Shown here piece after piece: positions 1 through 64,000 of a stretch of DNA of 64,000 nt; within the stretch, counting starts at the first letter, position 1; each line of letters opens with the position of its first letter. Source of the DNA: an uncultured Dehalococcoidia bacterium (GTDB lineage: Bacteria > Chloroflexota > Dehalococcoidia > Lucifugimonadales > GCA-2712585). Location: the NCBI GenBank assembly GCA_951812825.1, contig OX638324.1, positions 1,487,141 to 1,551,140 on the forward strand. The letters run 5' to 3'. The notes beneath the pieces are model-generated. The model did no database searches. It was given only the letters and a program-made list of their open reading frames with translations, and had not been told where the DNA came from. The translations under genes and the position numbers were made by a program.

Positions 1-2
1 TC

Positions 3-1427
3 TGTCCCGGCTTCATCGACATGCATTCGCATCCTGACCTGACGCTGTTCTATAAGGACGTGGAGGACTACAAGCTGCGGCAGGGGGTTACGACGGAGGT
101 TGGGGGCAACTGCGGTTTCACCGCCGCGCCTCTCAGCGAAGCCACCGGCGACGATCTGCAACGCTACACGGCGTTCATCACGCCGCCCAAGGGGGTGACG
201 TGGGAGTGGCGCACCTTTGGCGAATATCTGATGGCGGTGGAGGAGTCGAGGCCCGCAACCAATCTGGCGCCGTTGGTAGGGCAGGGCACCGTCCGAATCG
301 CGGTTATGGGGTTCCAGGAGCGCGCCCCTTCATCTGACGAGATTCGACAGATGCAGGAATTAGTCAGAGAAGCCATGGAAGCCGGGGCATTCGGCATCTC
401 CACCGGCCTCATTTACGTGCCCGGGGCTTATGCTGAAACGGAGGAGATAGCCGCCATGGCGCAGGTGGCGTCCCGGTTTGGGGGCTTCTACGCAACGCAT
501 ATGCGCAACGAAGGCGACCACCTGATGGAGTCTATCCAGGAGACGCTGACCATCGGGCGGGAGGCGAACCTGCCCGTGCAGATATCTCACCACAAGGCGA
601 CGGGGAGCCGCAATCACGGCAAGGTTACCCAGTCTTTGGAGCTCATCGCCGAGGCGCGAAGGCAAGGGATGGACGTGACGGTGGACCAGTACCCCTACGC
701 CGCCGCGAGCACCACGCTGCAGGCGATACTGCCTCCGTGGGCCCAGGAGGGCGGCGTTGACCGGATTGTGTCGCGGCTGCAAGACCCGGAAACCCGAGGC
801 GTCATCGAAAGCGAGTTGCTCAACGAGAATGGAGAGATTCGCACCGGGGGCGTCCTCGCGGACATTCTCATAACATCGGCGAAATCGGAGGCCAACCAGC
901 GTTTTGCCGGACACACTATCGGCGAGATCAGCGACGTCAAGAACAGCTCGCCGGTGAATACGGCGCTGAACCTGCTGGTGGAGGACCGGTGCGCGGTGGG
1001 CATGGTGATCTTCTCCATGGACGAGGAGGACGTGCGGACGGTGATGGCAAGCCCCCACACGATGATCGGCTCCGACGGGCTGTTCCAGCTGGGGAATCCC
1101 CATCCACGGATCTACGGCACCTATCCCCGCGTTCTGGGCCGGTACGTGAGGGAGGAGGGGGTTCTCACGCTGGAGGAGGCGGTGCGGAAGATGACGTCGT
1201 TCCCCGCCCAGAGGTTGGGCCTGCACAACAAGGGGACGCTGCGTCCGGGGGCCGACGCGGACATCGTAGTCTTCGACCCGGACACCGTCGTGGATAGGGG
1301 AACGTTCCGGGACCCCAACCAGTACCCTGTGGGTATCGAGCACGTGCTGGTGAACGGGCGAGTGAGCGTGTCGGAGGGACGGTTTACCGGGGAGACGGCG
1401 GGGCGGGTGCTGCGGAAGGGGCGGTAG
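3..1427 (+). CDS. N-acyl-D-amino-acid deacylase (D-aminoacylase family), 5' end cut by window
   Basis: Metal-dependent amidohydrolase expected to hydrolyse N-acyl-D-amino acids or D-amino-acid peptides in the cytoplasm. The reading frame is already open at the first bases and reads PGFIDMHSHPD, the first metal-binding HxH strand of the family, so the true start lies upstream and roughly 50-60 N-terminal residues are missing. Other family landmarks are visible in order: GGNCGF (the cysteine ligand characteristic of D-aminoacylases), THMRNEGDHL, ISHHKATG, VDQYPYAA and MIGSDGLF with the catalytic Asp. The C-terminal beta-sandwich strand GADADIVVFDP is typical of the superfamily. It ends at a TAG and is followed by an unrelated HTH gene. 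Dihydroorotase-like or other amidohydrolase substrates cannot be excluded, but the NCGF motif favours D-aminoacylase. Confidence 0.9.
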   Translation, partial: CPGFIDMHSHPDLTLFYKDVEDYKLRQGVTTEVGGNCGFTAAPLSEATGDDLQRYTAFITPPKGVTWEWRTFGEYLMAVEESRPATNLAPLVGQGTVRIAVMGFQERAPSSDEIRQMQELVREAMEAGAFGISTGLIYVPGAYAETEEIAAMAQVASRFGGFYATHMRNEGDHLMESIQETLTIGREANLPVQISHHKATGSRNHGKVTQSLELIAEARRQGMDVTVDQYPYAAASTTLQAILPPWAQEGGVDRIVSRLQDPETRGVIESELLNENGEIRTGGVLADILITSAKSEANQRFAGHTIGEISDVKNSSPVNTALNLLVEDRCAVGMVIFSMDEEDVRTVMASPHTMIGSDGLFQLGNPHPRIYGTYPRVLGRYVREEGVLTLEEAVRKMTSFPAQRLGLHNKGTLRPGADADIVVFDPDTVVDRGTFRDPNQYPVGIEHVLVNGRVSVSEGRFTGETAGRVLRKGR

Positions 1428-1457
1428 GGAGAAGTCTTAGAAGTCAACGACAGCCCA

Positions 1458-1898
1458 TTGGCGCTGATCTCCATGCCGCAGGTGGCTGGATACCTGGCCA
1501 TGAAGGAGCGCACCATCTATGACTGGGCGCAATCTGGCAAAATTCCCGCGTTCAAGCTGGGCGCCACCTGGCGTTTTCGCCTGTCGGGAACAGACGCGTG
1601 GCTGGAGACACATCGAACAGGGATCGACGTCTCTTCCCTACGCGCTCCCCTTATACCTCGAGCGCAACCACCGTTGACAGGGTGGGATGTCCTACGGCAG
1701 AAGGAAGAGGCTCATCAACGACTATTGGAGGCCTGCCGGGAAGAGATTAAGAAGATCATTCGCGATAAAAGTCGGAACGTGTTCGTTATTGACCAGATTA
1801 CATACCAGTTCGGGGTAGACGTGGTGAGGGAATTTGATGCCTTTCTGAATTATTGTGTATTACTTGTGTATGACACGCACCAACGTGGATATGGATGA
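1458..1898 (+). CDS. Excisionase-type helix-turn-helix protein with uncharacterised C-terminus
   Basis: Residues 1-60 are a MerR/excisionase-like DNA-binding domain: MPQVAGYLAMKERTIYDWAQ followed by GKIPAFKLGATWRFR, the usual 'helix_turn_helix domain, excisionase family' pattern. The remaining ~85 residues include a charged helix (REEIKKIIRDK) and a segment ending in FDAFLNYCVLLVY; I do not recognise this part. The start could be TTG 1458 or ATG 1473; neither has a clear Shine-Dalgarno sequence. The 3' end overlaps the vapB start by about 29 nt in another frame. It may be a regulator of the adjacent vapBC locus or a remnant of a mobile element; function is not established. Confidence 0.6.
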   Translation: MALISMPQVAGYLAMKERTIYDWAQSGKIPAFKLGATWRFRLSGTDAWLETHRTGIDVSSLRAPLIPRAQPPLTGWDVLRQKEEAHQRLLEACREEIKKIIRDKSRNVFVIDQITYQFGVDVVREFDAFLNYCVLLVYDTHQRGYG

Positions 1899-2070
1899 CC
1901 AGGCGTGCGCCGAAGTTATGCGGAGATATCAGTTGAGAACGAAACGCGAGGCAATCAGCTTTGCCCTACACTCCCTGGCTGGAGAGTGCTTCTCCATTGA
2001 AGAGGCGCGCAGCCTCCGAGGCGTGGGTTGGGAAGGCGACCTTGAAGGGATGCGGTCTTCGCCCGCCTAG
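1870..2070 (+). CDS. vapB: VapB-type antitoxin
   Basis: A 66-residue antitoxin of the ribbon-helix-helix/VapB type. The N-terminus MTRTNVDMDDQACAEVMRRY with TKREAISFALHSL matches the DNA-binding and dimerisation part of VapB proteins, and the C-terminus GVGWEGDLEGMR matches the toxin-neutralising tail. Such proteins bind and inhibit a PIN-domain VapC RNase and repress their own operon. I chose ATG 1870 because the homologous N-terminus begins there; a longer TTG start at 1855 adds only unrelated residues. Its stop overlaps the first codon of the vapC homology, but that vapC is broken, so this antitoxin appears to have no functional partner here. Confidence 0.75.
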   Translation: MTRTNVDMDDQACAEVMRRYQLRTKREAISFALHSLAGECFSIEEARSLRGVGWEGDLEGMRSSPA

Positions 2071-2439
2071 TAATCCTTGTCGACACCTCAGCCTGGATAG
2101 GGTTTCTGCGAGATGCGGGGGCTGAAGTATGTGAGGAAGTGGACCGGTTGCTAACGGATGAGGTGGCAATCAACGACGTTATTCGCATGGAAATTCTGGC
2201 AGGCGCCCACGACGAAGTGGATCCAGGACGCTTGCGAAGGCTACTGGGCAGGACAGTCACGATTCGTACCCTACCAACGGATTATGATCACGCTGCTGCA
2301 CTCTATCTTCATTGCCGCCGTAGCTATACGCGCCAACATTGCCATTTTGCGTAAGGACGCAGATTTTTACACGCTGGCTCGTCGTACGGAAATGCAGGTA
2401 CATCGGCCCGATCGACGCAGTTTTCTTCCCGCTGATTGA
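2070..2439 (+). pseudogene. vapC: Degenerate vapC PIN-domain toxin (no start, internal deletion/frameshift)
   Basis: The frame beginning at GTA 2070 reads VILVDTSAWIGFLRD, the first conserved Asp strand of VapC, and continues through VIRMEILAG with the second acidic residue, up to AALYLHCRR. There the homology jumps frame: the C-terminal part FIAAVAI...RKDADFYTLARRTEMQVH is found in the +1 frame, ending at TGA 2437-2439. Compared with typical VapC proteins about 15-20 residues are missing at the jump, including the third catalytic Asp (the TIDCL segment). There is also no ATG, GTG or TTG before the conserved start; a TGA lies at 2043. The toxin is therefore almost certainly inactive. A sequencing error could explain the frame jump but not the deletion and lost start together. 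Confidence 0.75.
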
Positions 2440-2508
2440 CACCCAGTGCGTATTCTGATGCAATAGGGGCGGTACGTGACTGTTTATTTGGAGCAAGGAG
2501 GCGCCGTT

Positions 2509-3522
2509 ATGACTAACACCTTCGTATATGTTGGACTCGGTTCGGAGGGAGGCGCCGAGGGCCACGGTCTCTACCGTCGCACCCTGGAGGGCGGCAACTG
2601 GGAGCTGAGAGTCGACGGGCTTCCGGCCAACCCTGAAATCCGCGTTATTGCCATTTCGCCAAACGAACCCGGGGTCATCTACACCGGCGCTCAGGACGGA
2701 CTATACCGCAGCAGTGATAGAGGGGACTCCTGGGAGAAGATGGATTTGCCGGGGGAGCCGGTACCCATCTGGTCGGTGGCGTTCCACCCTCAAGACCCCC
2801 GAATAGTCTACGCCGGCGGGGAAGAAGCCAGGCTTTACGTCTCCGAAGACGGTGGCCAAAGCTGGGAGCTAATGCCCATCAACGCCACCTATCCTTCGGT
2901 TACGACTACTCCGGCGATGCTGCCTAAGCGGATTATCGGCATCACTCTGGACCCCAATTCGCCCGAGGAGATGTATGCCGCAGTCGAGGTGGGCGGACTG
3001 CTCAAGAGCACGGACGGCGGCGCAAGCTGGGAGAGTGTGAGCGAGGGCCACTATCAGAACGACGACCCGGTGGACATGCACAGCGTGTTGGTGAGCAGCC
3101 ACCGTCCGCGACACATTTCGACCATCTCGCGCATCGGCCTTTCCCGCAGCGACGACGGGGGCGACCACTGGTCGCCGGGGAGGATTCAGATGCTGAGCCA
3201 GCGGGGCACTTACTGCCGCGTAATCCGTGAAGACCCGCAGGACCCGAACACCCTCTACGTGGGAGCGGGGCCGGAGTTTCGGGGTAACCCGGGCGCTCTG
3301 TTTCGCAGTCGGGACGGGGGCAATAGCTGGAACCAGGTGAACATGGGGCTGACGCTGAATTGCACCCTTTTCGGTTTTGCCATCAACCCCGCCGACTCCA
3401 GCCAGATGTACGGGGCTACCCGCCTCGGACAGGTGGTGGGCAGTCACGACGGGGGCAGGACGTGGCAGGACTGCTCGCTGCCTGAAGGGGTGAGCGAGGT
3501 CAACGCCCTGGCGATTGGCTGA
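2509..3522 (+). CDS. Asp-box (BNR/sortilin-like) beta-propeller protein
   Basis: A 337-residue protein built of repeated Asp-box hairpins (S-x-D-x-G-x-x-W): SSDRGDSWEKM, SEDGGQSWELM, STDGGASWESV, RSDDGGDHWSP, RSRDGGNSWNQV and SHDGGRTWQDC, each following a strand like V(I/V)YAG or MYAAVEVG. This is the pattern of the sialidase/VPS10-like beta-propellers often annotated as WD40/YVTN/BNR repeat or glycosyl hydrolase, usually without proven enzymatic activity. No signal peptide is visible, so it is probably cytoplasmic. ATG 2509 is chosen over GTG 2476 because AAGGAGG sits 8 nt before it. No sialidase catalytic arginine triad is evident. It precedes an amidohydrolase gene by 143 nt on the same strand; a shared role is only a guess. 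Confidence 0.8.
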   Translation: MTNTFVYVGLGSEGGAEGHGLYRRTLEGGNWELRVDGLPANPEIRVIAISPNEPGVIYTGAQDGLYRSSDRGDSWEKMDLPGEPVPIWSVAFHPQDPRIVYAGGEEARLYVSEDGGQSWELMPINATYPSVTTTPAMLPKRIIGITLDPNSPEEMYAAVEVGGLLKSTDGGASWESVSEGHYQNDDPVDMHSVLVSSHRPRHISTISRIGLSRSDDGGDHWSPGRIQMLSQRGTYCRVIREDPQDPNTLYVGAGPEFRGNPGALFRSRDGGNSWNQVNMGLTLNCTLFGFAINPADSSQMYGATRLGQVVGSHDGGRTWQDCSLPEGVSEVNALAIG

Positions 3523-3665
3523 GATCAACTTCGCCGGCAGGGAAAACCTGTATCCACTTTGACCGCTGGCAGTCGCTGACCCTTGCCGCAATGCCGCTTG
3601 CCGTCTATCCTTGTGTTGGTTAGTCTCCGGCGATACCCCCAATAAAATCTGTTAGGAGAATCAGC

Positions 3666-4910
3666 ATGTCCGCAGCGCCCGCCACAACGGTAATCAAGGC
3701 CAAGGCAGTCATCGACGGCATCAGCGACAAGGCTTTGGAACACGCCGCCGTCATCGTCGAGGGTGACACCATAAAGGAGGTGGTCCAGGGAGATTTTTCC
3801 GATTTGCCCAGCGGCCCCCACGTTCGCACCCTGGACCATTCGGACGCATACCTTCTGCCCGGACTGGTGGACGTGCATACGCACCTTATCTTCGGCGTAT
3901 ATGGCTCCTCCTACGAGGAGGTGATGGAGAACGACTCCGACCAGATAATGCTGCTGCGGGCAGCAAAAAACGCCCTCACCCACCTGCACGCCGGCGTAAC
4001 GACGATGCGGGAGAACGGGGCCCGAAACCGGGTAACTTTCGACCTGAAGGAAGGGGCGCGTCGGGGGTACGCGACGACACCGCGGCTCTTTCTCTGCGGA
4101 CGGCCCGTTACCCTGACAGGCGGACATTTCTTCTGGTGCAACCAGGAGGCGGACGGCGTGGACGGTGTTCGCGCCGCCGTGAGAGAGCTGGTCAAGGATG
4201 GCGCAGACCACATCAAGATCATGGCTTCCGGCGGCGGAACTGCGATCACGGACAACCGTAAGACTTCCTACAGCGTGGAAGAGCTGCAGGCCATCGTCGA
4301 CGAGGCGCATAACTTCGGCAAGCTCACCACCGCCCACTGCCTGGCTACGCAGAGCCTGGTGAACGCCCTGGACGCGGGCGTGGACATGATTGAGCATGCG
4401 GGCTTCATCGAGCCCGACGGTTCGTATAAGTTCGACGAGGCCATTGCCAACCGGATCGCAGAGCAGGGCGTGTACGTCAGCCCCACGGTGCAGACGGGAT
4501 ATCGCCAGCGTGAGGTGCTGCAGGGCAGGGAACTGGAGCGACCTCTCAACTCTGAGGAGCAGGGCAGACTGGACGGGCTGAAGGCCAAGTGCGAAAGCCA
4601 GCTTGAGTTTCTGGGCCGGATGTGGACAGAGTGCGGCATCCAGATAATCTCGGGCACCGACGCGATCCAGATCTTCGGGGACTACTGCCTGGGGCTGGAG
4701 CTAATGGCGGAGGCGGGCATGAGCAACATGGACGTTATTCGCGCTTCCACCAGCGTGGCGTCCACGTCCATTGGCGCGGGGGACATATTCGGCAGCCTCG
4801 CCCCCGGCATGGGCGCGGACATGATTGTGGTGAACAAGGACCCGTTGGAAGACATTCGGGCCCTGCGCTCCATGACGATGGTGATGCGGGCGGGGGAGCA
4901 GATAGTCTAA
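3666..4910 (+). CDS. Metal-dependent amidohydrolase (imidazolonepropionase / Xaa-Pro dipeptidase-like)
   Basis: A 414-residue amidohydrolase with the full binuclear metal set: LVDVHTHLIFG (HxH), HIKIMASGG (bridging Lys), TTAHCLA (His), DMIEHAGF (His) and ISGTDA (Asp). The N-terminal VIDGISDKALEHAAVIVEGD and C-terminal MGADMIVVNKDPLEDI strands form the usual small beta-sandwich. Proteins of this subgroup hydrolyse imidazolonepropionate, Xaa-Pro dipeptides or amide and carbamate xenobiotics; the substrate here is not predictable. The start is supported by AGGAGA 7 nt upstream. It converges with an MFS gene across a repeat-derived hairpin and may act with the other amidohydrolases in the window in amide scavenging. 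Confidence 0.88.
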   Translation: MSAAPATTVIKAKAVIDGISDKALEHAAVIVEGDTIKEVVQGDFSDLPSGPHVRTLDHSDAYLLPGLVDVHTHLIFGVYGSSYEEVMENDSDQIMLLRAAKNALTHLHAGVTTMRENGARNRVTFDLKEGARRGYATTPRLFLCGRPVTLTGGHFFWCNQEADGVDGVRAAVRELVKDGADHIKIMASGGGTAITDNRKTSYSVEELQAIVDEAHNFGKLTTAHCLATQSLVNALDAGVDMIEHAGFIEPDGSYKFDEAIANRIAEQGVYVSPTVQTGYRQREVLQGRELERPLNSEEQGRLDGLKAKCESQLEFLGRMWTECGIQIISGTDAIQIFGDYCLGLELMAEAGMSNMDVIRASTSVASTSIGAGDIFGSLAPGMGADMIVVNKDPLEDIRALRSMTMVMRAGEQIV

Positions 4911-4926
4911 GCGATATCCAAGCGGC

Positions 4927-4965
4927 GAGATCCTTCACTCCGCTGCGCTTCGTTGAGAATGACGT
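4927..4965 (+). repeat. Dispersed repeat, family A copy 1
   Basis: The stretch beginning GAGATCCTTCACTCCGCTGC and ending in GAGAATGACGT is closely similar to 51913-51950 and more loosely to 11924-11950. It lies just 3' of the amidohydrolase gene. Short intergenic repeats of this kind are common in environmental Chloroflexota genomes; no coding potential is seen. Confidence 0.55.
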
Positions 4966-4967
4966 CA

Positions 4968-4992
4968 AGGGGCAGGTTTGAAACCCGCCCCT
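4968..4992. terminator. Hairpin between convergent genes (repeat family C)
   Basis: GGGGCAGGTTT (4969-4979) pairs with AAACCCGCCCC (4981-4991) with one A/C mismatch, and flanking A-T extends the stem. It lies between the convergent amidohydrolase and MFS genes and could terminate both. No U-tract follows on either strand, so classical Rho-independent function is uncertain. The same GGGGC..GGTTT palindrome type recurs at 38973-38995. Confidence 0.5.
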
Positions 4993-4994
4993 AC

Positions 4995-6206
4995 CTATTC
5001 TCGTCGAGAGAGGCGGGCGCGTGGGCCTGTCTCCGGCACCATCAGGCCCAGCACCAGGAGGCCCAGGGAAAGCAATGCCCATAGCATGAAGCCCGGTACG
5101 TAGGAACCCAGCCAGTCCGTCATGAAGCCCACTGTAATGGGCGCAATGGTAGCCACGGTGGTCGCAACGGCGAACATCGTCGCCCACGCCACGGCAACCT
5201 GCCCTTCGGAAAGCCCCTTCATCTCCATGGGAATGGTCATCAACACAGGCAGGTACAGGAAACTGGCGACTCCGAGACCAATTATGCCGGCATAGATTAT
5301 CGCCTCGTTCTGGAACAGGAAGCAGGCCATGCCCGCCACCCCTGCCATCGCGCCGGGAATGATGAGGAAGGGCTTCCGCACCCCCAGCCGGGCGCTGAGA
5401 AAACCGCCGGTGAGGGAGGCGGCAACGCCCACCATAGATACGAGGCCCACGAGGGATCCCGCCTTGGTGAGGGACATTTCGAAGACCTCATTGTAGTAGG
5501 TCGGCAGCCAGGTGGTCAGGGCCAGGTTCTGCGCGAAGGCCGCGCCGTCCGCAAGCCCCAGCAGCAGTATAGTCTTGGTGCGTACAGCTCCCAACATGTC
5601 GCGGAGAGACACTCTTCGCACCTTTCGTTCTTCCGTCGGCGGAGGAACACGACCGAATGCCAACCATAACGCCCCAACGCCCAGCATGGACGCCCCGAAT
5701 AGGACCAGGGTGGACTGCCATCCAATGACGGAAGAAAGGGGCCCGGAGGCGAAGGTGCCCACCCCAATGCCCAGAATGAAGAATGTCATGTGGAGACTGT
5801 TCATCACTGGAAGTTCCCGAACGTCGAACCACCGCATCAGGATGGGGGCCGTGGCGGGCATGATGACGACGAAGGCCATGGCGTGGACGAGGCGCAGGAG
5901 CAGCAGAGTGGAGAAGTGGTCGGCCAGAAAGGTCAGTCCCATGGCGGCGGCAACCACACAGCCGATGGTGAACACGTGCCTGAGAGGGGTCTTGGCAACC
6001 AGCATTCCGCCGGGGATTACGAAGAGGGCCTGGGCAATCAGCACCCCGGACACGAGGAAGCTGGCGGCGCCCCGTCCGACGTCGTACTCGTCTATAACGA
6101 GGGGCAGAACCGGGGTGATGACGGAGAAGTTGGCGCCATAGAAAAGATTGAACAGCAGGATTATCCCTGCTATGACGAATCGATATTTGCTCTTCTTTGG
6201 GTCCAA
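4995..6206 (-). CDS. MFS transporter
   Basis: A 403-residue major facilitator with about 12 hydrophobic segments, beginning YRFVIAGIILLFNLFYGANF. The motif-A-like loop between TM2 and TM3 reads GGMLVAKTPLRHVFTIG, and the central cytoplasmic loop is rich in basic residues (TEERKVRRVSLRDML), as expected for a 6+6 topology. It resembles nitrate/oxalate- or cyanate-type permeases of Chloroflexota, but substrate specificity cannot be read. The predicted start is TTG 6206 without an evident ribosome-binding site; a promoter-like element lies at 6262-6291. It is convergent with the upstream-lying amidohydrolase gene. Confidence 0.85.
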   Translation of the reverse strand: MDPKKSKYRFVIAGIILLFNLFYGANFSVITPVLPLVIDEYDVGRGAASFLVSGVLIAQALFVIPGGMLVAKTPLRHVFTIGCVVAAAMGLTFLADHFSTLLLLRLVHAMAFVVIMPATAPILMRWFDVRELPVMNSLHMTFFILGIGVGTFASGPLSSVIGWQSTLVLFGASMLGVGALWLAFGRVPPPTEERKVRRVSLRDMLGAVRTKTILLLGLADGAAFAQNLALTTWLPTYYNEVFEMSLTKAGSLVGLVSMVGVAASLTGGFLSARLGVRKPFLIIPGAMAGVAGMACFLFQNEAIIYAGIIGLGVASFLYLPVLMTIPMEMKGLSEGQVAVAWATMFAVATTVATIAPITVGFMTDWLGSYVPGFMLWALLSLGLLVLGLMVPETGPRARLSRRE

Positions 6207-6261
6207 CGTTGTATCTTGTGAGGGGTACGGCCCTTCATGACTCCTGAGATAGGGGGAGGCT

Positions 6262-6291
6262 ATCTTAGACGGCGGAGGGTGGGTTTGTCAT
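6262..6291 (-). promoter_or_regulatory. Putative promoter of the 4995-6206 MFS gene
   Basis: On the minus strand TAAGAT (6267-6262) is preceded by ATGACA (6291-6286) at an 18-nt spacing. The 14-nt stretch AGGCTATCTTAGAC on the plus strand is identical to the one covering the promoter at 22770, which also precedes an MFS gene. Confidence 0.45.
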
Positions 6292-6309
6292 TCTGCTGGT
6301 CACGCACGC

Positions 6310-6338
6310 TAGACACCAACCGCAAAAGACTGTAATTT
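6310..6338 (+). promoter_or_regulatory. Putative promoter of the M1 aminopeptidase gene
   Basis: TAGACA (6310-6315), 17-nt spacer, TAATTT (6333-6338), about 50 nt before the ATG. The match to a sigma-70-type promoter is moderate. Confidence 0.35.
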
Positions 6339-6390
6339 TGTGGGTGTTGCGCCGACGCCCCACTCCAGTGTTTGAACCCAAGGAGCTACG

Positions 6391-8985
6391 ATGACCGAGT
6401 CCTCTGCCTACCGATTGCCTACCAACGTCCGGCCCACGGCATACCGTTTGACGCTGACGCCTGACCTTGAGAATTTTGAGTTCACAGGCCAGGCTTCCAT
6501 TGACCTAGATGTTGCAGAACCGACGGCGCGGGTGCTGCTCAACGCCGCCGAGCTTCAGATAACCGCCGCGAAGGTAACCGACGAATACGGTGTGACTATT
6601 CCAGCCTCCGGGATTCTGCTGGACGAGAAGCGGGAGAGGGCATCGCTGACGTTTCCCAGGGCGATCCCAACGGGCCGTGCAACTCTGTCGATGGAATTCT
6701 CCGGCATTCTCAATGATCAGTTGCGGGGATTCTACCGGTGCCGCTACGCGGACGCGGATGGGTCTGAGCGGAACATGGCCGCCACGCAGTTTGAGGCCAC
6801 GGACGCCCGCCGCGCCTTTCCATGCTGGGACGAGCCTGCGGCCAAGGCTACCTTTCAACTGACCCTTCGGATTCCTTCAGAGCTTACCGCCGTATCGAAC
6901 ACCATGCCGGAGTCGGAATCTATCGCGGACGATGGGACGAAGGAAGTTCGCTTCGGCGAAACGCCAAAGATGTCGACGTACCTGCTGGCCTTCGTAGTCG
7001 GCGACCTCGCCGCTGTAGAAACACGTACGCCCAACGGCACCCTGGTCCGCGTCTGGGCCACCCGGGGGAAGGAGGAGCAGGGGAGGTTCGCCCTGGACAC
7101 CGCCGTAGACCTGCTGGCCTACCTGGACTTCTACTTCGGCATTCCCTACCCGCTGGAGAAGCTGGACCACATCGCGCTGCCGGACTTCGCCGCGGGGGCG
7201 ATGGAGAATTGGGGGGCGATCACGTACCGGGAGATAGCCCTGCTATTCGACGCGTCGAACTCCGCTGCCAACACGCGGCAGCGCATCGCGGAAATCGTCG
7301 CTCACGAGATGGCCCACATGTGGTTCGGCGACCTGGTGACGATGGAGTGGTGGGACGACCTGTGGCTCAACGAGAGCTTCGCTTCCTGGATGGGCAACAA
7401 GGCGGTGGACCACATCCGGCCGGAGTGGGACATGTGGACGCAGTTCGTATTCCAGGACACCAACGGGGGACTGAGCCTGGACGGGTTGAAGAATTCGCAC
7501 CCCATTGAGATGCAGGTGACGAACCCGGCGGAGATTGGGGAGCTTTTCGACGCCATCAGCTACAACAAGGGCGGCGCCGTGCTTCGGATGCTGGAGGACT
7601 TTCTGGGTGAGGAAGCATTCCGTCAGGGGATTCACCACTACCTGAAGAGTCACCAGTACGGCAATGCCCGGACGGAGGACCTGTGGGCGAGCCTGGATGA
7701 GGTATCGGGCAAGCCCATCACGGACATCATGAACACCTGGATCAAGCAGGCGGGTTATCCGGTGCTAACGGTTGCGGAATCCACCAACGGGGGCTTTGCC
7801 CTGTCACTTTCGCAGAGCAGATTCCTATACGACCGTCTGATGAGCCCAGAGGATAAAGACGACTCTCGGTGGCAGGTGCCGGTCAGCATCCGACAGGAAG
7901 GGGCGGAATCCAAGGCCACCGCGCTGATGGAGGGAGAAGTCCTGCAAGCGTCCCTGGAATCAGGAGAGGCCCCGGGCTGGGTCAAGGTCAACGCGGGACA
8001 GACGGGCTTCTACCGGGTCAACTACGACACCGACCAGTGGAGGCGGCTGGGGGATGCGGTAGCCGCAATGGAGCTGCCCGCCACAGACCGGCTTGGCCTG
8101 CAGAACGACGCATTCGCGCTCATGCGCGCCGGTTCTCTTTCGCCAGCCACCTTCCTGGCACTGGCGGAGAATTACCGCGGGGAGACCCACGTCTCCGTGT
8201 GGGGCGATCTGGCAACGAACCTGGCTTCCTTCGACAACGTAATAGGAGGCCAGCCATACTCCAGTGCATTCCTGCCCTTTGCTCAGGGTATTTTCAGAAA
8301 GGCGGCGCAACGGATTGGCTGGGACCCACAGGCAGACGAGGGACACCTGGACGCGCTGCTGCGCACGACACTCCTGGGTAATCTGGGGATGTACGGGGAC
8401 GAAGGGACGATTCAGGAGGCGCGGGCCCGCTTCGACCGGTTCCTAGAGCGCCCGGAATCGCTGTCGCCGGACCTGCGGGGGACTGTGTTGTCGCTAACGG
8501 CGCAGGCGGGCGACGAGGACACCTTCGACACGCTGTTGCAGTTGGAGGATGCAGCGGACTTGCAGGAAGAGAAGATGCGGCTGCTGCGCGCGCTGACCCG
8601 GTTCCAGCGGGAGGACCTGCTGCAGAAGACCTTAGAGCTGACCCTCAGTCCGCGGGTGCGCTCGCAGGACACGGTGTCGCTGGTTATCGGCGTGGCGGCG
8701 AACCGTCATGGCGGGGACCTGGCGTGGGAGTTCATCAAGGACAACTGGGACGAGTTCAATCGAAGGTACGGGGCGGGCGGATTCGCCATCATGCACCTGG
8801 TGAGCATCATCGGGCGATTCACCACCCTGGAGCACGCCGCCGACGTGGAGGCGTTCTTCGCCGAGCATCCAGCGCCGGGGGCTCAGCGTACCATCCAGCA
8901 GTCCCTTGAGCGCATCCGCATCAACGCCCGGTGGCTGGAGGTGCGGGGAGCGGAGGCCGGCGAGTGGCTGAGTGCGCGGGGTTAG
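6391..8985 (+). CDS. M1 family zinc aminopeptidase
   Basis: An 864-residue M1 metallopeptidase that should remove N-terminal residues from peptides. The exopeptidase signature GAMENWGA lies near residue 268, the zinc site HEMAH at 305-309 and the third ligand in NESFASW at Glu328. The N-terminal domain (RPTAYRLTLTPDLENFEFTG) and a helical ERAP1-like C-terminal domain (from about residue 530, AGQTGFYRVNYD onward) match the ERAP/APN branch rather than the E. coli PepN C-terminus. No signal peptide is present, so it is probably cytoplasmic. Its start is supported by AAGGAG 6 nt upstream. It stands alone as a transcription unit and fits the peptide-scavenging theme. Confidence 0.93.
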   Translation: MTESSAYRLPTNVRPTAYRLTLTPDLENFEFTGQASIDLDVAEPTARVLLNAAELQITAAKVTDEYGVTIPASGILLDEKRERASLTFPRAIPTGRATLSMEFSGILNDQLRGFYRCRYADADGSERNMAATQFEATDARRAFPCWDEPAAKATFQLTLRIPSELTAVSNTMPESESIADDGTKEVRFGETPKMSTYLLAFVVGDLAAVETRTPNGTLVRVWATRGKEEQGRFALDTAVDLLAYLDFYFGIPYPLEKLDHIALPDFAAGAMENWGAITYREIALLFDASNSAANTRQRIAEIVAHEMAHMWFGDLVTMEWWDDLWLNESFASWMGNKAVDHIRPEWDMWTQFVFQDTNGGLSLDGLKNSHPIEMQVTNPAEIGELFDAISYNKGGAVLRMLEDFLGEEAFRQGIHHYLKSHQYGNARTEDLWASLDEVSGKPITDIMNTWIKQAGYPVLTVAESTNGGFALSLSQSRFLYDRLMSPEDKDDSRWQVPVSIRQEGAESKATALMEGEVLQASLESGEAPGWVKVNAGQTGFYRVNYDTDQWRRLGDAVAAMELPATDRLGLQNDAFALMRAGSLSPATFLALAENYRGETHVSVWGDLATNLASFDNVIGGQPYSSAFLPFAQGIFRKAAQRIGWDPQADEGHLDALLRTTLLGNLGMYGDEGTIQEARARFDRFLERPESLSPDLRGTVLSLTAQAGDEDTFDTLLQLEDAADLQEEKMRLLRALTRFQREDLLQKTLELTLSPRVRSQDTVSLVIGVAANRHGGDLAWEFIKDNWDEFNRRYGAGGFAIMHLVSIIGRFTTLEHAADVEAFFAEHPAPGAQRTIQQSLERIRINARWLEVRGAEAGEWLSARG

Positions 8986-9066
8986 TCGCCTCAACTACCG
9001 TGACGGGCCGGTTCCAGGACGTTGAATAGGGCTTGCCTTCCAGCCTTGGTTCCTTTCCATCCACCC

Positions 9067-10086
9067 ATGCGTAGATGTTTGGCGCTGGCGGCCTTGCTGA
9101 GCCTGGCTCTACTCAGTGCAGCATCGCTTGCTTGCCACCGGGCCGACTCATCGGAAGACCCGGGTATGGTGTTCATCTACGCCGCTCGTGAAGAGCAGCT
9201 GGTTGGGCCGATTGTGACGAGATTTCATGAAGAAACGGGCATCAGCGTGGCGGTGAAGTACGGCGGCACGGCGCAGGTGACGGCCACCCTGCTGGAGGAG
9301 GGAGGAGCAAGCACCGCCGACCTGTTCTGGACGCGGGACCCTGGCGGCCTTGGCGTCCTTTCCAACAGACTGAAGCGGCTGCCCGCAGACATTCTGGAGC
9401 GGGTGCCGGCATCTGCGCGCTCCGCCGACGGCCGGTGGGTGGGGATAACTGCGCGGGTGCGGGCGCTGGTCTACAATCCACAGCGGGTGGCCCTCGGGGA
9501 GCTTCCCCGATCTCTGCGGGAGCTGGCGGACGCCCGATGGAGGGGACGGGTGGGGTGGTCGCCCACCAGCGGGCCGACGCAGGCGATGATTACGTTCATG
9601 CGTCACGAGTGGGGGGAGGAGGAGACGCGCCGGTGGCTGGAGAACTTGGAGGAGAACGGGGCGGTGAAGTTCGACGGGCATACGTCGGTGGTGGCCGCGG
9701 TCAACCGGGGGGAGGTGGACGTGGGGCTGGTGAACCACTACTACGCGCACCGGTTCAAGGAGGAGCACGGGGAGGACGTGGCCGTGGAGAATCACCATCT
9801 GCCGGAGCAGGGGCCGGGCAACCTGGCGATGATATCGGGCGCGGGGGTGCTGCAAACGGCGCGGAACGAGGCCAACGCCCACGCCTTTCTGCGGTACCTG
9901 CTATCGGCGCAGGCGCAGGCGTACTTTGCGCATCAGACCTTCGAGTATCCGATGGTGGAGGCTATCCCCATCCACGAGGCGCTGACGCCGCTGTCGGAGA
10001 TAAACACCCCCGACGCGGACATGGACGACTTGGAGGACTTGGAGGCGACGCTGTCGCTGCTGCGGGAGGTGGGGGTGGTGCCGTGA
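9067..10086 (+). CDS. Iron(III)-type extracellular solute-binding lipoprotein (FbpA/FutA-like)
   Basis: A 339-residue periplasmic-type binding protein. Residues 1-23 form a hydrophobic export signal ending in AASLAC, a loose lipobox, so lipid anchoring is likely. The mature part begins VFIYAAREEQLVGPIV and carries the features of the Fe3+-binding FbpA/FutA family: the TADLFWTRDPGGLG segment, GWSPTSGPTQAMI and the adjacent tyrosines NHYYAHR that bind iron in the family. I chose ATG 9067 because the signal peptide begins there; the TTG at 9022 adds 15 residues with no signal-peptide logic. No permease or ATPase gene of the same type is adjacent, so the transporter must be encoded elsewhere or the gene is an orphan. 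Confidence 0.85.
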   Translation: MRRCLALAALLSLALLSAASLACHRADSSEDPGMVFIYAAREEQLVGPIVTRFHEETGISVAVKYGGTAQVTATLLEEGGASTADLFWTRDPGGLGVLSNRLKRLPADILERVPASARSADGRWVGITARVRALVYNPQRVALGELPRSLRELADARWRGRVGWSPTSGPTQAMITFMRHEWGEEETRRWLENLEENGAVKFDGHTSVVAAVNRGEVDVGLVNHYYAHRFKEEHGEDVAVENHHLPEQGPGNLAMISGAGVLQTARNEANAHAFLRYLLSAQAQAYFAHQTFEYPMVEAIPIHEALTPLSEINTPDADMDDLEDLEATLSLLREVGVVP

Positions 10087-10112
10087 GGGGGAGGGTTTTT
10101 CCGTTATGAACG

Positions 10113-10322
10113 TTAAGTTGCGATACGGAAGTCGGGGTGGTCCTTTCGCCATTCATCCCACTCATAAACTGCGATAACACGCCGCTTTTCAAGCTCGATG
10201 CCAATCAGTTCTTCACCCAAACAGGCCGAGCAATGAGGGGCTGCCTCATCAAATCCAGCCAAATCAAGATAGATAGCTTGTTCATTGCAATCCTCACACT
10301 TGAGGACTAACTCGTCTCCCAT
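10113..10322 (-). CDS. Small hypothetical protein with two CxxC pairs
   Basis: A 69-residue protein with CEDC near the start and CSAC about 25 residues later, a spacing compatible with a zinc-ribbon or rubredoxin-like knuckle. The rest is acidic and ends KDHPDFRIAT. ATG 10322 is preferred to the longer TTG at 10364 because GGGAGGAG lies 4-5 nt upstream. I do not recognise a family. It lies between the binding protein and the AIPR gene and may belong to the same accessory insertion as the latter. Confidence 0.5.
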   Translation of the reverse strand: MGDELVLKCEDCNEQAIYLDLAGFDEAAPHCSACLGEELIGIELEKRRVIAVYEWDEWRKDHPDFRIAT

Positions 10323-10525
10323 AAAACTCCTCCCAGTTGGTAAAAGGTTTCCTAGGTCTGCCACTTTATGCGCCCGACCGTAAGGGGCGCAGATCCTAAC
10401 GATCGAAAACGCCTAATGTCAAGGGCTGAGAGGATGAGGAAATTTCTCCGGCGACTTAACGGTCCTGGACGCGACGCTATCGTCACTGCAAGAAGCGGAG
10501 GTGGTGGACTAGGTGAAGTGAAGAT

Positions 10526-11701
10526 TTAGGTTTCGTATTCCAGGTATTTGATGCGAGCTGCCATATATGCGGAGGCCCAAGCTTGCGCGTCTTTGCCGGT
10601 CCGATTGGGATTCCGATGGTTGGCGATAGATTCGCGAACGGAATCTCTAAAGATTTCTGCCGCAACGCCATTCTCGATCATCTCAATTGGGTCGATTCCC
10701 TTTCCCCAAACCCATTTTCCTTTTGCTTCCACGAGCATAGAGCGAAAAGCACTTAATACCGGATAGATGTAGCCTGTTGGAATGTTGTACTGCGTGGTTT
10801 TCTTGATGAAGGGTAATTCCCTGGGTTTCTTCAGGTTGGATTTCACGCCTATCAAACCGCCAAATCTGCCAGAGGAACCCGGTGAGGCCCCAATGCTGTT
10901 GTAAGTTGGGGGAAGACAAAACTGAATTGCGTCCCACATTTCTAGCGCGTCACCCGCAATCCCATAGAGCTTTTTGTAATCTCCATTCCTATCCTTAAAT
11001 CGCTTAAGGCAAGCGGCCTTACCGTTGTATGCGACAATCGGTTGCTTTTTCTCCTTGATGTAGTTAGGGTCCAGAGCCGTGAGAAGGCCTATCAGTTCCC
11101 GCACGTCAAATTGTCCTTCGTCGTTCTCTTTCCAAATGATGATTCCCGACTTCTCTTCCCCGATAGCATACTTCAGGTCTTCAAAAGCTCCCTCCAAGTT
11201 TAAGAGGCTCTTTGACTCTACTTGCTTCGAGGTATTGCGGGCTTCGACGACCGACGGGATTTCCCCATTTTCGAGACCAGTAAAGATTTCCAGATTGCAA
11301 AATCCATCTTGGCCGTTCTCTTCCGAGCGTTCGTCCAGGATTGCGCGAAGGGTATGGCCGCCATCCAAGACACCGTGGAACTCGTGGTCATCAAAACTGA
11401 GGGTCACGACGTTCTTCTTGTTATCGAAGTGGATCTTGGACGCAACTATCGTGATGCCGCGGTTGTAGGTAGCGAACCACTCCGGCTTCTCGTTGAGAGT
11501 CTCGCGAATGGCCTTTGGCACCCGTCCCTTGTCCGAAGATTCTCGGGCATTTACCTCAAGCCAACTGTTCCAGTCTTCTGGGATTTGGGCAACGGGAACT
11601 ACGGCGTAGTATCGTCGAAGGTCTTGACCACCATTGCTATTGGTCGAGGGGTGTGCGAAAAGGCGGGAAAAGGATTCCGTGGAAAGCGTGCAATCATACA
11701 T
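10526..11701 (-). CDS. AIPR-family (abortive-infection phage-resistance) protein
   Basis: A 391-residue protein resembling the AIPR family (PF10592). The core motifs are visible: WFATYNRGITIVASKI near residue 80-95, corresponding to the family's NNGI strand, and HGVLDGGHTLRAIL near residue 110-125, corresponding to the VNGQQTT turn. The middle contains VEARNTSKQVESKSL, also typical. Such proteins occur with restriction-modification and DISARM-like loci or alone, and are thought to act in phage defence; the biochemical activity is not settled. Here no methylase or nuclease gene is adjacent. Local base composition is less G+C-rich than the flanks (many AAA/AAT codons), which suggests horizontal transfer. 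Identification rests on motif recognition and should be treated as probable. Confidence 0.65.
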   Translation of the reverse strand: MYDCTLSTESFSRLFAHPSTNSNGGQDLRRYYAVVPVAQIPEDWNSWLEVNARESSDKGRVPKAIRETLNEKPEWFATYNRGITIVASKIHFDNKKNVVTLSFDDHEFHGVLDGGHTLRAILDERSEENGQDGFCNLEIFTGLENGEIPSVVEARNTSKQVESKSLLNLEGAFEDLKYAIGEEKSGIIIWKENDEGQFDVRELIGLLTALDPNYIKEKKQPIVAYNGKAACLKRFKDRNGDYKKLYGIAGDALEMWDAIQFCLPPTYNSIGASPGSSGRFGGLIGVKSNLKKPRELPFIKKTTQYNIPTGYIYPVLSAFRSMLVEAKGKWVWGKGIDPIEMIENGVAAEIFRDSVRESIANHRNPNRTGKDAQAWASAYMAARIKYLEYET

Positions 11702-12022
11702 CTCTTACTCCTTCCGGTGCACTCATGCATCCGGGGAGGCTTTCGCCTCAACCAAGGAAGCCACATTGGACTTGCCCTGATCCCATTACCCTTGTTTGTG
11801 GGCTTATGGCTAATTTTCGAATCTAAGCGTAGCACCGTTTGGGCCACTGATCAAGACCAATTTCTTTCAACTCCTGAATTGCCGCAGGCATTGGGCTGTG
11901 CTACATTGCGACGGGAGCGGGGTGAGATTCTTCGCCTTCGCTCAGTATGATAATTGGAGGGGGAATCACCCCCATCCTAACCTTCCCCCATCATGGGAGA
12001 AGGGACAAGAGGGGAGGAGAAA
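11702..12022. other. Intergenic region upstream of AIPR and CocE genes
   Basis: A 321-nt gap. On the minus strand a promoter-like TTGATC (11854-11849), 17-nt spacer and TACGCT (11831-11826) precede the AIPR gene by about 125 nt; the leader contains a small GAGGC-GAAA-GCCTC hairpin. Toward the plus-strand gene it holds repeat family A copy 2 (11924-11950) and family B copy 1 (11967-12010). I see no supported gene. Confidence 0.5.
11967..12010 (+). repeat. Dispersed repeat, family B copy 1
   Basis: A 27-nt core (CACCCCCATCCTAAC followed by TTCCCCCATCA) matches 25138-25164 at 26 of 27 positions, with a further purine-rich GAAGGGA tail in both. In each case the repeat ends just before the ribosome-binding site of a hydrolase gene (CocE type here, amidase there). 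Confidence 0.65.
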
Positions 12023-13774
12023 ATGGCAGAGCGCTATGGTGTGAAGTTTGAGCCTCATATTCCGTTGGAGTTGGGGGATGGGACTATGTCCTACGTGGAC
12101 GTGTTTCGGCCGGATGTGCCGGGGAGGTTTCCGGCGCTGTTGCAGCGCACACCTTATGACAAGGGGTCGACGGGGAGCCGGGGCGGGCCCGTCGACGCCA
12201 TTCGGGGAGCGATGAACGGGTATGCGGTGGTCATTCAGGACGTGCGTGGTCGGTACAGTTCCGGGGGCGAGTTCTACACCTTCGTCAACGAGTCGGACGA
12301 CGGCTACAACTCCGTGGAGTGGGTGGCGTCGCAGCCCTGGTGCACGGGCAAGGTGGGGATGTACGGCGTGTCCTACGTGGGGGCGACGCAGTGGCTCGCC
12401 GCCAGGGCCAACCCGCCATCGCTGGCCGGCATCGCACCCGGGGTTACGGCGTCGGACTACCACGAGGGTTGGGCGTGGCAGGGCGGGGCCTTCGAGCTGG
12501 GCTTCAACCTTTCGTGGGCCGTGGGGCCGCTGACCGCAGCCAACTGGGGGAATCTATCGAAGCGGCTGGGCCTCTCACAAGAGCGGCTGAACGAGGTCAT
12601 CTATGCCAAGGACAACCTGACCGAGGGCTACCTGCACCTGCCTTTGGAGGAGGCGCCTGACCTGAAGGGCGGGCTGGCGCCCTACTACTACGACTGGCTG
12701 GCGCACCCGGAGTTTGACGACTACTGGAAAAGCGTCTGCATCGCCGAATCGCACGCCACCATCGACGTGCCCTCGCTGAACTGGGGCGGCTGGTACGACA
12801 TCTTCATGGGCGGGACCATCGACAACTACGTGGGGATGCGACGGAAAGGGGCGACGGAGGCTGCGCGGAAGGGCCAGCGGCTGCTCATCGGGCCGTGGAT
12901 ACACGGCAGCGCGCCCATCGACGTTTCGGGGCAGTTCAACTTCGGGACGCGTTCGTCATCGTCCGTGCTGGACCTGCCGGGGATCATCCTGCGCTACTAC
13001 GACCACTGGCTGAAGGGGGAGGACAACGGCGTGGCCGAGGAGAAGCCGGTCCGCATCTTCGTCATGGGGGAGAACGTGTGGCGGATGGAGGACGACTGGC
13101 CGCTGGAGCGAGCGGTCCCGACGAACTTCTACCTGCACAGCGGCGGGAAAGCGAACACGCTGAACGGCGACGGCAGCCTGAGCGTGGACGCACCGGGGAA
13201 CGAGCAGCCGGACGTGTATGTCTACAACCCGCTGGACCCGGTGCCCACCCAGGGCGGGGGTCTCTGCTGCGACCCGGCATTCATGATGTCTGGGGCTTAC
13301 GACCAGCGTCCCATCGAGGTGCGGCCCGACGTGCTGGTGTACAGCACGCCGGAGTTGGAGAGGGACACGGAGGTTACGGGCCCGGTTGTCGTTACGCTGT
13401 ACGCGGCCAGCTCCGCGGTGGACACGGACTTCACGGGCAAGCTGGTGGACGTGGAGCCGTGCGGCTGCGCACGTAACCTGACGGACGGGATCATTCGGGC
13501 GCGGTATCGGAAGCCGCGACAGCCGGCGAGTCTTATTCAGCCCGGGGAGGTGTACGAGTACACAATCGACCTGTGGGCGACGAGCAACGTGTTCAAGAAG
13601 GGGCATCGGATCCGGCTGGAGATTTCCAGCAGCAACTTCCCCCGCTTCGACAGGAACGCGAACACGGGCGGGCCGATTGGGGCGGAGACGCGGCTGGTTC
13701 CAGCGTTGCAGAGGGTGTTCCACGACGGGGAGTATCCGTCGCACGTGAGCCTGCCGCTGGCGCCGAGGGGGTGA
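12023..13774 (+). CDS. CocE/NonD family hydrolase (X-Pro dipeptidyl-peptidase S15-like)
   Basis: A 583-residue alpha/beta hydrolase. The nucleophile motif GVSYVGAT places Ser117; NWGGWYDIFM and IGPWIHGS supply the Asp and His of the triad. The C-terminal jelly-roll (EVTGPVVVTLYAAS...DTDFTGKLVDV) is the X-Pro dipeptidyl-peptidase C-terminal domain. Family members include cocaine esterase, glutaryl-7-ACA acylase and alpha-amino-acid ester hydrolases, so an amide- or ester-cleaving role is likely. ATG 12023 is preferred to 11993 because GGGAGGAG precedes it directly and the upstream codons fall in repeat family B. There is no signal peptide. Confidence 0.9.
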   Translation: MAERYGVKFEPHIPLELGDGTMSYVDVFRPDVPGRFPALLQRTPYDKGSTGSRGGPVDAIRGAMNGYAVVIQDVRGRYSSGGEFYTFVNESDDGYNSVEWVASQPWCTGKVGMYGVSYVGATQWLAARANPPSLAGIAPGVTASDYHEGWAWQGGAFELGFNLSWAVGPLTAANWGNLSKRLGLSQERLNEVIYAKDNLTEGYLHLPLEEAPDLKGGLAPYYYDWLAHPEFDDYWKSVCIAESHATIDVPSLNWGGWYDIFMGGTIDNYVGMRRKGATEAARKGQRLLIGPWIHGSAPIDVSGQFNFGTRSSSSVLDLPGIILRYYDHWLKGEDNGVAEEKPVRIFVMGENVWRMEDDWPLERAVPTNFYLHSGGKANTLNGDGSLSVDAPGNEQPDVYVYNPLDPVPTQGGGLCCDPAFMMSGAYDQRPIEVRPDVLVYSTPELERDTEVTGPVVVTLYAASSAVDTDFTGKLVDVEPCGCARNLTDGIIRARYRKPRQPASLIQPGEVYEYTIDLWATSNVFKKGHRIRLEISSSNFPRFDRNANTGGPIGAETRLVPALQRVFHDGEYPSHVSLPLAPRG

Positions 13775-13893
13775 GGGGGACGGTGGGGAAGGATGACCTC
13801 CCGCAGTTGCAGCGGTCAATTGACTTGGTGGGGTGGCGGTGGTAGCGTTCGAGCGTAGGGGAATTTTCCAGTTTTCGAGGGAGGTTGCTACCG

Positions 13894-14343
13894 TTGTATA
13901 GTAAGAAAACCTTGGGCATGGAGGAGAGCCAGGCCGCCATTGCCGCGATGATTGCGGAGTTCAAGAAGGACCCGGAAAATCCGCCCGCGGCCTTTGCGGT
14001 GGTGGACGACACAGGGCTTCTGCTGGCCTATGCTCGGACGGACGGATCACGTCCTATTATTTCCAAGAACGCCATACGGAAGGCGTACACCGCCTCGCTG
14101 CGGGGCATGACCACGGAGACGTTTTTCGAGGAGGTACGCAGCAGGGGTTGGAGTGTGGCGGCTATGGGCGACCCCATGCTCATTGAAGTGCCCGGCGGCA
14201 TACCCGTCATTGACCCTTCGGACGGGGCGGTGCTGGGCGGCGTGGGGGTGGCGGGACTTCCGCCGGGCCCGGGGGACGACGACATTGCCGAGGTGGGCGT
14301 CGAGGCCACGGGGTATTCGTCGATCCCCCTCAAGCCCGGCTAG
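13894..14343 (+). CDS. GlcG/HbpS family protein
   Basis: A ~149-residue member of the GlcG/HbpS family (PF03928): the sequence contains AAFAVVDDTGLLLAYARTDG, the KNAIRKAYTAS helix, IPVIDPSDGAVLGGVGVAG and DDDIAEVGVEA, all in the family order. HbpS binds haem and modulates an extracytoplasmic sensor in Streptomyces; most relatives are cofactor-binding or uncharacterised. GGAGG (13879-13883) fits a TTG start at 13894 (9-10 nt spacing) better than the TTG at 13885. No signal peptide is visible. It is followed by a DM13 membrane protein gene 100 nt downstream, and joint function is possible but not shown. Confidence 0.75.
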   Translation: MYSKKTLGMEESQAAIAAMIAEFKKDPENPPAAFAVVDDTGLLLAYARTDGSRPIISKNAIRKAYTASLRGMTTETFFEEVRSRGWSVAAMGDPMLIEVPGGIPVIDPSDGAVLGGVGVAGLPPGPGDDDIAEVGVEATGYSSIPLKPG

Positions 14344-14443
14344 TCCCGTCACTCGTGGAGGCTCTTTCCTGTTCCGCGAGGTGAGGGTCTGCGAGTCCGA
14401 CATTTAACTGCTTCTCGTATAAACAATAAAGGGGTGAGCGGTC

Positions 14444-15181
14444 ATGCTGGAATTCTTTGGACACCTGGAAAGACTGGCCTCGGACCTCTACCCGTGGCGG
14501 TGGCTCATACTGGCAATCGTGCTGGTTGTGGTGGCCGCCGCGCTCCATTTCGCGCACCGGCGGGGCTGGCATACGTATGTCTGGGAGCGGAGGGTGCGCT
14601 TCGGGATAATTGGCGCGCCGGCGCTGGCCCTGCTTCTGTTCATCGCGTGGGACCTTGGGTCGCCCCTGTTCATCAACAAGACGGTGGAGGAGGAATTCCC
14701 CTTCGCCTTTTCGTCGGCGCCGCCCGAGGGAGTGACGATGGAGGACGTGGAGATGGCCATGGAGGTTATGGCGAAGGTGGACTCGCCTGCCATGGAGGCG
14801 ATGCCCGCGATGATGGAGACTGCGGGGGGGCCGGAGCGGTTGAAGTCGGGGATGTTCAGCGACAGGGACAGGATACATAAGGGGAGCGGAGAGGCGATTC
14901 TGTACCGGGCGGAAGACGGGTCGCATCTGCTGCGGCTGGAGAACCTGAACGTGACCAACGGGCCGGACCTGCACGTGCTGCTTTCGCCGCATCCTAATCC
15001 GGACAACCGGGAAGAGGTGAAGGCGCCCGGGTCCTTCAGCCTGGGGCCGCTGAAGGGGAACCGGGGGAACCAGAACTATCCGATTCCCGCGGACGAGGAC
15101 CCGGCGGCGGTTGGGAGCGTGATCATCTACTGCGTGCCCTTCCAGGTGATATTCACGGTTGCGCCGATGACGGAGGGGTAA
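14444..15181 (+). CDS. Membrane-anchored DM13 domain protein
   Basis: A 245-residue protein with two N-terminal membrane segments (about residues 19-40 and 52-70) and an outside DM13 domain from residue ~145: GMFSDRDRIHKGSGEAILY, LRLENLNVTNGPDLHVLLS and a conserved Cys in VIIYCVPFQVIF. DM13 is predicted to be a cytochrome-like or redox domain related to DOMON; its electron-transfer role is not proven. The loop between the membrane part and DM13 is unusually rich in Met, Glu and Ala. The start ATG is preceded by AAAGGGGTGAG. It lies downstream of the GlcG/HbpS gene. Confidence 0.85.
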   Translation: MLEFFGHLERLASDLYPWRWLILAIVLVVVAAALHFAHRRGWHTYVWERRVRFGIIGAPALALLLFIAWDLGSPLFINKTVEEEFPFAFSSAPPEGVTMEDVEMAMEVMAKVDSPAMEAMPAMMETAGGPERLKSGMFSDRDRIHKGSGEAILYRAEDGSHLLRLENLNVTNGPDLHVLLSPHPNPDNREEVKAPGSFSLGPLKGNRGNQNYPIPADEDPAAVGSVIIYCVPFQVIFTVAPMTEG

Positions 15182-15632
15182 GCACGCGGGGAGGTTAGAG
15201 ACCCGTCCCTACGGGGGGTTGGGGGGAGGGATGGGATTCGCTGTTGTTGTAGAGATGATTCGTTTTTGGGTGATTCGTTATGCTGTGTGGTGGAAACGAA
15301 GGGTGTTTTCCTTCGTAATTGGGGATTCGTAATTTGCTGTGGTGAAAACGAATGGGGCTTTCATTCACGGACATGTCGCCTGTTTCCTGGCATGGGTCCG
15401 GTGCGGGAGTGAATGGCTGAGGATGCCTCTCTTTTGCGAATGTGTGTTTCATAGGGAAAAGGATAACAGGCAGTGGGGGTTTGTGGCAAGGAGGAGATGT
15501 CACTTGGGGGGGTTGTTTCTGATGAAGGACGGCCCCCCGCCTGCAGATTCTTCTTCGCGGGGCCTCCTCAGAAAAAAGTGGGGGCTGGGAAGTTCTGACG
15601 CGATTCCGCTAGTATGAGACAATGGCGCGGTC
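15182..15632. other. Intergenic region with GATTCG repeat array
   Basis: A 451-nt gap without a supported gene. Near its left end a degraded hairpin of family C (GAGGTTAGAGACCCGTCCC) follows the DM13 stop. The centre is a cluster of GATTCG-containing units described separately. A reading frame of 92 codons exists at the right but has no recognisable product or ribosome-binding site. Confidence 0.6.
15235..15357 (+). repeat. GATTCG...GTGGTGRAAACGAA repeat cluster
   Basis: GATTCG occurs at 15235, 15257, 15272 and 15324. The last two begin imperfect tandem units of about 52 nt that share GATTCGT, a T-rich stretch, CTGTGTGGTG or CTGTGGTG, and (A)AAACGAA followed by a run of G and a TTTTC/CTTTC arm that pairs back to the GAAAAC region. 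A third copy is at 58221-58250 upstream of the MoeB gene and downstream of the rrf2 gene. GATTCGT and ACGAAT(C) are inverted repeats, so each unit can fold. Confidence 0.6.
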
Positions 15633-16925
15633 ATGTTCATGCCTCCATTTGTGAACATCTACCAACGCATCAGCGGCTCCTTCTACGGCTGGAGGCTGGT
15701 GACCCTCAGCTTCTTCATGCTGACCCTTTCGTCGCTGGTCTCGTTCCAGGGGACGGGGACTTTTGTGGTGGCGTTGGAGCGGCATTTCGGTTGGAGTCGC
15801 ACGCTGCTTTCCGGGGCCTTCGCACTGACGCGGGTACAGGGGGCCGCGCTAGGCCCCATCGAAGGATATCTCATCGACAAGTTCGGGCCGCGGCGTATGG
15901 TGATGGCAGGATTCATCGTCATGGGCACTGGATTTGTTCTCTTTTCGCTGGTGCAAACGGCTTGGCACTTCTACGTGGCCTTCGTGGTCATCAGTCTGGG
16001 AGCAGGGCTTGGGGGATGGCTGGCCATGATTGCCGCCGTGACCAACTGGTTCATCAGGCACCGGGCGCTGGCGCTGTCCATCGGCATGTCGGGCACACAC
16101 GTGGCCGGGCTGCTGGTGCCCATTCTCGCGAGCAGCATCGAGTCCTTCGGATTCCAGAGGGTGGCCCTTGGGACGGGAATTCTGCTGCTGGCCATCGCCG
16201 TTCCGGCCGGGCGGATGGTGCGAAACTACCCCGAGGAGTACGGGCTGGTCCCCGACGGCGAGTCGGAAGCAACGGAGTCGGAAGGCGCTTCGGAACCCGG
16301 TGGAGAACCGGAGCCGGCCTTCAGCGCAAGGGAAGCGCTCAGAACCCGCGCCTTCTGGTGCATCGCGATAGCCCACATCGCATCGGCGGTGCCGATAGTT
16401 ACGTTGTCCATACACCTGGTGCCGAAGTTGACGGACATCGGGCTATCACTGCCGATGGCGGGGGTGGTGGTGGCGACTTACACCATGGTGGCGCTGCCCA
16501 TCCAGTTCCTCTCCGGCTTTCTGGGGGACAAGTTTCCCAAGCCGCCGCTGATCTTCTTCTTCCTCTCGTTGCAGGCGATTGCGCTGCTGGTAATCGCGGT
16601 GACCACCAGCATTGTCGGGGCCTTCATCTTCGCGGCGCTGTTCGGAGTGGCCTTCGGCGGGCGCATGCCGCTGCTCTTTTCCATACGGGGAGAATACTTT
16701 GGGCGGAAGTCCTTCGCGACGATAATGGGGATGTCCCAGCTGCCTTCGAACTTCATGATGATAGGCGCGCCGCTGTTTGCGGGGTACATGTTCGACACGA
16801 CGGGGTCGTACTTTGTGCCGTTCAGCTTCTTCGCAGCCTTCACCTTCCTGGGGGCGTTTCTGATTCTGTTCGCGAAGAAGCCGAAGCCTCCACACCAGCT
16901 ATCACAGCCCTGGAAACCGGGTTAG
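15633..16925 (+). CDS. MFS transporter (monocarboxylate/oxalate-type)
   Basis: A 430-residue carrier with about 12 hydrophobic segments: the opening FYGWRLVTLSFFMLTLSS and HFGWSRTLLSGAFAL are characteristic of MCT/OFA-like bacterial MFS proteins common in Chloroflexota. The TM2-3 loop GYLIDKFGPRRMVMAG fits motif A. The central loop is acidic (ESEATESEGASEPGGEPEP). The start may be ATG 15633 or ATG 15639; neither has a strong Shine-Dalgarno sequence. It converges with nadX with only 2 nt between stop codons. Substrate unknown, probably an organic anion. Confidence 0.87.
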   Translation: MFMPPFVNIYQRISGSFYGWRLVTLSFFMLTLSSLVSFQGTGTFVVALERHFGWSRTLLSGAFALTRVQGAALGPIEGYLIDKFGPRRMVMAGFIVMGTGFVLFSLVQTAWHFYVAFVVISLGAGLGGWLAMIAAVTNWFIRHRALALSIGMSGTHVAGLLVPILASSIESFGFQRVALGTGILLLAIAVPAGRMVRNYPEEYGLVPDGESEATESEGASEPGGEPEPAFSAREALRTRAFWCIAIAHIASAVPIVTLSIHLVPKLTDIGLSLPMAGVVVATYTMVALPIQFLSGFLGDKFPKPPLIFFFLSLQAIALLVIAVTTSIVGAFIFAALFGVAFGGRMPLLFSIRGEYFGRKSFATIMGMSQLPSNFMMIGAPLFAGYMFDTTGSYFVPFSFFAAFTFLGAFLILFAKKPKPPHQLSQPWKPG

Positions 16926-16927
16926 AG

Positions 16928-17746
16928 TCAGGTGCCGATGCGGGGGCCGGAGGTGCAGGCCTCGCGGAGGGTCTCCAGAACGGAGAGGATGGCGAGGTAG
17001 CTGGTCTTGGGGTTACGGTCGTGGGGGCGGTTTTCCAGGGTGAAGCGCATGACGCCAAAGCTGCCGCGGGCGTAGATCTGGTGGACGTTGCCGGGGGAAT
17101 CCGGATCGGCGACGACTTTAACGCGGGTCTTGTCCGGCCCCAGGCCCGCCAGGCTGAGGGTGGCGCCCACGTTGACGTTGGCGGGAAAGAGTTTTATTGC
17201 TTCCAAGGCAGAGCCATCGAAGATGACTTTCGCTTCCTGAATATCCTGGGTCTCCCATTGCTTGAAGCCGGGAGCGCCCATGAGGCCGCGCGGCGGCTTA
17301 GTGGTAGTCAGAAGCACTTCTTCCAGAAGGCCACGGGTAGCGCGGATGGCGTCGATGCCGCCGAGGGCGCCGGTGGGGATGATGAAGCGGAGACCGCGCT
17401 TCTCGGCGAGGGCGGCGAGGCGCTGGAACAGTTTGGTGTCGGTGAGGGCGCCGGAGCTGATGACGAGCAGGTCTTTGCCGGCGGCGAGGACATTTTCGGC
17501 GTGGGCTTTGACGGCGCTGGGGGAGGCGCACTCGACGACCATCTCCAGCGACGGGGCCGACAGGAACTCGTCCATGTCGGTGAAGGTGGGAACGGAGCCG
17601 CCAAGTTGCTGGGCCAGGGTATTAGCAACGGCGGCGTCCATATCGAAGAGGGCCACGAGTTGGGCGCCGCCAACGCGTCCTTCGGAAACCTGGGTGGCGA
17701 TTTCCGTGCCGATGGCGCCGCAGCCAATCAAACCTATCTTGGTCAC
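16928..17746 (-). CDS. nadX: L-aspartate dehydrogenase
   Basis: A 272-residue NAD(P)-dependent enzyme converting L-aspartate to iminoaspartate, the first step of de novo NAD synthesis in organisms that lack NadB. The Rossmann start IGLIGCGAIGTEIA, the segment SSGALTDTKLF, the highly typical IPTGALGGIDAIRA, the NVNVGATLSLAG strand, NVHQIYARG with the probable catalytic His, and the C-terminal NPKTSYLAILSVL all match NadX/AspDH. The start is GTG 17746 with GAGGG 5-6 nt upstream. A strong promoter lies at 17840-17869. Alternative assignment as a different homoserine-dehydrogenase-like oxidoreductase is unlikely. Confidence 0.9.
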   Translation of the reverse strand: MTKIGLIGCGAIGTEIATQVSEGRVGGAQLVALFDMDAAVANTLAQQLGGSVPTFTDMDEFLSAPSLEMVVECASPSAVKAHAENVLAAGKDLLVISSGALTDTKLFQRLAALAEKRGLRFIIPTGALGGIDAIRATRGLLEEVLLTTTKPPRGLMGAPGFKQWETQDIQEAKVIFDGSALEAIKLFPANVNVGATLSLAGLGPDKTRVKVVADPDSPGNVHQIYARGSFGVMRFTLENRPHDRNPKTSYLAILSVLETLREACTSGPRIGT

Positions 17747-17839
17747 TTAACCCTCGCTAATGGACGTTTGCAATCTGAGATTTTCGGACTCTCCGTTATT
17801 GATGCTGAATCCCCGTACGGGAGTCCTCCAACCTTTCGG

Positions 17840-17869
17840 ATTATAGGAGGGGCGTTCTTGAGCGGTCAA
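17840..17869 (-). promoter_or_regulatory. Promoter of nadX
   Basis: On the minus strand TTGACC (17869-17864), 18-nt spacer and a perfect TATAAT (17845-17840). The leader of about 85 nt contains the palindrome CCCGTACGGG (near 17812-17821), which could be an operator or hairpin; no known NAD-related riboswitch was recognised. Confidence 0.65.
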
Positions 17870-17956
17870 GCAGGAGGGGCGGAGGGAGGATGGGGTAGGG
17901 TATGGCGGACCGGGGATGGTCTCCTGCCTTCGGAGAGCTTTGAAAAACCCCTTAAT

Positions 17957-18047
17957 CGTCACTCCCGCGAAGAGCCTGTCCCCGCGAAAGTGGGGGCGAG
18001 AGTCCATACGCCACCCCACCTGGATACCCGTTTTCGCCGGAATGACG
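17957..18047. repeat. MITE/REP-like element with terminal inverted repeats
   Basis: CGTCACTCCCGCGAA (17957-17971) and the reverse complement of 18033-18047 (CGTCATTCCGGCGAA) match at 13 of 15 positions, bounding a 91-nt element with internal CCCGCG and TGGGGGCGAG segments. It sits in the 318-nt gap between nadX and the DUF503 gene. A related half element, GGATTCCTGCCTCCGCGGG, is at 51853-51871. No coding capacity is present. Confidence 0.6.
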
Positions 18048-18064
18048 GATTGGGGTGATATTGA

Positions 18065-18358
18065 TTAGAGGGCCGGGGTTACCTCCACTTCGTGGTCTAT
18101 CAACTCCGTATCCGGCCTGAGGTGGAGGATGAAGTTGACGACCGAATCAATGGTGTCAGAGGTGTGCTGGGGGTTGTTGCTTACGCAGCAGACGCCGAGG
18201 GTCAATTTCTGCCACAGGTCGTTGTCGTCCACCTCGGCGATGGCAACGTTGAACTTGTTTGAGACCTGGGCTATCAGGGAGCGGGAGACGCGTCGCTTCT
18301 CCTTAAGGCTGCGAACCCCGTGAAGGCGGAGGGACAGACGACAGACACCTACGTTCAT
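18065..18358 (-). CDS. DUF503 (YlxP-like) family protein
   Basis: A 97-residue protein matching the DUF503/YlxP family: MNVGVCRLSLRLHGVRSLKEKR followed by SLIAQVSNKFNVAIAEVD and the terminal VNFILHLRPDTELIDHEVEV. Family members often sit next to infB-rbfA and may act in ribosome function; here the gene is about 35 kb from that cluster. ATG 18358 is the family N-terminus and no Shine-Dalgarno sequence precedes it; instead a TATACT -10 element ends 7 nt before it, consistent with a leaderless mRNA. Confidence 0.85.
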   Translation of the reverse strand: MNVGVCRLSLRLHGVRSLKEKRRVSRSLIAQVSNKFNVAIAEVDDNDLWQKLTLGVCCVSNNPQHTSDTIDSVVNFILHLRPDTELIDHEVEVTPAL

Positions 18359-18365
18359 AGGGAGC

Positions 18366-18394
18366 AGTATAGAGGGGGCCGTCGGGGGCCACAA
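18366..18394 (-). promoter_or_regulatory. Promoter of DUF503 gene, leaderless arrangement
   Basis: On the minus strand TTGTGG (18394-18389), 17-nt spacer, TATACT (18371-18366), then 7 nt to the ATG at 18358. Confidence 0.6.
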
Positions 18395-18466
18395 GGAAGG
18401 TTGAATGGGGCCCGGCGTTGTGTCCAGGGATAAGTTGGAATAGACTCTGAGCCGGAGGGTTCATCT

Positions 18467-19447
18467 TTGGACGTACTATTCGACCGGGGGATATACCTGC
18501 CCAGCCTGGACCTGTGGCTGGATTCCAAGCGGAAGCAGCCCGTTGGTTACATATCCCATGCCCACGCCGACCACACGGCGGCTCACCGGAAGCCCATACT
18601 CACTCCGGGTACGGCGATTCTGCTTCGCAAGCTGCTGCGTCGCTCGGAGCCGCAAATGCTGGAGTACGGAGAGGAGTACCACACGCCGCGGTATTCGCTG
18701 AAGCTCTACCCATCGGGCCACTGCCTGGGTTCGGCATTGGCGCTGGTGCATTGCAAGGCGACGGGTGAGCGCATCCTCTACACAGGAGATTTCCGGGTGA
18801 AGCCGAATCCCACCGCAGAGCCGCTGGGCACGGTGCCCTGCGACGTGCTCATCATGGAGTCCACCTACGGCCGGAAGGACTACGTTTTTCCGCCCCAGGA
18901 TGAGGTGCTGTCTGACTTCTTTGGCAGGGTGCTAGATTGGATTGATGCAGGGGGTACGCCGGTGGTGCTGGCCTACCGGACGGGGAAGGCCCAGGAGCTG
19001 CTGCACCACCTGCTGGCGCGGGGCTATTCCGTGGCGTTGGAAGAAGGGGCCTACGAGGTGACCCGCAGCTACGAGGAGGCGGGGGTGCGGTTCCCCGGTG
19101 ATTACCGGGCATTCGACGGAACGGTCCGGGACGGAGAGGCGTTGATATTCCCATCGGGGCGACGGACGCGTGAGGCGCTTTCGGGGATCAGGAACAAACG
19201 CTACTTCGGAATGTCCGGATGGGCGCTGAACGGAGAGCGGGCCCATTGGACGGGCGCGGACGTATCGTTCCCCTTCAGCGACCACGCCGACTACGAGGAA
19301 TTGCTGGCGTACGTGAAGGCGGTGGGTGCAAGGGAAGTATATACCGTTTATGGCTTCCCGGACCTGGCCCGTCAGCTTACGTCCACGGGATACCAGGCAG
19401 CGCACCTGGAGAAAGGCATGTCCAGCGTGCAGTTGAAGTTTGCGTAG
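18467..19447 (+). CDS. MBL-fold exonuclease (mRNA 3'-end processing factor / ligase-associated type)
   Basis: A 326-residue metallo-beta-lactamase-fold protein with SHAHADHTA (residues 30-38, the HxHxDH metal site), PSGHCLGSALAL, YTGDFRVKP (Asp ligand), MESTYGRKDY and SDHADYEELLAYV. This combination is found in the exonucleases annotated as DNA-ligase-associated or Cft2/CPSF-like. Such enzymes process RNA or DNA ends. The usual partners (ATP-dependent ligase, DEXH helicase) are not adjacent. The start is TTG 18467 with GGAGG about 8 nt before it. Confidence 0.85.
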   Translation: MDVLFDRGIYLPSLDLWLDSKRKQPVGYISHAHADHTAAHRKPILTPGTAILLRKLLRRSEPQMLEYGEEYHTPRYSLKLYPSGHCLGSALALVHCKATGERILYTGDFRVKPNPTAEPLGTVPCDVLIMESTYGRKDYVFPPQDEVLSDFFGRVLDWIDAGGTPVVLAYRTGKAQELLHHLLARGYSVALEEGAYEVTRSYEEAGVRFPGDYRAFDGTVRDGEALIFPSGRRTREALSGIRNKRYFGMSGWALNGERAHWTGADVSFPFSDHADYEELLAYVKAVGAREVYTVYGFPDLARQLTSTGYQAAHLEKGMSSVQLKFA

Positions 19448-19486
19448 AGAGCATCAGGAGATGCTTGAGGATAAGGAGAAGAAGGA

Positions 19487-19804
19487 ATGATACGGCTTAC
19501 GGTCATGTATCCCAACCTGAAGGGGTCCCACTTCGACTGGGACTACTACGTGAAGGTGCATACGCCGCTGGCGAAGAAATACTTCGGGGATACGGTTATC
19601 AAGTGGGAGATCGACCGGGGGGTGGAGGGTGAGGAATCGGGGGAGCCGGCGCCCTACCAGGTTGCGGCGTTCATCACGCTGACGTCCCTGGAAGATTTCC
19701 GCAGGATCTCAGCGGAGCACGGCAAGGAGTTGAAGGGGGACTTTCCCAACTACACGAACGTCTACCCCCACTTTCTCATCAGCGAAGTCGCCGTCAGCGA
19801 TTAG
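19487..19804 (+). CDS. EthD domain protein
   Basis: A 105-residue ferredoxin-like alpha+beta-barrel protein of the EthD family: MIRLTVMYPN, FDWDYYVKVHTPLAKKYFG and the C-terminal YPHFLISEVAV match. EthD-type proteins occur with ether- and aromatic-degrading oxygenases; most are uncharacterised. AAGGAG lies 9 nt before the ATG. It follows the MBL exonuclease gene by 39 nt and converges with a DHA2-type MFS gene 12 nt away. Confidence 0.85.
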   Translation: MIRLTVMYPNLKGSHFDWDYYVKVHTPLAKKYFGDTVIKWEIDRGVEGEESGEPAPYQVAAFITLTSLEDFRRISAEHGKELKGDFPNYTNVYPHFLISEVAVSD

Positions 19805-19816
19805 GCGGTGGCGGGG

Positions 19817-21334
19817 TCAGGGCGTCTCCACGGCATCGGACGTTTGGGGAGTGTCGGTGAAGTTGCGGGGAAGAAAGAAGGCCGACACCGCGCCCAGAAG
19901 AAGAACGATGCCCACCACCAGTCCGGCGTGGGAGAGGGCGACGGCGAAGGCTTCCGCCTGAGGGACGCTGCCGACCGCCGGGCCAAAGCTCTGCACCAAT
20001 TGGTAGTCCGCCGCAGGGTCTCTGGTCGCCAGTTCCGACCTCAGGGAGGAGAGGAACACGGAGGACACAAGGGCGATGCCGAGGGTGGCGGAAACGTTCT
20101 GGGTCATGTAGACGATGCCCGACGCGACGCCGGCCTTGTTCACGCCAAGGGAGTTGACGAGGACCGTGGTGGTGGTTACAAAGGCGGCAGCCCCGCCGAT
20201 GCTGGCCAGCAGCAGGCTTACCAGCAGGATGGGGTAGTCGGAATTGGCGTCGAAAGTGAGCCATAGGAAGGCGGCGACGCTGGTGATGAGCATTCCCAAG
20301 ACCATGGGCCATCGCAGGCTATAGTTGGCGGCAACCTTGCCCCAGAACAGGGTGGCCGCCACGATGGCCCCGCCAACGGGCAGGAAGAGCAAGCCCGCTT
20401 CCAGGGCGCTCTTGTGGAGGAAGTCCTGTAGATAGACGGTGCTCATGAATATCACCGGGACGAAGGCAAAGCCAGTGGCGAACCGGACCAGAACGCCGAC
20501 GCTGAAGGCCCGGTTTCGGAAGAAGCGCGGGTCCACAATGGGGTATTCTACTCGCGATTCAGTGATCACCAAGACAATCATCGAAACGCCGGCCAGGGCG
20601 AAGAGGACCAGGGTAGAAGAAGAGGTCCAGCCGTTTTCGTTGCCGCCCACTATGGCCAGGGCCAACATCATCACGGAAAGGGCGATGAGGACCACCCCCA
20701 GATAGTGGATGCGCCGGTCTATGGTCTCGTCCCGAGATTCTCTGACGGCAAACAGGATGATGCCTATGGCAACCAGAATCACGGGGACGTTCAGCAGGAA
20801 GATGGCGCGCCACGCCAGCAGCGACGTGAAGGCGCCGCCAATGAGGGGGCCGGCGACGAATCCCAGCGCGCCGATGCTTCCCCAAAGGCCGACGGCGGTG
20901 GCCAGGTTACGGCCCTGGTAGGCTGCGGTCAACACGGAGAGGGAGCCGGGCATCATCATGGCGCTTCCAATGGCCTGGACCACCCGCGCCGTCAGCAGCA
21001 CCCTAATGTCCATGGAGAAGAATCCCACCAGGGAACCAACCGCAAACAGGGAGGCGCCCAGGACAAGGAAGCGTTTTCGTCCGAAGATATCGCCCAGCTT
21101 GCCTCCGACGATAACCAGGATGGCGAAAGTGAGGGTGTAGGCCTTGAGCACCCAGCTTCTCTCGACCAGGGTTACTTCCAGGTCACGCTGAATGGAAGGC
21201 AGGGCCAGATTGATGATGGTAACGTCCAGCGCCACCAGAAAGACGGCGAGGCAGGTTGCCAGCAGGATCAGCCGACGCTTCAGGACGTTAGACAGGTCAG
21301 TTGGGTTTCGCAAAAACAATGGCACTTCCGGCAA
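19817..21334 (-). CDS. MFS transporter, DHA2 (EmrB/QacA) drug efflux type
   Basis: A 505-residue, 14-TM-type carrier. Hallmarks are LAVFLVALDVTIINLALPSI (DHA2 motif D1), GGKLGDIFGRKRFLVLG (motif A), WGSIGALGFVAGPLIGGAFT (motif C) and WRAIFLLNVPV. It should export drugs or other hydrophobic compounds using the proton gradient. The start is TTG 21334 and lacks an obvious Shine-Dalgarno sequence. It shows no frame damage and is followed on the same strand by a degenerate MFS gene upstream. No regulator gene of the TetR or MarR type is adjacent. Confidence 0.9.
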   Translation of the reverse strand: MPEVPLFLRNPTDLSNVLKRRLILLATCLAVFLVALDVTIINLALPSIQRDLEVTLVERSWVLKAYTLTFAILVIVGGKLGDIFGRKRFLVLGASLFAVGSLVGFFSMDIRVLLTARVVQAIGSAMMMPGSLSVLTAAYQGRNLATAVGLWGSIGALGFVAGPLIGGAFTSLLAWRAIFLLNVPVILVAIGIILFAVRESRDETIDRRIHYLGVVLIALSVMMLALAIVGGNENGWTSSSTLVLFALAGVSMIVLVITESRVEYPIVDPRFFRNRAFSVGVLVRFATGFAFVPVIFMSTVYLQDFLHKSALEAGLLFLPVGGAIVAATLFWGKVAANYSLRWPMVLGMLITSVAAFLWLTFDANSDYPILLVSLLLASIGGAAAFVTTTTVLVNSLGVNKAGVASGIVYMTQNVSATLGIALVSSVFLSSLRSELATRDPAADYQLVQSFGPAVGSVPQAEAFAVALSHAGLVVGIVLLLGAVSAFFLPRNFTDTPQTSDAVETP

Positions 21335-21410
21335 ATGCTAGCGAGGTGGAATATTCGGGCCAGTATACACCAGAGCAGGCGCTTGCGAGGATGGCTGGGA
21401 GGGGGCCAGT

Positions 21411-22760
21411 TTAGGCCGCATCTCCGGCGCCGGCAGGGGCAGCCGTCAATGGCGCCTGGCCGGGTTCAGACCCCTGGGGAAGGCCGGGTTTGCCTCGCTT
21501 CTCGTGAATGCTGAGGACCAGCACGACGGAGATGACCAGGAGGACCAGGTTGGACCAGATAGCCAAGTCGTAGGTGCCGCGGGCGTCGTAGAGGAAGCCG
21601 CCGAGGGCAGCGCCAAAGCCGGAGCCGAGGGGCATGACGGCAAACATGGTTCCGTAGATGGTGCCCAGATTTCTGATGCCGAACCTGTCGGAGGCGAAGG
21701 CGGCGGTGAGGGCCACCACGGCGTTCCAGGACAGACCCACAAGGACGATGCCGGTTATGAGGGTGGCGAGACCCATTGCGGGTATGTTGAGGAGGGGTAT
21801 GCCCATGGAGAGCAGGACCAGTACGAAGCCGACACAGCGGAGGCCGTAGGAGAAGCTGAGGTAGGACCTGCGTCCGTGCCTATCGGAGAGGTGGCCCAAG
21901 ACCAGCGCGCCCAGGATGGCGCAAGCGCCGATGAGGCTGAAGGTGCCGGCAGCCATGTACGAGCTGTATCCCAGGTCGGTGATGTAGGCCACGATGTGAG
22001 CGTTCACGAAGCTCATTGTGTAGCCTCATACGAAGTAGCCAAAGGTGAGTTTCCAGAAGAAGGGCGTCTTCATCGCATCGACAAGGGTCGAATCTCGGAA
22101 GGCAAGCGCCGGGTTCGGGTCCTGTTCGTCGGCGGTGGAGACGGTTGGAGGGGCGCCCTCGGGCTTCAGCCCCACATCTTCCGGGCGATTCTTAATGAGC
22201 AGCAGCCCAATGGGGAAAATAACCAGCAATAACAGGACGCCCAGGAACTGGTAGGCCTGCTGCCAGGCGAAAGTTTCCAGGAACAGGGTCGAGGCTGGCA
22301 CGAGCGCCACACCGCCGATGGCCCCGCCTCCGTTAATGAGTCCCAGGGTGAGGCCGCGTCGCTGGAAGAACCAGGAGCTGACGATTTTGGTCAGTGTCGG
22401 ACCTGCCGCCAGGGTGAGGCCGATGCTCATGACGGCGAAGATGGAAAAGAGGTGAACGAGGGTCTGGATATAGGGCAGAAGGAGCAGCATGGCTCCGACG
22501 ATGGCGATGCCGATGAGGGCCACGGCCTTGGGGCTGTATCTGTCGGCCAGATATCCGCCCACTGGACGCAGCAGACCTGAGAGCATGAAGGTGGTGCCGA
22601 AGGCGGTGGCGAGGACGGCGCGGCTCCAGTCGAACTCCTCGGACATGGGCTTGAGGAAGACGCCAAAGGAGAAGTGGCTGCCGGATGCGCCAAAGACGAT
22701 GAAGGCGCTGGCAAAGGTGACGACCCAGCCGTAGTAGAAGTTCCCTCGATTGAGCAACAT
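21411..22760 (-). pseudogene. MFS transporter interrupted by an in-frame TGA
   Basis: Two open segments in the same frame, 22760-22026 (244 residues, MLLNRGNFYYGWVVTFASAF onward) and 22025-21411 (continuing GYTMSFVNAHIVAYITDLG), together form one complete ~449-residue MCT/OFA-like MFS protein. They are separated only by a TGA at 22028-22026, in the context LTFGYFV-stop-GYTMSF, where relatives usually have a Cys or similar small residue. A one-base change from TGC or TGT would explain it. Possibilities are a recent nonsense mutation, an assembly error, or unlikely selenocysteine readthrough. An ATG 9 nt after the stop (22016) could in principle restart a C-terminal fragment. The promoter at 22770-22798 is intact. 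Confidence 0.75.
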
Positions 22761-22769
22761 GACAAGGCT

Positions 22770-22798
22770 ATCTTAGACAGTGGCGGCGGGGATGACAA
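22770..22798 (-). promoter_or_regulatory. Promoter of the interrupted MFS gene, leaderless arrangement
   Basis: On the minus strand TTGTCA (22798-22793), 17-nt spacer, TAAGAT (22775-22770) and only 9 nt to the ATG at 22760, with no Shine-Dalgarno sequence. The 14-nt core is shared with 6257-6270. Confidence 0.6.
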
Positions 22799-22900
22799 CG
22801 GGTTTAGCAGCGCAAGGGGCGGAAAGGCGGAGGAAGGGTGCGCCGATAGGTATGGGGGTGCTAGAATGAATGAGAAACATATGACGCAAGGACGTGAAGG

Positions 22901-23278
22901 ATGGGCGCAACTCATGTAACCGTAGCAATCCGCAACCCGGCGGAACGAGACCGGGTGTGGGAAGGCGAATTTCTGGTTGATACAGGCGCTACAGATTGCC
23001 TGGTTCCCCGCGCGGCATTGAATGCCATTGGACTGCAACCGCGAGGAAGGCGAACCTACGAACTTGCCGACGGCAGTGAAATCCAATTCGACGTAGCAGT
23101 TGCCGAAGTGGAGTTCATGGGCGACTTCGTCGGCTCCACGATCCTGTTTGGGGATGACGACGCCGAGCCGCTGTTGGGAGTGACAGCGCTGGAGTCGATG
23201 GGCGTCGAGGTGGATCCGCTGAACCAGACGCTGAAGCGGCTGCCGGCGGTGCGGCTTAAGGGATTTCGGCCAGCTTAG
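22901..23278 (+). CDS. Single-domain retropepsin-like aspartic protease
   Basis: A 125-residue clan AA aspartic protease domain: FLVDTGATDCLVP carries the catalytic DTGA motif, YELADGSEIQFDVAVAEVE forms the flap region, and LLGVTALESMGVEVDPLNQTLKRLP is the family's second half ending. Bacterial single-domain members are presumed homodimeric; substrates are unknown. No signal peptide or membrane segment is visible. GAAGG lies directly before the ATG and an extended -10 (TGCTAGAAT near 22859-22867) precedes it. It stands alone between the MFS pseudogene and the hydantoinase gene. Confidence 0.8.
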   Translation: MGATHVTVAIRNPAERDRVWEGEFLVDTGATDCLVPRAALNAIGLQPRGRRTYELADGSEIQFDVAVAEVEFMGDFVGSTILFGDDDAEPLLGVTALESMGVEVDPLNQTLKRLPAVRLKGFRPA

Positions 23279-23335
23279 CGCATGACGAGACAAGGGGGGA
23301 TGGTGGAGGGGGTTGCGGGAATGACGAGGAGGCGG

Positions 23336-23363
23336 TTGCCGAAATTCTGCTGCCGTCTATAAT
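23336..23363 (+). promoter_or_regulatory. Promoter of the hydantoinase cluster
   Basis: TTGCCG (23336-23341), 16-nt spacer, perfect TATAAT (23358-23363), 45 nt before ATG 23409. Confidence 0.6.
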
Positions 23364-23408
23364 AGCCACCATAGCTACCCCACAGCATTGGCCCGCGGGA
23401 GGCGCAGC

Positions 23409-24827
23409 ATGAACCAGAGCAGAGTGGATACCATCATTGGCGGCGGAAAAGTTGTCACCTCCTCAGAGGTGTTCGACGCTGCAATTGCCATCGTCGGCGA
23501 GCAGATCGCCGCCATCGGGCCCGAACATCTGCTGCCGCCCGCCGACCGTTACATCGACGCCACGGGCAAGTACGTCCTGCCCGGCCTTATCGACGCCCAC
23601 GTGCATCTGGACAGAGTGGACACCTACGAGCTTGGCTCCATCGCCGCCGCTCATTCGGGCATAACCACCCTCATCCCCTTCGGCACATACGACGACGCTG
23701 CGGAGCAGTCGCTGCCGGAAGCCATCAACAACCACCGGGAGGAGATAGACAGCACGGCGGTGCTGGACTTCGGCTTTCACTTCATCCTAAAGAACCGTCC
23801 GTGGGTGCTCAAGGGACTGCCGCAGGCTCTGGAGATGGGCGTCACCTCCTACAAGATGTTCATGACGTACAAGAAGGGTCTCACCAGCATGTGCGACGAC
23901 GACTACATCTGCGAGGCCATGTCGATGGTATCGAAGGGGGGTGGCGTGCTACAGCTCCACTGCGAGTCGGGCAGCATCATCGACTACCTGGAAGACAAGC
24001 TGATTGAAGACGGCTGCGTCCATCCGACGGACTTTCCCGGGGCCTGTCCCGACTGGGCGGAGGAGGAGGCAATCAACCGGGCCGTGAAGATGGGCGCCGT
24101 GACGAACTGTCCTATCTATGTGGTGCATCTGAGCAGCCAGGTGGGGCTGGAGCGGATCAAGCGCGCCCAGGCGGAGGGGCAGCGGGTGTGGACGGAGACC
24201 TGTCCCCAGTATCTGCTGCTCTCCGACGAGGAGATGTCGCGGGTGGGCCCACTGGCGAAGATTGGACCGCCCCTGCGTCCGAAGGACGGGCCGGACCAGC
24301 CCGCCATGTGGAAGGGGTTGGAGCTGGGCTACATCTCCACCATCGGCAGCGACCACTCACCGAGCCCGCCCGGGTCCAAGCAGCCGGGCTGGAACAACAT
24401 CTTCATCGGGCCGGACGGGACGCCCATCCCCTTCGGCTCTCCGGGGGTGGAGACGGCGGCGCCACTGGCATACAGCGAGGGCGTGGCAAAGCGGGGGATG
24501 CCGATCACCTGGCTGGCGCGGGTCATGTCGGAGAATCCGGCCCGGATCTTCGGTCTGTACCCGCGGAAAGGCTCTCTGCAGGTGGGCACCGACGCGGACC
24601 TGACCATCATCGACCCGCAGGACAGCATGGTAATCCGGGCCAAGGACCACCACGGGAACACGGGCTACAGCCTGTTCGAGGGGTGGGAGTTGAGCGGCAA
24701 GCCATATATGAGCATGGTACGCGGACAGGTGCTGTTGAACCGGGGCATTCTGGAGCAGAAGCCGGGCTACGGAAGCTTCCTGGAGTGCGGAGGCCCGCGA
24801 GCGCCCCTGGGCGGCCCGGTGCACTAG
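23409..24827 (+). CDS. Dihydropyrimidinase/D-hydantoinase family amidohydrolase
   Basis: A 472-residue cyclic amidohydrolase. The metal ligands are complete: DAHVHLD (HxH), VTSYKMFMTYKKG (carboxylated Lys), LQLHCESG (His), YVVHLSSQ (His) and IGSDHSP (Asp). It should open cyclic amides such as dihydropyrimidines, hydantoins or allantoin. ATG 23409 is preferred to TTG 23388 because GGGAGGCG lies just upstream. It is followed by a GatC/AtzG-like small protein and an amidase, forming a three-gene unit that could open a ring and then hydrolyse the linear amide. The exact ring substrate is not predictable. Confidence 0.9.
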   Translation: MNQSRVDTIIGGGKVVTSSEVFDAAIAIVGEQIAAIGPEHLLPPADRYIDATGKYVLPGLIDAHVHLDRVDTYELGSIAAAHSGITTLIPFGTYDDAAEQSLPEAINNHREEIDSTAVLDFGFHFILKNRPWVLKGLPQALEMGVTSYKMFMTYKKGLTSMCDDDYICEAMSMVSKGGGVLQLHCESGSIIDYLEDKLIEDGCVHPTDFPGACPDWAEEEAINRAVKMGAVTNCPIYVVHLSSQVGLERIKRAQAEGQRVWTETCPQYLLLSDEEMSRVGPLAKIGPPLRPKDGPDQPAMWKGLELGYISTIGSDHSPSPPGSKQPGWNNIFIGPDGTPIPFGSPGVETAAPLAYSEGVAKRGMPITWLARVMSENPARIFGLYPRKGSLQVGTDADLTIIDPQDSMVIRAKDHHGNTGYSLFEGWELSGKPYMSMVRGQVLLNRGILEQKPGYGSFLECGGPRAPLGGPVH

Positions 24828-24903
24828 AACAGGGTCGGGCGATTGGCGCCATTGCTGCGATCGCCCACGGTTTCGCATTCGAACTTCGCATAGGAGAAAA
24901 GGG

Positions 24904-25092
24904 ATGTCTGACTTGAGCTTTGACGACGTTAGGTCTCTGGCCAAGGCGGCCGGGGTTGAGTTGAGCGAGGAGGATCTGGTGGAAGTCACCCACCGGCTGA
25001 ACGTGACCATCGAAGGGGTGGAGCAGTTCTCGCACCCTGAACTTCACACCATCGAAGCGGTGCCTTTCCATCCGCTGAACGAGCCTGATTAG
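24904..25092 (+). CDS. Small GatC/AtzG-like amidase partner
   Basis: A 62-residue helical protein: LSFDDVRSLAKAAGVELSEE followed by a helix EVTHRLNVTIEGVEQF and the C-terminal TIEAVPFHPLNEPD. The layout resembles GatC and the short AtzG proteins that stabilise AtzE-type amidases. It lies 113 nt before an amidase gene and 76 nt after the hydantoinase gene, which supports the role of an amidase accessory subunit. ATG 24904 has AGGAGAAAAGGG upstream. No gatB is nearby, so it is not part of a tRNA amidotransferase operon. Confidence 0.65.
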   Translation: MSDLSFDDVRSLAKAAGVELSEEDLVEVTHRLNVTIEGVEQFSHPELHTIEAVPFHPLNEPD

Positions 25093-25137
25093 AGGTTCAA
25101 AATGGGGTGGGCAGGAGGAATGCAGAAGGGGAGATTT

Positions 25138-25180
25138 CACCCCCATCCTAACGTTCCCCCATCAAGGGGGAAGGGAAAAG
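25138..25180 (+). repeat. Dispersed repeat, family B copy 2
   Basis: Second copy of the element at 11967-12010, 26 of 27 identical positions in the core. It ends about 25 nt before the amidase start and therefore lies in the spacer or leader between the GatC-like gene and the amidase gene. Confidence 0.65.
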
Positions 25181-25205
25181 ACAGTTTGCCAGGGGGGTTT
25201 TGGTC

Positions 25206-26651
25206 ATGAAGGATGATTTTGTAGTTACGCATTCGGCGTCGGAGATGGCGGCGCTGATCGCCGCCAAAGAGGTCTCACCGGTGGAGATAGTCTCGCAGTA
25301 TCTGGACCGGATCGAGAGGCTTGATTCAAGGCTCTTCTCTTACATCACCGTCTGCGAGGACGAGGCTATGTCGGAGGCCCGCCGGTTGGAGACTTTGGCC
25401 ATGCGGGGAGAGATTGTCGGCCCGTTGCACGGACTGCCGCTGGCAGTGAAGGACCAGTTCCACACGGAGGGCGTGCTGACCACCGCAGCATCCACCATAA
25501 TGAAGGACCACGTGTCGGTGGAAGACGCAACGACGATAGCCAGGGCCAAGGGCGCAGGGGCCATCCTGCTGGGCAAGTTGAACATGACGGAATTTGCCGC
25601 CGGCATGGGGGACAGGTACAAGCACCGGGGAATTACCCGCAATCCGTGGGACCTGGAGCGGGACGCCGGGGGTTCCAGCAGCGGATCGGGGGCGGCCATT
25701 GCCGCCTCTCTTTGCGCTATCTCCCTGGGCGAGGACACGGGCGGGTCTATCCGGGGGCCATCTTCCCTGAACGGCGTCACCGGCATCCGGCCCACGTGGG
25801 GGCTGGTGAGCCGCTATGGAATCGTTCCCTTCTCCTGGTCTCTGGACACCGGCGGGCCCATGTGCCGTACAGCGGAGGACGCGGGGATGGTTCTGGGGGC
25901 CATCGCGGGATTCGACACGAAGGACCCCCTGACCTCTCACCGGGCAGTTCCCAACTATCTGGAGGAGATGGGCGATGGACTGAAGGGGCTGCGCATTGGC
26001 ATACTGGAGGAGCTGACGGCGGCGGACTACGTGAAGCCCGAGGTCCATCGGGCTACTGCGGCTGCGGTATCGGTCCTTGGCGAACTGGGGGCCGACGTGG
26101 AAGAAGTTTCTCTGCCTCTGCTGGAGCACATGGGAGCGGTGGGAGCCATCCTTGCGGAGAGCGACGGCGCAACTTACCACAGGCCGTGGCTTGACGAACG
26201 ACCCCAGGACTACGGCCCGACGATTCGGCGTCGCCTGCTGGCGGCGAGTCTGCTGCCCGGCCAGGTGGTGCATAAGGCCGCAAGGATGAGGGGCCTCTTC
26301 CGTCGCGAGTGGCTGGGCCTGTTTGAGAAGTACGACGCAGTTATTTGTCCCACCACCCCAAGCGTCGCCGGGAAGATCAGCTACGTGGGAGACGTGGAGA
26401 CCAGGGAGCGGGCAGAGCAGCTTTTCGGCAATCGGAAGTCCGCAACGTTCCCTGCGGCGCTTGCAGGCACGCCGGCCATGTCCATGCCCTGCGGGTTCAG
26501 TGAGGACGGGATGCCCATTGGTCTGCAGGTGATGGCAGGCCACTTTCAGGAATCGACCATAGTGCGGGTGGGGTATCACTACCAGCGGCAAACCGGGTGG
26601 CATAAGAGAAGGCCAAAGGACGAGCCGGATAAAGTACAGAGCAGGGACTGA
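25206..26651 (+). CDS. Amidase signature family enzyme
   Basis: A 481-residue amidase with the Ser-cisSer-Lys triad: Lys82 in LAVKDQFHTEG, the GGSSSGSG loop (cis-Ser about residue 158-159) and nucleophile Ser181 in GEDTGGSIRGPS. The C-terminal PAALAGTPAMSMPCGF is typical. It hydrolyses an amide, biuret/allophanate-like or aryl-amide substrate; with the preceding hydantoinase and GatC/AtzG-like genes a linear ureido- or carbamoyl-amide product is plausible. ATG 25206 is the best start, with GGGGGG 10 nt upstream; TTG 25200 adds two residues. GatA function is unlikely because gatB is absent. Confidence 0.9.
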   Translation: MKDDFVVTHSASEMAALIAAKEVSPVEIVSQYLDRIERLDSRLFSYITVCEDEAMSEARRLETLAMRGEIVGPLHGLPLAVKDQFHTEGVLTTAASTIMKDHVSVEDATTIARAKGAGAILLGKLNMTEFAAGMGDRYKHRGITRNPWDLERDAGGSSSGSGAAIAASLCAISLGEDTGGSIRGPSSLNGVTGIRPTWGLVSRYGIVPFSWSLDTGGPMCRTAEDAGMVLGAIAGFDTKDPLTSHRAVPNYLEEMGDGLKGLRIGILEELTAADYVKPEVHRATAAAVSVLGELGADVEEVSLPLLEHMGAVGAILAESDGATYHRPWLDERPQDYGPTIRRRLLAASLLPGQVVHKAARMRGLFRREWLGLFEKYDAVICPTTPSVAGKISYVGDVETRERAEQLFGNRKSATFPAALAGTPAMSMPCGFSEDGMPIGLQVMAGHFQESTIVRVGYHYQRQTGWHKRRPKDEPDKVQSRD

Positions 26652-26666
26652 TACTCTGTATCATCC

Positions 26667-26695
26667 TTGATAAACTGTTCTTGCTATGGTAATAA
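26667..26695 (+). promoter_or_regulatory. Promoter of the Amt-like gene
   Basis: TTGATA (26667-26672), 17-nt spacer, TAATAA (26690-26695), 35 nt before the TTG start. Confidence 0.6.
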
Positions 26696-26729
26696 TTGAG
26701 GCCAATTTGGGAACGTTGAGGAGGAAGCT

Positions 26730-27938
26730 TTGGACTCTGGCGATCTCGCTTGGATACTGACAGCAACAGTACTCGTTCTGTTCATGACCCTCCCTGGGCT
26801 GGCCATGTATTATTCTGGACAGGTCCGCTCGCAGTCTGCCCTGTCCATGATGCTGCAATGTGTATCTATTGCGGCCCTGGCCAGTCTCATCTGGCTCGTC
26901 ATCGGGTATAGTCTATCCTTCGGTGAGAGTTCGGGTGGAATCATCGGCAACCTGAAGCATCTCTTCTTTGCGGAGATTTCGGGAGGCGGTAGACCAGCCT
27001 TAATTGTGTTCGCCATGTTCCAGATGACCTTCGCCGTCATCACCCCAGCCCTCATTGCGGGGGCGTATGCAGAACGGATCAAGTTTCCTGCGATGCTCCT
27101 CTTCAGCGGCTTGTGGGTAGTGCTTGTGTACTCTCCCATCTGCCACTGGGTATGGGGAGGCGGGTGGCTGAGCGACATGAACGTGATCGACTATGCGGGC
27201 GGCCTGGTGATCCTCACCGCCGCTGGCACGTCGGCACTGGTGGCAGCCAGCTTCCTGGGCAAGCGGCGGGGCTTCCCGACTCAGATCAGGCCAGCCCACA
27301 GCCCGGGCCTGGTGGCCGCGGGGGCGGCCATACTCTGGGTGGGCTGGCTGGGCCTGGCCGGAGGACGCGCCTACGGAGCAGGGGACACGGCGGGGTATGC
27401 CATAGCCGCTACTCACTTTTCGGCGGCGGCAGCGGCCCTGGTCTGGGTTTCCCTGGGGTATTTCGGCCGTCGCCAGTTCTCCCTGGTGGGCGCCGCCACC
27501 GGCGCTGTTGCCGGTCTTGCTGCGGCAACCCCGGCCGCGGGATTCGTGGGTCCCGTTGGGGGACTTGTCATTGGCATAGTCGCCGGCATACTCTGCTACG
27601 CAACCGTGGGCTTAGTGAAGAGAAGGCTGAACATAGACGATTCCCTGAACGTTTTCGCCATTTTCGGCATGGGCGGCATCGTCGGCACCTTGCTCGTCTC
27701 CGTCTTTGCCCTTGACTCCCTGGGCGGCTTCGGGTTCACCGATACCAGTCGCAGTTTCGGACCCCAATTGGGCGTGCAGGCGATAGGCATTCTGGCCGTG
27801 ATGGGCTGGTCTCTGGTGGCCACTGCCGCCATCATGTTCGTCACATCAAAGCTTACCGGCGGCCTGCGGATAGACCAAGAGGACGAGCTACTTGGGCTGG
27901 ACCTGTCCGCTCAGGGGGAGCAAGCCTACGACCTATAG
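26730..27938 (+). CDS. Amt-family membrane protein lacking the twin pore histidines
   Basis: A 402-residue protein with about 11 membrane segments, clearly Amt/Rh: LPGLAMYYSGQVRSQ, FQMTFAVITPALIAGAYAER (pore Phe pair at 97 and 101), SPICHWVWGGGWL (Trp142) and DYAGG (Asp154, equivalent to AmtB Asp160). However the AmtB His168 position is Leu162 (GGLVILTAAG) and the His318 position is Phe312 (NVFAIFGMGG). The AmtB Ser219 position aligns with Arg213. Canonical ammonium conduction relies on the histidine pair, so transport may be absent or altered; a receptor role is conceivable. The start is TTG 26730 with GAGGAGG 6 nt upstream. The signalling operon begins 292 nt downstream on the same strand. 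Confidence 0.85.
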   Translation: MDSGDLAWILTATVLVLFMTLPGLAMYYSGQVRSQSALSMMLQCVSIAALASLIWLVIGYSLSFGESSGGIIGNLKHLFFAEISGGGRPALIVFAMFQMTFAVITPALIAGAYAERIKFPAMLLFSGLWVVLVYSPICHWVWGGGWLSDMNVIDYAGGLVILTAAGTSALVAASFLGKRRGFPTQIRPAHSPGLVAAGAAILWVGWLGLAGGRAYGAGDTAGYAIAATHFSAAAAALVWVSLGYFGRRQFSLVGAATGAVAGLAAATPAAGFVGPVGGLVIGIVAGILCYATVGLVKRRLNIDDSLNVFAIFGMGGIVGTLLVSVFALDSLGGFGFTDTSRSFGPQLGVQAIGILAVMGWSLVATAAIMFVTSKLTGGLRIDQEDELLGLDLSAQGEQAYDL

Positions 27939-28230
27939 GGAAAATACTGCGCGAAATGCCCGTGAAGGCGGCAAGATTCAGGCACCGCGAAAAGGAGCTT
28001 ATTCCCCAGACACCGGCTAAGTCGGAATCCGGCAGACTAACCGATTCGGAAGCTGCGCAGCGCGTTGCCGCCAAGGCGGGAAGCGGTTTTCACTTTACCT
28101 CAAAAGGTGATAAGATTGCCGCTGCATCAGTGATCTTGAGACTGCCAACCATCATGTTATCACTAAAACAACCATGCCAGGTGGCGAGTTGTGCAGCCCA
28201 CCGAACGCAACAACTTAGGAGGTAGACTCA

Positions 28231-28566
28231 ATGGCAGTTAACAGCGACCGCCAGAATGGTACTCTAATAGCACGAGCCGACGGCCGTATAGATGGCGCCA
28301 ACGCCCGAGAGTTCCAGGTGGCCTTGGAGTCCGCCATAGACCCCACCGACAGCAACGTGGTCCTGGACCTAGAGAACCTGTCATATATCAGCAGTGCCGG
28401 TCTCCGGGTAATTCTCATGACCGCCAAGACCCTCCAGCGACAGAAGGCGAAGTTTGCTATCTGCTCTCTTTCACCCTCCATTAAAGAAGTTTTTCAGATA
28501 AGCGGTTTCGACAGAATCATCCCGATCCATTCAACTCTGGACGACGCTCTCTCCGCCCTCAAATAA
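28231..28566 (+). CDS. STAS-domain anti-sigma factor antagonist
   Basis: A 111-residue SpoIIAA/RsbV-like protein. The fold pattern is complete: TLIARADGRIDGANAREFQV, VVLDLENLSYISSAG, LRVILMTAKTLQRQ and the terminal helix DALSAL. The phosphoacceptor loop YISSAG offers Ser54 and Ser55. In partner switching the unphosphorylated form binds and removes an RsbW-type kinase from its target; phosphorylation by that kinase inactivates it and a PP2C phosphatase restores it. All of those partners follow directly. TTAGGAGG lies 8 nt before the ATG. A possible -10 (TAAGAT near 28112) is upstream in the 292-nt leader, but its -35 is weak. Confidence 0.9.
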   Translation: MAVNSDRQNGTLIARADGRIDGANAREFQVALESAIDPTDSNVVLDLENLSYISSAGLRVILMTAKTLQRQKAKFAICSLSPSIKEVFQISGFDRIIPIHSTLDDALSALK

Positions 28567-28652
28567 AGAGACTATTCTGCCGCTCCAACCACAGGGCGGC
28601 ACAGGCGTAGATATTAGACAGCCATGCGCGGCAGCTTCCGAGGAGAGGATTG

Positions 28653-29825
28653 GTGAGAGACAAACCATACAAGATTCTGGTAGTAGACGATGAAGTAGAT
28701 CTGGAGCCGCTGATGCTTCAGCGGATGCGCCGAAAGATAAGATCCGGGACATACGATTTTGTCTTTGCACACAACGGGCTAGAGGCCTTGGAAGTGCTCA
28801 ACCGAGACAAAGAAATAGACATGGTGCTCTCCGACATCAACATGCCGCAGATGGACGGCTTGGCGTTGCTGGAGCAGATACCGAAGGTGGACCCGAACCT
28901 TCGCGCCGTAATAATTTCCGCCTACGGGGACATGAAGAATATCCGCACAGCTATGAACCGGGGGGCCTTTGACTTTGTAACCAAGCCCCTGGACTTCAAG
29001 GACTTGCAGGTCACCATCGAGCGCACCCTGCAACATCTGGCCGAGTGGAAGGAAGCCCTGCAGTCGCGGGACAAGCTGGTGGCCCTTCAGAACGAGTTGG
29101 ACGTGGCCAGCCAGATGCAGCGATCCATTCTTCCCAGCAGGTTCCCTTCCGGGGACAACTATGAAGTTTACGGGGACATGGAGGCAGCTAGAAACGTGGG
29201 CGGCGACTTCTTCGACGTCCTCAACCTGCAGGACGATAAGGTCGGGCTGGCGGTAGCAGACGTTTCCGACAAGGGGGTCCCCGCCGCTCTATTCATGATG
29301 TCCAGCCGGACTCTGCTGAAGGGTTCCGCCATCGGCTATATGGACGACGTGGCGGGCCTGATGACCGAGCTGAACAACCTGCTTGTGGAGGACAACGAAG
29401 CCTCCATGTTCGTTACCCTCTTCTACGGCGTCTTCAACCCGTATACAGGGTCTTTCGTCTATTCCAACGGGGGCCACAACACTCCCGTCATCTATCACGC
29501 AGACGGCTCGACAACGTTGCTGCCTCTAACCAACGGCATTGCCCTGGCAGTGGTGCCGGACATGAGTTTTGAAATGCATTCCGTAACCCTGGCGCCGGGA
29601 GACACCCTTGTGCTCTATACGGACGGGGTGACCGAGGCAATGAACGAGCACAAAGAAGAATTTGAGACCTCGCGGCTTCTCAAGGTATTCGAAGGGTCCC
29701 CACCCAGCGGCGCCCAGCAGGCCAACGAGGCCGTATTCCAGGCCGTGCGCGACTTTGTTGGCGATACCCCTCAATCCGACGACATAACTTGCCTGAGTCT
29801 TCACTACGAGGGGCCATCCTCGTGA
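28653..29825 (+). CDS. Response regulator with PP2C (SpoIIE/RsbU-like) phosphatase output
   Basis: A ~390-residue two-domain protein. Residues 1-120 are a receiver: ILVVDDEVD acidic pocket, LSDINMPQMDG with phosphoacceptor Asp61, and FVTKPLDF with the conserved Lys. A short coiled linker (RDKLVALQNELDVASQMQ) leads to a PP2C/SpoIIE phosphatase with GGDFFDV (about residue 183), VADVSDKGVPAALFM and SDDITCLSL near the end. Phosphorylation by a histidine kinase should control dephosphorylation of the STAS protein encoded upstream. GTG 28653 has AGGAG at a 7-nt distance and is preferred over TTG 28650. Its stop overlaps the next start (GTGA), indicating translational coupling. Confidence 0.92.
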   Translation: MRDKPYKILVVDDEVDLEPLMLQRMRRKIRSGTYDFVFAHNGLEALEVLNRDKEIDMVLSDINMPQMDGLALLEQIPKVDPNLRAVIISAYGDMKNIRTAMNRGAFDFVTKPLDFKDLQVTIERTLQHLAEWKEALQSRDKLVALQNELDVASQMQRSILPSRFPSGDNYEVYGDMEAARNVGGDFFDVLNLQDDKVGLAVADVSDKGVPAALFMMSSRTLLKGSAIGYMDDVAGLMTELNNLLVEDNEASMFVTLFYGVFNPYTGSFVYSNGGHNTPVIYHADGSTTLLPLTNGIALAVVPDMSFEMHSVTLAPGDTLVLYTDGVTEAMNEHKEEFETSRLLKVFEGSPPSGAQQANEAVFQAVRDFVGDTPQSDDITCLSLHYEGPSS

Positions 29826-30241
29826 GCGCTCAGTTGATCCTCAGGGTGGAACCGGACGATTTCGATCTTGATGCCATATTCGCACAGATAGAGTCCCTGG
29901 CGGAGCAAGAAGCGTGGGCCTCCGACTTAACCTTTCGTGTGAACCTAGCGCTGGAGGAGCTGACGCTTAACACGATGACCCATGGTCGCCACGACGAATT
30001 GGAGGCCATCGTAATTATGCTCGACTCCAAAGAAGATCTGCTGACCATTGAGATGACGGACAACGGTCTCCCCTTCAATCCTCTGGAAGAGGCACCGGAC
30101 CCCGGGGTGGAGGCAGCCCTGGAGGACCGGAACATCGGAGGATTGGGGGTTTACCTGGTTCACACTCTGATGGACGAAATGCAATACAAACGGGCGGCGG
30201 GCAAGAATTGCCTGACCCTAAAAGCCCGTAGAGCGGAATGA
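29822..30241 (+). CDS. RsbW-like serine kinase/anti-sigma ATPase
   Basis: A ~139-residue HATPase_c_2 domain protein: VNLALEELTLNTMTHG forms the N box (Glu45, Asn50), MTDNGLPFNP the ATP-lid Asp box and GGLGVYLVHTLMDEM the G2 box. It resembles the anti-sigma kinases RsbW/SpoIIAB but also the switch ATPases that act on other targets. Its partners would be the STAS protein and an unknown client such as a sigma factor, which is not encoded in the window. The GTG start overlaps the upstream TGA, and the ATGA at its end overlaps the next gene. Confidence 0.88.
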   Translation: MSAQLILRVEPDDFDLDAIFAQIESLAEQEAWASDLTFRVNLALEELTLNTMTHGRHDELEAIVIMLDSKEDLLTIEMTDNGLPFNPLEEAPDPGVEAALEDRNIGGLGVYLVHTLMDEMQYKRAAGKNCLTLKARRAE

Positions 30242-31530
30242 AGCAAAAATCGCGACTCCTCTTTGGAAGAATCAGCCCCCTTACCCTCGGCATCAGCTTT
30301 CTGATACTTCTCTCCGCGGGCATTGTTAGCTGCTCCGGCGATAGCGAAACAGCAACCCCGACCCCAACCCCCACCAGGACGCAAGTCGAGACGGCCACTC
30401 CCGTTGCCACGCCGGCAACCAATTCCTTTGCCGGCATTTACGACGATCGAATAGTTTTCGGGCAGTCCGCGGCTCTGGACGGCCCGGCCCAGGAGTTGGG
30501 GAGAAATATGCAACGGGGCATCAAGGCGGCCTTCCTCGAGAGGAACGAGCAGGGAGGCGTCCACGGTCGACAACTTGACCTGGTGTCGCTGGACGACAGG
30601 TATGAGCCGGAGCTTGCCGCTACCAACACACAGAAACTCATCCAGGAAGAGAACGTGTTCGCCCTCATTGGGGCCGTGGGGACGCCCACCTCCCGGTCTG
30701 CCACACCCGTGGCCGCCGAAGCCAACGTGCCCTACGTTGCGCCATTTACGGGAGCCGCCTTCCTTCGCGACCCCAGCTGGACGAATATCCTCAACCTGCG
30801 CGCCTCCTACTATCAGGAAACGGAGGAGATGGTGGCCCGGATGACCACGGATCTGGGCTTTGAGCGGATCGCCGTGCTGTACCAGGACGACTCTTTCGGT
30901 CAGGCGGGCTTGCAAGGAGCGCTGCTGGCGCTGGAACGCCGCGACATGAATCCTGCGGCGGTTGGGCTCTATCCCCGCAACACCCTGGCCGTAAAAACTG
31001 CGCTTCTGGATTTGCGGAAGGCGTCTCCTGAGGGCATTATCATCATCGGGGCCTACCAGCCCGTCGGGACATTCATCGCATGGGCAAAGAACGTGGGAAT
31101 GCACGACGTGGTGTTCATGACCGTTTCCTTTGTGGGCAGCAATGCCCTGGCAGAGCAGCTAGGGCCCCGAGGCCATGGCGTCTTCGTAACCCAGGTGGTG
31201 CCCTTCCCCACGGATGACTCCGTTCCCATAGTCAACTCTTACCTGGAAGCTCTCGCCAACTACGATCCCGAAGCGGTTCCCGGCTTTGTTTCCCTGGAAG
31301 GCTACATGGCGGGACGGCTTGCCATCGCGAGCCTGGAAAGGTGCGGTCGAGGGGTCAGCAGGGAGTGTTTCCTGGACATACTGAATCATACGGAAACCCT
31401 GGAGATAGACGAATTTGAATTGCGATACGGGCCCAACGACAACCAGGGTTCGGATAAGGTATTCTTAACGGTAATAGGCCGCTTTGGCGACTACTTTCCC
31501 GCCGGAAGTCTCAAGGACGTCCCGCCATGA
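30238..31530 (+). CDS. LivK-like ligand-binding lipoprotein in a signalling operon
   Basis: A 430-residue periplasmic binding protein of the branched-chain amino acid (Peripla_BP_6) class. The signal ends in AGIVSC with lipidated Cys32, followed by a Thr-Pro linker (TPTPTPTRTQ) and the domain start IVFGQSAALDGPAQELGRNM. The first-lobe segment GVHGRQLDLVSLDD and ALIGAVGTPTSRSATPVA are characteristic. No permease or ATPase genes are adjacent; the gene is locked by 4-nt overlaps between an RsbW-like and a histidine kinase gene. This suggests it presents a ligand to the kinase, as TorT does for TorS, rather than serving transport. The ligand could be an amino acid, amide or urea-like compound; that part is inference. 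Confidence 0.88.
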   Translation: MKQKSRLLFGRISPLTLGISFLILLSAGIVSCSGDSETATPTPTPTRTQVETATPVATPATNSFAGIYDDRIVFGQSAALDGPAQELGRNMQRGIKAAFLERNEQGGVHGRQLDLVSLDDRYEPELAATNTQKLIQEENVFALIGAVGTPTSRSATPVAAEANVPYVAPFTGAAFLRDPSWTNILNLRASYYQETEEMVARMTTDLGFERIAVLYQDDSFGQAGLQGALLALERRDMNPAAVGLYPRNTLAVKTALLDLRKASPEGIIIIGAYQPVGTFIAWAKNVGMHDVVFMTVSFVGSNALAEQLGPRGHGVFVTQVVPFPTDDSVPIVNSYLEALANYDPEAVPGFVSLEGYMAGRLAIASLERCGRGVSRECFLDILNHTETLEIDEFELRYGPNDNQGSDKVFLTVIGRFGDYFPAGSLKDVPP

Positions 31531-33710
31531 GAGAACAATTACGCCGAGTTCTAAGGTTGCGCTCCCGCATCTCAACCCAGATTTACGTGGGCATCGGCGG
31601 CGCAGTGTTGCTTACCGTGGCGGCCAGTCTGGTGGGGTGGTTTTCTTTCAACCGCGTGGATGATGCGGTGAGCCACGTAAACGAGGGCAGCGTACCGGAA
31701 CTCACCGCATCCTTCGGCGTTGCCCAGTTCAGCGGCAACCTGGTAGCGGCGGGTCCCCGGCTCATCTCTGCCACGTCGGAGGAGGAATTCCAGCAGGTGG
31801 TCGCCAGCATTGAGCAGGACCAGGCATCCTTCGAGGCGACGTTGGCCACCCTGGAGGAGCAGGGAACTGAACCCGAGCGGTTCCTCCGAATTCGCTCCTA
31901 CGCGGATACGCTTACTTCCAATAACAAGGCCATCCAGGACGAAATGTCACGCTATTTCTGGCTCGCAGAAGGTAGAGACCTGATCCGCGAAGAACTGGTA
32001 ACTCTTCGTGATGCCCTGGAGAACCAACTCATCCCGGCCATAGACGACCAGCTTTTCTATACCGTTACCGGCTACCGGGTGCTGGGACAAGCGCCCGCCG
32101 ACAGGGAAGAACACTTTACAGAGGAGGAATTCTCCAACTACCGGGTCCTTTCCGAGCTGCTGTCCGACTCCAACATAGGCACGGAACTGCTTGCCAACGC
32201 CTTCACCGTGTCTGATCCCTCCCTTCTTGAGCCTCTGAGGGAGCGTTTCGAAGCTGTCAACAGCCGCATAGAGCGCAACCTGATTCTGATAGAAAACACT
32301 TCGTATTTCCATGACCTTCAGCCAAGTTTCGAACTCCTCTTCCAAATCGGAATGGGGGCCAGCAGCGTCTTCAACCTCCTGGAGGATGAATTGCGGCTTT
32401 TGCAGCGTCAGAACTCCCTGATCGCCCTAAACCAGGAAATCGCCATCGACCTGGTGGAGGAGGTGGACGGGCTGGTTGAGTCCTCCCGGAACAGCTCTCA
32501 GGTGGCGACGAGCGCCTCTTCCCAGGCAATTCTTACCGGCCGCTCCCTGCTCCTCACCATCAGCGCCATAAGCGTCGGCGGCGCCGTTCTCCTCGCGTGG
32601 CTCTTCGTCGGCCGCGTTCTGCTGCGCCGGCTCCAGCGTCTCTCCAACAGGATGGTGCACATGGCCAGCGGAGACCTGGAATCCGAGGTGGAGATAGACG
32701 GCAAGGACGAAATTGCGGAGATGGCCTCAGCCCTGGAGGTGTTCCGTCGACACGCCCTGGAGGTGCAGCGGCTGAACCTGGTAGAAAAGCTGGCAGAAGA
32801 GCTGCAGGGCAAGAACGAACAGCTGGAGCTGGTGCTGGACGACCTGCAGAAGGCACAAACCCAGATAGTGATGCGGGAGAAGCTGGCAGCTCTGGGTGAG
32901 CTGACCGCCGGCGTGGCCCACGAGATACGCAATCCGCTGAACTTCGTGAAGAACTTCTCAGAGGCTTCGGAGGAGCTGCTGGAGGAGCTTAAGGAAACGC
33001 TGGAGGAAAGCGAGGACGGCAACCTGGACAAGGAGCAGCTGTCCCTGATTCAGGAGATATCCGAAGACCTCAACGGCAACCTGGAGCGCATACGTAATCA
33101 CGGCAATCGCGCCAATCGCATTGTGGAAAGCATGCTTTCAATGGGGCGTGGCACGGAGGGCCGGCAGATGGTCAACCTCAACGACCTGATTGACGAGCAC
33201 GCCCGTCTAGCCTATCACAGCGTCCGGGCTACGGATCCCAACTTTCAGCTGGACCTGCGGCAGGAGCTTGACCCCAACATGGGAGAGGTGGAAGTTGTGG
33301 CCCAGGACATTGGCCGAGTTTTTCTCAACATGGTAAACAACGCCTGCTACGCTGCCGACGAAAAGCGCCGCAAACTTGAGGAAGAGGGGAGTCCCGAGCC
33401 CTTCCTCCCCACTATTGAAGTCACCAGCCTCCGCACGGAGGAGACGGCGGTGGTGACCGTGAGAGACAACGGAACCGGCATGCCAGATGAGGTAATTGAA
33501 AAGATCTTCAATCCCTTCTTCACCACAAAGCCGACGGACCAGGGAACAGGTTTGGGCTTGGCCATCTCCAACGATATAGTTCGCAGCCACGGCGGTTCCA
33601 TCCAGGTGGAGTCCAAGGATGGCGAATATACCAAGATGACCGTGGAGCTGCCCCTTTCGGCGACGTCAGCCGAGGTCGAAGAAGTCCCCGAGGCGGAGGA
33701 AGTTTCCTAA
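31527..33710 (+). CDS. TorS-like membrane sensor histidine kinase
   Basis: A 727-residue kinase. Membrane segments lie near residues 20-42 and 333-358 and enclose a ~290-residue extracytoplasmic helical sensor region resembling the TorS type. A HAMP domain follows (LLRRLQRLSNRMVHMASGDL and DEIAEMASALEVFRRHALE), then a coiled coil, the H box LTAGVAHEIRNPLNF with His465, N box FLNMVNNACYAAD, VRDNGTGMP and the lid KIFNPFFTTK...GTGLGLAIS. It lacks its own receiver, so the REC-PP2C protein three genes upstream is the natural partner. It overlaps the binding-lipoprotein gene by ATGA. The C-terminus ends in an acidic Glu-rich tail. Confidence 0.93.
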   Translation: MREQLRRVLRLRSRISTQIYVGIGGAVLLTVAASLVGWFSFNRVDDAVSHVNEGSVPELTASFGVAQFSGNLVAAGPRLISATSEEEFQQVVASIEQDQASFEATLATLEEQGTEPERFLRIRSYADTLTSNNKAIQDEMSRYFWLAEGRDLIREELVTLRDALENQLIPAIDDQLFYTVTGYRVLGQAPADREEHFTEEEFSNYRVLSELLSDSNIGTELLANAFTVSDPSLLEPLRERFEAVNSRIERNLILIENTSYFHDLQPSFELLFQIGMGASSVFNLLEDELRLLQRQNSLIALNQEIAIDLVEEVDGLVESSRNSSQVATSASSQAILTGRSLLLTISAISVGGAVLLAWLFVGRVLLRRLQRLSNRMVHMASGDLESEVEIDGKDEIAEMASALEVFRRHALEVQRLNLVEKLAEELQGKNEQLELVLDDLQKAQTQIVMREKLAALGELTAGVAHEIRNPLNFVKNFSEASEELLEELKETLEESEDGNLDKEQLSLIQEISEDLNGNLERIRNHGNRANRIVESMLSMGRGTEGRQMVNLNDLIDEHARLAYHSVRATDPNFQLDLRQELDPNMGEVEVVAQDIGRVFLNMVNNACYAADEKRRKLEEEGSPEPFLPTIEVTSLRTEETAVVTVRDNGTGMPDEVIEKIFNPFFTTKPTDQGTGLGLAISNDIVRSHGGSIQVESKDGEYTKMTVELPLSATSAEVEEVPEAEEVS

Positions 33711-33817
33711 GCCCCCACTTATGCCGATGGACTCAAGCAAACTTAATTGTTCAACCCCACTACCGCCTCGATCCGCGAGGTCGGCGACCCAACCAGCATG
33801 GACGGTGAAGCGAACCA

Positions 33818-35251
33818 TTGGACTTTAAGAGTTACGACATACACCCGGACTTCTACGACGAGATGTTCCTGAACGAGGAGAATCCAAGGGAGCACTACCG
33901 TCAGCTATACGAGACCCTTCTGGAATTCTCCGCAGAGCAGATGGTCGGCATTCAGGAGCAGGTTACGCGGTCATTCTATAACGAAGGAATCTCCTTTACC
34001 GTCTACGGCGACGAGGAGGGCACGGAACGGATCATTCCCATCGACTGCGTACCCAGGGTGGTGTCCAGCGAAGATTGGGCATTCCTGGAGAAGGGGCTGG
34101 AGCAGAGACTTAAAGCCCTGAACAGATTCCTGGACGACGTTTATAACGACGGGCACATTATTGAAGACGGCGTGATACCGGTGGACGTGGTCATGGAGTG
34201 CCCGCAGTACCGAACGGAAATGCGCGGCTTCTCGCCACTCCACGGAACGTGGGTGGCTATCTGCGGAACGGACCTGGTTCGAACGAACGACGGCTTTCGC
34301 GTGCTGGAGGACAATCTGCGCGTACCCTCCGGCGTGTCCTACATGGTCGCCAACCGGAAGGCTATCAAGGCCACCATGCGCCGCCTGTACCGCAGCTCCC
34401 GGGTTGAAGAGGTGGAGCACTACGGACGAATCTTGCAGCAAACACTGAGGGAGCTAGCTCCCGCCGGACGGTCCGAACCCACCATGGCTCTCCTTACGCC
34501 CGGCGTTTTCAACTCCGCCTTCTACGAGCACATGTTTCTGGCCCGCGAGATTGGCGCAGAACTGGTGGAGGGCCAGGACCTTATTGTGAACGACGGTTTC
34601 GTATATATGCGCACCAGCAAGGGACTGCGCCGGGTGGACGTGATCTACCGCAGAGTGGACGACGATTTCATTGATCCCCTGGTGTTCCGCCCCGATTCCC
34701 TGCTGGGCGTTCCCGGCCTGCTTCACGCCTATCAGCAGGGGAACGTATCCCTTGCCAACTCCCCCGGCACGGGTGTGGCCGATGACAAGAGCGTTTACGC
34801 CTACGTGCCGGACATGATCCGATATTATTTGAGCGAGGAACCTATTCTCTCCAACGTGGAAACATACCTGTGCCGGCGCCCTACCGACCTGGAGTATACG
34901 CTGGACAATCTGCAAAACCTGGTGGTCAAGCGGGTGGGCGAATCGGGCGGCTACGGAATGCTCATCGGCCCCCACTCGACGGCCCAGGAGCGGGATGAGT
35001 ATGCCGATCAGGTCCGGGCCAATCCGGCGGATTTCATCTCCCAGCCGGTGCTGGACCTGTCGCGGTCTCCCTGTCTTATCGACGGGACCTTCGAGCCGAG
35101 GCACGTGGACCTGCGGCCCTTCATTCTTCACGGACAAGAAACACGCATTGTACCCGGAGCCTTCTGCCGCGTAGCCCTCAAGCGGGGCAGCCTGGTGGTG
35201 AATTCCAGCCAGGGCGGCGGCGGCAAGGACCTGTGGGTACTGAGAGGCTGA
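33818..35251 (+). CDS. Circularly permuted type 2 ATP-grasp protein
   Basis: A 477-residue member of the CP_ATPgrasp family (PF04174/PF14403): YDEMFLNEENPREHYRQLY, IIPIDCVPRVVSSEDW and FRVLEDNLRVPSGVSYMVAN, then LTPGVFNSAFYEHMFLAREI and the ATP-binding part NLVVKRVGESGGYGMLIGP. It is expected to form an amide or peptide-like bond at ATP cost, but no substrate is established for the family. It starts at TTG 33818 with only a weak ribosome-binding site. It is followed by alpha-E and transglutaminase genes within 4 nt each, the conserved three-gene arrangement found in many bacteria. Confidence 0.92.
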   Translation: MDFKSYDIHPDFYDEMFLNEENPREHYRQLYETLLEFSAEQMVGIQEQVTRSFYNEGISFTVYGDEEGTERIIPIDCVPRVVSSEDWAFLEKGLEQRLKALNRFLDDVYNDGHIIEDGVIPVDVVMECPQYRTEMRGFSPLHGTWVAICGTDLVRTNDGFRVLEDNLRVPSGVSYMVANRKAIKATMRRLYRSSRVEEVEHYGRILQQTLRELAPAGRSEPTMALLTPGVFNSAFYEHMFLAREIGAELVEGQDLIVNDGFVYMRTSKGLRRVDVIYRRVDDDFIDPLVFRPDSLLGVPGLLHAYQQGNVSLANSPGTGVADDKSVYAYVPDMIRYYLSEEPILSNVETYLCRRPTDLEYTLDNLQNLVVKRVGESGGYGMLIGPHSTAQERDEYADQVRANPADFISQPVLDLSRSPCLIDGTFEPRHVDLRPFILHGQETRIVPGAFCRVALKRGSLVVNSSQGGGGKDLWVLRG

Positions 35252-35255
35252 TTTG

Positions 35256-36224
35256 ATGCTAGCACGCAGCGCCCAAGGCCTGTACTGGATGGGAAGATAC
35301 CTGGAGCGAACGGAGCACCTGTGCCGCCTATTGCGCTCCCAGACCGCGGCCCTTGTAGACCGGCCCATCGAGGAGATTCACTCCGGTTGGAACCGCATCT
35401 ACAACAGCATGAACCGCATGCCCCCAGTGGGGGGTCTGGAGCTGATCGACAGCGACGAGTTCACCCTGGCCGACTCCTATACCCTCACCGACGACCTGAC
35501 TTTTGAGCGCAGCAACCCGGATTCGGTGTGGAGCTGCCTGTCCTACGGCAGGGAAAATGCCCGGCAGATGCGCCACTACATAAGCGGAGAGATGTGGACG
35601 CACCTGAATCTTTCCTACCTGCGAATGCAAGAAATTGACATCCTTTCCATCTGGCGTTCTTCACCCGAGAATTTCTTCTCACAGACGGCCGCGGAGATGG
35701 ACACCCTTGTGGGCATAGCCACCGCCACCATGTATCGAGACGAGGGCTGGCACTTCATGCAGCTGGGGCGTTTCATCGAAGGAGCGCAGCTGGCTAATTC
35801 GCTGCTGCTGGGCCAACTGCGCCACGAACCCAACACCAGGGCCGTTCCCGAGGCTGACTGGATGGCCCTGCTGCGCGATTACAACGCGGTGGAGACCTAT
35901 AACCGACGCTACGGCATAGAGGTGCATCCGGACCACGTGTTGGACCTTATTGCCACGGACGAATACCTGCCGCGGTCCCTGTGTAGATCTCTGGACAGGG
36001 CCGCACGCGAATTGAACGCCCTGGGCCCCGGCCCCAACGAAAAGTCCAGCGCGGCGGCCCAACGTCTCTCCGGCAGGGTGCGCGCGTTGATTCACTATGA
36101 CTGGCCAGACAACGACGACCATAAACGGATGCTGCGTCAGGCAAGTGATTACTGCCGTCAGCTGCATCTTCTGATTTCCGAGACCTATTTCAACTATCCC
36201 GTGGAAGCCCTGGCTGCAAGCTGA
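35256..36224 (+). CDS. Alpha-E domain protein
   Basis: A 322-residue all-helical protein of the alpha-E family (PF04168): MLARSAQGLYWMGRYLERTE is the diagnostic N-terminus and ENARQMRHYISGEMWTHLN the central motif; MYRDEGWHFMQLGRFIEGA follows. The domain always co-occurs with the permuted ATP-grasp protein and sometimes is fused to it; biochemical function is unknown. The ATG is 4 nt after the ATP-grasp stop. A TTG one codon upstream (35253) is a possible alternative. Confidence 0.92.
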   Translation: MLARSAQGLYWMGRYLERTEHLCRLLRSQTAALVDRPIEEIHSGWNRIYNSMNRMPPVGGLELIDSDEFTLADSYTLTDDLTFERSNPDSVWSCLSYGRENARQMRHYISGEMWTHLNLSYLRMQEIDILSIWRSSPENFFSQTAAEMDTLVGIATATMYRDEGWHFMQLGRFIEGAQLANSLLLGQLRHEPNTRAVPEADWMALLRDYNAVETYNRRYGIEVHPDHVLDLIATDEYLPRSLCRSLDRAARELNALGPGPNEKSSAAAQRLSGRVRALIHYDWPDNDDHKRMLRQASDYCRQLHLLISETYFNYPVEALAAS

Positions 36225-36227
36225 GCC

Positions 36228-37094
36228 ATGGCTGGCGTCCGCCGCCTTGAGATTCAACATTCTTCCCGTTACCTGTACAACGGGCCGGTCAGCCGCAGCG
36301 TGATGCGCCTATGTCTGAAGCCGCTGGACGATGACAAACAGCGCCTTCTCAGGTTCAACGTTGAAACTAATCCGCCCGCTCCACTAAGCCAGGAAACAGA
36401 CTCCTTCGGCAATTCCAGGCACGTCCTGACGCTGAACAGCGAGCATCATTCTCTGAAGATTTCTTCGGACTCGGCAGTGGAAACGTCTCCAACGCCTACG
36501 CTCCCATCGTCCCTCCCAAAGGACGCCTGGGAGGAGATTCGCTCGTCGCGGAACTCCTTCAGGCTGTGGAGTTTTACGAACCCCAGCGCGTATGCCCGGC
36601 CCTCCGACGCTCTGCAAGCCTACATGGAGGAGATGGACCTCAGGCCGGGAGACGATCCGTTGGAATCGGTGCTGCGACTCTCCGACTCCATACACCGCTC
36701 TTTCCAGTTCGTGCCAGGCAGCACATCAGCCATCTCACCTATTGACCATATCCTGAAGACCCGGCAGGGGGTCTGCCAGGACTACGCCCACGTGATGATT
36801 GCAATCGCCCGCCTATGGGGAGTGCCGGCCCGGTATATTTCCGGATATCTCTATGCTGGGTCCTGGAAGGAAGTGAGCGTCTCTTACGCCTCTCACGCCT
36901 GGGTGGAATGCCTGCTGCCCGGGCTGGATTGGGTGGGCTTTGACCCCACAAACGAGGGGCTGGCTGGAGAGCGTCACGTACGCCTGGCTGTGGGCCTGGA
37001 CTACAAGGATGTCTCACCTACCCAGGGGATCATACACGGACTCGCCCAATCCACTTTGGAGGTGGAGGTGCGAGTGGGCCCCGTGGATAGCTAG
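36228..37094 (+). CDS. Transglutaminase-like cysteine peptidase family protein
   Basis: A 288-residue protein with the bacterial transglutaminase-like N-terminal region (LEIQHSSRYLYNGPVSRSV) and core: Cys183 in GVCQDYAHVMI, His in SHAWVECLLPG and Asp in WVGFDPTNEG complete the triad. Members act as peptidases or amide-forming enzymes; in this operon type they are thought to work with ATP-grasp and alpha-E proteins on an unidentified peptide-like product. The start ATG overlaps nothing but is 3 nt after the alpha-E stop, so the three proteins are probably made together. No export signal is visible. Confidence 0.92.
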   Translation: MAGVRRLEIQHSSRYLYNGPVSRSVMRLCLKPLDDDKQRLLRFNVETNPPAPLSQETDSFGNSRHVLTLNSEHHSLKISSDSAVETSPTPTLPSSLPKDAWEEIRSSRNSFRLWSFTNPSAYARPSDALQAYMEEMDLRPGDDPLESVLRLSDSIHRSFQFVPGSTSAISPIDHILKTRQGVCQDYAHVMIAIARLWGVPARYISGYLYAGSWKEVSVSYASHAWVECLLPGLDWVGFDPTNEGLAGERHVRLAVGLDYKDVSPTQGIIHGLAQSTLEVEVRVGPVDS

Positions 37095-37251
37095 CTGCAT
37101 GGTTGGGGACGGACAGCGATTTCCTTAGATCTCAATTGACCGCCCCATAACGGATATCTTCCTGTACCTCCTTGTGAAACTATATATCAAAAATGAATAG
37201 CGCCAATCATGGAGACCTTTTCATGAATGCGAGCAGCGCAATCTCAGAGCG

Positions 37252-37308
37252 TTGACAACGAAATCTTCGTAGCATACGATGCAAAATCATAACTGATACG
37301 TGGTATTA
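37252..37308 (+). promoter_or_regulatory. Promoter and putative operators of the metal ABC genes
   Basis: Consensus TTGACA (37252-37257), 17-nt spacer and TACGAT (37275-37280), 31 nt before the GTG start. Three inverted repeats overlap it: ACGAA-ATC-TTCGT (37258-37270) in the spacer, GCAT-ACG-ATGC (37272-37282) over the -10, and TGATAC-GTG-GTATTA (37294-37308) just downstream of the expected start site. These could bind a metal-responsive repressor such as a Fur, Zur or DtxR/MntR family protein. Confidence 0.65.
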
Positions 37309-37310
37309 CC

Positions 37311-38114
37311 GTGAATCAATCATTTTCAAACGGCTCCAACGGGGCCTCAGAGCCCCGGCTGATAGTTGAAAACGTAACCGTCGCATTCGAAGGCTTCAAG
37401 GCCCTAAGCAGCGTTTCCTTCACGGCCCACGACGGCAACCTCATTGGCGTGGTGGGGCCAAACGGCGCGGGCAAGAGCACCCTGTTCAACGCCATGGCCG
37501 GACTTCAACCCATGGACACAGGCCGAGTTCACGTGAATGGGCGGACTGCGGAACACCTGGACTTTCTGGCCTACGTACCGCAGCGGGAGAAGATCAATTG
37601 GCGCTTTCCCGCCAGCGTGGAGGACGTGGTGATGCTGGGCAGGAGCGGTGGACGCTGGCGCTGGTTCCAACGCCCGAGCGCGAAGGACAAGGAGTACGTG
37701 CGCTACTGCCTGGAGCGGGTGAATATGTGGGTTCACCGCACGGACCTGATGCCGGAACTGTCCGGCGGGCAACGTCAGCGGGTGTTCATCGCCCGGGCCC
37801 TGGCCCAGGAGGCCCACGTGTTTCTGCTGGACGAGTCTTTCAGCGGCGTGGACGTGGGCGCGCAGAAGTACCTGGTGGAGATTCTCCGGGGGCTTCGGGA
37901 CGACGGCAAGGTGATTCTCATGGCCACCCACGACCTGACAAACCTGGCGGAGCGGTTCGACCAGGTGCTGTGCTTAAACCATCACGTCTGCGCCTACGGG
38001 CCTCCCAACGAGGTGTTCACCCCCGCCGTGCTGGAGGAACTGTACGGCGCTCACGGCGTCACAGTTACGGGTTCCGGGCCCAACCATCGCCATCACAACG
38101 AGACTAATGGTTGA
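37311..38114 (+). CDS. Metal ABC transporter ATP-binding protein (ZnuC/MntB-like)
   Basis: A 267-residue ATPase: Walker A GPNGAGKS near residue 45, Q loop AYVPQREKINWRFP, signature LSGGQRQRVFIARAL, Walker B VFLLDESFSGVD and switch His in MATHDL. The Q-loop sequence is characteristic of the Mn/Zn/Fe (ABC-type 3) family. It should drive uptake of Mn2+, Zn2+ or Fe2+ with the permease encoded next, which it overlaps by 8 nt. The start is GTG 37311. The matching substrate-binding protein (SBP type ZnuA/PsaA) is not in the window. Confidence 0.92.
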   Translation: MNQSFSNGSNGASEPRLIVENVTVAFEGFKALSSVSFTAHDGNLIGVVGPNGAGKSTLFNAMAGLQPMDTGRVHVNGRTAEHLDFLAYVPQREKINWRFPASVEDVVMLGRSGGRWRWFQRPSAKDKEYVRYCLERVNMWVHRTDLMPELSGGQRQRVFIARALAQEAHVFLLDESFSGVDVGAQKYLVEILRGLRDDGKVILMATHDLTNLAERFDQVLCLNHHVCAYGPPNEVFTPAVLEELYGAHGVTVTGSGPNHRHHNETNG

Positions 38115-38925
38115 TGCCCTTCTAGACCCCTTCCAGTACCAGTTCATGGTGCGGGCGTTGATAGTCTCGGTGCTGGTGGGCGCGGTTTGCCCGCTCATCG
38201 GCGGCTATGTCATCACTCGCAACCTCTCATTCATGGGGGACGCGCTGGCTCACGGTGTGATGCCCGGCCTGGCGCTGGGCATCCTGCTGGGCTTCAGCCC
38301 GCTGCTTGTGGCCGTGCCCGCGGGCATCGGATTCGCCGTTCTCATCGGATTCATCAGCCACCGCACCGGCCTGGGCGAGGATACCTCCATTGGAATCCTC
38401 TTCGCCGGCATGTTCGCCCTGGGACTGCTGATCCTGTCCGTATCCGACAGCATCACCGTCGACATCGAGGATATCCTGTTGGGGCAGGTGCTTGGCGTGA
38501 GCCAGACCGACGTTATAATCACCGGGGGTCTGGCCGCCCTGGTGATATTCCTGCTGGCCGCGATGCACCGGCAGCTGGTGTTCACCAGCTTCGATCCGAT
38601 AGGGGCAAAGGTGGTGGGGATTCCCGTTCAGGCCATGGACTACGTGCTTCTGGGCATCCTGGCGCTGGTAATCGTCCTCAGCGTACAGGCTGTGGGCATC
38701 GTGCTGGTGCTGGCCATGCTGGTGGTCCCGGCGGCAACTTCCTACCTGCTGGCGCGGCGGTTCGTGAACATCATGGCCATCGGCGCACTGATCGGGGTGG
38801 CAGCCACGGTGACGGGCCTGTACCTCTCCTACCACTTCAACCTGCCCTCCGGCCCTGCCATGAGCCTGACGGCGATCGGCATATTCGCCGCCGCCGCCCT
38901 GGTGAAGCGAAGGGTCACCACCTAG
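38107..38925 (+). CDS. Metal ABC transporter permease (ZnuB/MntC-like)
   Basis: A 272-residue membrane protein with 8-9 hydrophobic segments: FQYQFMVRALIVSVLVGAVC, ITRNLSFMGDALAHGVMPG (the ABC-3 family signature with its coupling motif), the DTSIGILFAGMFALG segment and AVGIVLVLAMLVVPAATSYL. It pairs with the upstream ATPase, which it overlaps. The two-gene unit ends at a strong palindromic terminator-like region. Confidence 0.92.
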   Translation: MVDALLDPFQYQFMVRALIVSVLVGAVCPLIGGYVITRNLSFMGDALAHGVMPGLALGILLGFSPLLVAVPAGIGFAVLIGFISHRTGLGEDTSIGILFAGMFALGLLILSVSDSITVDIEDILLGQVLGVSQTDVIITGGLAALVIFLLAAMHRQLVFTSFDPIGAKVVGIPVQAMDYVLLGILALVIVLSVQAVGIVLVLAMLVVPAATSYLLARRFVNIMAIGALIGVAATVTGLYLSYHFNLPSGPAMSLTAIGIFAAAALVKRRVTT

Positions 38926-38972
38926 CCGCACCCTGGGCGCCGCCTCTCCAAGATTCCGCTTACCACAGAGAA

Positions 38973-39031
38973 GGGGCCGGTTTCAAACCGGCCCCCTGGT
39001 TGAGAAGAACGAATCCCCCTTCAAAAGGGGG
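38973..39031. terminator. Bidirectional terminator-like double hairpin
   Basis: GGGGCCGGTTT (38973-38983) and AAACCGGCCCC (38985-38995) form a perfect 11-bp palindrome; a second hairpin CCCCCTT-CAA-AAGGGGG spans 39015-39031. The pair lies between the convergent permease and RND genes. Lack of long U-runs makes intrinsic termination uncertain, and the first arm belongs to the dispersed family C palindromes. Confidence 0.6.
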
Positions 39032-39039
39032 CACCAGCG

Positions 39040-42000
39040 TCAATCGCTGCTATCAGCGGACCGGCGGAAGAGACCACCGAAGAACCCCGGGATGCTGACG
39101 TTGAACAGGTAGTAGACGATAGGCACCACGATTAGGGTGAGGGCCGTGGAGCTTATCAGACCGCCGATTACCACCGTAGCCAGTTCTGCGCCAATGATCC
39201 CGCTGGAGCTGCCGGCGAAGGTCGCCAGGGGCAGGAGAGCGAAGCTGGTGGTCATGGCCGTCATCAGGATTGGCCGCAGGCGCACCCTTCCGCCCGCAAT
39301 CAGAGAATCCATCACGGACATTCCCCGGGCCCGCAGCTGCTCCACAAAGGTTATCAACACGATGGCATTGGTGACCACAATGCCTATGAGGAGCAGAATG
39401 CCCATCATGGCTGGTAATCCCAGGCTGCGACCGGTGACGGTTAGGGAAACCAGCACGCCGATGAGGGCCAAGGGCAGGCTGGTGACGATGACGACGGGGT
39501 TCTTCAGGGAGCCGAGGCTGGCGGCCATTATGAGGTACATAAGAATGATGCCCGCGGCCATGGCGAGGAAGATGGCCTGGAATCCCTCTTCAATATCGCC
39601 AAAAATTCCGCCGCTGATAACTTCCAGTCCCGGAGGCAGGTCCAAGTCGGAGATGATGGAGTCTATCTCCACGCCCACGCTCTGGGTGTCGTCGGCGGTT
39701 ATCTCGCCGGTAATGCTGGCGGAGCGCCGTCCGTCGGTGCGGCTGATGTTCACCGGTCCCTGGCGGAGGGAGAGCTGGGACAGTTCGCCCAAGGTGGCGG
39801 TTCCGACGGGGCCCGTAATGGCCAAGGACTTCATCGGCTCGATGCCGCTCAACACACGCCGGTCGCCGGATACCACCACGTCCACGTCGTCACCGTCGAC
39901 GTTAATGGTAGTTACCCGGCGGCCCACCATGAACTGGTTAAGCTGGGAGCTGACCTCCCGGGCGCTCAGGCCGATGGCCGATGCGGCGGTGGGGTCTACG
40001 GTAATATCCACTTCTTCCCTGGACTGGGCAACGTCGCTTTCCAGGTTTATCACCCCGTCCACGGCGGAAAGGGAGGTCATCAGCTGCTGTGAAACGGTTT
40101 GAATATCGTCATAGTCGGGCCCGGTGATGACAATCTCCACACCACTGACGGGAGGCCCGTCGGCGAGTTCACGAATTCGAACGGTCCGACCGGGCTTTGG
40201 CAGTTCTTCTCTGAGGGTTTCCGCCAAGTCTTGAGGCGCGTTGTCGTTGAGGACCAGCAGCATGCTGGCCTGGTTGAATCCGCCCGGTGTGCCGCCGGAT
40301 CCCAGATCCGTCGCTCCTATGGAAACGGTGTATATCTCAGACACGTCGTGGACTCGGCTTTCCACCTCCACAACCTCGACCAGCGTCTGCTCCAGGGGGG
40401 AACCCGGTGGCAGGGCAACTTCAATCTGCACATACCGATTGTCGCCGGAAGGAAAGAGGTTGATGGGGATGAAGCTCAACAAAAAGAGGCTCGCCAGGGT
40501 GACTACGCCCGCGGCGGCGAGGGTGCGGAGCCGGTGAGCCAGTGCCCAGCGCAGGATTGGGGTGTAGAGACGCTGCATCCACGTTTCGTGAACAAAGGTC
40601 GCTTCGTCCGTATCATCGTCCACGGTTTCCGGCAAGTCGCCAGGTCGCAGCAGGTAGGCCCCAAGCACTGGCACAGCAGTTAGAGCTACGGCCAGGGACG
40701 CCACCAGGGCAAAGCTGACGGTCATGGCGAAGGGGAGGAAGAAGGCGCCTACCAACCCTTCAATGAAGCCCAGGGGCACGAATACGACGATGGTGGTGAG
40801 GGTGGAGGCGAAGATGGCCGGCCCTACCTCTACCGTTGCATCGAGAGCCGCCTTCCACCGCTCTTTACCGGCCTGGATGTGGCGATAGACGTTTTCAAGC
40901 ACCACGATGGCGTCGTCTACGACGCGGCCAACGGAAATTGCCAGCCCTCCCAGAGTCATGAAATTCAGGCTCATGCCTTGCCACCCCATCAGCAGCACGC
41001 CCGTCAGGATGCTCAAGGGAATGACAAGGGCGATTACTATTGTGGGGCGCACCGTAGTCAGCAAGCCTTTCCAGGCGGTGGGGCGGAGGGTGAGCATGAA
41101 GAGGAAGACTACGGCTACAGCGAAGAGAAAACCGAAGGTGGCCTCCGTGAGCAGAGTGTCTATCTGCTCCTGTACTGCCGGGCCATCGTCCTGGACAATC
41201 ACGAACTCGACCCCGGGGGGAAGGTTGGTTGTGGAGTCCAACACGCCTCGAACCGCTTCTGTCACTTCGATGGTGTTGGCCTCCGCCTCCTTGAGGATGG
41301 ATACGCCGATGGAGGGCTGGCCGTTGGTGCGGGATATGGTGGTGGGGGTTCCTTCAGTGAGCGTTACCTGGGCCACGTCTCCCAAACGGGTATCGGGGCC
41401 GACGGGCAGGTTGCGTATATCATCCACCGAGGAAAGCAGGTGTCCGGAACGGACGGGCAGGGCCTTGCCCGCTTCGAATACCAGACCCGTAGGCAGAGAA
41501 AGGTTATTGTCTTCCAGGGCGCGGGTCACCTGGGCCAGTGCGAGGCCTCTGGACTCAAGGGCTGCGGGATCTACCGAAACGACAACCTGGCGTTGGATTT
41601 CGCCGGAAGCTCGCACCTGCAGAACCCCGTCTATCTCCTCCAAACGAGGCAGAATCTGCGACTCCACCAGGGGAGCTGCAACTTCCGGGCCCTGCTCGGA
41701 GAGGACGCTGAACTGGATGACGGGAATCTGGTCCGGGCTGAAGCGACCCACCTCCGGGTCCTCCACGCCGCTGGGGAAGGTCAGGGCGTTGAGGGCAGTC
41801 TCAATGTTGCTCTCCGCATTGGCCATGTCCGTGCCGAAGACGAAGGTTGCCAGGACGATTGAGTTGCCCTCGAAGCTGGTGGATTGGAGGGTTTCCAGGC
41901 CCGGGGCGCCCAGGATTGCCCCTTCAATGGGAGCGGTAACGTCCTGAACAACCCCTTCGGGGTCTGCGGAGGGGTAGGAGGCGGTAACCACCACCAGGGG

Positions 42001-42129
42001 AAAGTCTATCTCCGGGAAGAGTTCCACCCGGAGGGAGTTATAGGTGAAGACGCCTGCAATTAGAATGATGATGGCGGCCAGGAGAGTGACGGACTTGCGC
42101 TTGATGGCAGCGGCGGTTATGAAGCCCAT
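39040..42129 (-). CDS. RND (HAE1/AcrB-type) efflux permease
   Basis: A 1029-residue RND pump with the 12-TM, two-loop organisation. The proton-relay motif GRVVDDAIVVLENV holds the two conserved Asp residues, and the N-terminus VTLLAAIIILIAGVFTYNSL with LFPEIDFPLVVVTASYP is typical. It probably exports drugs, lipids or hydrophobic compounds. No periplasmic adaptor or outer-membrane factor is adjacent, as is frequent in monoderm Chloroflexota. The start ATG has GAGG 8-9 nt upstream. It is transcribed from a promoter about 200 nt upstream. Confidence 0.93.
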   Translation of the reverse strand: MGFITAAAIKRKSVTLLAAIIILIAGVFTYNSLRVELFPEIDFPLVVVTASYPSADPEGVVQDVTAPIEGAILGAPGLETLQSTSFEGNSIVLATFVFGTDMANAESNIETALNALTFPSGVEDPEVGRFSPDQIPVIQFSVLSEQGPEVAAPLVESQILPRLEEIDGVLQVRASGEIQRQVVVSVDPAALESRGLALAQVTRALEDNNLSLPTGLVFEAGKALPVRSGHLLSSVDDIRNLPVGPDTRLGDVAQVTLTEGTPTTISRTNGQPSIGVSILKEAEANTIEVTEAVRGVLDSTTNLPPGVEFVIVQDDGPAVQEQIDTLLTEATFGFLFAVAVVFLFMLTLRPTAWKGLLTTVRPTIVIALVIPLSILTGVLLMGWQGMSLNFMTLGGLAISVGRVVDDAIVVLENVYRHIQAGKERWKAALDATVEVGPAIFASTLTTIVVFVPLGFIEGLVGAFFLPFAMTVSFALVASLAVALTAVPVLGAYLLRPGDLPETVDDDTDEATFVHETWMQRLYTPILRWALAHRLRTLAAAGVVTLASLFLLSFIPINLFPSGDNRYVQIEVALPPGSPLEQTLVEVVEVESRVHDVSEIYTVSIGATDLGSGGTPGGFNQASMLLVLNDNAPQDLAETLREELPKPGRTVRIRELADGPPVSGVEIVITGPDYDDIQTVSQQLMTSLSAVDGVINLESDVAQSREEVDITVDPTAASAIGLSAREVSSQLNQFMVGRRVTTINVDGDDVDVVVSGDRRVLSGIEPMKSLAITGPVGTATLGELSQLSLRQGPVNISRTDGRRSASITGEITADDTQSVGVEIDSIISDLDLPPGLEVISGGIFGDIEEGFQAIFLAMAAGIILMYLIMAASLGSLKNPVVIVTSLPLALIGVLVSLTVTGRSLGLPAMMGILLLIGIVVTNAIVLITFVEQLRARGMSVMDSLIAGGRVRLRPILMTAMTTSFALLPLATFAGSSSGIIGAELATVVIGGLISSTALTLIVVPIVYYLFNVSIPGFFGGLFRRSADSSD

Positions 42130-42463
42130 TATGACGTACCTCTATCTGGGAGATTTCATGCGGAGGTTTTGTGCGCCTTGCAGAAAGTGGAAAATGGCCG
42201 GCGCTGATTTCCAGGTGCGCACGAGGCCAAAGAGGCCCTCATGGGCACTAATGTGTAGTAGTCGGTAGCTAGCAATGGCCGCCGGATAGGTGTACCGGCT
42301 TCCCTAGAGTTCGCAAACGAAGGTTCACGCTCATATTATACAAGAGAAATTGTTAACGCGGGTTAATAGTTTCCGGGGGGAGGACGGTAGTGGGCCTTTG
42401 TCGGCGTCTTCAGCAGGAAGGAATCGTCGAAATTTGCAGCCCGGCGGTTTGCGCCATCGTCTA
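42130..42463. other. Leader/intergenic region between SulP and RND genes
   Basis: A 334-nt gap without a supported gene. It holds the RND promoter (42335-42366) and a ~200-nt leader with a GCCGG...CCGGC stem near 42290. Toward the SulP gene end nothing else is recognised. Confidence 0.5.
42335..42366 (-). promoter_or_regulatory. Promoter -10 and palindromic operator candidate for the RND gene
   Basis: On the minus strand a perfect TATAAT (42340-42335) is preceded by TTAACCCGCGTTAA (42366-42353), a near-palindrome overlapping the -35 region. No good -35 is visible, which fits regulation by a bound protein at this palindrome. Confidence 0.45.
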
Positions 42464-44098
42464 TTACGCCAGCAGCTTCCGGGCTACGGCCCTGGCCTCT
42501 TCCAGGTTTTTCACAAAGCGCTCCTGGGGAACTCGCTTCAGCACGTTCAGCGCCGTGAGGGTTACGGCGGGGTTCCCCTTGAGGGCCATAATGATAACCG
42601 CCGTGTCTTCTTCGATGGCCGTATCAATCAGCTGCTCCACCACCAGCGCCGCGCTATCGTCCACGTACACAGTGTCGTCGAAGTCCAGGATAACGACCTC
42701 GTGCTGCTGAATATCCAGGCTGATGGCGTCGATAAGCTTGCTGGAAGACGCGACGGAGAAACTGCCCCTGAGGGCCACCAGACCGGTCCGGGCGGAGAAC
42801 ATCTCCTGGTCGTCAACTTCCTCGTCGCCGTCCTTATCGAAAAAGGTAGTGTCCAGGAGGGGCACTGAAACTACGCTATCCATCTCTAAGCGCTCGAACT
42901 GCCGAGCGCTGGCCATGCCCGCGGCAATCAATCCTATTATGACGGCCGTAATAAGATCCAGGAACACGGTCATGCCCATTGTGATGACCATGACCATGAG
43001 GTGTTCCCGTTGGACGCGGTGGATGCGTGTTATGAAGCGCCAGTCGATGATGTCCCAGCCCACTTTAATCAGGATGCCGGCGAGGACAGCGTGAGGAATT
43101 TTCTCCACAAGGGGGCCAAGGCCCAGAACCAGGGCCAAGAGAATTACGGCACGGACGGCTCCGGAAATCTGGGTTCGGCCACCGGCGCGAATGTTGACCA
43201 CGGTGCCGAGGGTGGCGCCGGCGCCGGGGAGGGCACCGATGAATCCCGCCGCCATGTTGCCGATGCCCTGCCCCATAAGCTCGCGGTTGGCGTTGTGTCG
43301 CGTACGGGTCATGGAATCCGCCACCAAGGAGGTGAGCAGGCTATCGATGGAACCCAGGAGGGCGATGGTGACTGCGGGCTGCAGGGCCTTGACCAGCGCA
43401 TCCGTCCCGAAGTCGGGCAGGGAAATGCTGGGCAGTCCCGTCGGAATTTCGCCGATTATTGGGGTATTGGTGAGCCAGAGTACGCCCAAGAGGGTGCCGA
43501 CGATGAGGGCGGCCAGAGTGGGAGGGAGCACCTTCTGCAGCCGGGATGGCCAGAAGACCCCAACCGCCAGGGTGACGGCGGCTATGACCACAGCGCTCAT
43601 GTTGACGGACTGGAAGGCGTTCGGCAGTTCCCTCAGGGTGTTCAGGGGGCCGCCCGACACAACAGTCGCGCCGATGAAAGGCATGACGTGCACCAGCATA
43701 ACTATTACGCCGATGCCGGACATAAAGCCGGATATGACAGAGTAGGGGGTGTAGGAAACGAACCGGCCCACGCGCATGACGCCCAAGAGCACCTGGATCA
43801 GGCCTGCCATGACGACTATGGTGAAAGCGATGGCGAGGTTTCCCTCGGCTTGGGTTGTAACCACCACGGCCATGGCTACAGCCATGGGGGCGGTGGGGCC
43901 GGAAATCTGAGACCTGGTGCCGCCGAAGACTGCGGCGAAGAAGCCCACGGCAACCGCACCGTAGAGCCCTGCCAGCGGGCCAAGACCGGAGGCTACCCCA
44001 AAGGCGAGGGCGACTGGCAGACCGACGACAGCAGCCGTAACACCACCGAATAAGTCGCCTCGCAGGGTTTCCAGGCTATAGCTGAAATTCAGCTTCAT
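42464..44098 (-). CDS. SulP family inorganic anion transporter with STAS domain
   Basis: A 544-residue carrier. The N-terminal membrane domain includes VAAVVGLPVALAFGVASGLG and GFFAAVFGGTRSQISGPTAP, both signature regions of SulP/SLC26 proteins, and about 10-12 membrane segments follow. A C-terminal STAS domain spans about residue 440-540 (VVILDFDDTVYVDDSAAL). The substrate is likely sulfate, bicarbonate or another anion. It is followed on the same strand by the RND gene after 334 nt. Its upstream region contains TAGACA with a 17-nt spacer and TAAAGT, a weak promoter candidate. Confidence 0.92.
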   Translation of the reverse strand: MKLNFSYSLETLRGDLFGGVTAAVVGLPVALAFGVASGLGPLAGLYGAVAVGFFAAVFGGTRSQISGPTAPMAVAMAVVVTTQAEGNLAIAFTIVVMAGLIQVLLGVMRVGRFVSYTPYSVISGFMSGIGVIVMLVHVMPFIGATVVSGGPLNTLRELPNAFQSVNMSAVVIAAVTLAVGVFWPSRLQKVLPPTLAALIVGTLLGVLWLTNTPIIGEIPTGLPSISLPDFGTDALVKALQPAVTIALLGSIDSLLTSLVADSMTRTRHNANRELMGQGIGNMAAGFIGALPGAGATLGTVVNIRAGGRTQISGAVRAVILLALVLGLGPLVEKIPHAVLAGILIKVGWDIIDWRFITRIHRVQREHLMVMVITMGMTVFLDLITAVIIGLIAAGMASARQFERLEMDSVVSVPLLDTTFFDKDGDEEVDDQEMFSARTGLVALRGSFSVASSSKLIDAISLDIQQHEVVILDFDDTVYVDDSAALVVEQLIDTAIEEDTAVIIMALKGNPAVTLTALNVLKRVPQERFVKNLEEARAVARKLLA

Positions 44099-44239
44099 CT
44101 GTCCCGCACTTTATCGAAGTTTATGGTAAATGTCTAATAGGGGTTGCGGCTGAAAAGTGGGGCTGAAAAAGACGCTATTTCAACAAAATCCTGGCTCGGT
44201 CCAGACTCGAGATGGTTAGAGATATGTAGAGCGTTACCG

Positions 44240-44611
44240 CTAGACGTGCTGGTCAAATAGCAGGGCGTTGCCGTCGGGGTCCAGCATCATGAAGCTGGCA
44301 GGACCGGAGCCAGACTCGTCCGCCTCCGCCGTCATCTTCAGCCCTTGCTCTTTCAGTCGGCGTTGCAGCTCCCGTATGTCGGTGAACTTGTCCACAGAGC
44401 GGGCCTGGCTGTTCCAGCCCGGATTGAAGGTAAGGATGTTCCCTTCGAACATGCCGTGAAAGAGTCCGATGGTGACTTCCCCGTTCCTGAAGATCTGCCA
44501 GTTCTGGTCGGGGTCTCCTCCTACCGGTCGAAAGCCCAACTTTTCGTAGAACTCCCTGGAAGCCGCGATATCTTTGACTGATAGGCTGACGGAAAAGGCT
44601 CCTAGTTCCAT
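44240..44611 (-). CDS. VOC (glyoxalase/bleomycin-resistance) family protein
   Basis: A 123-residue VOC protein: MELGAFSVSLSVKDIAASRE, FYEKLGFRPVGGD, and the terminal PASFMMLDPDGNALLFDQHV with the metal-binding-type Asp/Glu strand. Two beta-alpha-beta-beta-beta modules are evident. Function could be lactoylglutathione lyase-like or stress resistance; not predictable. GAGGGG lies 6 nt before the ATG. A second VOC-like gene is next on the same strand. Confidence 0.85.
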   Translation of the reverse strand: MELGAFSVSLSVKDIAASREFYEKLGFRPVGGDPDQNWQIFRNGEVTIGLFHGMFEGNILTFNPGWNSQARSVDKFTDIRELQRRLKEQGLKMTAEADESGSGPASFMMLDPDGNALLFDQHV

Positions 44612-44650
44612 TTTTTCCCCTCTGCTATCTGATTCCGCGACTTGCTGAGA

Positions 44651-45109
44651 CTAGCCCGCAGCCGCTTCTCGGAGCTGATCAACTTCTACCTTGGCCATGT
44701 TCAGCAAGCTCCCCATGACCTTTTCCGGAGCAGCGCTCATTATCTCTCCCAAGTCCGCGGGCAACACCTGCCACGTGAGGCCGAACTTGTCGTTCAACCA
44801 GCCTGCACGCGCCTCCATTCCATCTTCCGACAATTTTTCCCAGAAGTAGTCTATCTCCTCTTGTGAGTCGCAGGTTACGACAAATGAGACGGCAGGATTG
44901 AAGCTGAACATGGGGCCGCCGTCTATGCCAGTGAATTTTTGACCTTCCAGCTCAAACTCTACCATTGCGCCTCCCGTGGCAGGCCCGGCAGCTACCTTCG
45001 AAACGCTTAGGATTCTGGAGTTCTTGAAGATGGAGACGTAGAAATTGGCCGCTTCCTCCGCACGGCTTTCGTACCAGAGGAAGGGGCTGATCTTGGAAAT
45101 GGCCGTCAT
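44651..45109 (-). CDS. VOC family protein, PhnB/3-demethylubiquinone-like
   Basis: A 152-residue protein with ISPFLWYESRAEEAANFYVSIF, FSFNPAVSFVVTCDSQEEID and YFWEKLSEDG, followed by WLNDKFGLTWQVLP. These are the hallmarks of the 3-demethylubiquinone-9 3-methyltransferase-like (PhnB-type) VOC subfamily, which is not a true methyltransferase. The role is unknown. It is separated from the neighbouring VOC gene by 39 nt, so the two are probably co-transcribed. Confidence 0.87.
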   Translation of the reverse strand: MTAISKISPFLWYESRAEEAANFYVSIFKNSRILSVSKVAAGPATGGAMVEFELEGQKFTGIDGGPMFSFNPAVSFVVTCDSQEEIDYFWEKLSEDGMEARAGWLNDKFGLTWQVLPADLGEIMSAAPEKVMGSLLNMAKVEVDQLREAAAG

Positions 45110-45247
45110 TACAGGAAAACCTCTGTATGCCTATGTTCAAAGTCCGCCGAATATGATACACGAATGCGGGAGATAATTCCCCGCTCGACTCGCCATTCCC
45201 AAACTTGCGAGCCTCTGATGCCTTGGGATGGAAGGCCACCCCAGCCA

Positions 45248-45275
45248 TTGACAACGGAATTGCCGTATATATACC
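45248..45275 (+). promoter_or_regulatory. Promoter of the GNAT gene, leaderless arrangement
   Basis: Consensus TTGACA (45248-45253), 16-nt spacer, TATACC (45270-45275), then 9 nt to ATG 45285, with no Shine-Dalgarno sequence. An alternative TATATA register is possible. Confidence 0.65.
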
Positions 45276-45284
45276 TTTCTTACT

Positions 45285-45824
45285 ATGCAAATCGACCTAG
45301 GCAACGGCTATAGCCTGCAAGACTGGGAAACGGCGTGGCGCGACGGCGACCAGGACCGTATGATTCCGCTGGCGGACGACTACGAGGTGTGGAAGAACCT
45401 GAGCGATTCCTTCTCTCACCCCTACACAAGAGCCTATGCGGAGGCGTGGGCGGCCCTCCATACCGGCGTGACGCCGGTGGTGGACTTCGGCATCTGCGAC
45501 GATGCCGGGCCTATTGGCGGCATCGGCTTCCAGACGTTCACGGATGAAGCTCGACACGCGGCGGCCCTGGGCTACTGGCTGGGCAGGCCCTTCTGGGGGC
45601 GAGGGATCATGTCGTCTGCCGTGAAGGCGATGACGGCCTACGGGTTTGAAACCCTTGGACTCGTCCGCATCTACGCCCGGGTCTACAAAGGGAACGATGC
45701 CTCGGCGCGGGTGCTGGAGAAGGCGGGGTACAAGATGGAGGGCATGCTGCGAAAGGCCACCCTGAAAGAGGGTGTGCCGATAGACCATTACTTATACGCC
45801 ATGCTGCGAGAGGAGTGGGGTTGA
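45285..45824 (+). CDS. GNAT family N-acetyltransferase (RimJ/RimL type)
   Basis: A 179-residue GNAT: GIGFQTFTDEARHAAALGYWLGRPFWGRGIMSSAVKAM is the acetyl-CoA site region (seen here as consecutive elements GYWLG and FWGRGIM), followed by FETLGLVRIYARVYKGN and SARVLEKAGYKMEGML. This is the RimJ/RimL subgroup that acetylates N-terminal amines or small amines. The ATG is preceded by a promoter, not a ribosome-binding site. The C-terminus is 22 nt before an SRPBCC gene. Confidence 0.88.
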   Translation: MQIDLGNGYSLQDWETAWRDGDQDRMIPLADDYEVWKNLSDSFSHPYTRAYAEAWAALHTGVTPVVDFGICDDAGPIGGIGFQTFTDEARHAAALGYWLGRPFWGRGIMSSAVKAMTAYGFETLGLVRIYARVYKGNDASARVLEKAGYKMEGMLRKATLKEGVPIDHYLYAMLREEWG

Positions 45825-45846
45825 GGCGCTGCGCAGGAGTTGGGCT

Positions 45847-46290
45847 GTGTCGGATTTTCGTGTCGCTTCCAGCGTAACGCTGGGCCAACCTCGAGAGCAG
45901 GTCTTCGAGTTCTTCTCGAAGGCGGAAAACCTGGGCCTCCTTACGCCTCCGTGGCTGCGCTTCACAATCGTAAGCCCGCTGCCCATAGCGATGAAGGTGG
46001 GTGCGCTCATCGAATACCAGATCCGGCTGCACGGTATTCCCCTGAAGTGGACCAGCGAGATTACGGAGTGGGAGCCGCCCCACATGTTTGAAGACACGCA
46101 GGTACGCGGGCCTTACAGGAAGTGGGTTCACCGGCACACTTTCGAGGAAACGGACGAGGGAACGGTGGTGACCGACGAGGTGCGCTACGCCGTTCTCGGA
46201 GGCGCAATTATCAACAAGCTATTCGTCGGGGGCCAGGTGAGAAAGATCTTCGACTACCGGAAGGCCAAGTTGAAGGAACTGTTTGAGTGA
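45847..46290 (+). CDS. SRPBCC (polyketide cyclase/START-like) family protein
   Basis: A 147-residue START-fold protein: VTLGQPREQVFEFFSKAENL, LIEYQIRLHGIPLKW and FEDTQVRGPYRKWVHRHTFE, ending with a long helix FDYRKAKLKELFE. Such proteins bind hydrophobic ligands; specific function unknown. GTG 45847 has AGGAG 8 nt upstream. It follows the GNAT gene and probably shares its transcript. Confidence 0.82.
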   Translation: MSDFRVASSVTLGQPREQVFEFFSKAENLGLLTPPWLRFTIVSPLPIAMKVGALIEYQIRLHGIPLKWTSEITEWEPPHMFEDTQVRGPYRKWVHRHTFEETDEGTVVTDEVRYAVLGGAIINKLFVGGQVRKIFDYRKAKLKELFE

Positions 46291-46371
46291 AGGCCGGTCT
46301 ATTCCCATAGCATTGCCAAGTTTGTGCTATGGTTCTAGGGTACCAACGCTAGCATCAGTTGCAGGATATGC

Positions 46372-47214
46372 TTATGAAGAGCAGTCTTCAATTGTTAAGA
46401 CCTTAGCTATATCTTTCAAAGACCCTATCTTCACGATGAAACATTTCATCTCTCCATCTCTGGGAGTCCCCACGACACGGTATTCGTCCTGGTAAGCATA
46501 GTCAATCGCCACCTTATAGAAATACGGGCCTTCAAACGAATTTATTGGGGCATCATGATACACTATGCTACGACAATCAAATTCGAGATTCCGACTCTCG
46601 AATTCACTCTCGAGTCTGGACAGGAATGTTCGTACATCGAGAATAACGACGCACGAATCAGAAGTAAATTTCTTAAACAACTTTTTTCTAAGAGACTTTG
46701 ATGAGGACCAAATATAATAGTCCTTCACAGTCATCTCATATGGGAGGCCACTGATAGGGGTTATCGTGAACAATGGATGATGCACTGTCCCCAGTTCTAA
46801 CTTGCGGTTCTTTGCCGTAAGTTCATCGTCTTGACGAGCAGGAGTCGCAGCATTCTTGAATCCACTGGCAGGGCGTATTAGCAACTCCCCATCTGCAATC
46901 ATGGAATTCGCATACTTGCGTTCTGTGTACTTGAAGAGCTTATCAGGCAGTGGCTCCAAAGGCGGGGAATCAGTGGCCGGCAGAACTTCAGCCGGGATCG
47001 AACCGGTATTTTCGTCGACCACCATTGAAAAATTGGGATGCCGCCGTTGAATCGCAACCATCTGAGCCTGGACTCTCTTTATTTTTCTGCATAAGCTGCT
47101 TTTGATTTGTGGATTTGTTTCCTTTTCCCATTGCCTGAGCCACCTATCTCTCAAATTCTTTTTCTTCAGCCATTTTTTCTGAGCCTGATAAAAGCGTTGT
47201 TCCTCTGATTTCAA
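46372..47214 (-). CDS. DUF2971-like hypothetical protein
   Basis: A ~280-residue protein with a basic, coiled N-terminus (about 60 residues rich in K, R, Q) and a core that resembles DUF2971 proteins: KLFKYTERKYANSMIADGEL followed by RPASGFKN and QDDELTAKNR, and near the end DEYRVVGTPRDGEM. DUF2971 proteins are found near phage-defence and toxin loci and their activity is unknown. The gene is richer in A+T than its neighbours, consistent with transfer. TTG 47214 has AGGAGG 9 nt upstream; starts at GTG 47220 or TTG 47247 are possible. Family assignment is tentative. Confidence 0.55.
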   Translation of the reverse strand: MKSEEQRFYQAQKKWLKKKNLRDRWLRQWEKETNPQIKSSLCRKIKRVQAQMVAIQRRHPNFSMVVDENTGSIPAEVLPATDSPPLEPLPDKLFKYTERKYANSMIADGELLIRPASGFKNAATPARQDDELTAKNRKLELGTVHHPLFTITPISGLPYEMTVKDYYIWSSSKSLRKKLFKKFTSDSCVVILDVRTFLSRLESEFESRNLEFDCRSIVYHDAPINSFEGPYFYKVAIDYAYQDEYRVVGTPRDGEMKCFIVKIGSLKDIAKVLTIEDCSS

Positions 47215-47414
47215 TCCCACACTCCTCCTCATCCTGGTGCAACCCAACTTTTTACATAACGGGCATAGTGAAGTCTGATTCTAAGTCCGAGTCGGGTCAA
47301 CGTCCTAGCGAACGTATGATTGTGTACAGTCTTGCATGAACCGATCATTTTTGTCAAATTCGGGCGTCAATCGGGAGCGAGTTAATCCTCTGCCAGTTGC
47401 AACCCGGCCCCACG

Positions 47415-47443
47415 TTGACCCGCCTCGTTGCACTAAGCATAAT
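47415..47443 (+). promoter_or_regulatory. Promoter of the ERG4/ERG24-like gene
   Basis: TTGACC (47415-47420), 17-nt spacer, CATAAT (47438-47443), 32 nt before ATG 47476. Confidence 0.6.
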
Positions 47444-47475
47444 GGCCATGTCATCGAGCAAGGGGGTATTACGTC

Positions 47476-48615
47476 ATGATTGAATGGCTTGGCATCGACC
47501 ACCTTTTCCAGCTTTCAACCACGGAAGTCATTGCGGGTTTCTTCACCCCGCTTGCCATCTTCGCCGCGTTTTTCCTGGCCCAAGTGATCCTGCCGGGAAG
47601 GCGGGTTACCGGATACGTCACCGATGAAAATACCGGCGAGCCCCGTCAGTACCGGCTGAACGGGCTGCTGGTGTTCGTCATCGCCATCATTGTGTGGGCC
47701 TTCGAGCTGACCGGCATGCAGCGGGACTGGTTCTACCGCTCCACCATTCCTGCCGTTGCCGGCGGTACGGTGTTCGCCATCATCTTTGCGTTGATTGCGG
47801 TGTTGAGTCAGCCGAAGGGAACGACAAAGAGCTTCATAGCGGAGTTGTGGACGGGACGGGCGCGGGAGTTTTCCTTCTTCAATCACAGGTTCGACGTAAA
47901 GATGTACCTGTACGTGGTCGGCGGGACGATGCTGTCCCTGAACGCTTTGTCCGGGGCCGTATATCACCACCAACTCTTCGGTGCAGACGCCAATCTGGGA
48001 GTCTACTTCTATGCGGCGTTCTTCACCTTCTACGTGCTGGACTACTTCATCTTCGAGCGCGTCCAACTTTATACCTATGACCTGATCCACGAAAGGCTCG
48101 GCTTCATGCTGATCTGGGGCGGCCTCATTGTCTACGGGTGGCTGTACATCCTCCCCCTGTGGGGCATGGCCGCCCACCCGGACCCCGGGTTCTCGACGAC
48201 GTGGACGTACGTGTGGCTCATTGGGACGACGGCGCTGTTCCTGCTGGGCTGGACCATCACGCGGGGGGCCAACCTGCAGAAGTACGTGTTCAAGCGCTGG
48301 CCCGACAGGAAGTTTCTGGGGATCATAGAGCCGAAGTACATCCAGGCCGGGGACCGGAAGATACTGTACAGCGGTTTCTGGGGCGTGGCCCGCCACTTCA
48401 ACTACATGGGCGAGGGATTCTTGTCCCTGTCAATCGCACTGATATTCGGCCACTTCGGCAATCCCTGGGCGTGGACCTACTTCGTCGTCATCGTCACCCT
48501 GTTCACCTTCCGACAGCGGAACGACGACGAGCTTTGCGCCGAGAAGTACGGGCCGGAAAAGTGGGAGGAGTACAAGTCGAAGGTGAAGTACCGGATCTGC
48601 CCCGGCATCTACTAG
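47476..48615 (+). CDS. ERG4/ERG24 (sterol delta14/delta24-reductase) family membrane protein
   Basis: A 379-residue protein with about 8 membrane segments. The C-terminal catalytic part matches the ERG4/ERG24/ICMT-like reductases: ILYSGFWGVARHFNYMGEG, then FRQRNDDELCAEKYGPEKW and YKSKVKYRICPGIY, the family's NADPH-binding and terminal motifs. Eukaryotic members reduce sterol double bonds; bacterial members are found in a few lineages and could act on sterol-like or isoprenoid lipids. No other sterol biosynthesis gene is seen in the window. The promoter is near-consensus. Confidence 0.85.
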   Translation: MIEWLGIDHLFQLSTTEVIAGFFTPLAIFAAFFLAQVILPGRRVTGYVTDENTGEPRQYRLNGLLVFVIAIIVWAFELTGMQRDWFYRSTIPAVAGGTVFAIIFALIAVLSQPKGTTKSFIAELWTGRAREFSFFNHRFDVKMYLYVVGGTMLSLNALSGAVYHHQLFGADANLGVYFYAAFFTFYVLDYFIFERVQLYTYDLIHERLGFMLIWGGLIVYGWLYILPLWGMAAHPDPGFSTTWTYVWLIGTTALFLLGWTITRGANLQKYVFKRWPDRKFLGIIEPKYIQAGDRKILYSGFWGVARHFNYMGEGFLSLSIALIFGHFGNPWAWTYFVVIVTLFTFRQRNDDELCAEKYGPEKWEEYKSKVKYRICPGIY

Positions 48616-48623
48616 GGACGTGA

Positions 48624-48950
48624 CCTGAGAAGGCGCCCAGGGCAGCCAGGGTGGTGCGGATATTTAGTCTTGCCGAGTCCGACGAGAGCGTTTTGGGCAT
48701 TACCAGGGCCCTCAATGCAGAGGGGGTCGCCAGCCCAATGGGAAAGCAATGGTCAAAGACAGTAGTTCATAAGATCCTCAATAACGAAGCATCCACTGGT
48801 ACACTGGTCTGGGGTGTGGCGGCGATCCAGACTCTCGACTACCGGGTGGTGCAGGCGGTGGTATTGTTCAAGGCGAGCATCTTCATCGTGTCCAACCTGG
48901 TGGTAGACATCCTCTACACATACCTGGACCCGCGGATTCGCTATAACTAG
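48624..48950 (+). pseudogene. Chimeric remnant: serine recombinase fused to OppB/DppB permease tail
   Basis: The frame reads KAPRAARVVRIFSLAE, ITRALNAEGVASPMGKQWSK and VVHKILNNEASTGTLVWG, a piece of the 'recombinase' domain of a large serine recombinase (about 48624-48818). It then continues without interruption as DYRVVQAVVLFKASIFIVSN and VDILYTYLDPRIRYN, the last ~40 residues of an OppB/DppB-type permease. Both halves lack the rest of their proteins: there is no catalytic resolvase domain and no permease body. The join near 48820 therefore marks a deletion or recombination scar. A GTG at 48651 could start translation but a working product is unlikely. Confidence 0.75.
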
Positions 48951-48975
48951 AAGCAGCTCAAGCCTACGACAATTG

Positions 48976-49016
48976 AGCCCCCCGACGCGCAGCTGGAGCG
49001 GTGCGGTCGGGGGGCT
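48976..49016. terminator. Strong inverted repeat (11 bp)
   Basis: AGCCCCCCGAC (48976-48986) and GTCGGGGGGCT (49006-49016) pair perfectly around a 19-nt loop. It follows the OppB-like remnant and could be the old permease operon's terminator; no U-tract follows. Confidence 0.5.
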
Positions 49017-49147
49017 GACGAATCTCCGTCGCAATATCGGCCGAACTACTAAATGATTGTCGGTGGTAACAAAGCATTTACTGTGTGGTAGGATGGGTGT
49101 TAGTTGAATATGCCTCAGAAAACCAGTCCATGTTGCATACGTTCAGG

Positions 49148-49186
49148 TGATGCATCATTTGCACCAAATCTACCTAGCTATCTAGG
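49148..49186 (+). promoter_or_regulatory. Palindromes upstream of the XRE-ImmA gene
   Basis: TGATGCATCA (49148-49157) is a perfect 10-bp palindrome and CCTAG-CTAT-CTAGG (49173-49186) a second inverted repeat, 38-75 nt before ATG 49224. They are candidate autoregulatory operators for the encoded XRE-type DNA-binding protein. Confidence 0.4.
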
Positions 49187-49223
49187 GGAAACGGACTAGG
49201 CCATATAGGAGAATCGGGAGGAG

Positions 49224-50417
49224 ATGCCACAGGTTAACCCTGAAATACTGGTCTGGGCCCGACAGTCGGCTGGCCTCAATATGGAGAATGCTGCCGCAAA
49301 ACTTGGTTTTCGCGACAGTTCGATTTCATCTGCAACAGAAAAGCTAGCAGCTATCGAATATGGTCAAAGGGAACCCACTCGACCTCAGCTACTAAAGATG
49401 GCTACCCAATATCGACGCCCGCTACTAACTTTCTATTTGCCAAAACCTCCCAAACAAGTGGACCTAGGTGTAGACTTTCGGTCTATGGCAAGAGATCGCG
49501 GCCATCGCGAAGAGGGTATCTTGGACGCTTTGGTTCGGGATGTCAGAGCGAGACAAAGCATGGTTCGTGACGTCCTGGAAGATGAAGAGGAGGACGAGGA
49601 AATTCCCTTTGTTGGATCACACTGCATTAAGGATGGCCCCCAGGCAGTTCTGACGTCCTTAAAAACAGGGTTAGGCTTTGATCCGCAAATGTATCGTGCC
49701 CAACCAACTACTTCTGCTGCTTTTCATTTGTTGCGCAGAAAGGCAGAGGTTTCCGGAATTTTCGTATTGCTGAAGGGGGATCTTGGAAACTACCAAACCT
49801 CCATTGAAACTTCTGTCTTCCGCGGGTTCTCAATAGCTGACAAAGTGGCTCCTTTCATCGTAATTAACGACCAAGATGCCAAGTCGGCGTGGTCATTCAC
49901 GCTTTTGCACGAAACTGTGCACTTGTTGTTGGGACAGACAGGAATCAGTGGAGAATATGACGAAAACGAAATTGAACGTTTCTGTGATGACGTAGCAAGC
50001 GAATGTCTATTGCCCGCTAACGCATTGTCCCTCCTTAAAATCCAGAATGGGAGCGAAATCGGAGAGACTTCAAGCCTTATTGGTGATTTTGCAAGAAAAT
50101 TCAAGGTCAGCCGAACCATGGTCGCCTACAAAGCATTCCGATCCTTCTTGATCAACCGGGAATCGTATGCACAGCTAAGTGCGCTTTTTCGTCAGCAATG
50201 GCGTTCAGAAAGAGAATATACACGAGAAATAGCACGCAGACAGGAAGGTGGGCCCAACTACTACGCTGTACGTCGCCACCGGCTTGGTGGGCGCATCGTA
50301 AATCTAGTTGGGCGCATGGTAGCGGCACAAGCCCTCTCAACTTCTAGAGCGTCCCGGATTCTCGGAGTTGCGCCCAGACAAGTTAGGCCATTACTCGAAG
50401 CGGCTCCTTCATCCTAG
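49224..50417 (+). CDS. XRE-ImmA/IrrE zinc-peptidase antitoxin/regulator
   Basis: A 397-residue protein with an N-terminal XRE-like helix-turn-helix (WARQSAGLNMENAAAKLGF, EYGQREPTRPQLLKMA) and a C-terminal ImmA/IrrE peptidase domain (COG2856) with LLHETVHLLLG giving His229, Glu230 and His233. A short acidic linker (EDEEEDEEI) separates them. Such proteins cleave repressors or act as antitoxins to neighbouring toxins. The following gene, 3 nt downstream, encodes a DUF4411 PIN protein; the pair is a known toxin-antitoxin arrangement. Local composition is A+T-richer than the core genes. Confidence 0.88.
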   Translation: MPQVNPEILVWARQSAGLNMENAAAKLGFRDSSISSATEKLAAIEYGQREPTRPQLLKMATQYRRPLLTFYLPKPPKQVDLGVDFRSMARDRGHREEGILDALVRDVRARQSMVRDVLEDEEEDEEIPFVGSHCIKDGPQAVLTSLKTGLGFDPQMYRAQPTTSAAFHLLRRKAEVSGIFVLLKGDLGNYQTSIETSVFRGFSIADKVAPFIVINDQDAKSAWSFTLLHETVHLLLGQTGISGEYDENEIERFCDDVASECLLPANALSLLKIQNGSEIGETSSLIGDFARKFKVSRTMVAYKAFRSFLINRESYAQLSALFRQQWRSEREYTREIARRQEGGPNYYAVRRHRLGGRIVNLVGRMVAAQALSTSRASRILGVAPRQVRPLLEAAPSS

Positions 50418-50420
50418 GAT

Positions 50421-50942
50421 ATGAATGTGCTATATCTCCTAGATGCCAATGTGCTCATTGCCGCTAATCGAGACTATTATCCCATCGAAAGGGTGCCCGA
50501 ATTCTGGGAATGGCTATCAGATTTAGGACAGAGTGGATTGGCAAAAATTCCTCAAGAGATCTTTGAGGAAATCATTTTGCCTCCGCCCGACCCTCGGCGT
50601 CCCGACATATTGGTCGATTGGCTGAAACTGCATAAGGATTCGCTGGTATTGGGGGAAATGGTCGCCACCACGTTGATAACCACGGTGGTCGAAGAAGGTT
50701 ATGCTCCTGATCTGACCGAAGAGGAAATAACGAAGGTCGGGCGGGACCCATTCTTGATAGCTTATGCACTGGCTGATCATAGTTTGCGATGTATCGTGAC
50801 TACCGAACACTCTAAACCAAGCCGAGTTCGGGCTAATCGTCATATCCCGGACGTGTGCAGTGATTTCCATGTGTCGTGTATCGACACCTTTGAACTCATT
50901 CGGCGTCTAAATTTCCGTACTGGCCGGAGAACACGGCAATAA
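50421..50942 (+). CDS. DUF4411 PIN-like toxin
   Basis: A 173-residue PIN-like nuclease: YLLDANVLIAANRDYY carries the first catalytic Asp (Asp8), EEIILPPPDPRRPD, GRDPFLIAYALAD with a further Asp, and IVTTEHSKPSRV follow. DUF4411 proteins are presumed RNases paired with an XRE-ImmA protein, as here. The start is 3 nt after the upstream stop, so the two are coupled. Its stop codon lies 10 nt from the 3' end of tRNA-Lys on the opposite strand, an insertion-prone position. Confidence 0.85.
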   Translation: MNVLYLLDANVLIAANRDYYPIERVPEFWEWLSDLGQSGLAKIPQEIFEEIILPPPDPRRPDILVDWLKLHKDSLVLGEMVATTLITTVVEEGYAPDLTEEEITKVGRDPFLIAYALADHSLRCIVTTEHSKPSRVRANRHIPDVCSDFHVSCIDTFELIRRLNFRTGRRTRQ

Positions 50943-50952
50943 ATGGTCGCGG

Positions 50953-51027
50953 TGGGCCGTCAGGGATTCGAACCCTGGACACCCGGATTAAAAGTCCGGT
51001 GCTCTGACCAAGCTGAGCTAACGGCCC
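50953..51027 (-). tRNA. tRNA-Lys (anticodon TTT)
   Basis: On the minus strand the acceptor GGGCCGT (51027-51021) pairs with ACGGCCC (50960-50954). The D arm GCTCAGCTTGGTCAGAGC, anticodon loop CTTTTAA with TTT, and T arm GGTTCGAATCC are complete. The CCA end is not encoded (after the discriminator A the sequence reads CCG). It has its own promoter and borders the toxin-antitoxin patch on its 3' side. Confidence 0.95.
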
Positions 51028-51043
51028 TCGATACAGGTATGCT

Positions 51044-51073
51044 ATTGTACGGAACCCCACGTCGGCTTTTCAA
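51044..51073 (-). promoter_or_regulatory. Promoter of tRNA-Lys
   Basis: On the minus strand TTGAAA (51073-51068), 18-nt spacer, TACAAT (51049-51044), placing the start site about 10 nt before the mature tRNA. Confidence 0.6.
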
Positions 51074-51091
51074 CGACACCGCACCCCTTCG

Positions 51092-51120
51092 TTGTTATCA
51101 ACGCCCCTCGGTGGTATCCT
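51092..51120 (+). promoter_or_regulatory. Promoter of the PHP gene
   Basis: TTGTTA (51092-51097), 17-nt spacer, TATCCT (51115-51120), 22 nt before ATG 51143. Confidence 0.55.
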
Positions 51121-51142
51121 GCTAGGCTGCGGAGGACAGACG

Positions 51143-51811
51143 ATGTACGACTTTCACACCCACACATTCTTGAGCGACGGCGTTCTCTCCCCCATCGAGT
51201 TGATCCGGCGCGCCTACGTCCGGGGCTACAAGGTTATTGCAGTCACCGACCACGTGGGCTTCGGCAACCTGGAGTTCGTGGTCAAGACGCTGGCCGTCGA
51301 CTGCGCCAAGGCGTCCAGCCGGTGGGACATTCTGGCCATTCCCGGCGTGGAGATTACCCACGTGCCGAAGGAGGATATCGACCTGGCGGCGCGGGAGGCG
51401 AAGGCCATGGGCGCCCGGCTGGTGAACGTCCACGGCGAAACGGTGGTGGAGCCCGTGGACCCCGGCACCAACGCCGCCGCCATCAGCTCCACCTACGTGG
51501 ACGTTCTGGCGCATCCGGGGCTGCTGACGGTTGAAGAGGCGGGCATGGCCCATCGGAACGGGACGTTTTTGGAGATTTCGGCGCGAAAGGGCCACAGCCT
51601 GAGCAACGGCCACGTGGCCAAAACGGCCATCTCCCAGGAAGCGTCGATGATTCTGGACTCGGACGCTCATGCGCCCGGAGACCTGCTGACGCCGGAGTTG
51701 TGCTACAGCGTCGCTCGCGGCGCGGGTCTTACGGAGGAGCAGACGGAGGTGCTACTGCACCAGAGTCCAAACCTGCTGTTGGAGAAGCTGGGGTACGCTG
51801 CGAGGGTTTAG
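51143..51811 (+). CDS. PHP-domain metal-dependent phosphohydrolase
   Basis: A 222-residue PHP protein: MYDFHTHTFLSDG (His5, His7), VTDHVGF, IPGVEITHV and DSDAHAPGDL near the end supply the metal ligands of the histidinol-phosphatase/YcdX-like group. Its reaction is probably phosphate ester hydrolysis, but the substrate is not predictable. ATG 51143 is preferred over upstream starts because GGAGG lies 8 nt before it and the domain begins at once. It is divergent from tRNA-Lys. Confidence 0.88.
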   Translation: MYDFHTHTFLSDGVLSPIELIRRAYVRGYKVIAVTDHVGFGNLEFVVKTLAVDCAKASSRWDILAIPGVEITHVPKEDIDLAAREAKAMGARLVNVHGETVVEPVDPGTNAAAISSTYVDVLAHPGLLTVEEAGMAHRNGTFLEISARKGHSLSNGHVAKTAISQEASMILDSDAHAPGDLLTPELCYSVARGAGLTEEQTEVLLHQSPNLLLEKLGYAARV

Positions 51812-51848
51812 GGGCGGCGCCCATATGCGGCTGGACTTGGGGGCGTAA

Positions 51849-51950
51849 GATGGATTCCTGCCTCCGCGGGAATAAGGGAGGGGGTTGTCGGAGAAGGCGG
51901 GTGTTACTCGATGAGATTCTTCACTCCGCTCCGCTGCGTTCAGAATGCTA
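51849..51950 (+). repeat. Dispersed repeats: half MITE-like element and family A copy 3
   Basis: GATGGATTCCTGCCTCCGCG (51849-51868) followed by GGGAATAAGG resembles one end of the 17957-18047 element. The segment 51913-51950 starting GAGATTCTTCACTCCGCTCC repeats 4927-4965. Both lie in the 152-nt gap between PHP and truB. Confidence 0.55.
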
Positions 51951-51963
51951 CGTGGGCGTGGAG

Positions 51964-52941
51964 CTAGGGCAGGGGTGCGTGAGGGGAGGGCTCGCGAAGG
52001 CGGAAGACCTTGTAGGGGTTCCACCGGTTGCTTGAGCGGTCGAACTTCACCACGCCCAGAAACCGCCCGTCGTGGGCGTAGAGCCGGTAGTTCTCCAGAT
52101 GGCCGGCGTAGAGGCCCCGGTGTCCCAGAGATACGGGGTGGCCGTTCCTGAGCATCCGCTCGACGCCTTCGCCCACGGACACCGCCTTCATGTTCAGCAG
52201 CAGGGAATCCAGGGGTAGAAGCATCTCCTTCCACCTGTTCTCCTCAACGGCCTCGGCGAACTGTTCCAGGGTCACTGCTTCTTCGATGCGAAAGCCGCCG
52301 GTGCGTAGGCGCACCAGGCTGGCGGTGTGGGCGCCGCAGCCGAGGGTCTCCCCCAGGTCGTGGGCCAGGGAGCGCATGTAGACGCCGCGCCCGCACTCGC
52401 TTTCCAGGGTGATCAGAGGCGGGTTGAACTCCAGCAGGTCCAGGGTGTAGACCTCCACCTCGCGGGCCTCCCGCTCCACCTCCAGGCCCTGCCGGGCGAG
52501 CTCGTAGAGACGCTTGCCTCCCTTCTTGAGGGCGCTGTGCATGGGTGGCTTCTGGAGGATGGACCCGCGAAAAGCGTCCAGGGCCTCCTCCACCTGCTCG
52601 CGGGTGATATGGGAGACATCCCGCTCCTCGACGACCTGGCCTTCGGCGTCGTAGGTGTCGGTGGTGACGCCGAGGCGCACGTCCATGCGGTACCCCTTGG
52701 TCTCGTTGATGAGGTGCTCCATGAGTCGGGTGGCCTGGCCGAAGCAGATGGGGAGGATGCCGGAGGCGAGGGGGTCCAGGGTGCCGCCGTGGCCCACCCG
52801 TTTCCTCATGCCGGTGAGCCGCTTGATCTTCCGGACCACGTCCATGGAGGTGGACCCCACGGGCTTGTCGAGGACGAGAAAGCCGTTGACCAGGGGCCCC
52901 TGCCCTCCCCGTCGACCGCGTCGAGACCTGTGCTGCGCCAT
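51964..52941 (-). CDS. truB: tRNA pseudouridine(55) synthase
   Basis: A 325-residue enzyme forming pseudouridine 55 in the T arm of tRNAs. NGFLVLDKPVGSTSMDVV, then VGHGGTLDPLASGILPICFG with catalytic Asp56, and SECGRGVYMRSLAHDLGETL are all diagnostic. A C-terminal PUA-like extension (MLRNGHPVSLGHRGLYAGH) is present. It overlaps rbfA by ATGA, the last gene of the nusA operon. Confidence 0.96.
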   Translation of the reverse strand: MAQHRSRRGRRGGQGPLVNGFLVLDKPVGSTSMDVVRKIKRLTGMRKRVGHGGTLDPLASGILPICFGQATRLMEHLINETKGYRMDVRLGVTTDTYDAEGQVVEERDVSHITREQVEEALDAFRGSILQKPPMHSALKKGGKRLYELARQGLEVEREAREVEVYTLDLLEFNPPLITLESECGRGVYMRSLAHDLGETLGCGAHTASLVRLRTGGFRIEEAVTLEQFAEAVEENRWKEMLLPLDSLLLNMKAVSVGEGVERMLRNGHPVSLGHRGLYAGHLENYRLYAHDGRFLGVVKFDRSSNRWNPYKVFRLREPSPHAPLP

Positions 52942-53297
52942 CAGGAGGCCTTCTCGTCCGTCTTCATCTGATTCATAGCGCGGCTGATGACCTCGCTAAG
53001 CTCCAGCGAGTCGTCGGGCACGAAGGTCAGGCTGGGGATGTAGCGGAGGGGGAGCACGTCTCCCATTTCTCTGCGCAAATAGCCGGCGGCGGCGGTGAGG
53101 CCCTGAAGCACTTCTTCCTTTTTTTCCGGCGAGGTCAGGACGCTGAAATATACCTTTGCCACCTTGAGGTCCGGGGCGGTGTCCACGCGGGTGATGCTGA
53201 TAACACAGCGTAGGCGCGGGTCACGCAGGTCCACCTGAATGAGGCGGCTCATCTCCTGGCGAAGGAGCTCGTTGATCCTTCGGATTCGCCTGTTCAT
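52941..53297 (-). CDS. rbfA: Ribosome-binding factor A
   Basis: A 118-residue KH-fold 30S maturation factor. RRIRRINELLRQEMSRLIQ, DPRLRCVISITRVDTAPDL and KVYFSVLTSPEKKEEVLQGL match RbfA throughout, with LPLRYIPSLTFVPDDSLE near the end. It lies 36 nt after infB and overlaps truB, consistent with operon transcription. Confidence 0.95.
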   Translation of the reverse strand: MNRRIRRINELLRQEMSRLIQVDLRDPRLRCVISITRVDTAPDLKVAKVYFSVLTSPEKKEEVLQGLTAAAGYLRREMGDVLPLRYIPSLTFVPDDSLELSEVISRAMNQMKTDEKAS

Positions 53298-53333
53298 GGG
53301 AGGGGTCGTCCCCGGCGGTGGGCCGCCGGAAGG

Positions 53334-55124
53334 CTATGCTCGGCTCCTCTCCCTGCGATGGGATTCGATGACGTCACCCTCCTGGAAGTCCTCGAAGCCG
53401 ACGATGCCTATGCCGCACTCGAAGCCTGCGGTCACCTCGTTCACGTCGTCCTTGAAACGGCGGAGGCTGGAGACCGAGCTTTCTGTGACGACGTTGCCGT
53501 TGCGGATGACGCGGGCGGCGATGCCGCGGGTGAAGCGGCCATCGTTGACGATGACGCCGGCGGCCCTTCCCACGCGGCCCGCACGGAAGACGGCGCGGAC
53601 GGTGGCCGTTCCTTGCACTACGTCCTTGTAGGCGGGTTCGAGAATGCCCTTGAGGGCCTTCTCCACGTCTTCGATAATCTGGTAGATGATGTCGTAGGTG
53701 CGGATCTCCACGGCTTCCCGCTCGGCGGCGGGCTCTGCGCTGGGTTCCGTGCCCACGTTGAAGGCGAGAATGATGGCGTTGGAGGCGCTGGCAAGCAGAA
53801 CGTCGCTCTCGTTGACGCCGCCGGCGCTGGCGTGAAGGATGTTCACCCGGGCCGAGGGGCTGTCCAGCCGCTGCAGGGAACCCCGAACGGCTTCCACGCT
53901 TCCCTGAGCGTCGGCCTTGATGATGAGGTTAAGTTCCTTGACGTCACCGGCTGAGATGCGGCTCATCACGCCTTCCAGGGTCAGGGCGCGGGACAGGTTT
54001 TGTTCCTCCTCACCCTTGACCACGTTCTCTTGCACCAGGGCCCTGGCCGTCTTCGGATTGGGCACCACCACGAACCGGTCTCCGGCCTGGGGTACCGAGC
54101 GGAAGCCCTGGATTTCCACGGGCACCGACGGGCCCGCCTGCTTAATTCGCCGGCGAAGGTCGTTCTCCATGGCGCGTATGCGGCCCCAGGCAGTTCCCGC
54201 AACGATGCTGTTGCCAACCTTGAGGGTGCCGCTCTGGACCAGCAGGGTGGCCACGGGGCCCCGGTTTCTATCCAGCTGGGACTCGATTACCACGCCGGAA
54301 GCGGGGCTTCCGGGGTTGGCCTTCAACTCTGATATCTCCGCCACCACCAGAATGCTCTCCAGCAGGTCGTCGATACCCGTCCTGTTCTTGGCGGAAACGG
54401 GAACGCCGATAATCTCTCCGCCAAAGTCCTCCAGAACAAGGGAGTGCTCCAGCAGCTGACCCTTGACGCGGTCGGGCTGGGCGTCGGGCAGATCGATCTT
54501 GTTGATGGCGACGATGATGGGCAGTTCGGCGGCCCGGGCGTGGTCGATGGCTTCCACGGTCTGGGGCATGACGCCGTCGTCAGCCGCGACCACCAGAATG
54601 GCGATGTCCGTGATCTGGGCGCCCCTGGCTCGAATGGCGGTAAAGGCCTCGTGGCCGGGGGTGTCCAGGAAGGTAACCTTCTGGCCGTTGTAGTCTACCT
54701 GGTAGGCCCCGATGTGTTGGGTGATGCCACCTACTTCGCCCTCGGTGATGCGGCTGTCGCGAATGGTGTCGAGAAGAGTAGTCTTGCCGTGGTCCACGTG
54801 ACCCAGGATGGTCACCACGGGGCTTCGGGAGTTCATGCCAACGTCGTCATCAGAGGCGACGCCGGCATGAAGAACGTCGGTGACGGGGGTCTTGGCCCTC
54901 TCCTCGGGCTTGGCGCGATAGCCGAAAGCGGGGGTGACGGTGGCGGCCAGGTCAAAGTCTATGACCTGGTTGATGGCAGCCATAACGCCGTTGCGCATAA
55001 GCTGCTTGATTACGTCTATGGGGCTGACCCGCAGCAGGTCCGCCAGGTGCTTTACGGTAAGAGTGGGGGGAAGCTGCACTTCCCTGGGACCTGCTCTTCT
55101 TGTTTTTGTAGTCTTGGTAGTCAT
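53334..55124 (-). CDS. infB: Translation initiation factor IF-2
   Basis: A 596-residue IF-2 of the short type, with a brief N-terminal domain ([20 protein letters not shown]). G1 GHVDHGKTT spans residues 108-116, followed by DTPGHEAF (G3) and INKIDLPDA (G4); domains II-IV are complete, ending with [20 protein letters not shown]. It positions initiator tRNA on the 30S subunit. Its ATG overlaps the ylxR stop, so it is translationally coupled. Confidence 0.97.
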
Positions 55125-55417
55125 GGTGCCTCATTTTCCGCGACAATCCCTTGCCACTGCATGTACTCAGCCCACAGGTTTTCCCTGGCTTGGGCGGATA
55201 CGGACGACCGGAAGGCCCGCTCCAGAATTCCTTTGTCCCAGACCCGCTGCCAGCATTCCCGGCTGTGGCAGAGATAGCCGCCTCGCCCACGCTTGACGCG
55301 CTTGAAGTCTATTTCAACCCGTTCTGGGGAGCTGCGGACGAGGCGCACCAGCAGGCGCTGGGGCTGCTTTACGCCACAGGCCAAGCAGGTGCGAAGGGGC
55401 ACGTGACGGGATCTCAC
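55121..55417 (-). CDS. ylxR: YlxR (DUF448) family RNA-binding protein
   Basis: A 98-residue protein of the nusA-infB operon: VPLRTCLACGVKQPQRLLVR and GRGGYLCHSRECWQRV are the two family motifs (CxxC plus CHxxxCW). YlxR is a nucleic acid-binding protein reported to interact with ribosomal or RNase P functions. Starts 28 nt after nusA and overlaps infB by 4 nt. Confidence 0.93.
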   Translation of the reverse strand: MRSRHVPLRTCLACGVKQPQRLLVRLVRSSPERVEIDFKRVKRGRGGYLCHSRECWQRVWDKGILERAFRSSVSAQARENLWAEYMQWQGIVAENEAP

Positions 55418-55445
55418 CTCTTCTCAGTACCTCCCTGGTTGGCGA

Positions 55446-57005
55446 TTATCTTCTGCGGGCTTTGGCCCTCCTCTTTCCCCTACCGCGGCGAGAGCGTCCT
55501 TCGCGACCACCACGGTCGAAGTCCAGGATGTCCTCGGCGAAGCGTATCTTTCCGGCGTCGGGAGTAAGCTGGGGAACCTCCCAAATCTCGTCGCCCATCT
55601 CCTCGAAGGGCAGTTCTTCCTCTTCCTCCTCGTCGACGGCCTCATCGACCATAACGTCTTCCAGGGTGAAGGCGTCCAACTCGTCCTGAAGAGCGACGGC
55701 CTCCTCGGGCTGCTCTTCCTCCTGGGCGGCCTCTTCCTGGGCCAAAATCTCTTCCAGCACCTCTTCCAGGACAGGGACCGCAACGGTCTCCGTCTGCTCA
55801 GCGGCTTCCTCTTCCTCGAGTTTCCGGATTTCTTCCTCAAGGGCATTCTCTTCGGCCTCGGCAACGGCCTGTTCGGCGGCCAGCTTTTCAGCTTCTTCCT
55901 TAGCCTTCGCTTGAGCCTCGGCGGCGGCCTGGGCCTCCAGCTTGATCTGGGCCCTCTCCGCCTCCCACTCGGCCATGCTCTTGATGTCCAGCCGCCAGCC
56001 GGTGAGCTTTGCGGCGAGGCGGGCGTTCTGACCTTCCTTGCCGATGGCCAGGGAAAGTTGACGTTCCGGGACTACCACCACGGCGCCGTGATCGTCCTCG
56101 TCGGCGACCACCTGCACAACTTCGGCGGGACTGAGGGCGTTGGATATGAAGCGCTTCAGGTCGCGGTCCCAGCGGACTACATCTATCTTTTCGCCCTGAA
56201 GCTCGTTGACGATATTCTGGATGCGGTTGCCCCTCATGCCGATGCAGGAGCCGATGGGATCCACCCCGTCCTGAAGGGCAATGACGGCGACCTTGCTTCG
56301 AGAGCCGGCTTCCCGGGCGATGGAGCGGATTTCGACGATGCCGTTGTAGACTTCCGGCACCTCAAGCTCGAAGAGGCGACGGAGCAGCTGGGAGTGGCGG
56401 CGGGAGACGATGATTTCCGGCCCGCGGGGGCTGCGGTTGACCTCCATGGCGTAGACCTTGAGGCGTTGGCCCCGGCGGTAACGCTCGGTGGGGATCTGCT
56501 CTTCCGGCGGCAGGATGGCTTCGGCGCGGTCCAACTCGACGACGAGGCCGCGACCAATTTCCGACTGGCCGACCACTCCGGAGATGATGTCGTCCACGCG
56601 CTTGGCGAACTCCTCGTAGACCATCTCCCGCTCTGCTTCGCGGAGCCGCTGCAACACCACCTGCTTGGCGGTCTGAGCGGCGATGCGGCTGGCCTGGTGG
56701 GAGAGGGACTCCATCTCCATCTCCTGGCCGAGGGCCACGTCCTTGCGGATGTTCAGGGCGTCGGAAAGGCGGATTTCCGTCTTGTTGTCCTCAACCACCT
56801 CAACGACGGTTTTCAGGGTGTGGGCCCTGATTTCGCCGGTGTTGGGATTGAGTTTGACGGCGATGTTTACGCCATCGCCGTAGCTGTCCTTCTTAAAGGC
56901 AGAAACAAGCGCGGCCTCAATGGCTTTAAGCACCTCCTCCTTAGGAAGGTGTCGCTCCGCCGCAAGCTGTGTCAACGCTATGAGGAAGTCGCTCTTCAAA
57001 GCCAT
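55446..57005 (-). CDS. nusA: Transcription termination/antitermination factor NusA with long acidic tail
   Basis: A 519-residue NusA. The N-terminal RNA polymerase-binding domain (LIALTQLAAERHLPKEEVLK), S1 domain (VVGQSEIGRGLVVELDRAEA) and two KH domains (DPIGSCIGMRGNRIQNIV; LSLAIGKEGQNARLAAKLTG) are complete. Beyond residue ~345 there is an unusual ~150-residue extension that is extremely Glu/Ala rich, then a strongly basic end (GRGKRRAKARRR). Start ATG 57005 is preceded by AGAGG; GTG 57008 is an alternative. rimP is not upstream as in many bacteria. Confidence 0.96.
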   Translation of the reverse strand: MALKSDFLIALTQLAAERHLPKEEVLKAIEAALVSAFKKDSYGDGVNIAVKLNPNTGEIRAHTLKTVVEVVEDNKTEIRLSDALNIRKDVALGQEMEMESLSHQASRIAAQTAKQVVLQRLREAEREMVYEEFAKRVDDIISGVVGQSEIGRGLVVELDRAEAILPPEEQIPTERYRRGQRLKVYAMEVNRSPRGPEIIVSRRHSQLLRRLFELEVPEVYNGIVEIRSIAREAGSRSKVAVIALQDGVDPIGSCIGMRGNRIQNIVNELQGEKIDVVRWDRDLKRFISNALSPAEVVQVVADEDDHGAVVVVPERQLSLAIGKEGQNARLAAKLTGWRLDIKSMAEWEAERAQIKLEAQAAAEAQAKAKEEAEKLAAEQAVAEAEENALEEEIRKLEEEEAAEQTETVAVPVLEEVLEEILAQEEAAQEEEQPEEAVALQDELDAFTLEDVMVDEAVDEEEEEELPFEEMGDEIWEVPQLTPDAGKIRFAEDILDFDRGGREGRSRRGRGKRRAKARRR

Positions 57006-57031
57006 CACCTCTCACAACAGCATTAAATTAA

Positions 57032-57105
57032 GAAAGCGGGTGTTGGCCCGCTTTCCACACAAGTTCCCCGTGGGAAGAATCTCCGTGAGTATATCACCGA
57101 GATTC
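57032..57105 (-). promoter_or_regulatory. Two hairpins in the nusA leader
   Basis: GAAAGCGGG (57032-57040) pairs with CCCGCTTTC (57047-57055), 9 bp with a 6-nt loop, followed on the minus strand by a T-rich stretch, like an attenuator terminator about 27 nt before the start codon. A second stem joins GAATCTCCGTGA (57077-57088) and TCACCGAGATTC (57094-57105) with one mismatch. Autoregulation of the nusA operon by conditional termination is plausible. Confidence 0.55.
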
Positions 57106-57199
57106 TAACTGTGCAAGTTGGGGTGAATTTTGGCAAAAGGGGAGCTAGGGCGCAAGAACGTGCGCTCTACATGAAGGGCCCTAAAGGGCCTACAGACAG

Positions 57200-58048
57200 C
57201 TAGTCGGCGGGTTGGGCAGCTACGGCGGATTCCGTCAGGGAGGGGAGGCCGCAGAACATCTCGTAGTCGATGAGTTCAGTGACGGTGGGGTTGTCGCCGC
57301 AGAGGGGGCAGGAGGGGTTCTTCTTCATGCGTACTTCGCGAAAGTCCATGGAGAGGGCGTCAATGAGAAGCAGGCGGGACTGCAAGCTTTCGCCGATGCC
57401 CAGGATTAGCTTCAGCGTCTCCGTGGCCTGGATGCTTCCCACCAAGCCGGTGAGGGCGCCAAGGACGCCGGCTTCGGCGCAGTTGGGGACCATGCCGGGA
57501 GGCGGGGGCGTGGGAAAGAGGCACCGGTAGCAGCCGCTGCCAGGGATGAACACGGTGGCCTGTCCATCGAAGATGAGGATGCTGCCATCTACCAGGGGCT
57601 TGCCAAGGAGGTAGCAGGCGTCGTTGACCAGGTAGCGAGAGGGAAAGTTGTCGGCGCCGTTGATGACGATATCGTACTGGCTGATGATTTCCATGGCGTT
57701 TTCGGAGGAGAGCATAGTCTCGTGGACAACCACGTTAACGTCGGGGTTGTAGGCATGGAGGGAGTCCTGGGCCGAGACTACCTTTGGTCGGCCCACGTCG
57801 TCGTTGTGATGCAGGATCTGGCGCTGCAGGTTGGAGATCTCCACCACGTCGAAGTCGACGATGCCGACAGTGCCGACGCCAGCCAGGGCGAGATAGACGG
57901 CAGAGGGGGATCCCAGGCCGCCGGCGCCGATTATCAGGACCTTTGCGTTAATGAGCTTGCGCTGACCAAGGCTGCCGACCTGGCCCATGATGATGTGCCT
58001 GCTGTAACGCTTTACCTGCTGGGGTGTCAGAGCCCGCGCCTGTGTCAT
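57200..58048 (-). CDS. MoeB/ThiF-type adenylyltransferase
   Basis: A 282-residue E1-like enzyme: KRYSRHIIMGQVGSLGQRKL, nucleotide site IIGAGGLGSPSAVYLA, DFDVVEISNLQRQI, GADNFPSRYLVND and zinc knuckles GCYRCLFP and CPLCG. It adenylates the C-terminus of a ubiquitin-like sulfur carrier (MoaD or ThiS type). ATG 58048 is preferred to the far upstream start because GGAGGAAAT lies directly before it and homology begins there. No carrier protein gene is adjacent. The preceding Rrf2 gene suggests sulfur- or redox-responsive control. Confidence 0.92.
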   Translation of the reverse strand: MTQARALTPQQVKRYSRHIIMGQVGSLGQRKLINAKVLIIGAGGLGSPSAVYLALAGVGTVGIVDFDVVEISNLQRQILHHNDDVGRPKVVSAQDSLHAYNPDVNVVVHETMLSSENAMEIISQYDIVINGADNFPSRYLVNDACYLLGKPLVDGSILIFDGQATVFIPGSGCYRCLFPTPPPPGMVPNCAEAGVLGALTGLVGSIQATETLKLILGIGESLQSRLLLIDALSMDFREVRMKKNPSCPLCGDNPTVTELIDYEMFCGLPSLTESAVAAQPAD

Positions 58049-58082
58049 CTGATTTCCTCCGTGTGCCTGTAATGATAAGGAC

Positions 58083-58250
58083 TGATTCGATCTAATAAAC
58101 GAATACACCGGAATTGGAGAGTGCATCGGGACGCGAGAAGTGGGTAAACCTGCCCGATTAGGCGTAAATTCCGTGGTTGTGCCTTCTATGATGCTCCGTG
58201 ATCTGAGTTGCAAATGGGCGGATTCGTTTTTCTCTGTGGTGGAACCGAAT
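58083..58250. repeat. GATTCG elements upstream of MoeB
   Basis: GATTCG...CGAAT (58083-58105) forms a small palindrome, and 58221-58250 (GATTCGTTTTTCTCTGTGGTG followed by GAACCGAATC) is a third copy of the unit at 15272 and 15324. Both lie in the gap between the MoeB and rrf2 genes. Confidence 0.55.
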
Positions 58251-58263
58251 CCTATTTACTCTA

Positions 58264-58710
58264 TTAATCGTGGATTGTCAGGATAGCCTTCCGGGCGGAG
58301 AGTTCCCTCTGCCTGCTGGCCATGCTGGCGATGGTGGTGCTGCTGAGCAGGCTCCTAACGGATTCTTCGAAGAAGGACCAGACCTCCCGCTGGGCGCAGG
58401 TCTCCGAAAGCTCGCAGCAGACGGGCTCGACCAGGCAGTTCAGCAGCGGCCCGCTTCCCTCCAGCACAGCCATAACCTGGGCGAGATTGATGTGTTGGGG
58501 GTGTTCGGCGAGGACGTGGCCGCCGTGGGGTCCGCGCCTGCTCTTGATGAGGCCGGCTTTGTTGAGGGAGGTGAGGACCTGCTCCAAGTAGGCCTCGGGA
58601 ATTCCCTGTCGCCGGGCTATCTGGGCGGTCTGCTTGGGCACGTCGGGATCGCCCTGGGCCAACTCAACCAGGGCACGAACGCCGTAGTCCACTCGCATCG
58701 GAATTCTCAT
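58264..58710 (-). CDS. Rrf2 family transcriptional regulator (putative Fe-S sensing)
   Basis: A 148-residue Rrf2/IscR-type repressor. The wing-helix reads VDYGVRALVELAQGD, QIARRQGIPEAYLEQVLTSL, KAGLIKSRRGPHGGHVLAE. Cysteines in NCLVEPVCCELSETCAQRE (spacing C-x5-CC-x5-C) fit a [2Fe-2S] site as in IscR. It may regulate iron-sulfur or sulfur metabolism genes, including the adjacent MoeB. It has its own promoter with TATAAT and a good AAGGAG ribosome-binding site. Confidence 0.9.
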   Translation of the reverse strand: MRIPMRVDYGVRALVELAQGDPDVPKQTAQIARRQGIPEAYLEQVLTSLNKAGLIKSRRGPHGGHVLAEHPQHINLAQVMAVLEGSGPLLNCLVEPVCCELSETCAQREVWSFFEESVRSLLSSTTIASMASRQRELSARKAILTIHD

Positions 58711-58736
58711 GGCTGCTCCTTTTACGCCCGAAGCCG

Positions 58737-58765
58737 ATTATAGCACCAGCCCAAATTATTGTCTA
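58737..58765 (-). promoter_or_regulatory. Promoter of the rrf2 gene
   Basis: On the minus strand TAGACA (58765-58760), 17-nt spacer, perfect TATAAT (58742-58737), then AAGGAG and the ATG at 58710. Confidence 0.7.
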
Positions 58766-58791
58766 TTTGCGGATGCCACAACGCCTCCCTG

Positions 58792-58820
58792 TTTAATTCT
58801 ATCGGCGGGAATGGTAGCAT
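58792..58820 (+). promoter_or_regulatory. Promoter of rplY
   Basis: TTTAAT (58792-58797), 17-nt spacer, TAGCAT (58815-58820), extended by TGG before the -10, about 70 nt before the ATG. Confidence 0.5.
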
Positions 58821-58891
58821 TATGGCGAAATTTTCGACGGGCGTAAGTTCGTCCCCCAAGAATACCGTTCCCAAGAATTTAGAGGAGAGTC

Positions 58892-59539
58892 ATGGCTGAC
58901 ACACTGACAATTAGTTTAGACCCGCGCACGTTGACGGGCAAGAAGGTGAAGAACCTTCGCAAGGCCGGAATAATTCCGGTGCATCTCTACGGACAGGGGA
59001 CCGATCCCCAGACCCTCCAGTGCGAGGCAAAGACCCTGTACCGGATCCTCTCCGAGGCGGGGATGAACACGCCCATTTCCGTTAGCATCCCAGGGCAGGG
59101 GGGGCAGAAGCTGACCTTCATCCGGGAGATCCAGTGGCACCCCGTGCGGGGGGAGCTGCTTCACGTGGACTTCCTGAACGTGGACGTGGCCAACGAGATT
59201 ACCGCCGCGGTGCCAATTACCCTTGTGGGGGACGCGCCGGCGGTGCATACGGTCCCGGACTCCTCCGTGGCGCTGCTGATGCGCGAAGTGGAAGTGCGCG
59301 CGCTGCCGTTGGACGTCCCATCCGAGATTACGGCCGATATCAGTTTGATACAGGACGTGGGGGACGTGGTCCGTCTGAGCGACGTGGTGGTGCCCGAAGG
59401 GGTTGCTTTCCTGGCGGACGAGGACGAGGTGATAGCCAGGCTGGAGATTGCCCGCGCCGAGGTGGTGGAGGAAGAAGTGGGAGAGGATGCGCTGGAGATG
59501 GGCGAGGGCGAAGAAGAAGCCGAACCGGAGGAGGCCTAG
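58892..59539 (+). CDS. rplY: 50S ribosomal protein L25 (general stress protein Ctc)
   Basis: A 215-residue L25/TL5 protein binding 5S rRNA: KVKNLRKAGIIPVHLYGQGT, FIREIQWHPVRGELLHVDFL and the second beta domain VPITLVGDAPAVHT with EITADISLIQDVGDVV. The C-terminus is very acidic (EMGEGEEEAEPEEA), as in the Ctc form. The ribosome-binding site GAGGAGAG lies 3-8 nt upstream. It converges with fmt 14 nt away. Confidence 0.96.
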   Translation: MADTLTISLDPRTLTGKKVKNLRKAGIIPVHLYGQGTDPQTLQCEAKTLYRILSEAGMNTPISVSIPGQGGQKLTFIREIQWHPVRGELLHVDFLNVDVANEITAAVPITLVGDAPAVHTVPDSSVALLMREVEVRALPLDVPSEITADISLIQDVGDVVRLSDVVVPEGVAFLADEDEVIARLEIARAEVVEEEVGEDALEMGEGEEEAEPEEA

Positions 59540-59553
59540 CGAGGGACGGGGAG

Positions 59554-60513
59554 TCAGCTGGGCAGCCGCTCACCAACAATCTGGGGATACCCCCGGAGGA
59601 ACTCGGCAGCCCCCTGTGCACGACGGCCCTCCATCTGGAGGCGCCGCACCAATAACGTGGTACCCCCGCCGGCCTGGATGGCGAGGGCGTCCGGGGCTTC
59701 CGAACGGACTTCCACCACTCCGGGAGTGTACTTGCCCGGCTGGGGTTTCTCTTCCTGTGTTGACAGTTCCTTTGCATCGAGAAGGCGGAGCCTCTTTCCC
59801 CGCCAGCCTGTGTAGAGGCCCGGCCAGGGTGTGTAGGCCCGGAATCTCCGGCACAGCATCGGCGCGCTCTCCTGCCAGTCCACCCTTCCGTCCTCCCGCG
59901 AGAGCTTCGCGGTGTAGGTTGCGATGCTAGAGTCCTGGGGTTGGGGAGAGATACGGCCATCTATCCATCGCGGGGCGCATTCCGCCAGAAGCCGGGCTCC
60001 CATTTCGAATAGACGCCGGGTTAGGGCGTCGGCCTTCTCGCCGTGGAATATCTTCGTTGCTTCCCGGGCCAGCACGGGCCCGGTGTCGAAACCCTCGTCC
60101 AGCAGCATGATGCTAATGCCCGTCTCATCCACGCCGTCGAGGATGGCGGATGGGACAGGGGAAGGGCCGCGGTATTTGGGCAAGAGCGAGGGGTGAATGT
60201 TAAGGAAGCCGTGTTTGGGGACGCTGAGCATTTCCGGAGGGATGAGCAGCCCGTAGGCGGCGACGACGACAAGATCCGGCTTCAGGTCGACAAACCGTTG
60301 AATGGCCGCACCAATCTTTAAGGAAGGGGGCTGGAAGATGGGCCAACACTTTTCAAGGGAATACGCCTTAATATCTGAAAAACCCCTTGCCAGACCACGT
60401 CCCCGGCGGCGGTCCGGGGCGGTATAGACGCCCACGGGATCGCCCCAGAGGGAGGCAATGATCTGAAGCGCCGGCAAGGAAAAGCCGGGATTGCCCATAA
60501 AGACTGCTCTCAT
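59554..60513 (-). CDS. fmt: Methionyl-tRNA formyltransferase
   Basis: A 319-residue enzyme formylating initiator Met-tRNA. MRAVFMGNPGFSLPALQIIA, VYTAPDRRRGRGL, LNIHPSLLPKYRGPSPVPSA and LDEGFDTGPVLA are the catalytic and binding motifs; the C-terminal OB-like domain (TYTAKLSREDGRVDW, FRAYTPWPGLYTGWRGKRLR) is complete. The usual RGAAP loop is RGPSP here. The ATG is 9 nt after a TATAAT box with no Shine-Dalgarno sequence, implying a leaderless mRNA. Confidence 0.94.
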   Translation of the reverse strand: MRAVFMGNPGFSLPALQIIASLWGDPVGVYTAPDRRRGRGLARGFSDIKAYSLEKCWPIFQPPSLKIGAAIQRFVDLKPDLVVVAAYGLLIPPEMLSVPKHGFLNIHPSLLPKYRGPSPVPSAILDGVDETGISIMLLDEGFDTGPVLAREATKIFHGEKADALTRRLFEMGARLLAECAPRWIDGRISPQPQDSSIATYTAKLSREDGRVDWQESAPMLCRRFRAYTPWPGLYTGWRGKRLRLLDAKELSTQEEKPQPGKYTPGVVEVRSEAPDALAIQAGGGTTLLVRRLQMEGRRAQGAAEFLRGYPQIVGERLPS

Positions 60514-60522
60514 AGGCCAGTG

Positions 60523-60551
60523 ATTATAGAAATCGTAAAGGAAGGAAACAA
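60523..60551 (-). promoter_or_regulatory. Promoter of fmt, leaderless arrangement
   Basis: On the minus strand TTGTTT (60551-60546), 17-nt spacer, perfect TATAAT (60528-60523), then 9 nt to ATG 60513. Confidence 0.65.
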
Positions 60552-60771
60552 CAGCCCAGAAAACGCCACTGGCCGGACTTCAATGCCAAAATCTGCCAAA
60601 GCGTTACATAACACAGGGATACACAGTAGAACCCAACCGCAACTTACTACTTGGAATACGTATTCCGTCTATAAATAACAGAAGTGCTAGGGTAAAGTTT
60701 AGCATTTTATCAAACAACAATTTAAATCGTAGATAAAGTAAGATACGGTACTACTTTTCATCAATTTTTGC

Positions 60772-60800
60772 TTGCAACTTCTTATTCTCGTTGCTAAAGT
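60772..60800 (+). promoter_or_regulatory. Promoter of dnaA
   Basis: TTGCAA (60772-60777), 17-nt spacer, TAAAGT (60795-60800), about 60 nt before the dnaA ATG. Confidence 0.5.
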
Positions 60801-60860
60801 AGCAAGGTCACTGCATTCCATTTCATCCACAAGAGCAACGGGTGTTGTCTCTAGAGGGGC

Positions 60861-62216
60861 ATGGGGACTAGTAGAAGGGTAGACAGCACAGCTAAGGATA
60901 CATGGTCGGCGGTCCTCGGGGAGCTACAGATGCAATTGCCAAGTTCGGTTTTTGCAACGTGGCTGAAGGATACCGCCGGTCTTTCCTTTGCCGACGGCAA
61001 GCTGGTAGTAAGCGTGCCCAACGTATTCACTTCCGAATGGTTGGAGCGCCGGGCCTACCAGCTGGTCCATCGGACGGCGTCGAAAATCGTAGGCCAGCCG
61101 CTTGACGTTGTCTTCCTCATCAAAGAGTCCCAAGCGAGAAAAGAGACCGCTACTTCGGGCCCGTCGACGCGCCGACCAAATACTGCGCCGATGTTTCGGA
61201 CCGGCTTCCCCAACCGTCGTTACAGCTTCGATTCCTTCGTGGTAGGTCCATCCAACGACCTCTCATATAACGCGGCGCTGTCCGTGGCATCGTCCTTCGG
61301 GGAGCACTACAATCCGCTGTTCATCTACTCCGGCGTGGGCCTGGGCAAGACCCATCTGCTCCACGCCATAGCCCACAGGTGCGTACAGCAGAGCATCAAC
61401 TTCCTCTACGTTACGTCGGAGCAGTTCACAAACGAGTTCATCACGGCCATCCGACAGCGCAGCACGGAGGAGTTCCGCTCACGATACAGGAGCGTGGACG
61501 TGCTCCTGATGGACGACGTCCAGTTCATGAGCGGCAAGGAACAGACGCTGGAAGGGTTCTTTCATACCTTCAACGACCTTCACAACACGGGTAGGCAGAT
61601 AGTGCTCACCTCCGACAAGTCGCCCAGGACGATGCCCTATCTGGAAGACCGGATCCGCTCCCGGTATTCGTGGGGCCTGACCACGGACATCCAGGCCCCA
61701 TCGCTGGAGACCAAGGTTGCCATTCTCCAGACCAAGGCAAAGGAGAAGAACGTGCCCGCCGACAACGTCGTTTTGGAGTACATATCGGAAAGGACAGGCG
61801 GCAGCATTCGGGACCTGGAGGGGGCCTTCAACCGGGTGATGGCGACGGCACAGGTCTCAAAGGGGACTGTCACTCTTTCCCTTGCCAAGAGAGCGTTGGA
61901 GGAGCGAGGGGCGCACCGGTCTGTTACGACGAGATCGCCGGAGAAGGTGTTGGAGGCCATCGAGGGCGCCTTCCAAGTGGACCAGGCGAGCCTGACCGGG
62001 TCTAAGCGCCGGCGGGACTTTGTGGTGGCGCGCCACGCCGCCATGTACATCATGCGCGAGCATCTGAAGCTCAGCGTGAGCGAGATTGGCCGGGTCATGG
62101 GCGGGAAGAACCACGCTACAGTCATCCACGGCATCAAGCGGGTCAATGACTACCTGGAGTTGGTGGACGGGTTCAAGGCCAAGGTGGAGGCCGCGACGGA
62201 CCAGCTAGCCAGCTAG
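60861..62216 (+). CDS. dnaA: Chromosomal replication initiator protein DnaA
   Basis: A 451-residue initiator with domain I (WSAVLGELQMQLPSSVFATW), a short linker (domain II) and the AAA+ domain III starting RYSFDSFVVGPSNDLSYNAA. Walker A is GVGLGKT at 158-164, Walker B VLLMDDVQF, and the arginine-finger region DRIRSRYSWGL is present. Domain IV ends with MGGKNHATVIHGIKRVNDYL, the DnaA-box recognition helix. It binds oriC and opens the duplex. It lies between fmt (divergent) and obgE rather than next to dnaN. Confidence 0.97.
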   Translation: MGTSRRVDSTAKDTWSAVLGELQMQLPSSVFATWLKDTAGLSFADGKLVVSVPNVFTSEWLERRAYQLVHRTASKIVGQPLDVVFLIKESQARKETATSGPSTRRPNTAPMFRTGFPNRRYSFDSFVVGPSNDLSYNAALSVASSFGEHYNPLFIYSGVGLGKTHLLHAIAHRCVQQSINFLYVTSEQFTNEFITAIRQRSTEEFRSRYRSVDVLLMDDVQFMSGKEQTLEGFFHTFNDLHNTGRQIVLTSDKSPRTMPYLEDRIRSRYSWGLTTDIQAPSLETKVAILQTKAKEKNVPADNVVLEYISERTGGSIRDLEGAFNRVMATAQVSKGTVTLSLAKRALEERGAHRSVTTRSPEKVLEAIEGAFQVDQASLTGSKRRRDFVVARHAAMYIMREHLKLSVSEIGRVMGGKNHATVIHGIKRVNDYLELVDGFKAKVEAATDQLAS

Positions 62217-63807
<1,591 letters not shown>

Positions 63808-63808
63808 G

Positions 63809-64000
63809 ATGAGGATCGGCGTGTTGGGAGGGACCTTCGACCCCATTCACGTGGGGCATCTGGCCATCGCGGAGGAGGTCAGGGCCCGGTTGGAGTTGGA
63901 GGAGGTGTGCTTTGTGCCGGCGGGCGCGCCGTGGATGAAGGCGGGCCAGGCGCTGTCATCGGCGCAGGACAGGCTTTGCATGGTCCGGAAGGCGGTGGAA
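63809..64000 (+). CDS. nadD: Nicotinate-nucleotide adenylyltransferase, 3' end cut by window
   Basis: The first 64 residues of Nad[21 protein letters not shown] carries the GGTFDPxHxGH nucleotidyltransferase signature, followed by [12 protein letters not shown] and [14 protein letters not shown]. It adenylates nicotinate mononucleotide in NAD synthesis. It is 1 nt after the obgE stop, the usual obgE-nadD order. Together with nadX at 16.9-17.7 kb it implies de novo NAD synthesis by the aspartate-dehydrogenase route. Confidence 0.95.

Follow-up and report, generated by a model that had tools for sequence, protein, structure and literature searches.

An intact Amt-family protein with both twin histidines replaced, from a clade linked to a partner-switching signalling cassette, in an uncultured Dehalococcoidia bacterium

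The twin histidines in the pore of Amt proteins, H168 and H318 in Escherichia coli AmtB, are regarded as nearly universal, and the only natural variation described at these positions in the literature consulted is the glutamate that takes the place of the first histidine in fungal Mep proteins (PMC3647058, PMC7447429). The AmtB double mutant H168A/H318A binds ammonium and does not transport it, and the triple mutant S219A/H168A/H318A gives no ammonium-induced current (PMC7447429). Methylamine transport failed in all but one (H168E) of 14 engineered AmtB variants tested (PMC7447429, PMC3647058). Yeast that relies on double-histidine variants of Mep2 fails to grow on low ammonium, yet K+ passes through these variants (PMC9040831). 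A natural, intact Amt without either histidine would depart from this near-universal pattern. Here we describe one, encoded by an uncultured Dehalococcoidia bacterium (GenBank assembly GCA_951812825.1, contig OX638324.1, positions 1,487,141 to 1,551,140). We refer to this 64,000-nucleotide stretch of DNA as "the window" and to the protein as the "window Amt".

The window Amt is encoded at 26730-27938 on the forward strand by an open frame of 402 codons that begins with TTG and contains no internal stop; the GC3 of the gene is similar to that of its neighbours. Several lines of evidence place the protein, over its full length, in the Amt/Mep/Rh family by both sequence and fold. The Pfam domain Ammonium_transp spans residues 7-400 of the 402 (E 3.4e-99) and is the only domain that Pfam finds, with no signalling domain fused to it. 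The NCBIfam model TIGR00836 (amt) scores above the family cut-off. An AlphaFold model built with 56 sequences (mean pLDDT 91.9, pTM 0.92) superposes on AmtB in the AmtB-GlnK structure 2ns1 with a Z score of 64 and an rmsd of 1.4 A over 397 residues, at 41% identity. The conserved GLDxxxxGExxYD tail is present, and the top sequence match in the PDB is the AmtB mutant H318F (2npg).

Both twin histidines of this protein are replaced. In a HMMER alignment to AmtB chains, which is ungapped around each site in question, L162 falls at H168, F312 at H318, R213 at S219, W142 at W148 and D154 at D160. Chance alignment as the source of the histidine replacements is ruled out by the ungapped match together with the structural superposition. 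At the S1 site (F107, W148 and S219 in AmtB) F101 and W142 are kept and R213 stands for the serine; in the Phe gate (F107 and F215) L209 stands for the second phenylalanine. The replacements, in AmtB numbering with the window residue in parentheses, are F31Y (Y27), V167I (I161), H168L (L162), F215L (L209), N216A (A210), S219R (R213), D313N (N307) and H318F (F312), and the residues F103, F107, W148, D160, W212 and V314 are kept. R213 is the sole new charge at a conserved pore position. A search across the window Amt for a compensating histidine in the pore found none: its four histidines are H77, at a variable position, and H139, H190 and H229, which are common to most homologues.

The first-pass annotation, made from the DNA letters and their open reading frames, had put Leu162 and Phe312 at the two histidine positions and Arg213 at Ser219, and the alignment, its ungapped flanks and the superposition bear this out; no histidine elsewhere substitutes for the lost pair. 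Trp142 and Asp154 had rightly been listed as kept, but the Phe gate pair listed with them is only half retained, with F107 preserved as F101 and F215 lost. The changes at N216, D313, F31 and V167 had been missed, and the pore is more extreme than was claimed.

To place these replacements, the window Amt was compared with 129 other aligned Amts, namely relatives from the same order, the clade mates described below, those of the 80 nearest public loci, and AmtB. All 129 carry histidine at both twin-histidine positions, in agreement with the earlier statement that canonical Amts keep the pair, and N216 is also invariant among them; leucine at F215 and methionine at S219 occur in two clade mates alone. 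Both histidines, S219, N216 and F215 are retained at 80 of the 80 nearest loci, which come from a GTDB-based collection, and in the order relatives likewise. A DNA-level search for D[FY]AGGxV with a hydrophobic residue at the His168 position gave matches in 12 genomes out of 400 from the phylum and in 10 out of 250 from the order, and the window gene was the sole Amt among them, in a scan that is insensitive to Amts with a different motif, a non-hydrophobic replacement or a change at His318 alone. For comparison, the histidine form of the same motif matches 154 of the 400 phylum genomes. Of the 96 columns with conservation of at least 95%, 21 are pore positions and 75 are not; the window Amt deviates at 7 of the former and 5 of the latter (Fisher p = 0.004). 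The pore loss is real and rare, and it occurs in an intact Amt whose clade is linked to a signalling cassette.

Judging from the published mutants, a protein whose lumen holds Leu and Phe and whose S1 site holds Arg would not conduct ammonium, and the window Amt is thus most likely non-conducting. The first-pass suggestion of a non-conducting or altered protein therefore fares well as far as loss of normal conduction goes, by extension from those AmtB mutants. If the protein has a ligand, it would presumably no longer be plain ammonium bound at S1.

When 250 genomes from the order were searched, eight more Amts of the window type were found, which together with the window Amt and an orthologue from the same genus (genome G001) make a clade of ten. 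The clade has support of 100/99 and is nested among alphaproteobacterial Amts. Both histidines are kept in nine of the ten members, including the G001 orthologue, which is 59% identical to the window Amt and has a fully canonical pore. A tree with the added clade members places the window Amt elsewhere than beside the G001 orthologue, though a sister pairing of the two is not rejected (p-AU 0.12), and long-branch pull is possible.

Pore drift extends across the clade, G001 excepted. F31 is Val, Leu or Tyr in five members, V167 is Leu or Ile in seven members, the window Amt among them, and the members from genomes G561 and G562 (loci L162 and L161) combine Q104H, V167L, F215L and S219M with intact twin histidines, a second kind of altered pore. 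Where the other Amts are 95% conserved, deviations in the clade amount to 16.2% of cases at pore positions (14.3% when the window Amt is left out) versus 0.2% for the other Amts, and to 7.5% versus 0.9% at non-pore positions, an excess of about 70-fold and 8-fold, respectively, in which the values of 0.2% and 0.9% are low partly by construction, the columns having been chosen on those Amts. For this reason the scoring was also applied to four comparison groups, with columns whose definition left these groups out; their ratios of pore to non-pore deviation ranged from 0 to 0.34, a bias opposite to that of the clade (2.17), with pore positions listed from general knowledge of AmtB structures and partly matched by the cited papers. 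The excess change in the clade is specific to the pore.

All ten clade Amts lie just upstream of a STAS gene on the same strand, and no clade Amt without STAS occurs among the ten members, so that the linkage is exclusive. In the window the STAS-domain protein (28231-28566, +) is anti-anti-sigma or RsbV-like and carries an SSAG phosphoacceptor motif. It is followed by a fusion of a response-regulator receiver with a PP2C/SpoIIE phosphatase (RsbU-like; 28650-29825, +), in which the receiver Asp and the PP2C motifs are intact, and by an RsbW-like HATPase_c_2 switch kinase (29789-30241, +) with intact N and G box motifs. The STAS protein with its phosphoacceptor serine, the PP2C phosphatase and the HATPase kinase of a partner-switching module are thus all present and intact. 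Next come a periplasmic binding lipoprotein of the Peripla_BP_6 family (branched-chain amino acid, amide or urea type; 30238-31530, +) and a membrane sensor histidine kinase with HAMP, HisKA and HATPase_c domains and intact catalytic motifs (31527-33710, +). Circularly permuted ATP-grasp and Alpha-E proteins (33818-36224, +) follow the kinase, as they do in part of the cassettes; with transglutaminase-like genes, this group extends over 33818-37094 (+).

Upstream of the Amt stand an amidase of an ammonia-releasing family (25200-26651, +) and a dihydropyrimidinase/hydantoinase-type amidohydrolase (23388-24827, +), both conserved in G001. The window genome (G000, 2.47 Mb) has 23 amidase-family matches in all, which fits life on amides. 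The gene order in G001 is hydantoinase, amidase, carbonic-anhydrase-like lipoprotein, Amt, PII, STAS, RsbU-like, RsbW-like, binding protein, kinase, ATP-grasp and Alpha-E. The third of these, a lipoprotein-like carbonic anhydrase of eukaryotic type (PF00194; L131:11441-12325, -), is absent from the window. No Rfam-known RNA or riboswitch was found near the operon at Rfam thresholds, and scanning the region of the Amt for promoters yielded no signal that stood out clearly from chance.

The larger cassette is found on the same contig as the Amt in nine of the ten clade members; in the tenth (G574) the Amt is accompanied by STAS only, and an RsbU copy lies on another contig. A search of the order found the five-gene cassette of STAS, RsbU, RsbW, binding protein and kinase at 52 loci, 18 of them with the ATP-grasp gene, and therefore the cassette exists without the clade Amt; most cassettes have no Amt of this type. 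Cassettes with an Amt do not come together in the RsbU tree. This indicates that loss or movement of the Amt happened more than once, although its place stayed constant, and that the linkage is not simple joint inheritance. The first-pass annotation had noted that signalling genes directly follow the Amt and had raised the question of whether histidine-less homologues always precede them. The neighbourhood it noted is shared by the whole clade, but histidine loss is rejected as the basis of the link, because nine of the ten linked Amts keep the pair. Furthermore, the G001 orthologue has a clean canonical pore and the same neighbours, which implies that a role in signalling does not depend on loss of the pore.

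The PII (GlnK-like) gene that stands next to the Amt in G001, as in an AmtB-GlnK pair, is missing from the window. In its place is a gap of 292 bases (27939-28230), in which tblastn and six-frame translation revealed no PII remnant and where an 89-residue open frame (27956-28225) has no Pfam match; no PII gene was found in the window or in the whole genome. PII is absent from the Amt site in nine of the ten clade members. The PII of G001 (L131:8988-9281, -) has a weak score and, instead of the usual TGKIGDGK B-loop, the sequence TGAAGALLF, and may itself be altered. The window genome also encodes a second Amt (G000:C1:269413-270639), which keeps both histidines. Its closest NCBIfam model is that of the marine subtype, TIGR03644, with a score just under the cut-off, and its nearest PDB entries are the receptor-type Sd-Amt1 and Ks-Amt5. 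Genes similar to it lie between the ATP-grasp and Alpha-E genes of the cassette in G027, G016 and G479. Marine-subtype Amts resembling TIGR03644 and nearest in the PDB to Amt receptors were seen at L135:7254-8681 (+) and L137:13194-14660 (+).

The window Amt has evolved about 3.6-4 times faster than its G001 orthologue, with branch lengths of 0.72-1.08 versus 0.20-0.25. The same ratio is 1.0-1.7 for RsbU, the binding protein, the kinase, ATP-grasp and Alpha-E, and STAS (2.3) and RsbW (3.4) are both fast, the RsbW-like kinase (29789-30241, +) moving at nearly the speed of the Amt. Between the window and G001 Amts the differences by codon position number 132, 72 and 230 of 401. A codon model rejects omega = 1 on the window Amt branch (LRT 35), and neutral evolution is thereby rejected over the branch as a whole; synonymous sites are saturated, and the branch omega estimates, being unreliable, were used for this rejection only. 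The implication is that selection acted over most of the branch, with recent relaxation possible.

The best single reading of these observations, at chances that we would call about even, is a regulatory role. An ordinary AmtB-GlnK pair, akin to alphaproteobacterial ones, would have come to sit upstream of a partner-switching cassette in which the periplasmic binding protein and histidine kinase may control the receiver-phosphatase, and the latter may act on the STAS/RsbW switch. Within the clade the Amt would have turned into an accessory of this cassette; its pore drifted, and nine of the ten members have no PII at the site. Drift would have gone furthest in the window Amt, where not only the two histidines but also the serine of the binding site, a phenylalanine of the gate, Asn216 and Asp313 are replaced. 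That it is a full-length, folded, maintained and probably non-conducting Amt, from a lineage that became an accessory of the signalling cassette, is a proposition that could fall either way. We infer that in signalling it would act as a receptor or co-receptor in the membrane, or as a scaffold. In favour of a regulatory role, the signalling neighbours retain every motif residue checked and the genome has a second, histidine-bearing Amt; the rapid evolution relative to G001 speaks against it, as it also fits loss of function in progress. More tentatively, the unfused Amts of the clade may be the membrane input of STAS/RsbW partner-switching and, in one lineage, the pore may have been fully dismantled to leave an Amt-fold regulator that does not handle ammonium, its ligand having changed or its role being purely structural.

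The chief alternative is relaxed decay, which we consider a serious though distinctly less probable account. It holds that the old AmtB constraint disappeared once another Amt was present and PII was lost, that pore residues were the first to change, and that the gene is becoming a pseudogene with no present function. The long branch is what decay predicts, as are the absence of PII from the window genome and the presence there of a second Amt, and G001 alone among the clade genomes has just one Amt, PII at the Amt site and an unchanged pore. Nonetheless, the frame is intact over 402 codons with a GC3 like that of its neighbours, omega = 1 is rejected for the branch, the fold and the conserved tail are kept, and the changes are concentrated among the conserved sites of the pore. 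Pore drift is seen, moreover, in clade mates whose genes are intact.

The annotation had also raised the possibility of an ammonium receptor, which in the manner of Ks-Amt5 would bind ammonium at the outer site, transport none and signal to the neighbouring kinase. The clade is indeed linked to signalling genes, and the Tyr at AmtB position 31 is like Y30 of Ks-Amt5, one of the bulky residues that close the pore of that protein. For the window Amt, however, the idea is much weakened and we regard it as improbable. An Arg in place of S219 should make the binding of cations at S1 weaker or impossible, and by the evidence of the AmtB mutants this change and the loss of the twin histidines together argue against S1 ammonium binding (PMC7447429). 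The histidine pair and serine are kept in Ks-Amt5 and Sd-Amt1, and the Phe gate in Ks-Amt5 (PMC5764959). The kinase in the window is unfused, with the binding-protein gene as its likely partner, and most cassettes do without a clade-type Amt.

Equally doubtful is a pore of changed specificity, with a hydrophobic lumen and an Arg at its mouth, that passes another solute such as leaking cations or a small neutral or anionic compound produced in the neighbouring amidase and hydantoinase reactions: K+ passes single-histidine AmtB variants and double-histidine Mep2 variants (PMC7447429, PMC9040831), R213 adds the one new charge at a conserved pore position, and amides and cyclic ureides are the substrates of the enzymes encoded upstream, but AmtB H168A/H318A carried no K+ current (PMC7447429), side chains as large as Leu and Phe would be expected to constrict the lumen, not to open it, and no family of such a transporter was found.

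Among the known systems nearest to the window Amt, AmtB (1u77, 2ns1) and its twin-histidine mutants (2npc, 2npd, 2npe, 2npg, 2npk) have the same full-length fold, but in the window Amt H168, H318, S219, F215, N216 and D313 are replaced together and naturally, and no gene for a GlnK partner was found in the genome. Ks-Amt5, the ammonium sensor histidine kinase of Kuenenia (6eu6; PMC5764959), shares the Amt fold (Z 59), the signalling context and the Tyr at the F31 position; it forms one chain with its kinase and retains the twin histidines, the Trp and Ser of S1 and the Phe gate (PMC5764959), whereas the window Amt is a separate protein without the histidine pair, the S1 serine or a full gate. 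The Sd-Amt1 receptor of Shewanella denitrificans (8qj3, 8qj4, 8qpf) also shares the fold (Z 58), but both histidines and the serine of GFNGGS are kept in the alignment, its chains are 644-661 residues long, and it is nearer to the second Amt of the window genome than to the window Amt. Both receptors carry extra length in the same chain, which the window Amt does not. The fungal Mep2 transceptors are transport-type Amts with a signalling role, and Mep1 and Mep3, with Glu at the first histidine, offer twin-histidine variation; unlike the window Amt, Mep2 retains both histidines, and variants of it with a single histidine no longer signal (PMC9040831). The debated question of whether Amt signalling needs transport becomes testable with the window Amt and its close relatives, whose intermediate pores in the same neighbourhood form an evolutionary series for how a transporter may become a regulator. 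A literature search did not turn up Amt input into partner-switching signalling, to which the gene linkage points as a possibility. RsbV/RsbU/RsbW modules have the same order of STAS protein, PP2C phosphatase and HATPase switch kinase, with motifs intact; what sets the window cassette apart from them is the receiver domain fused to its phosphatase and the linkage of this phosphatase with a histidine kinase, a binding protein and, in the clade, an Amt.
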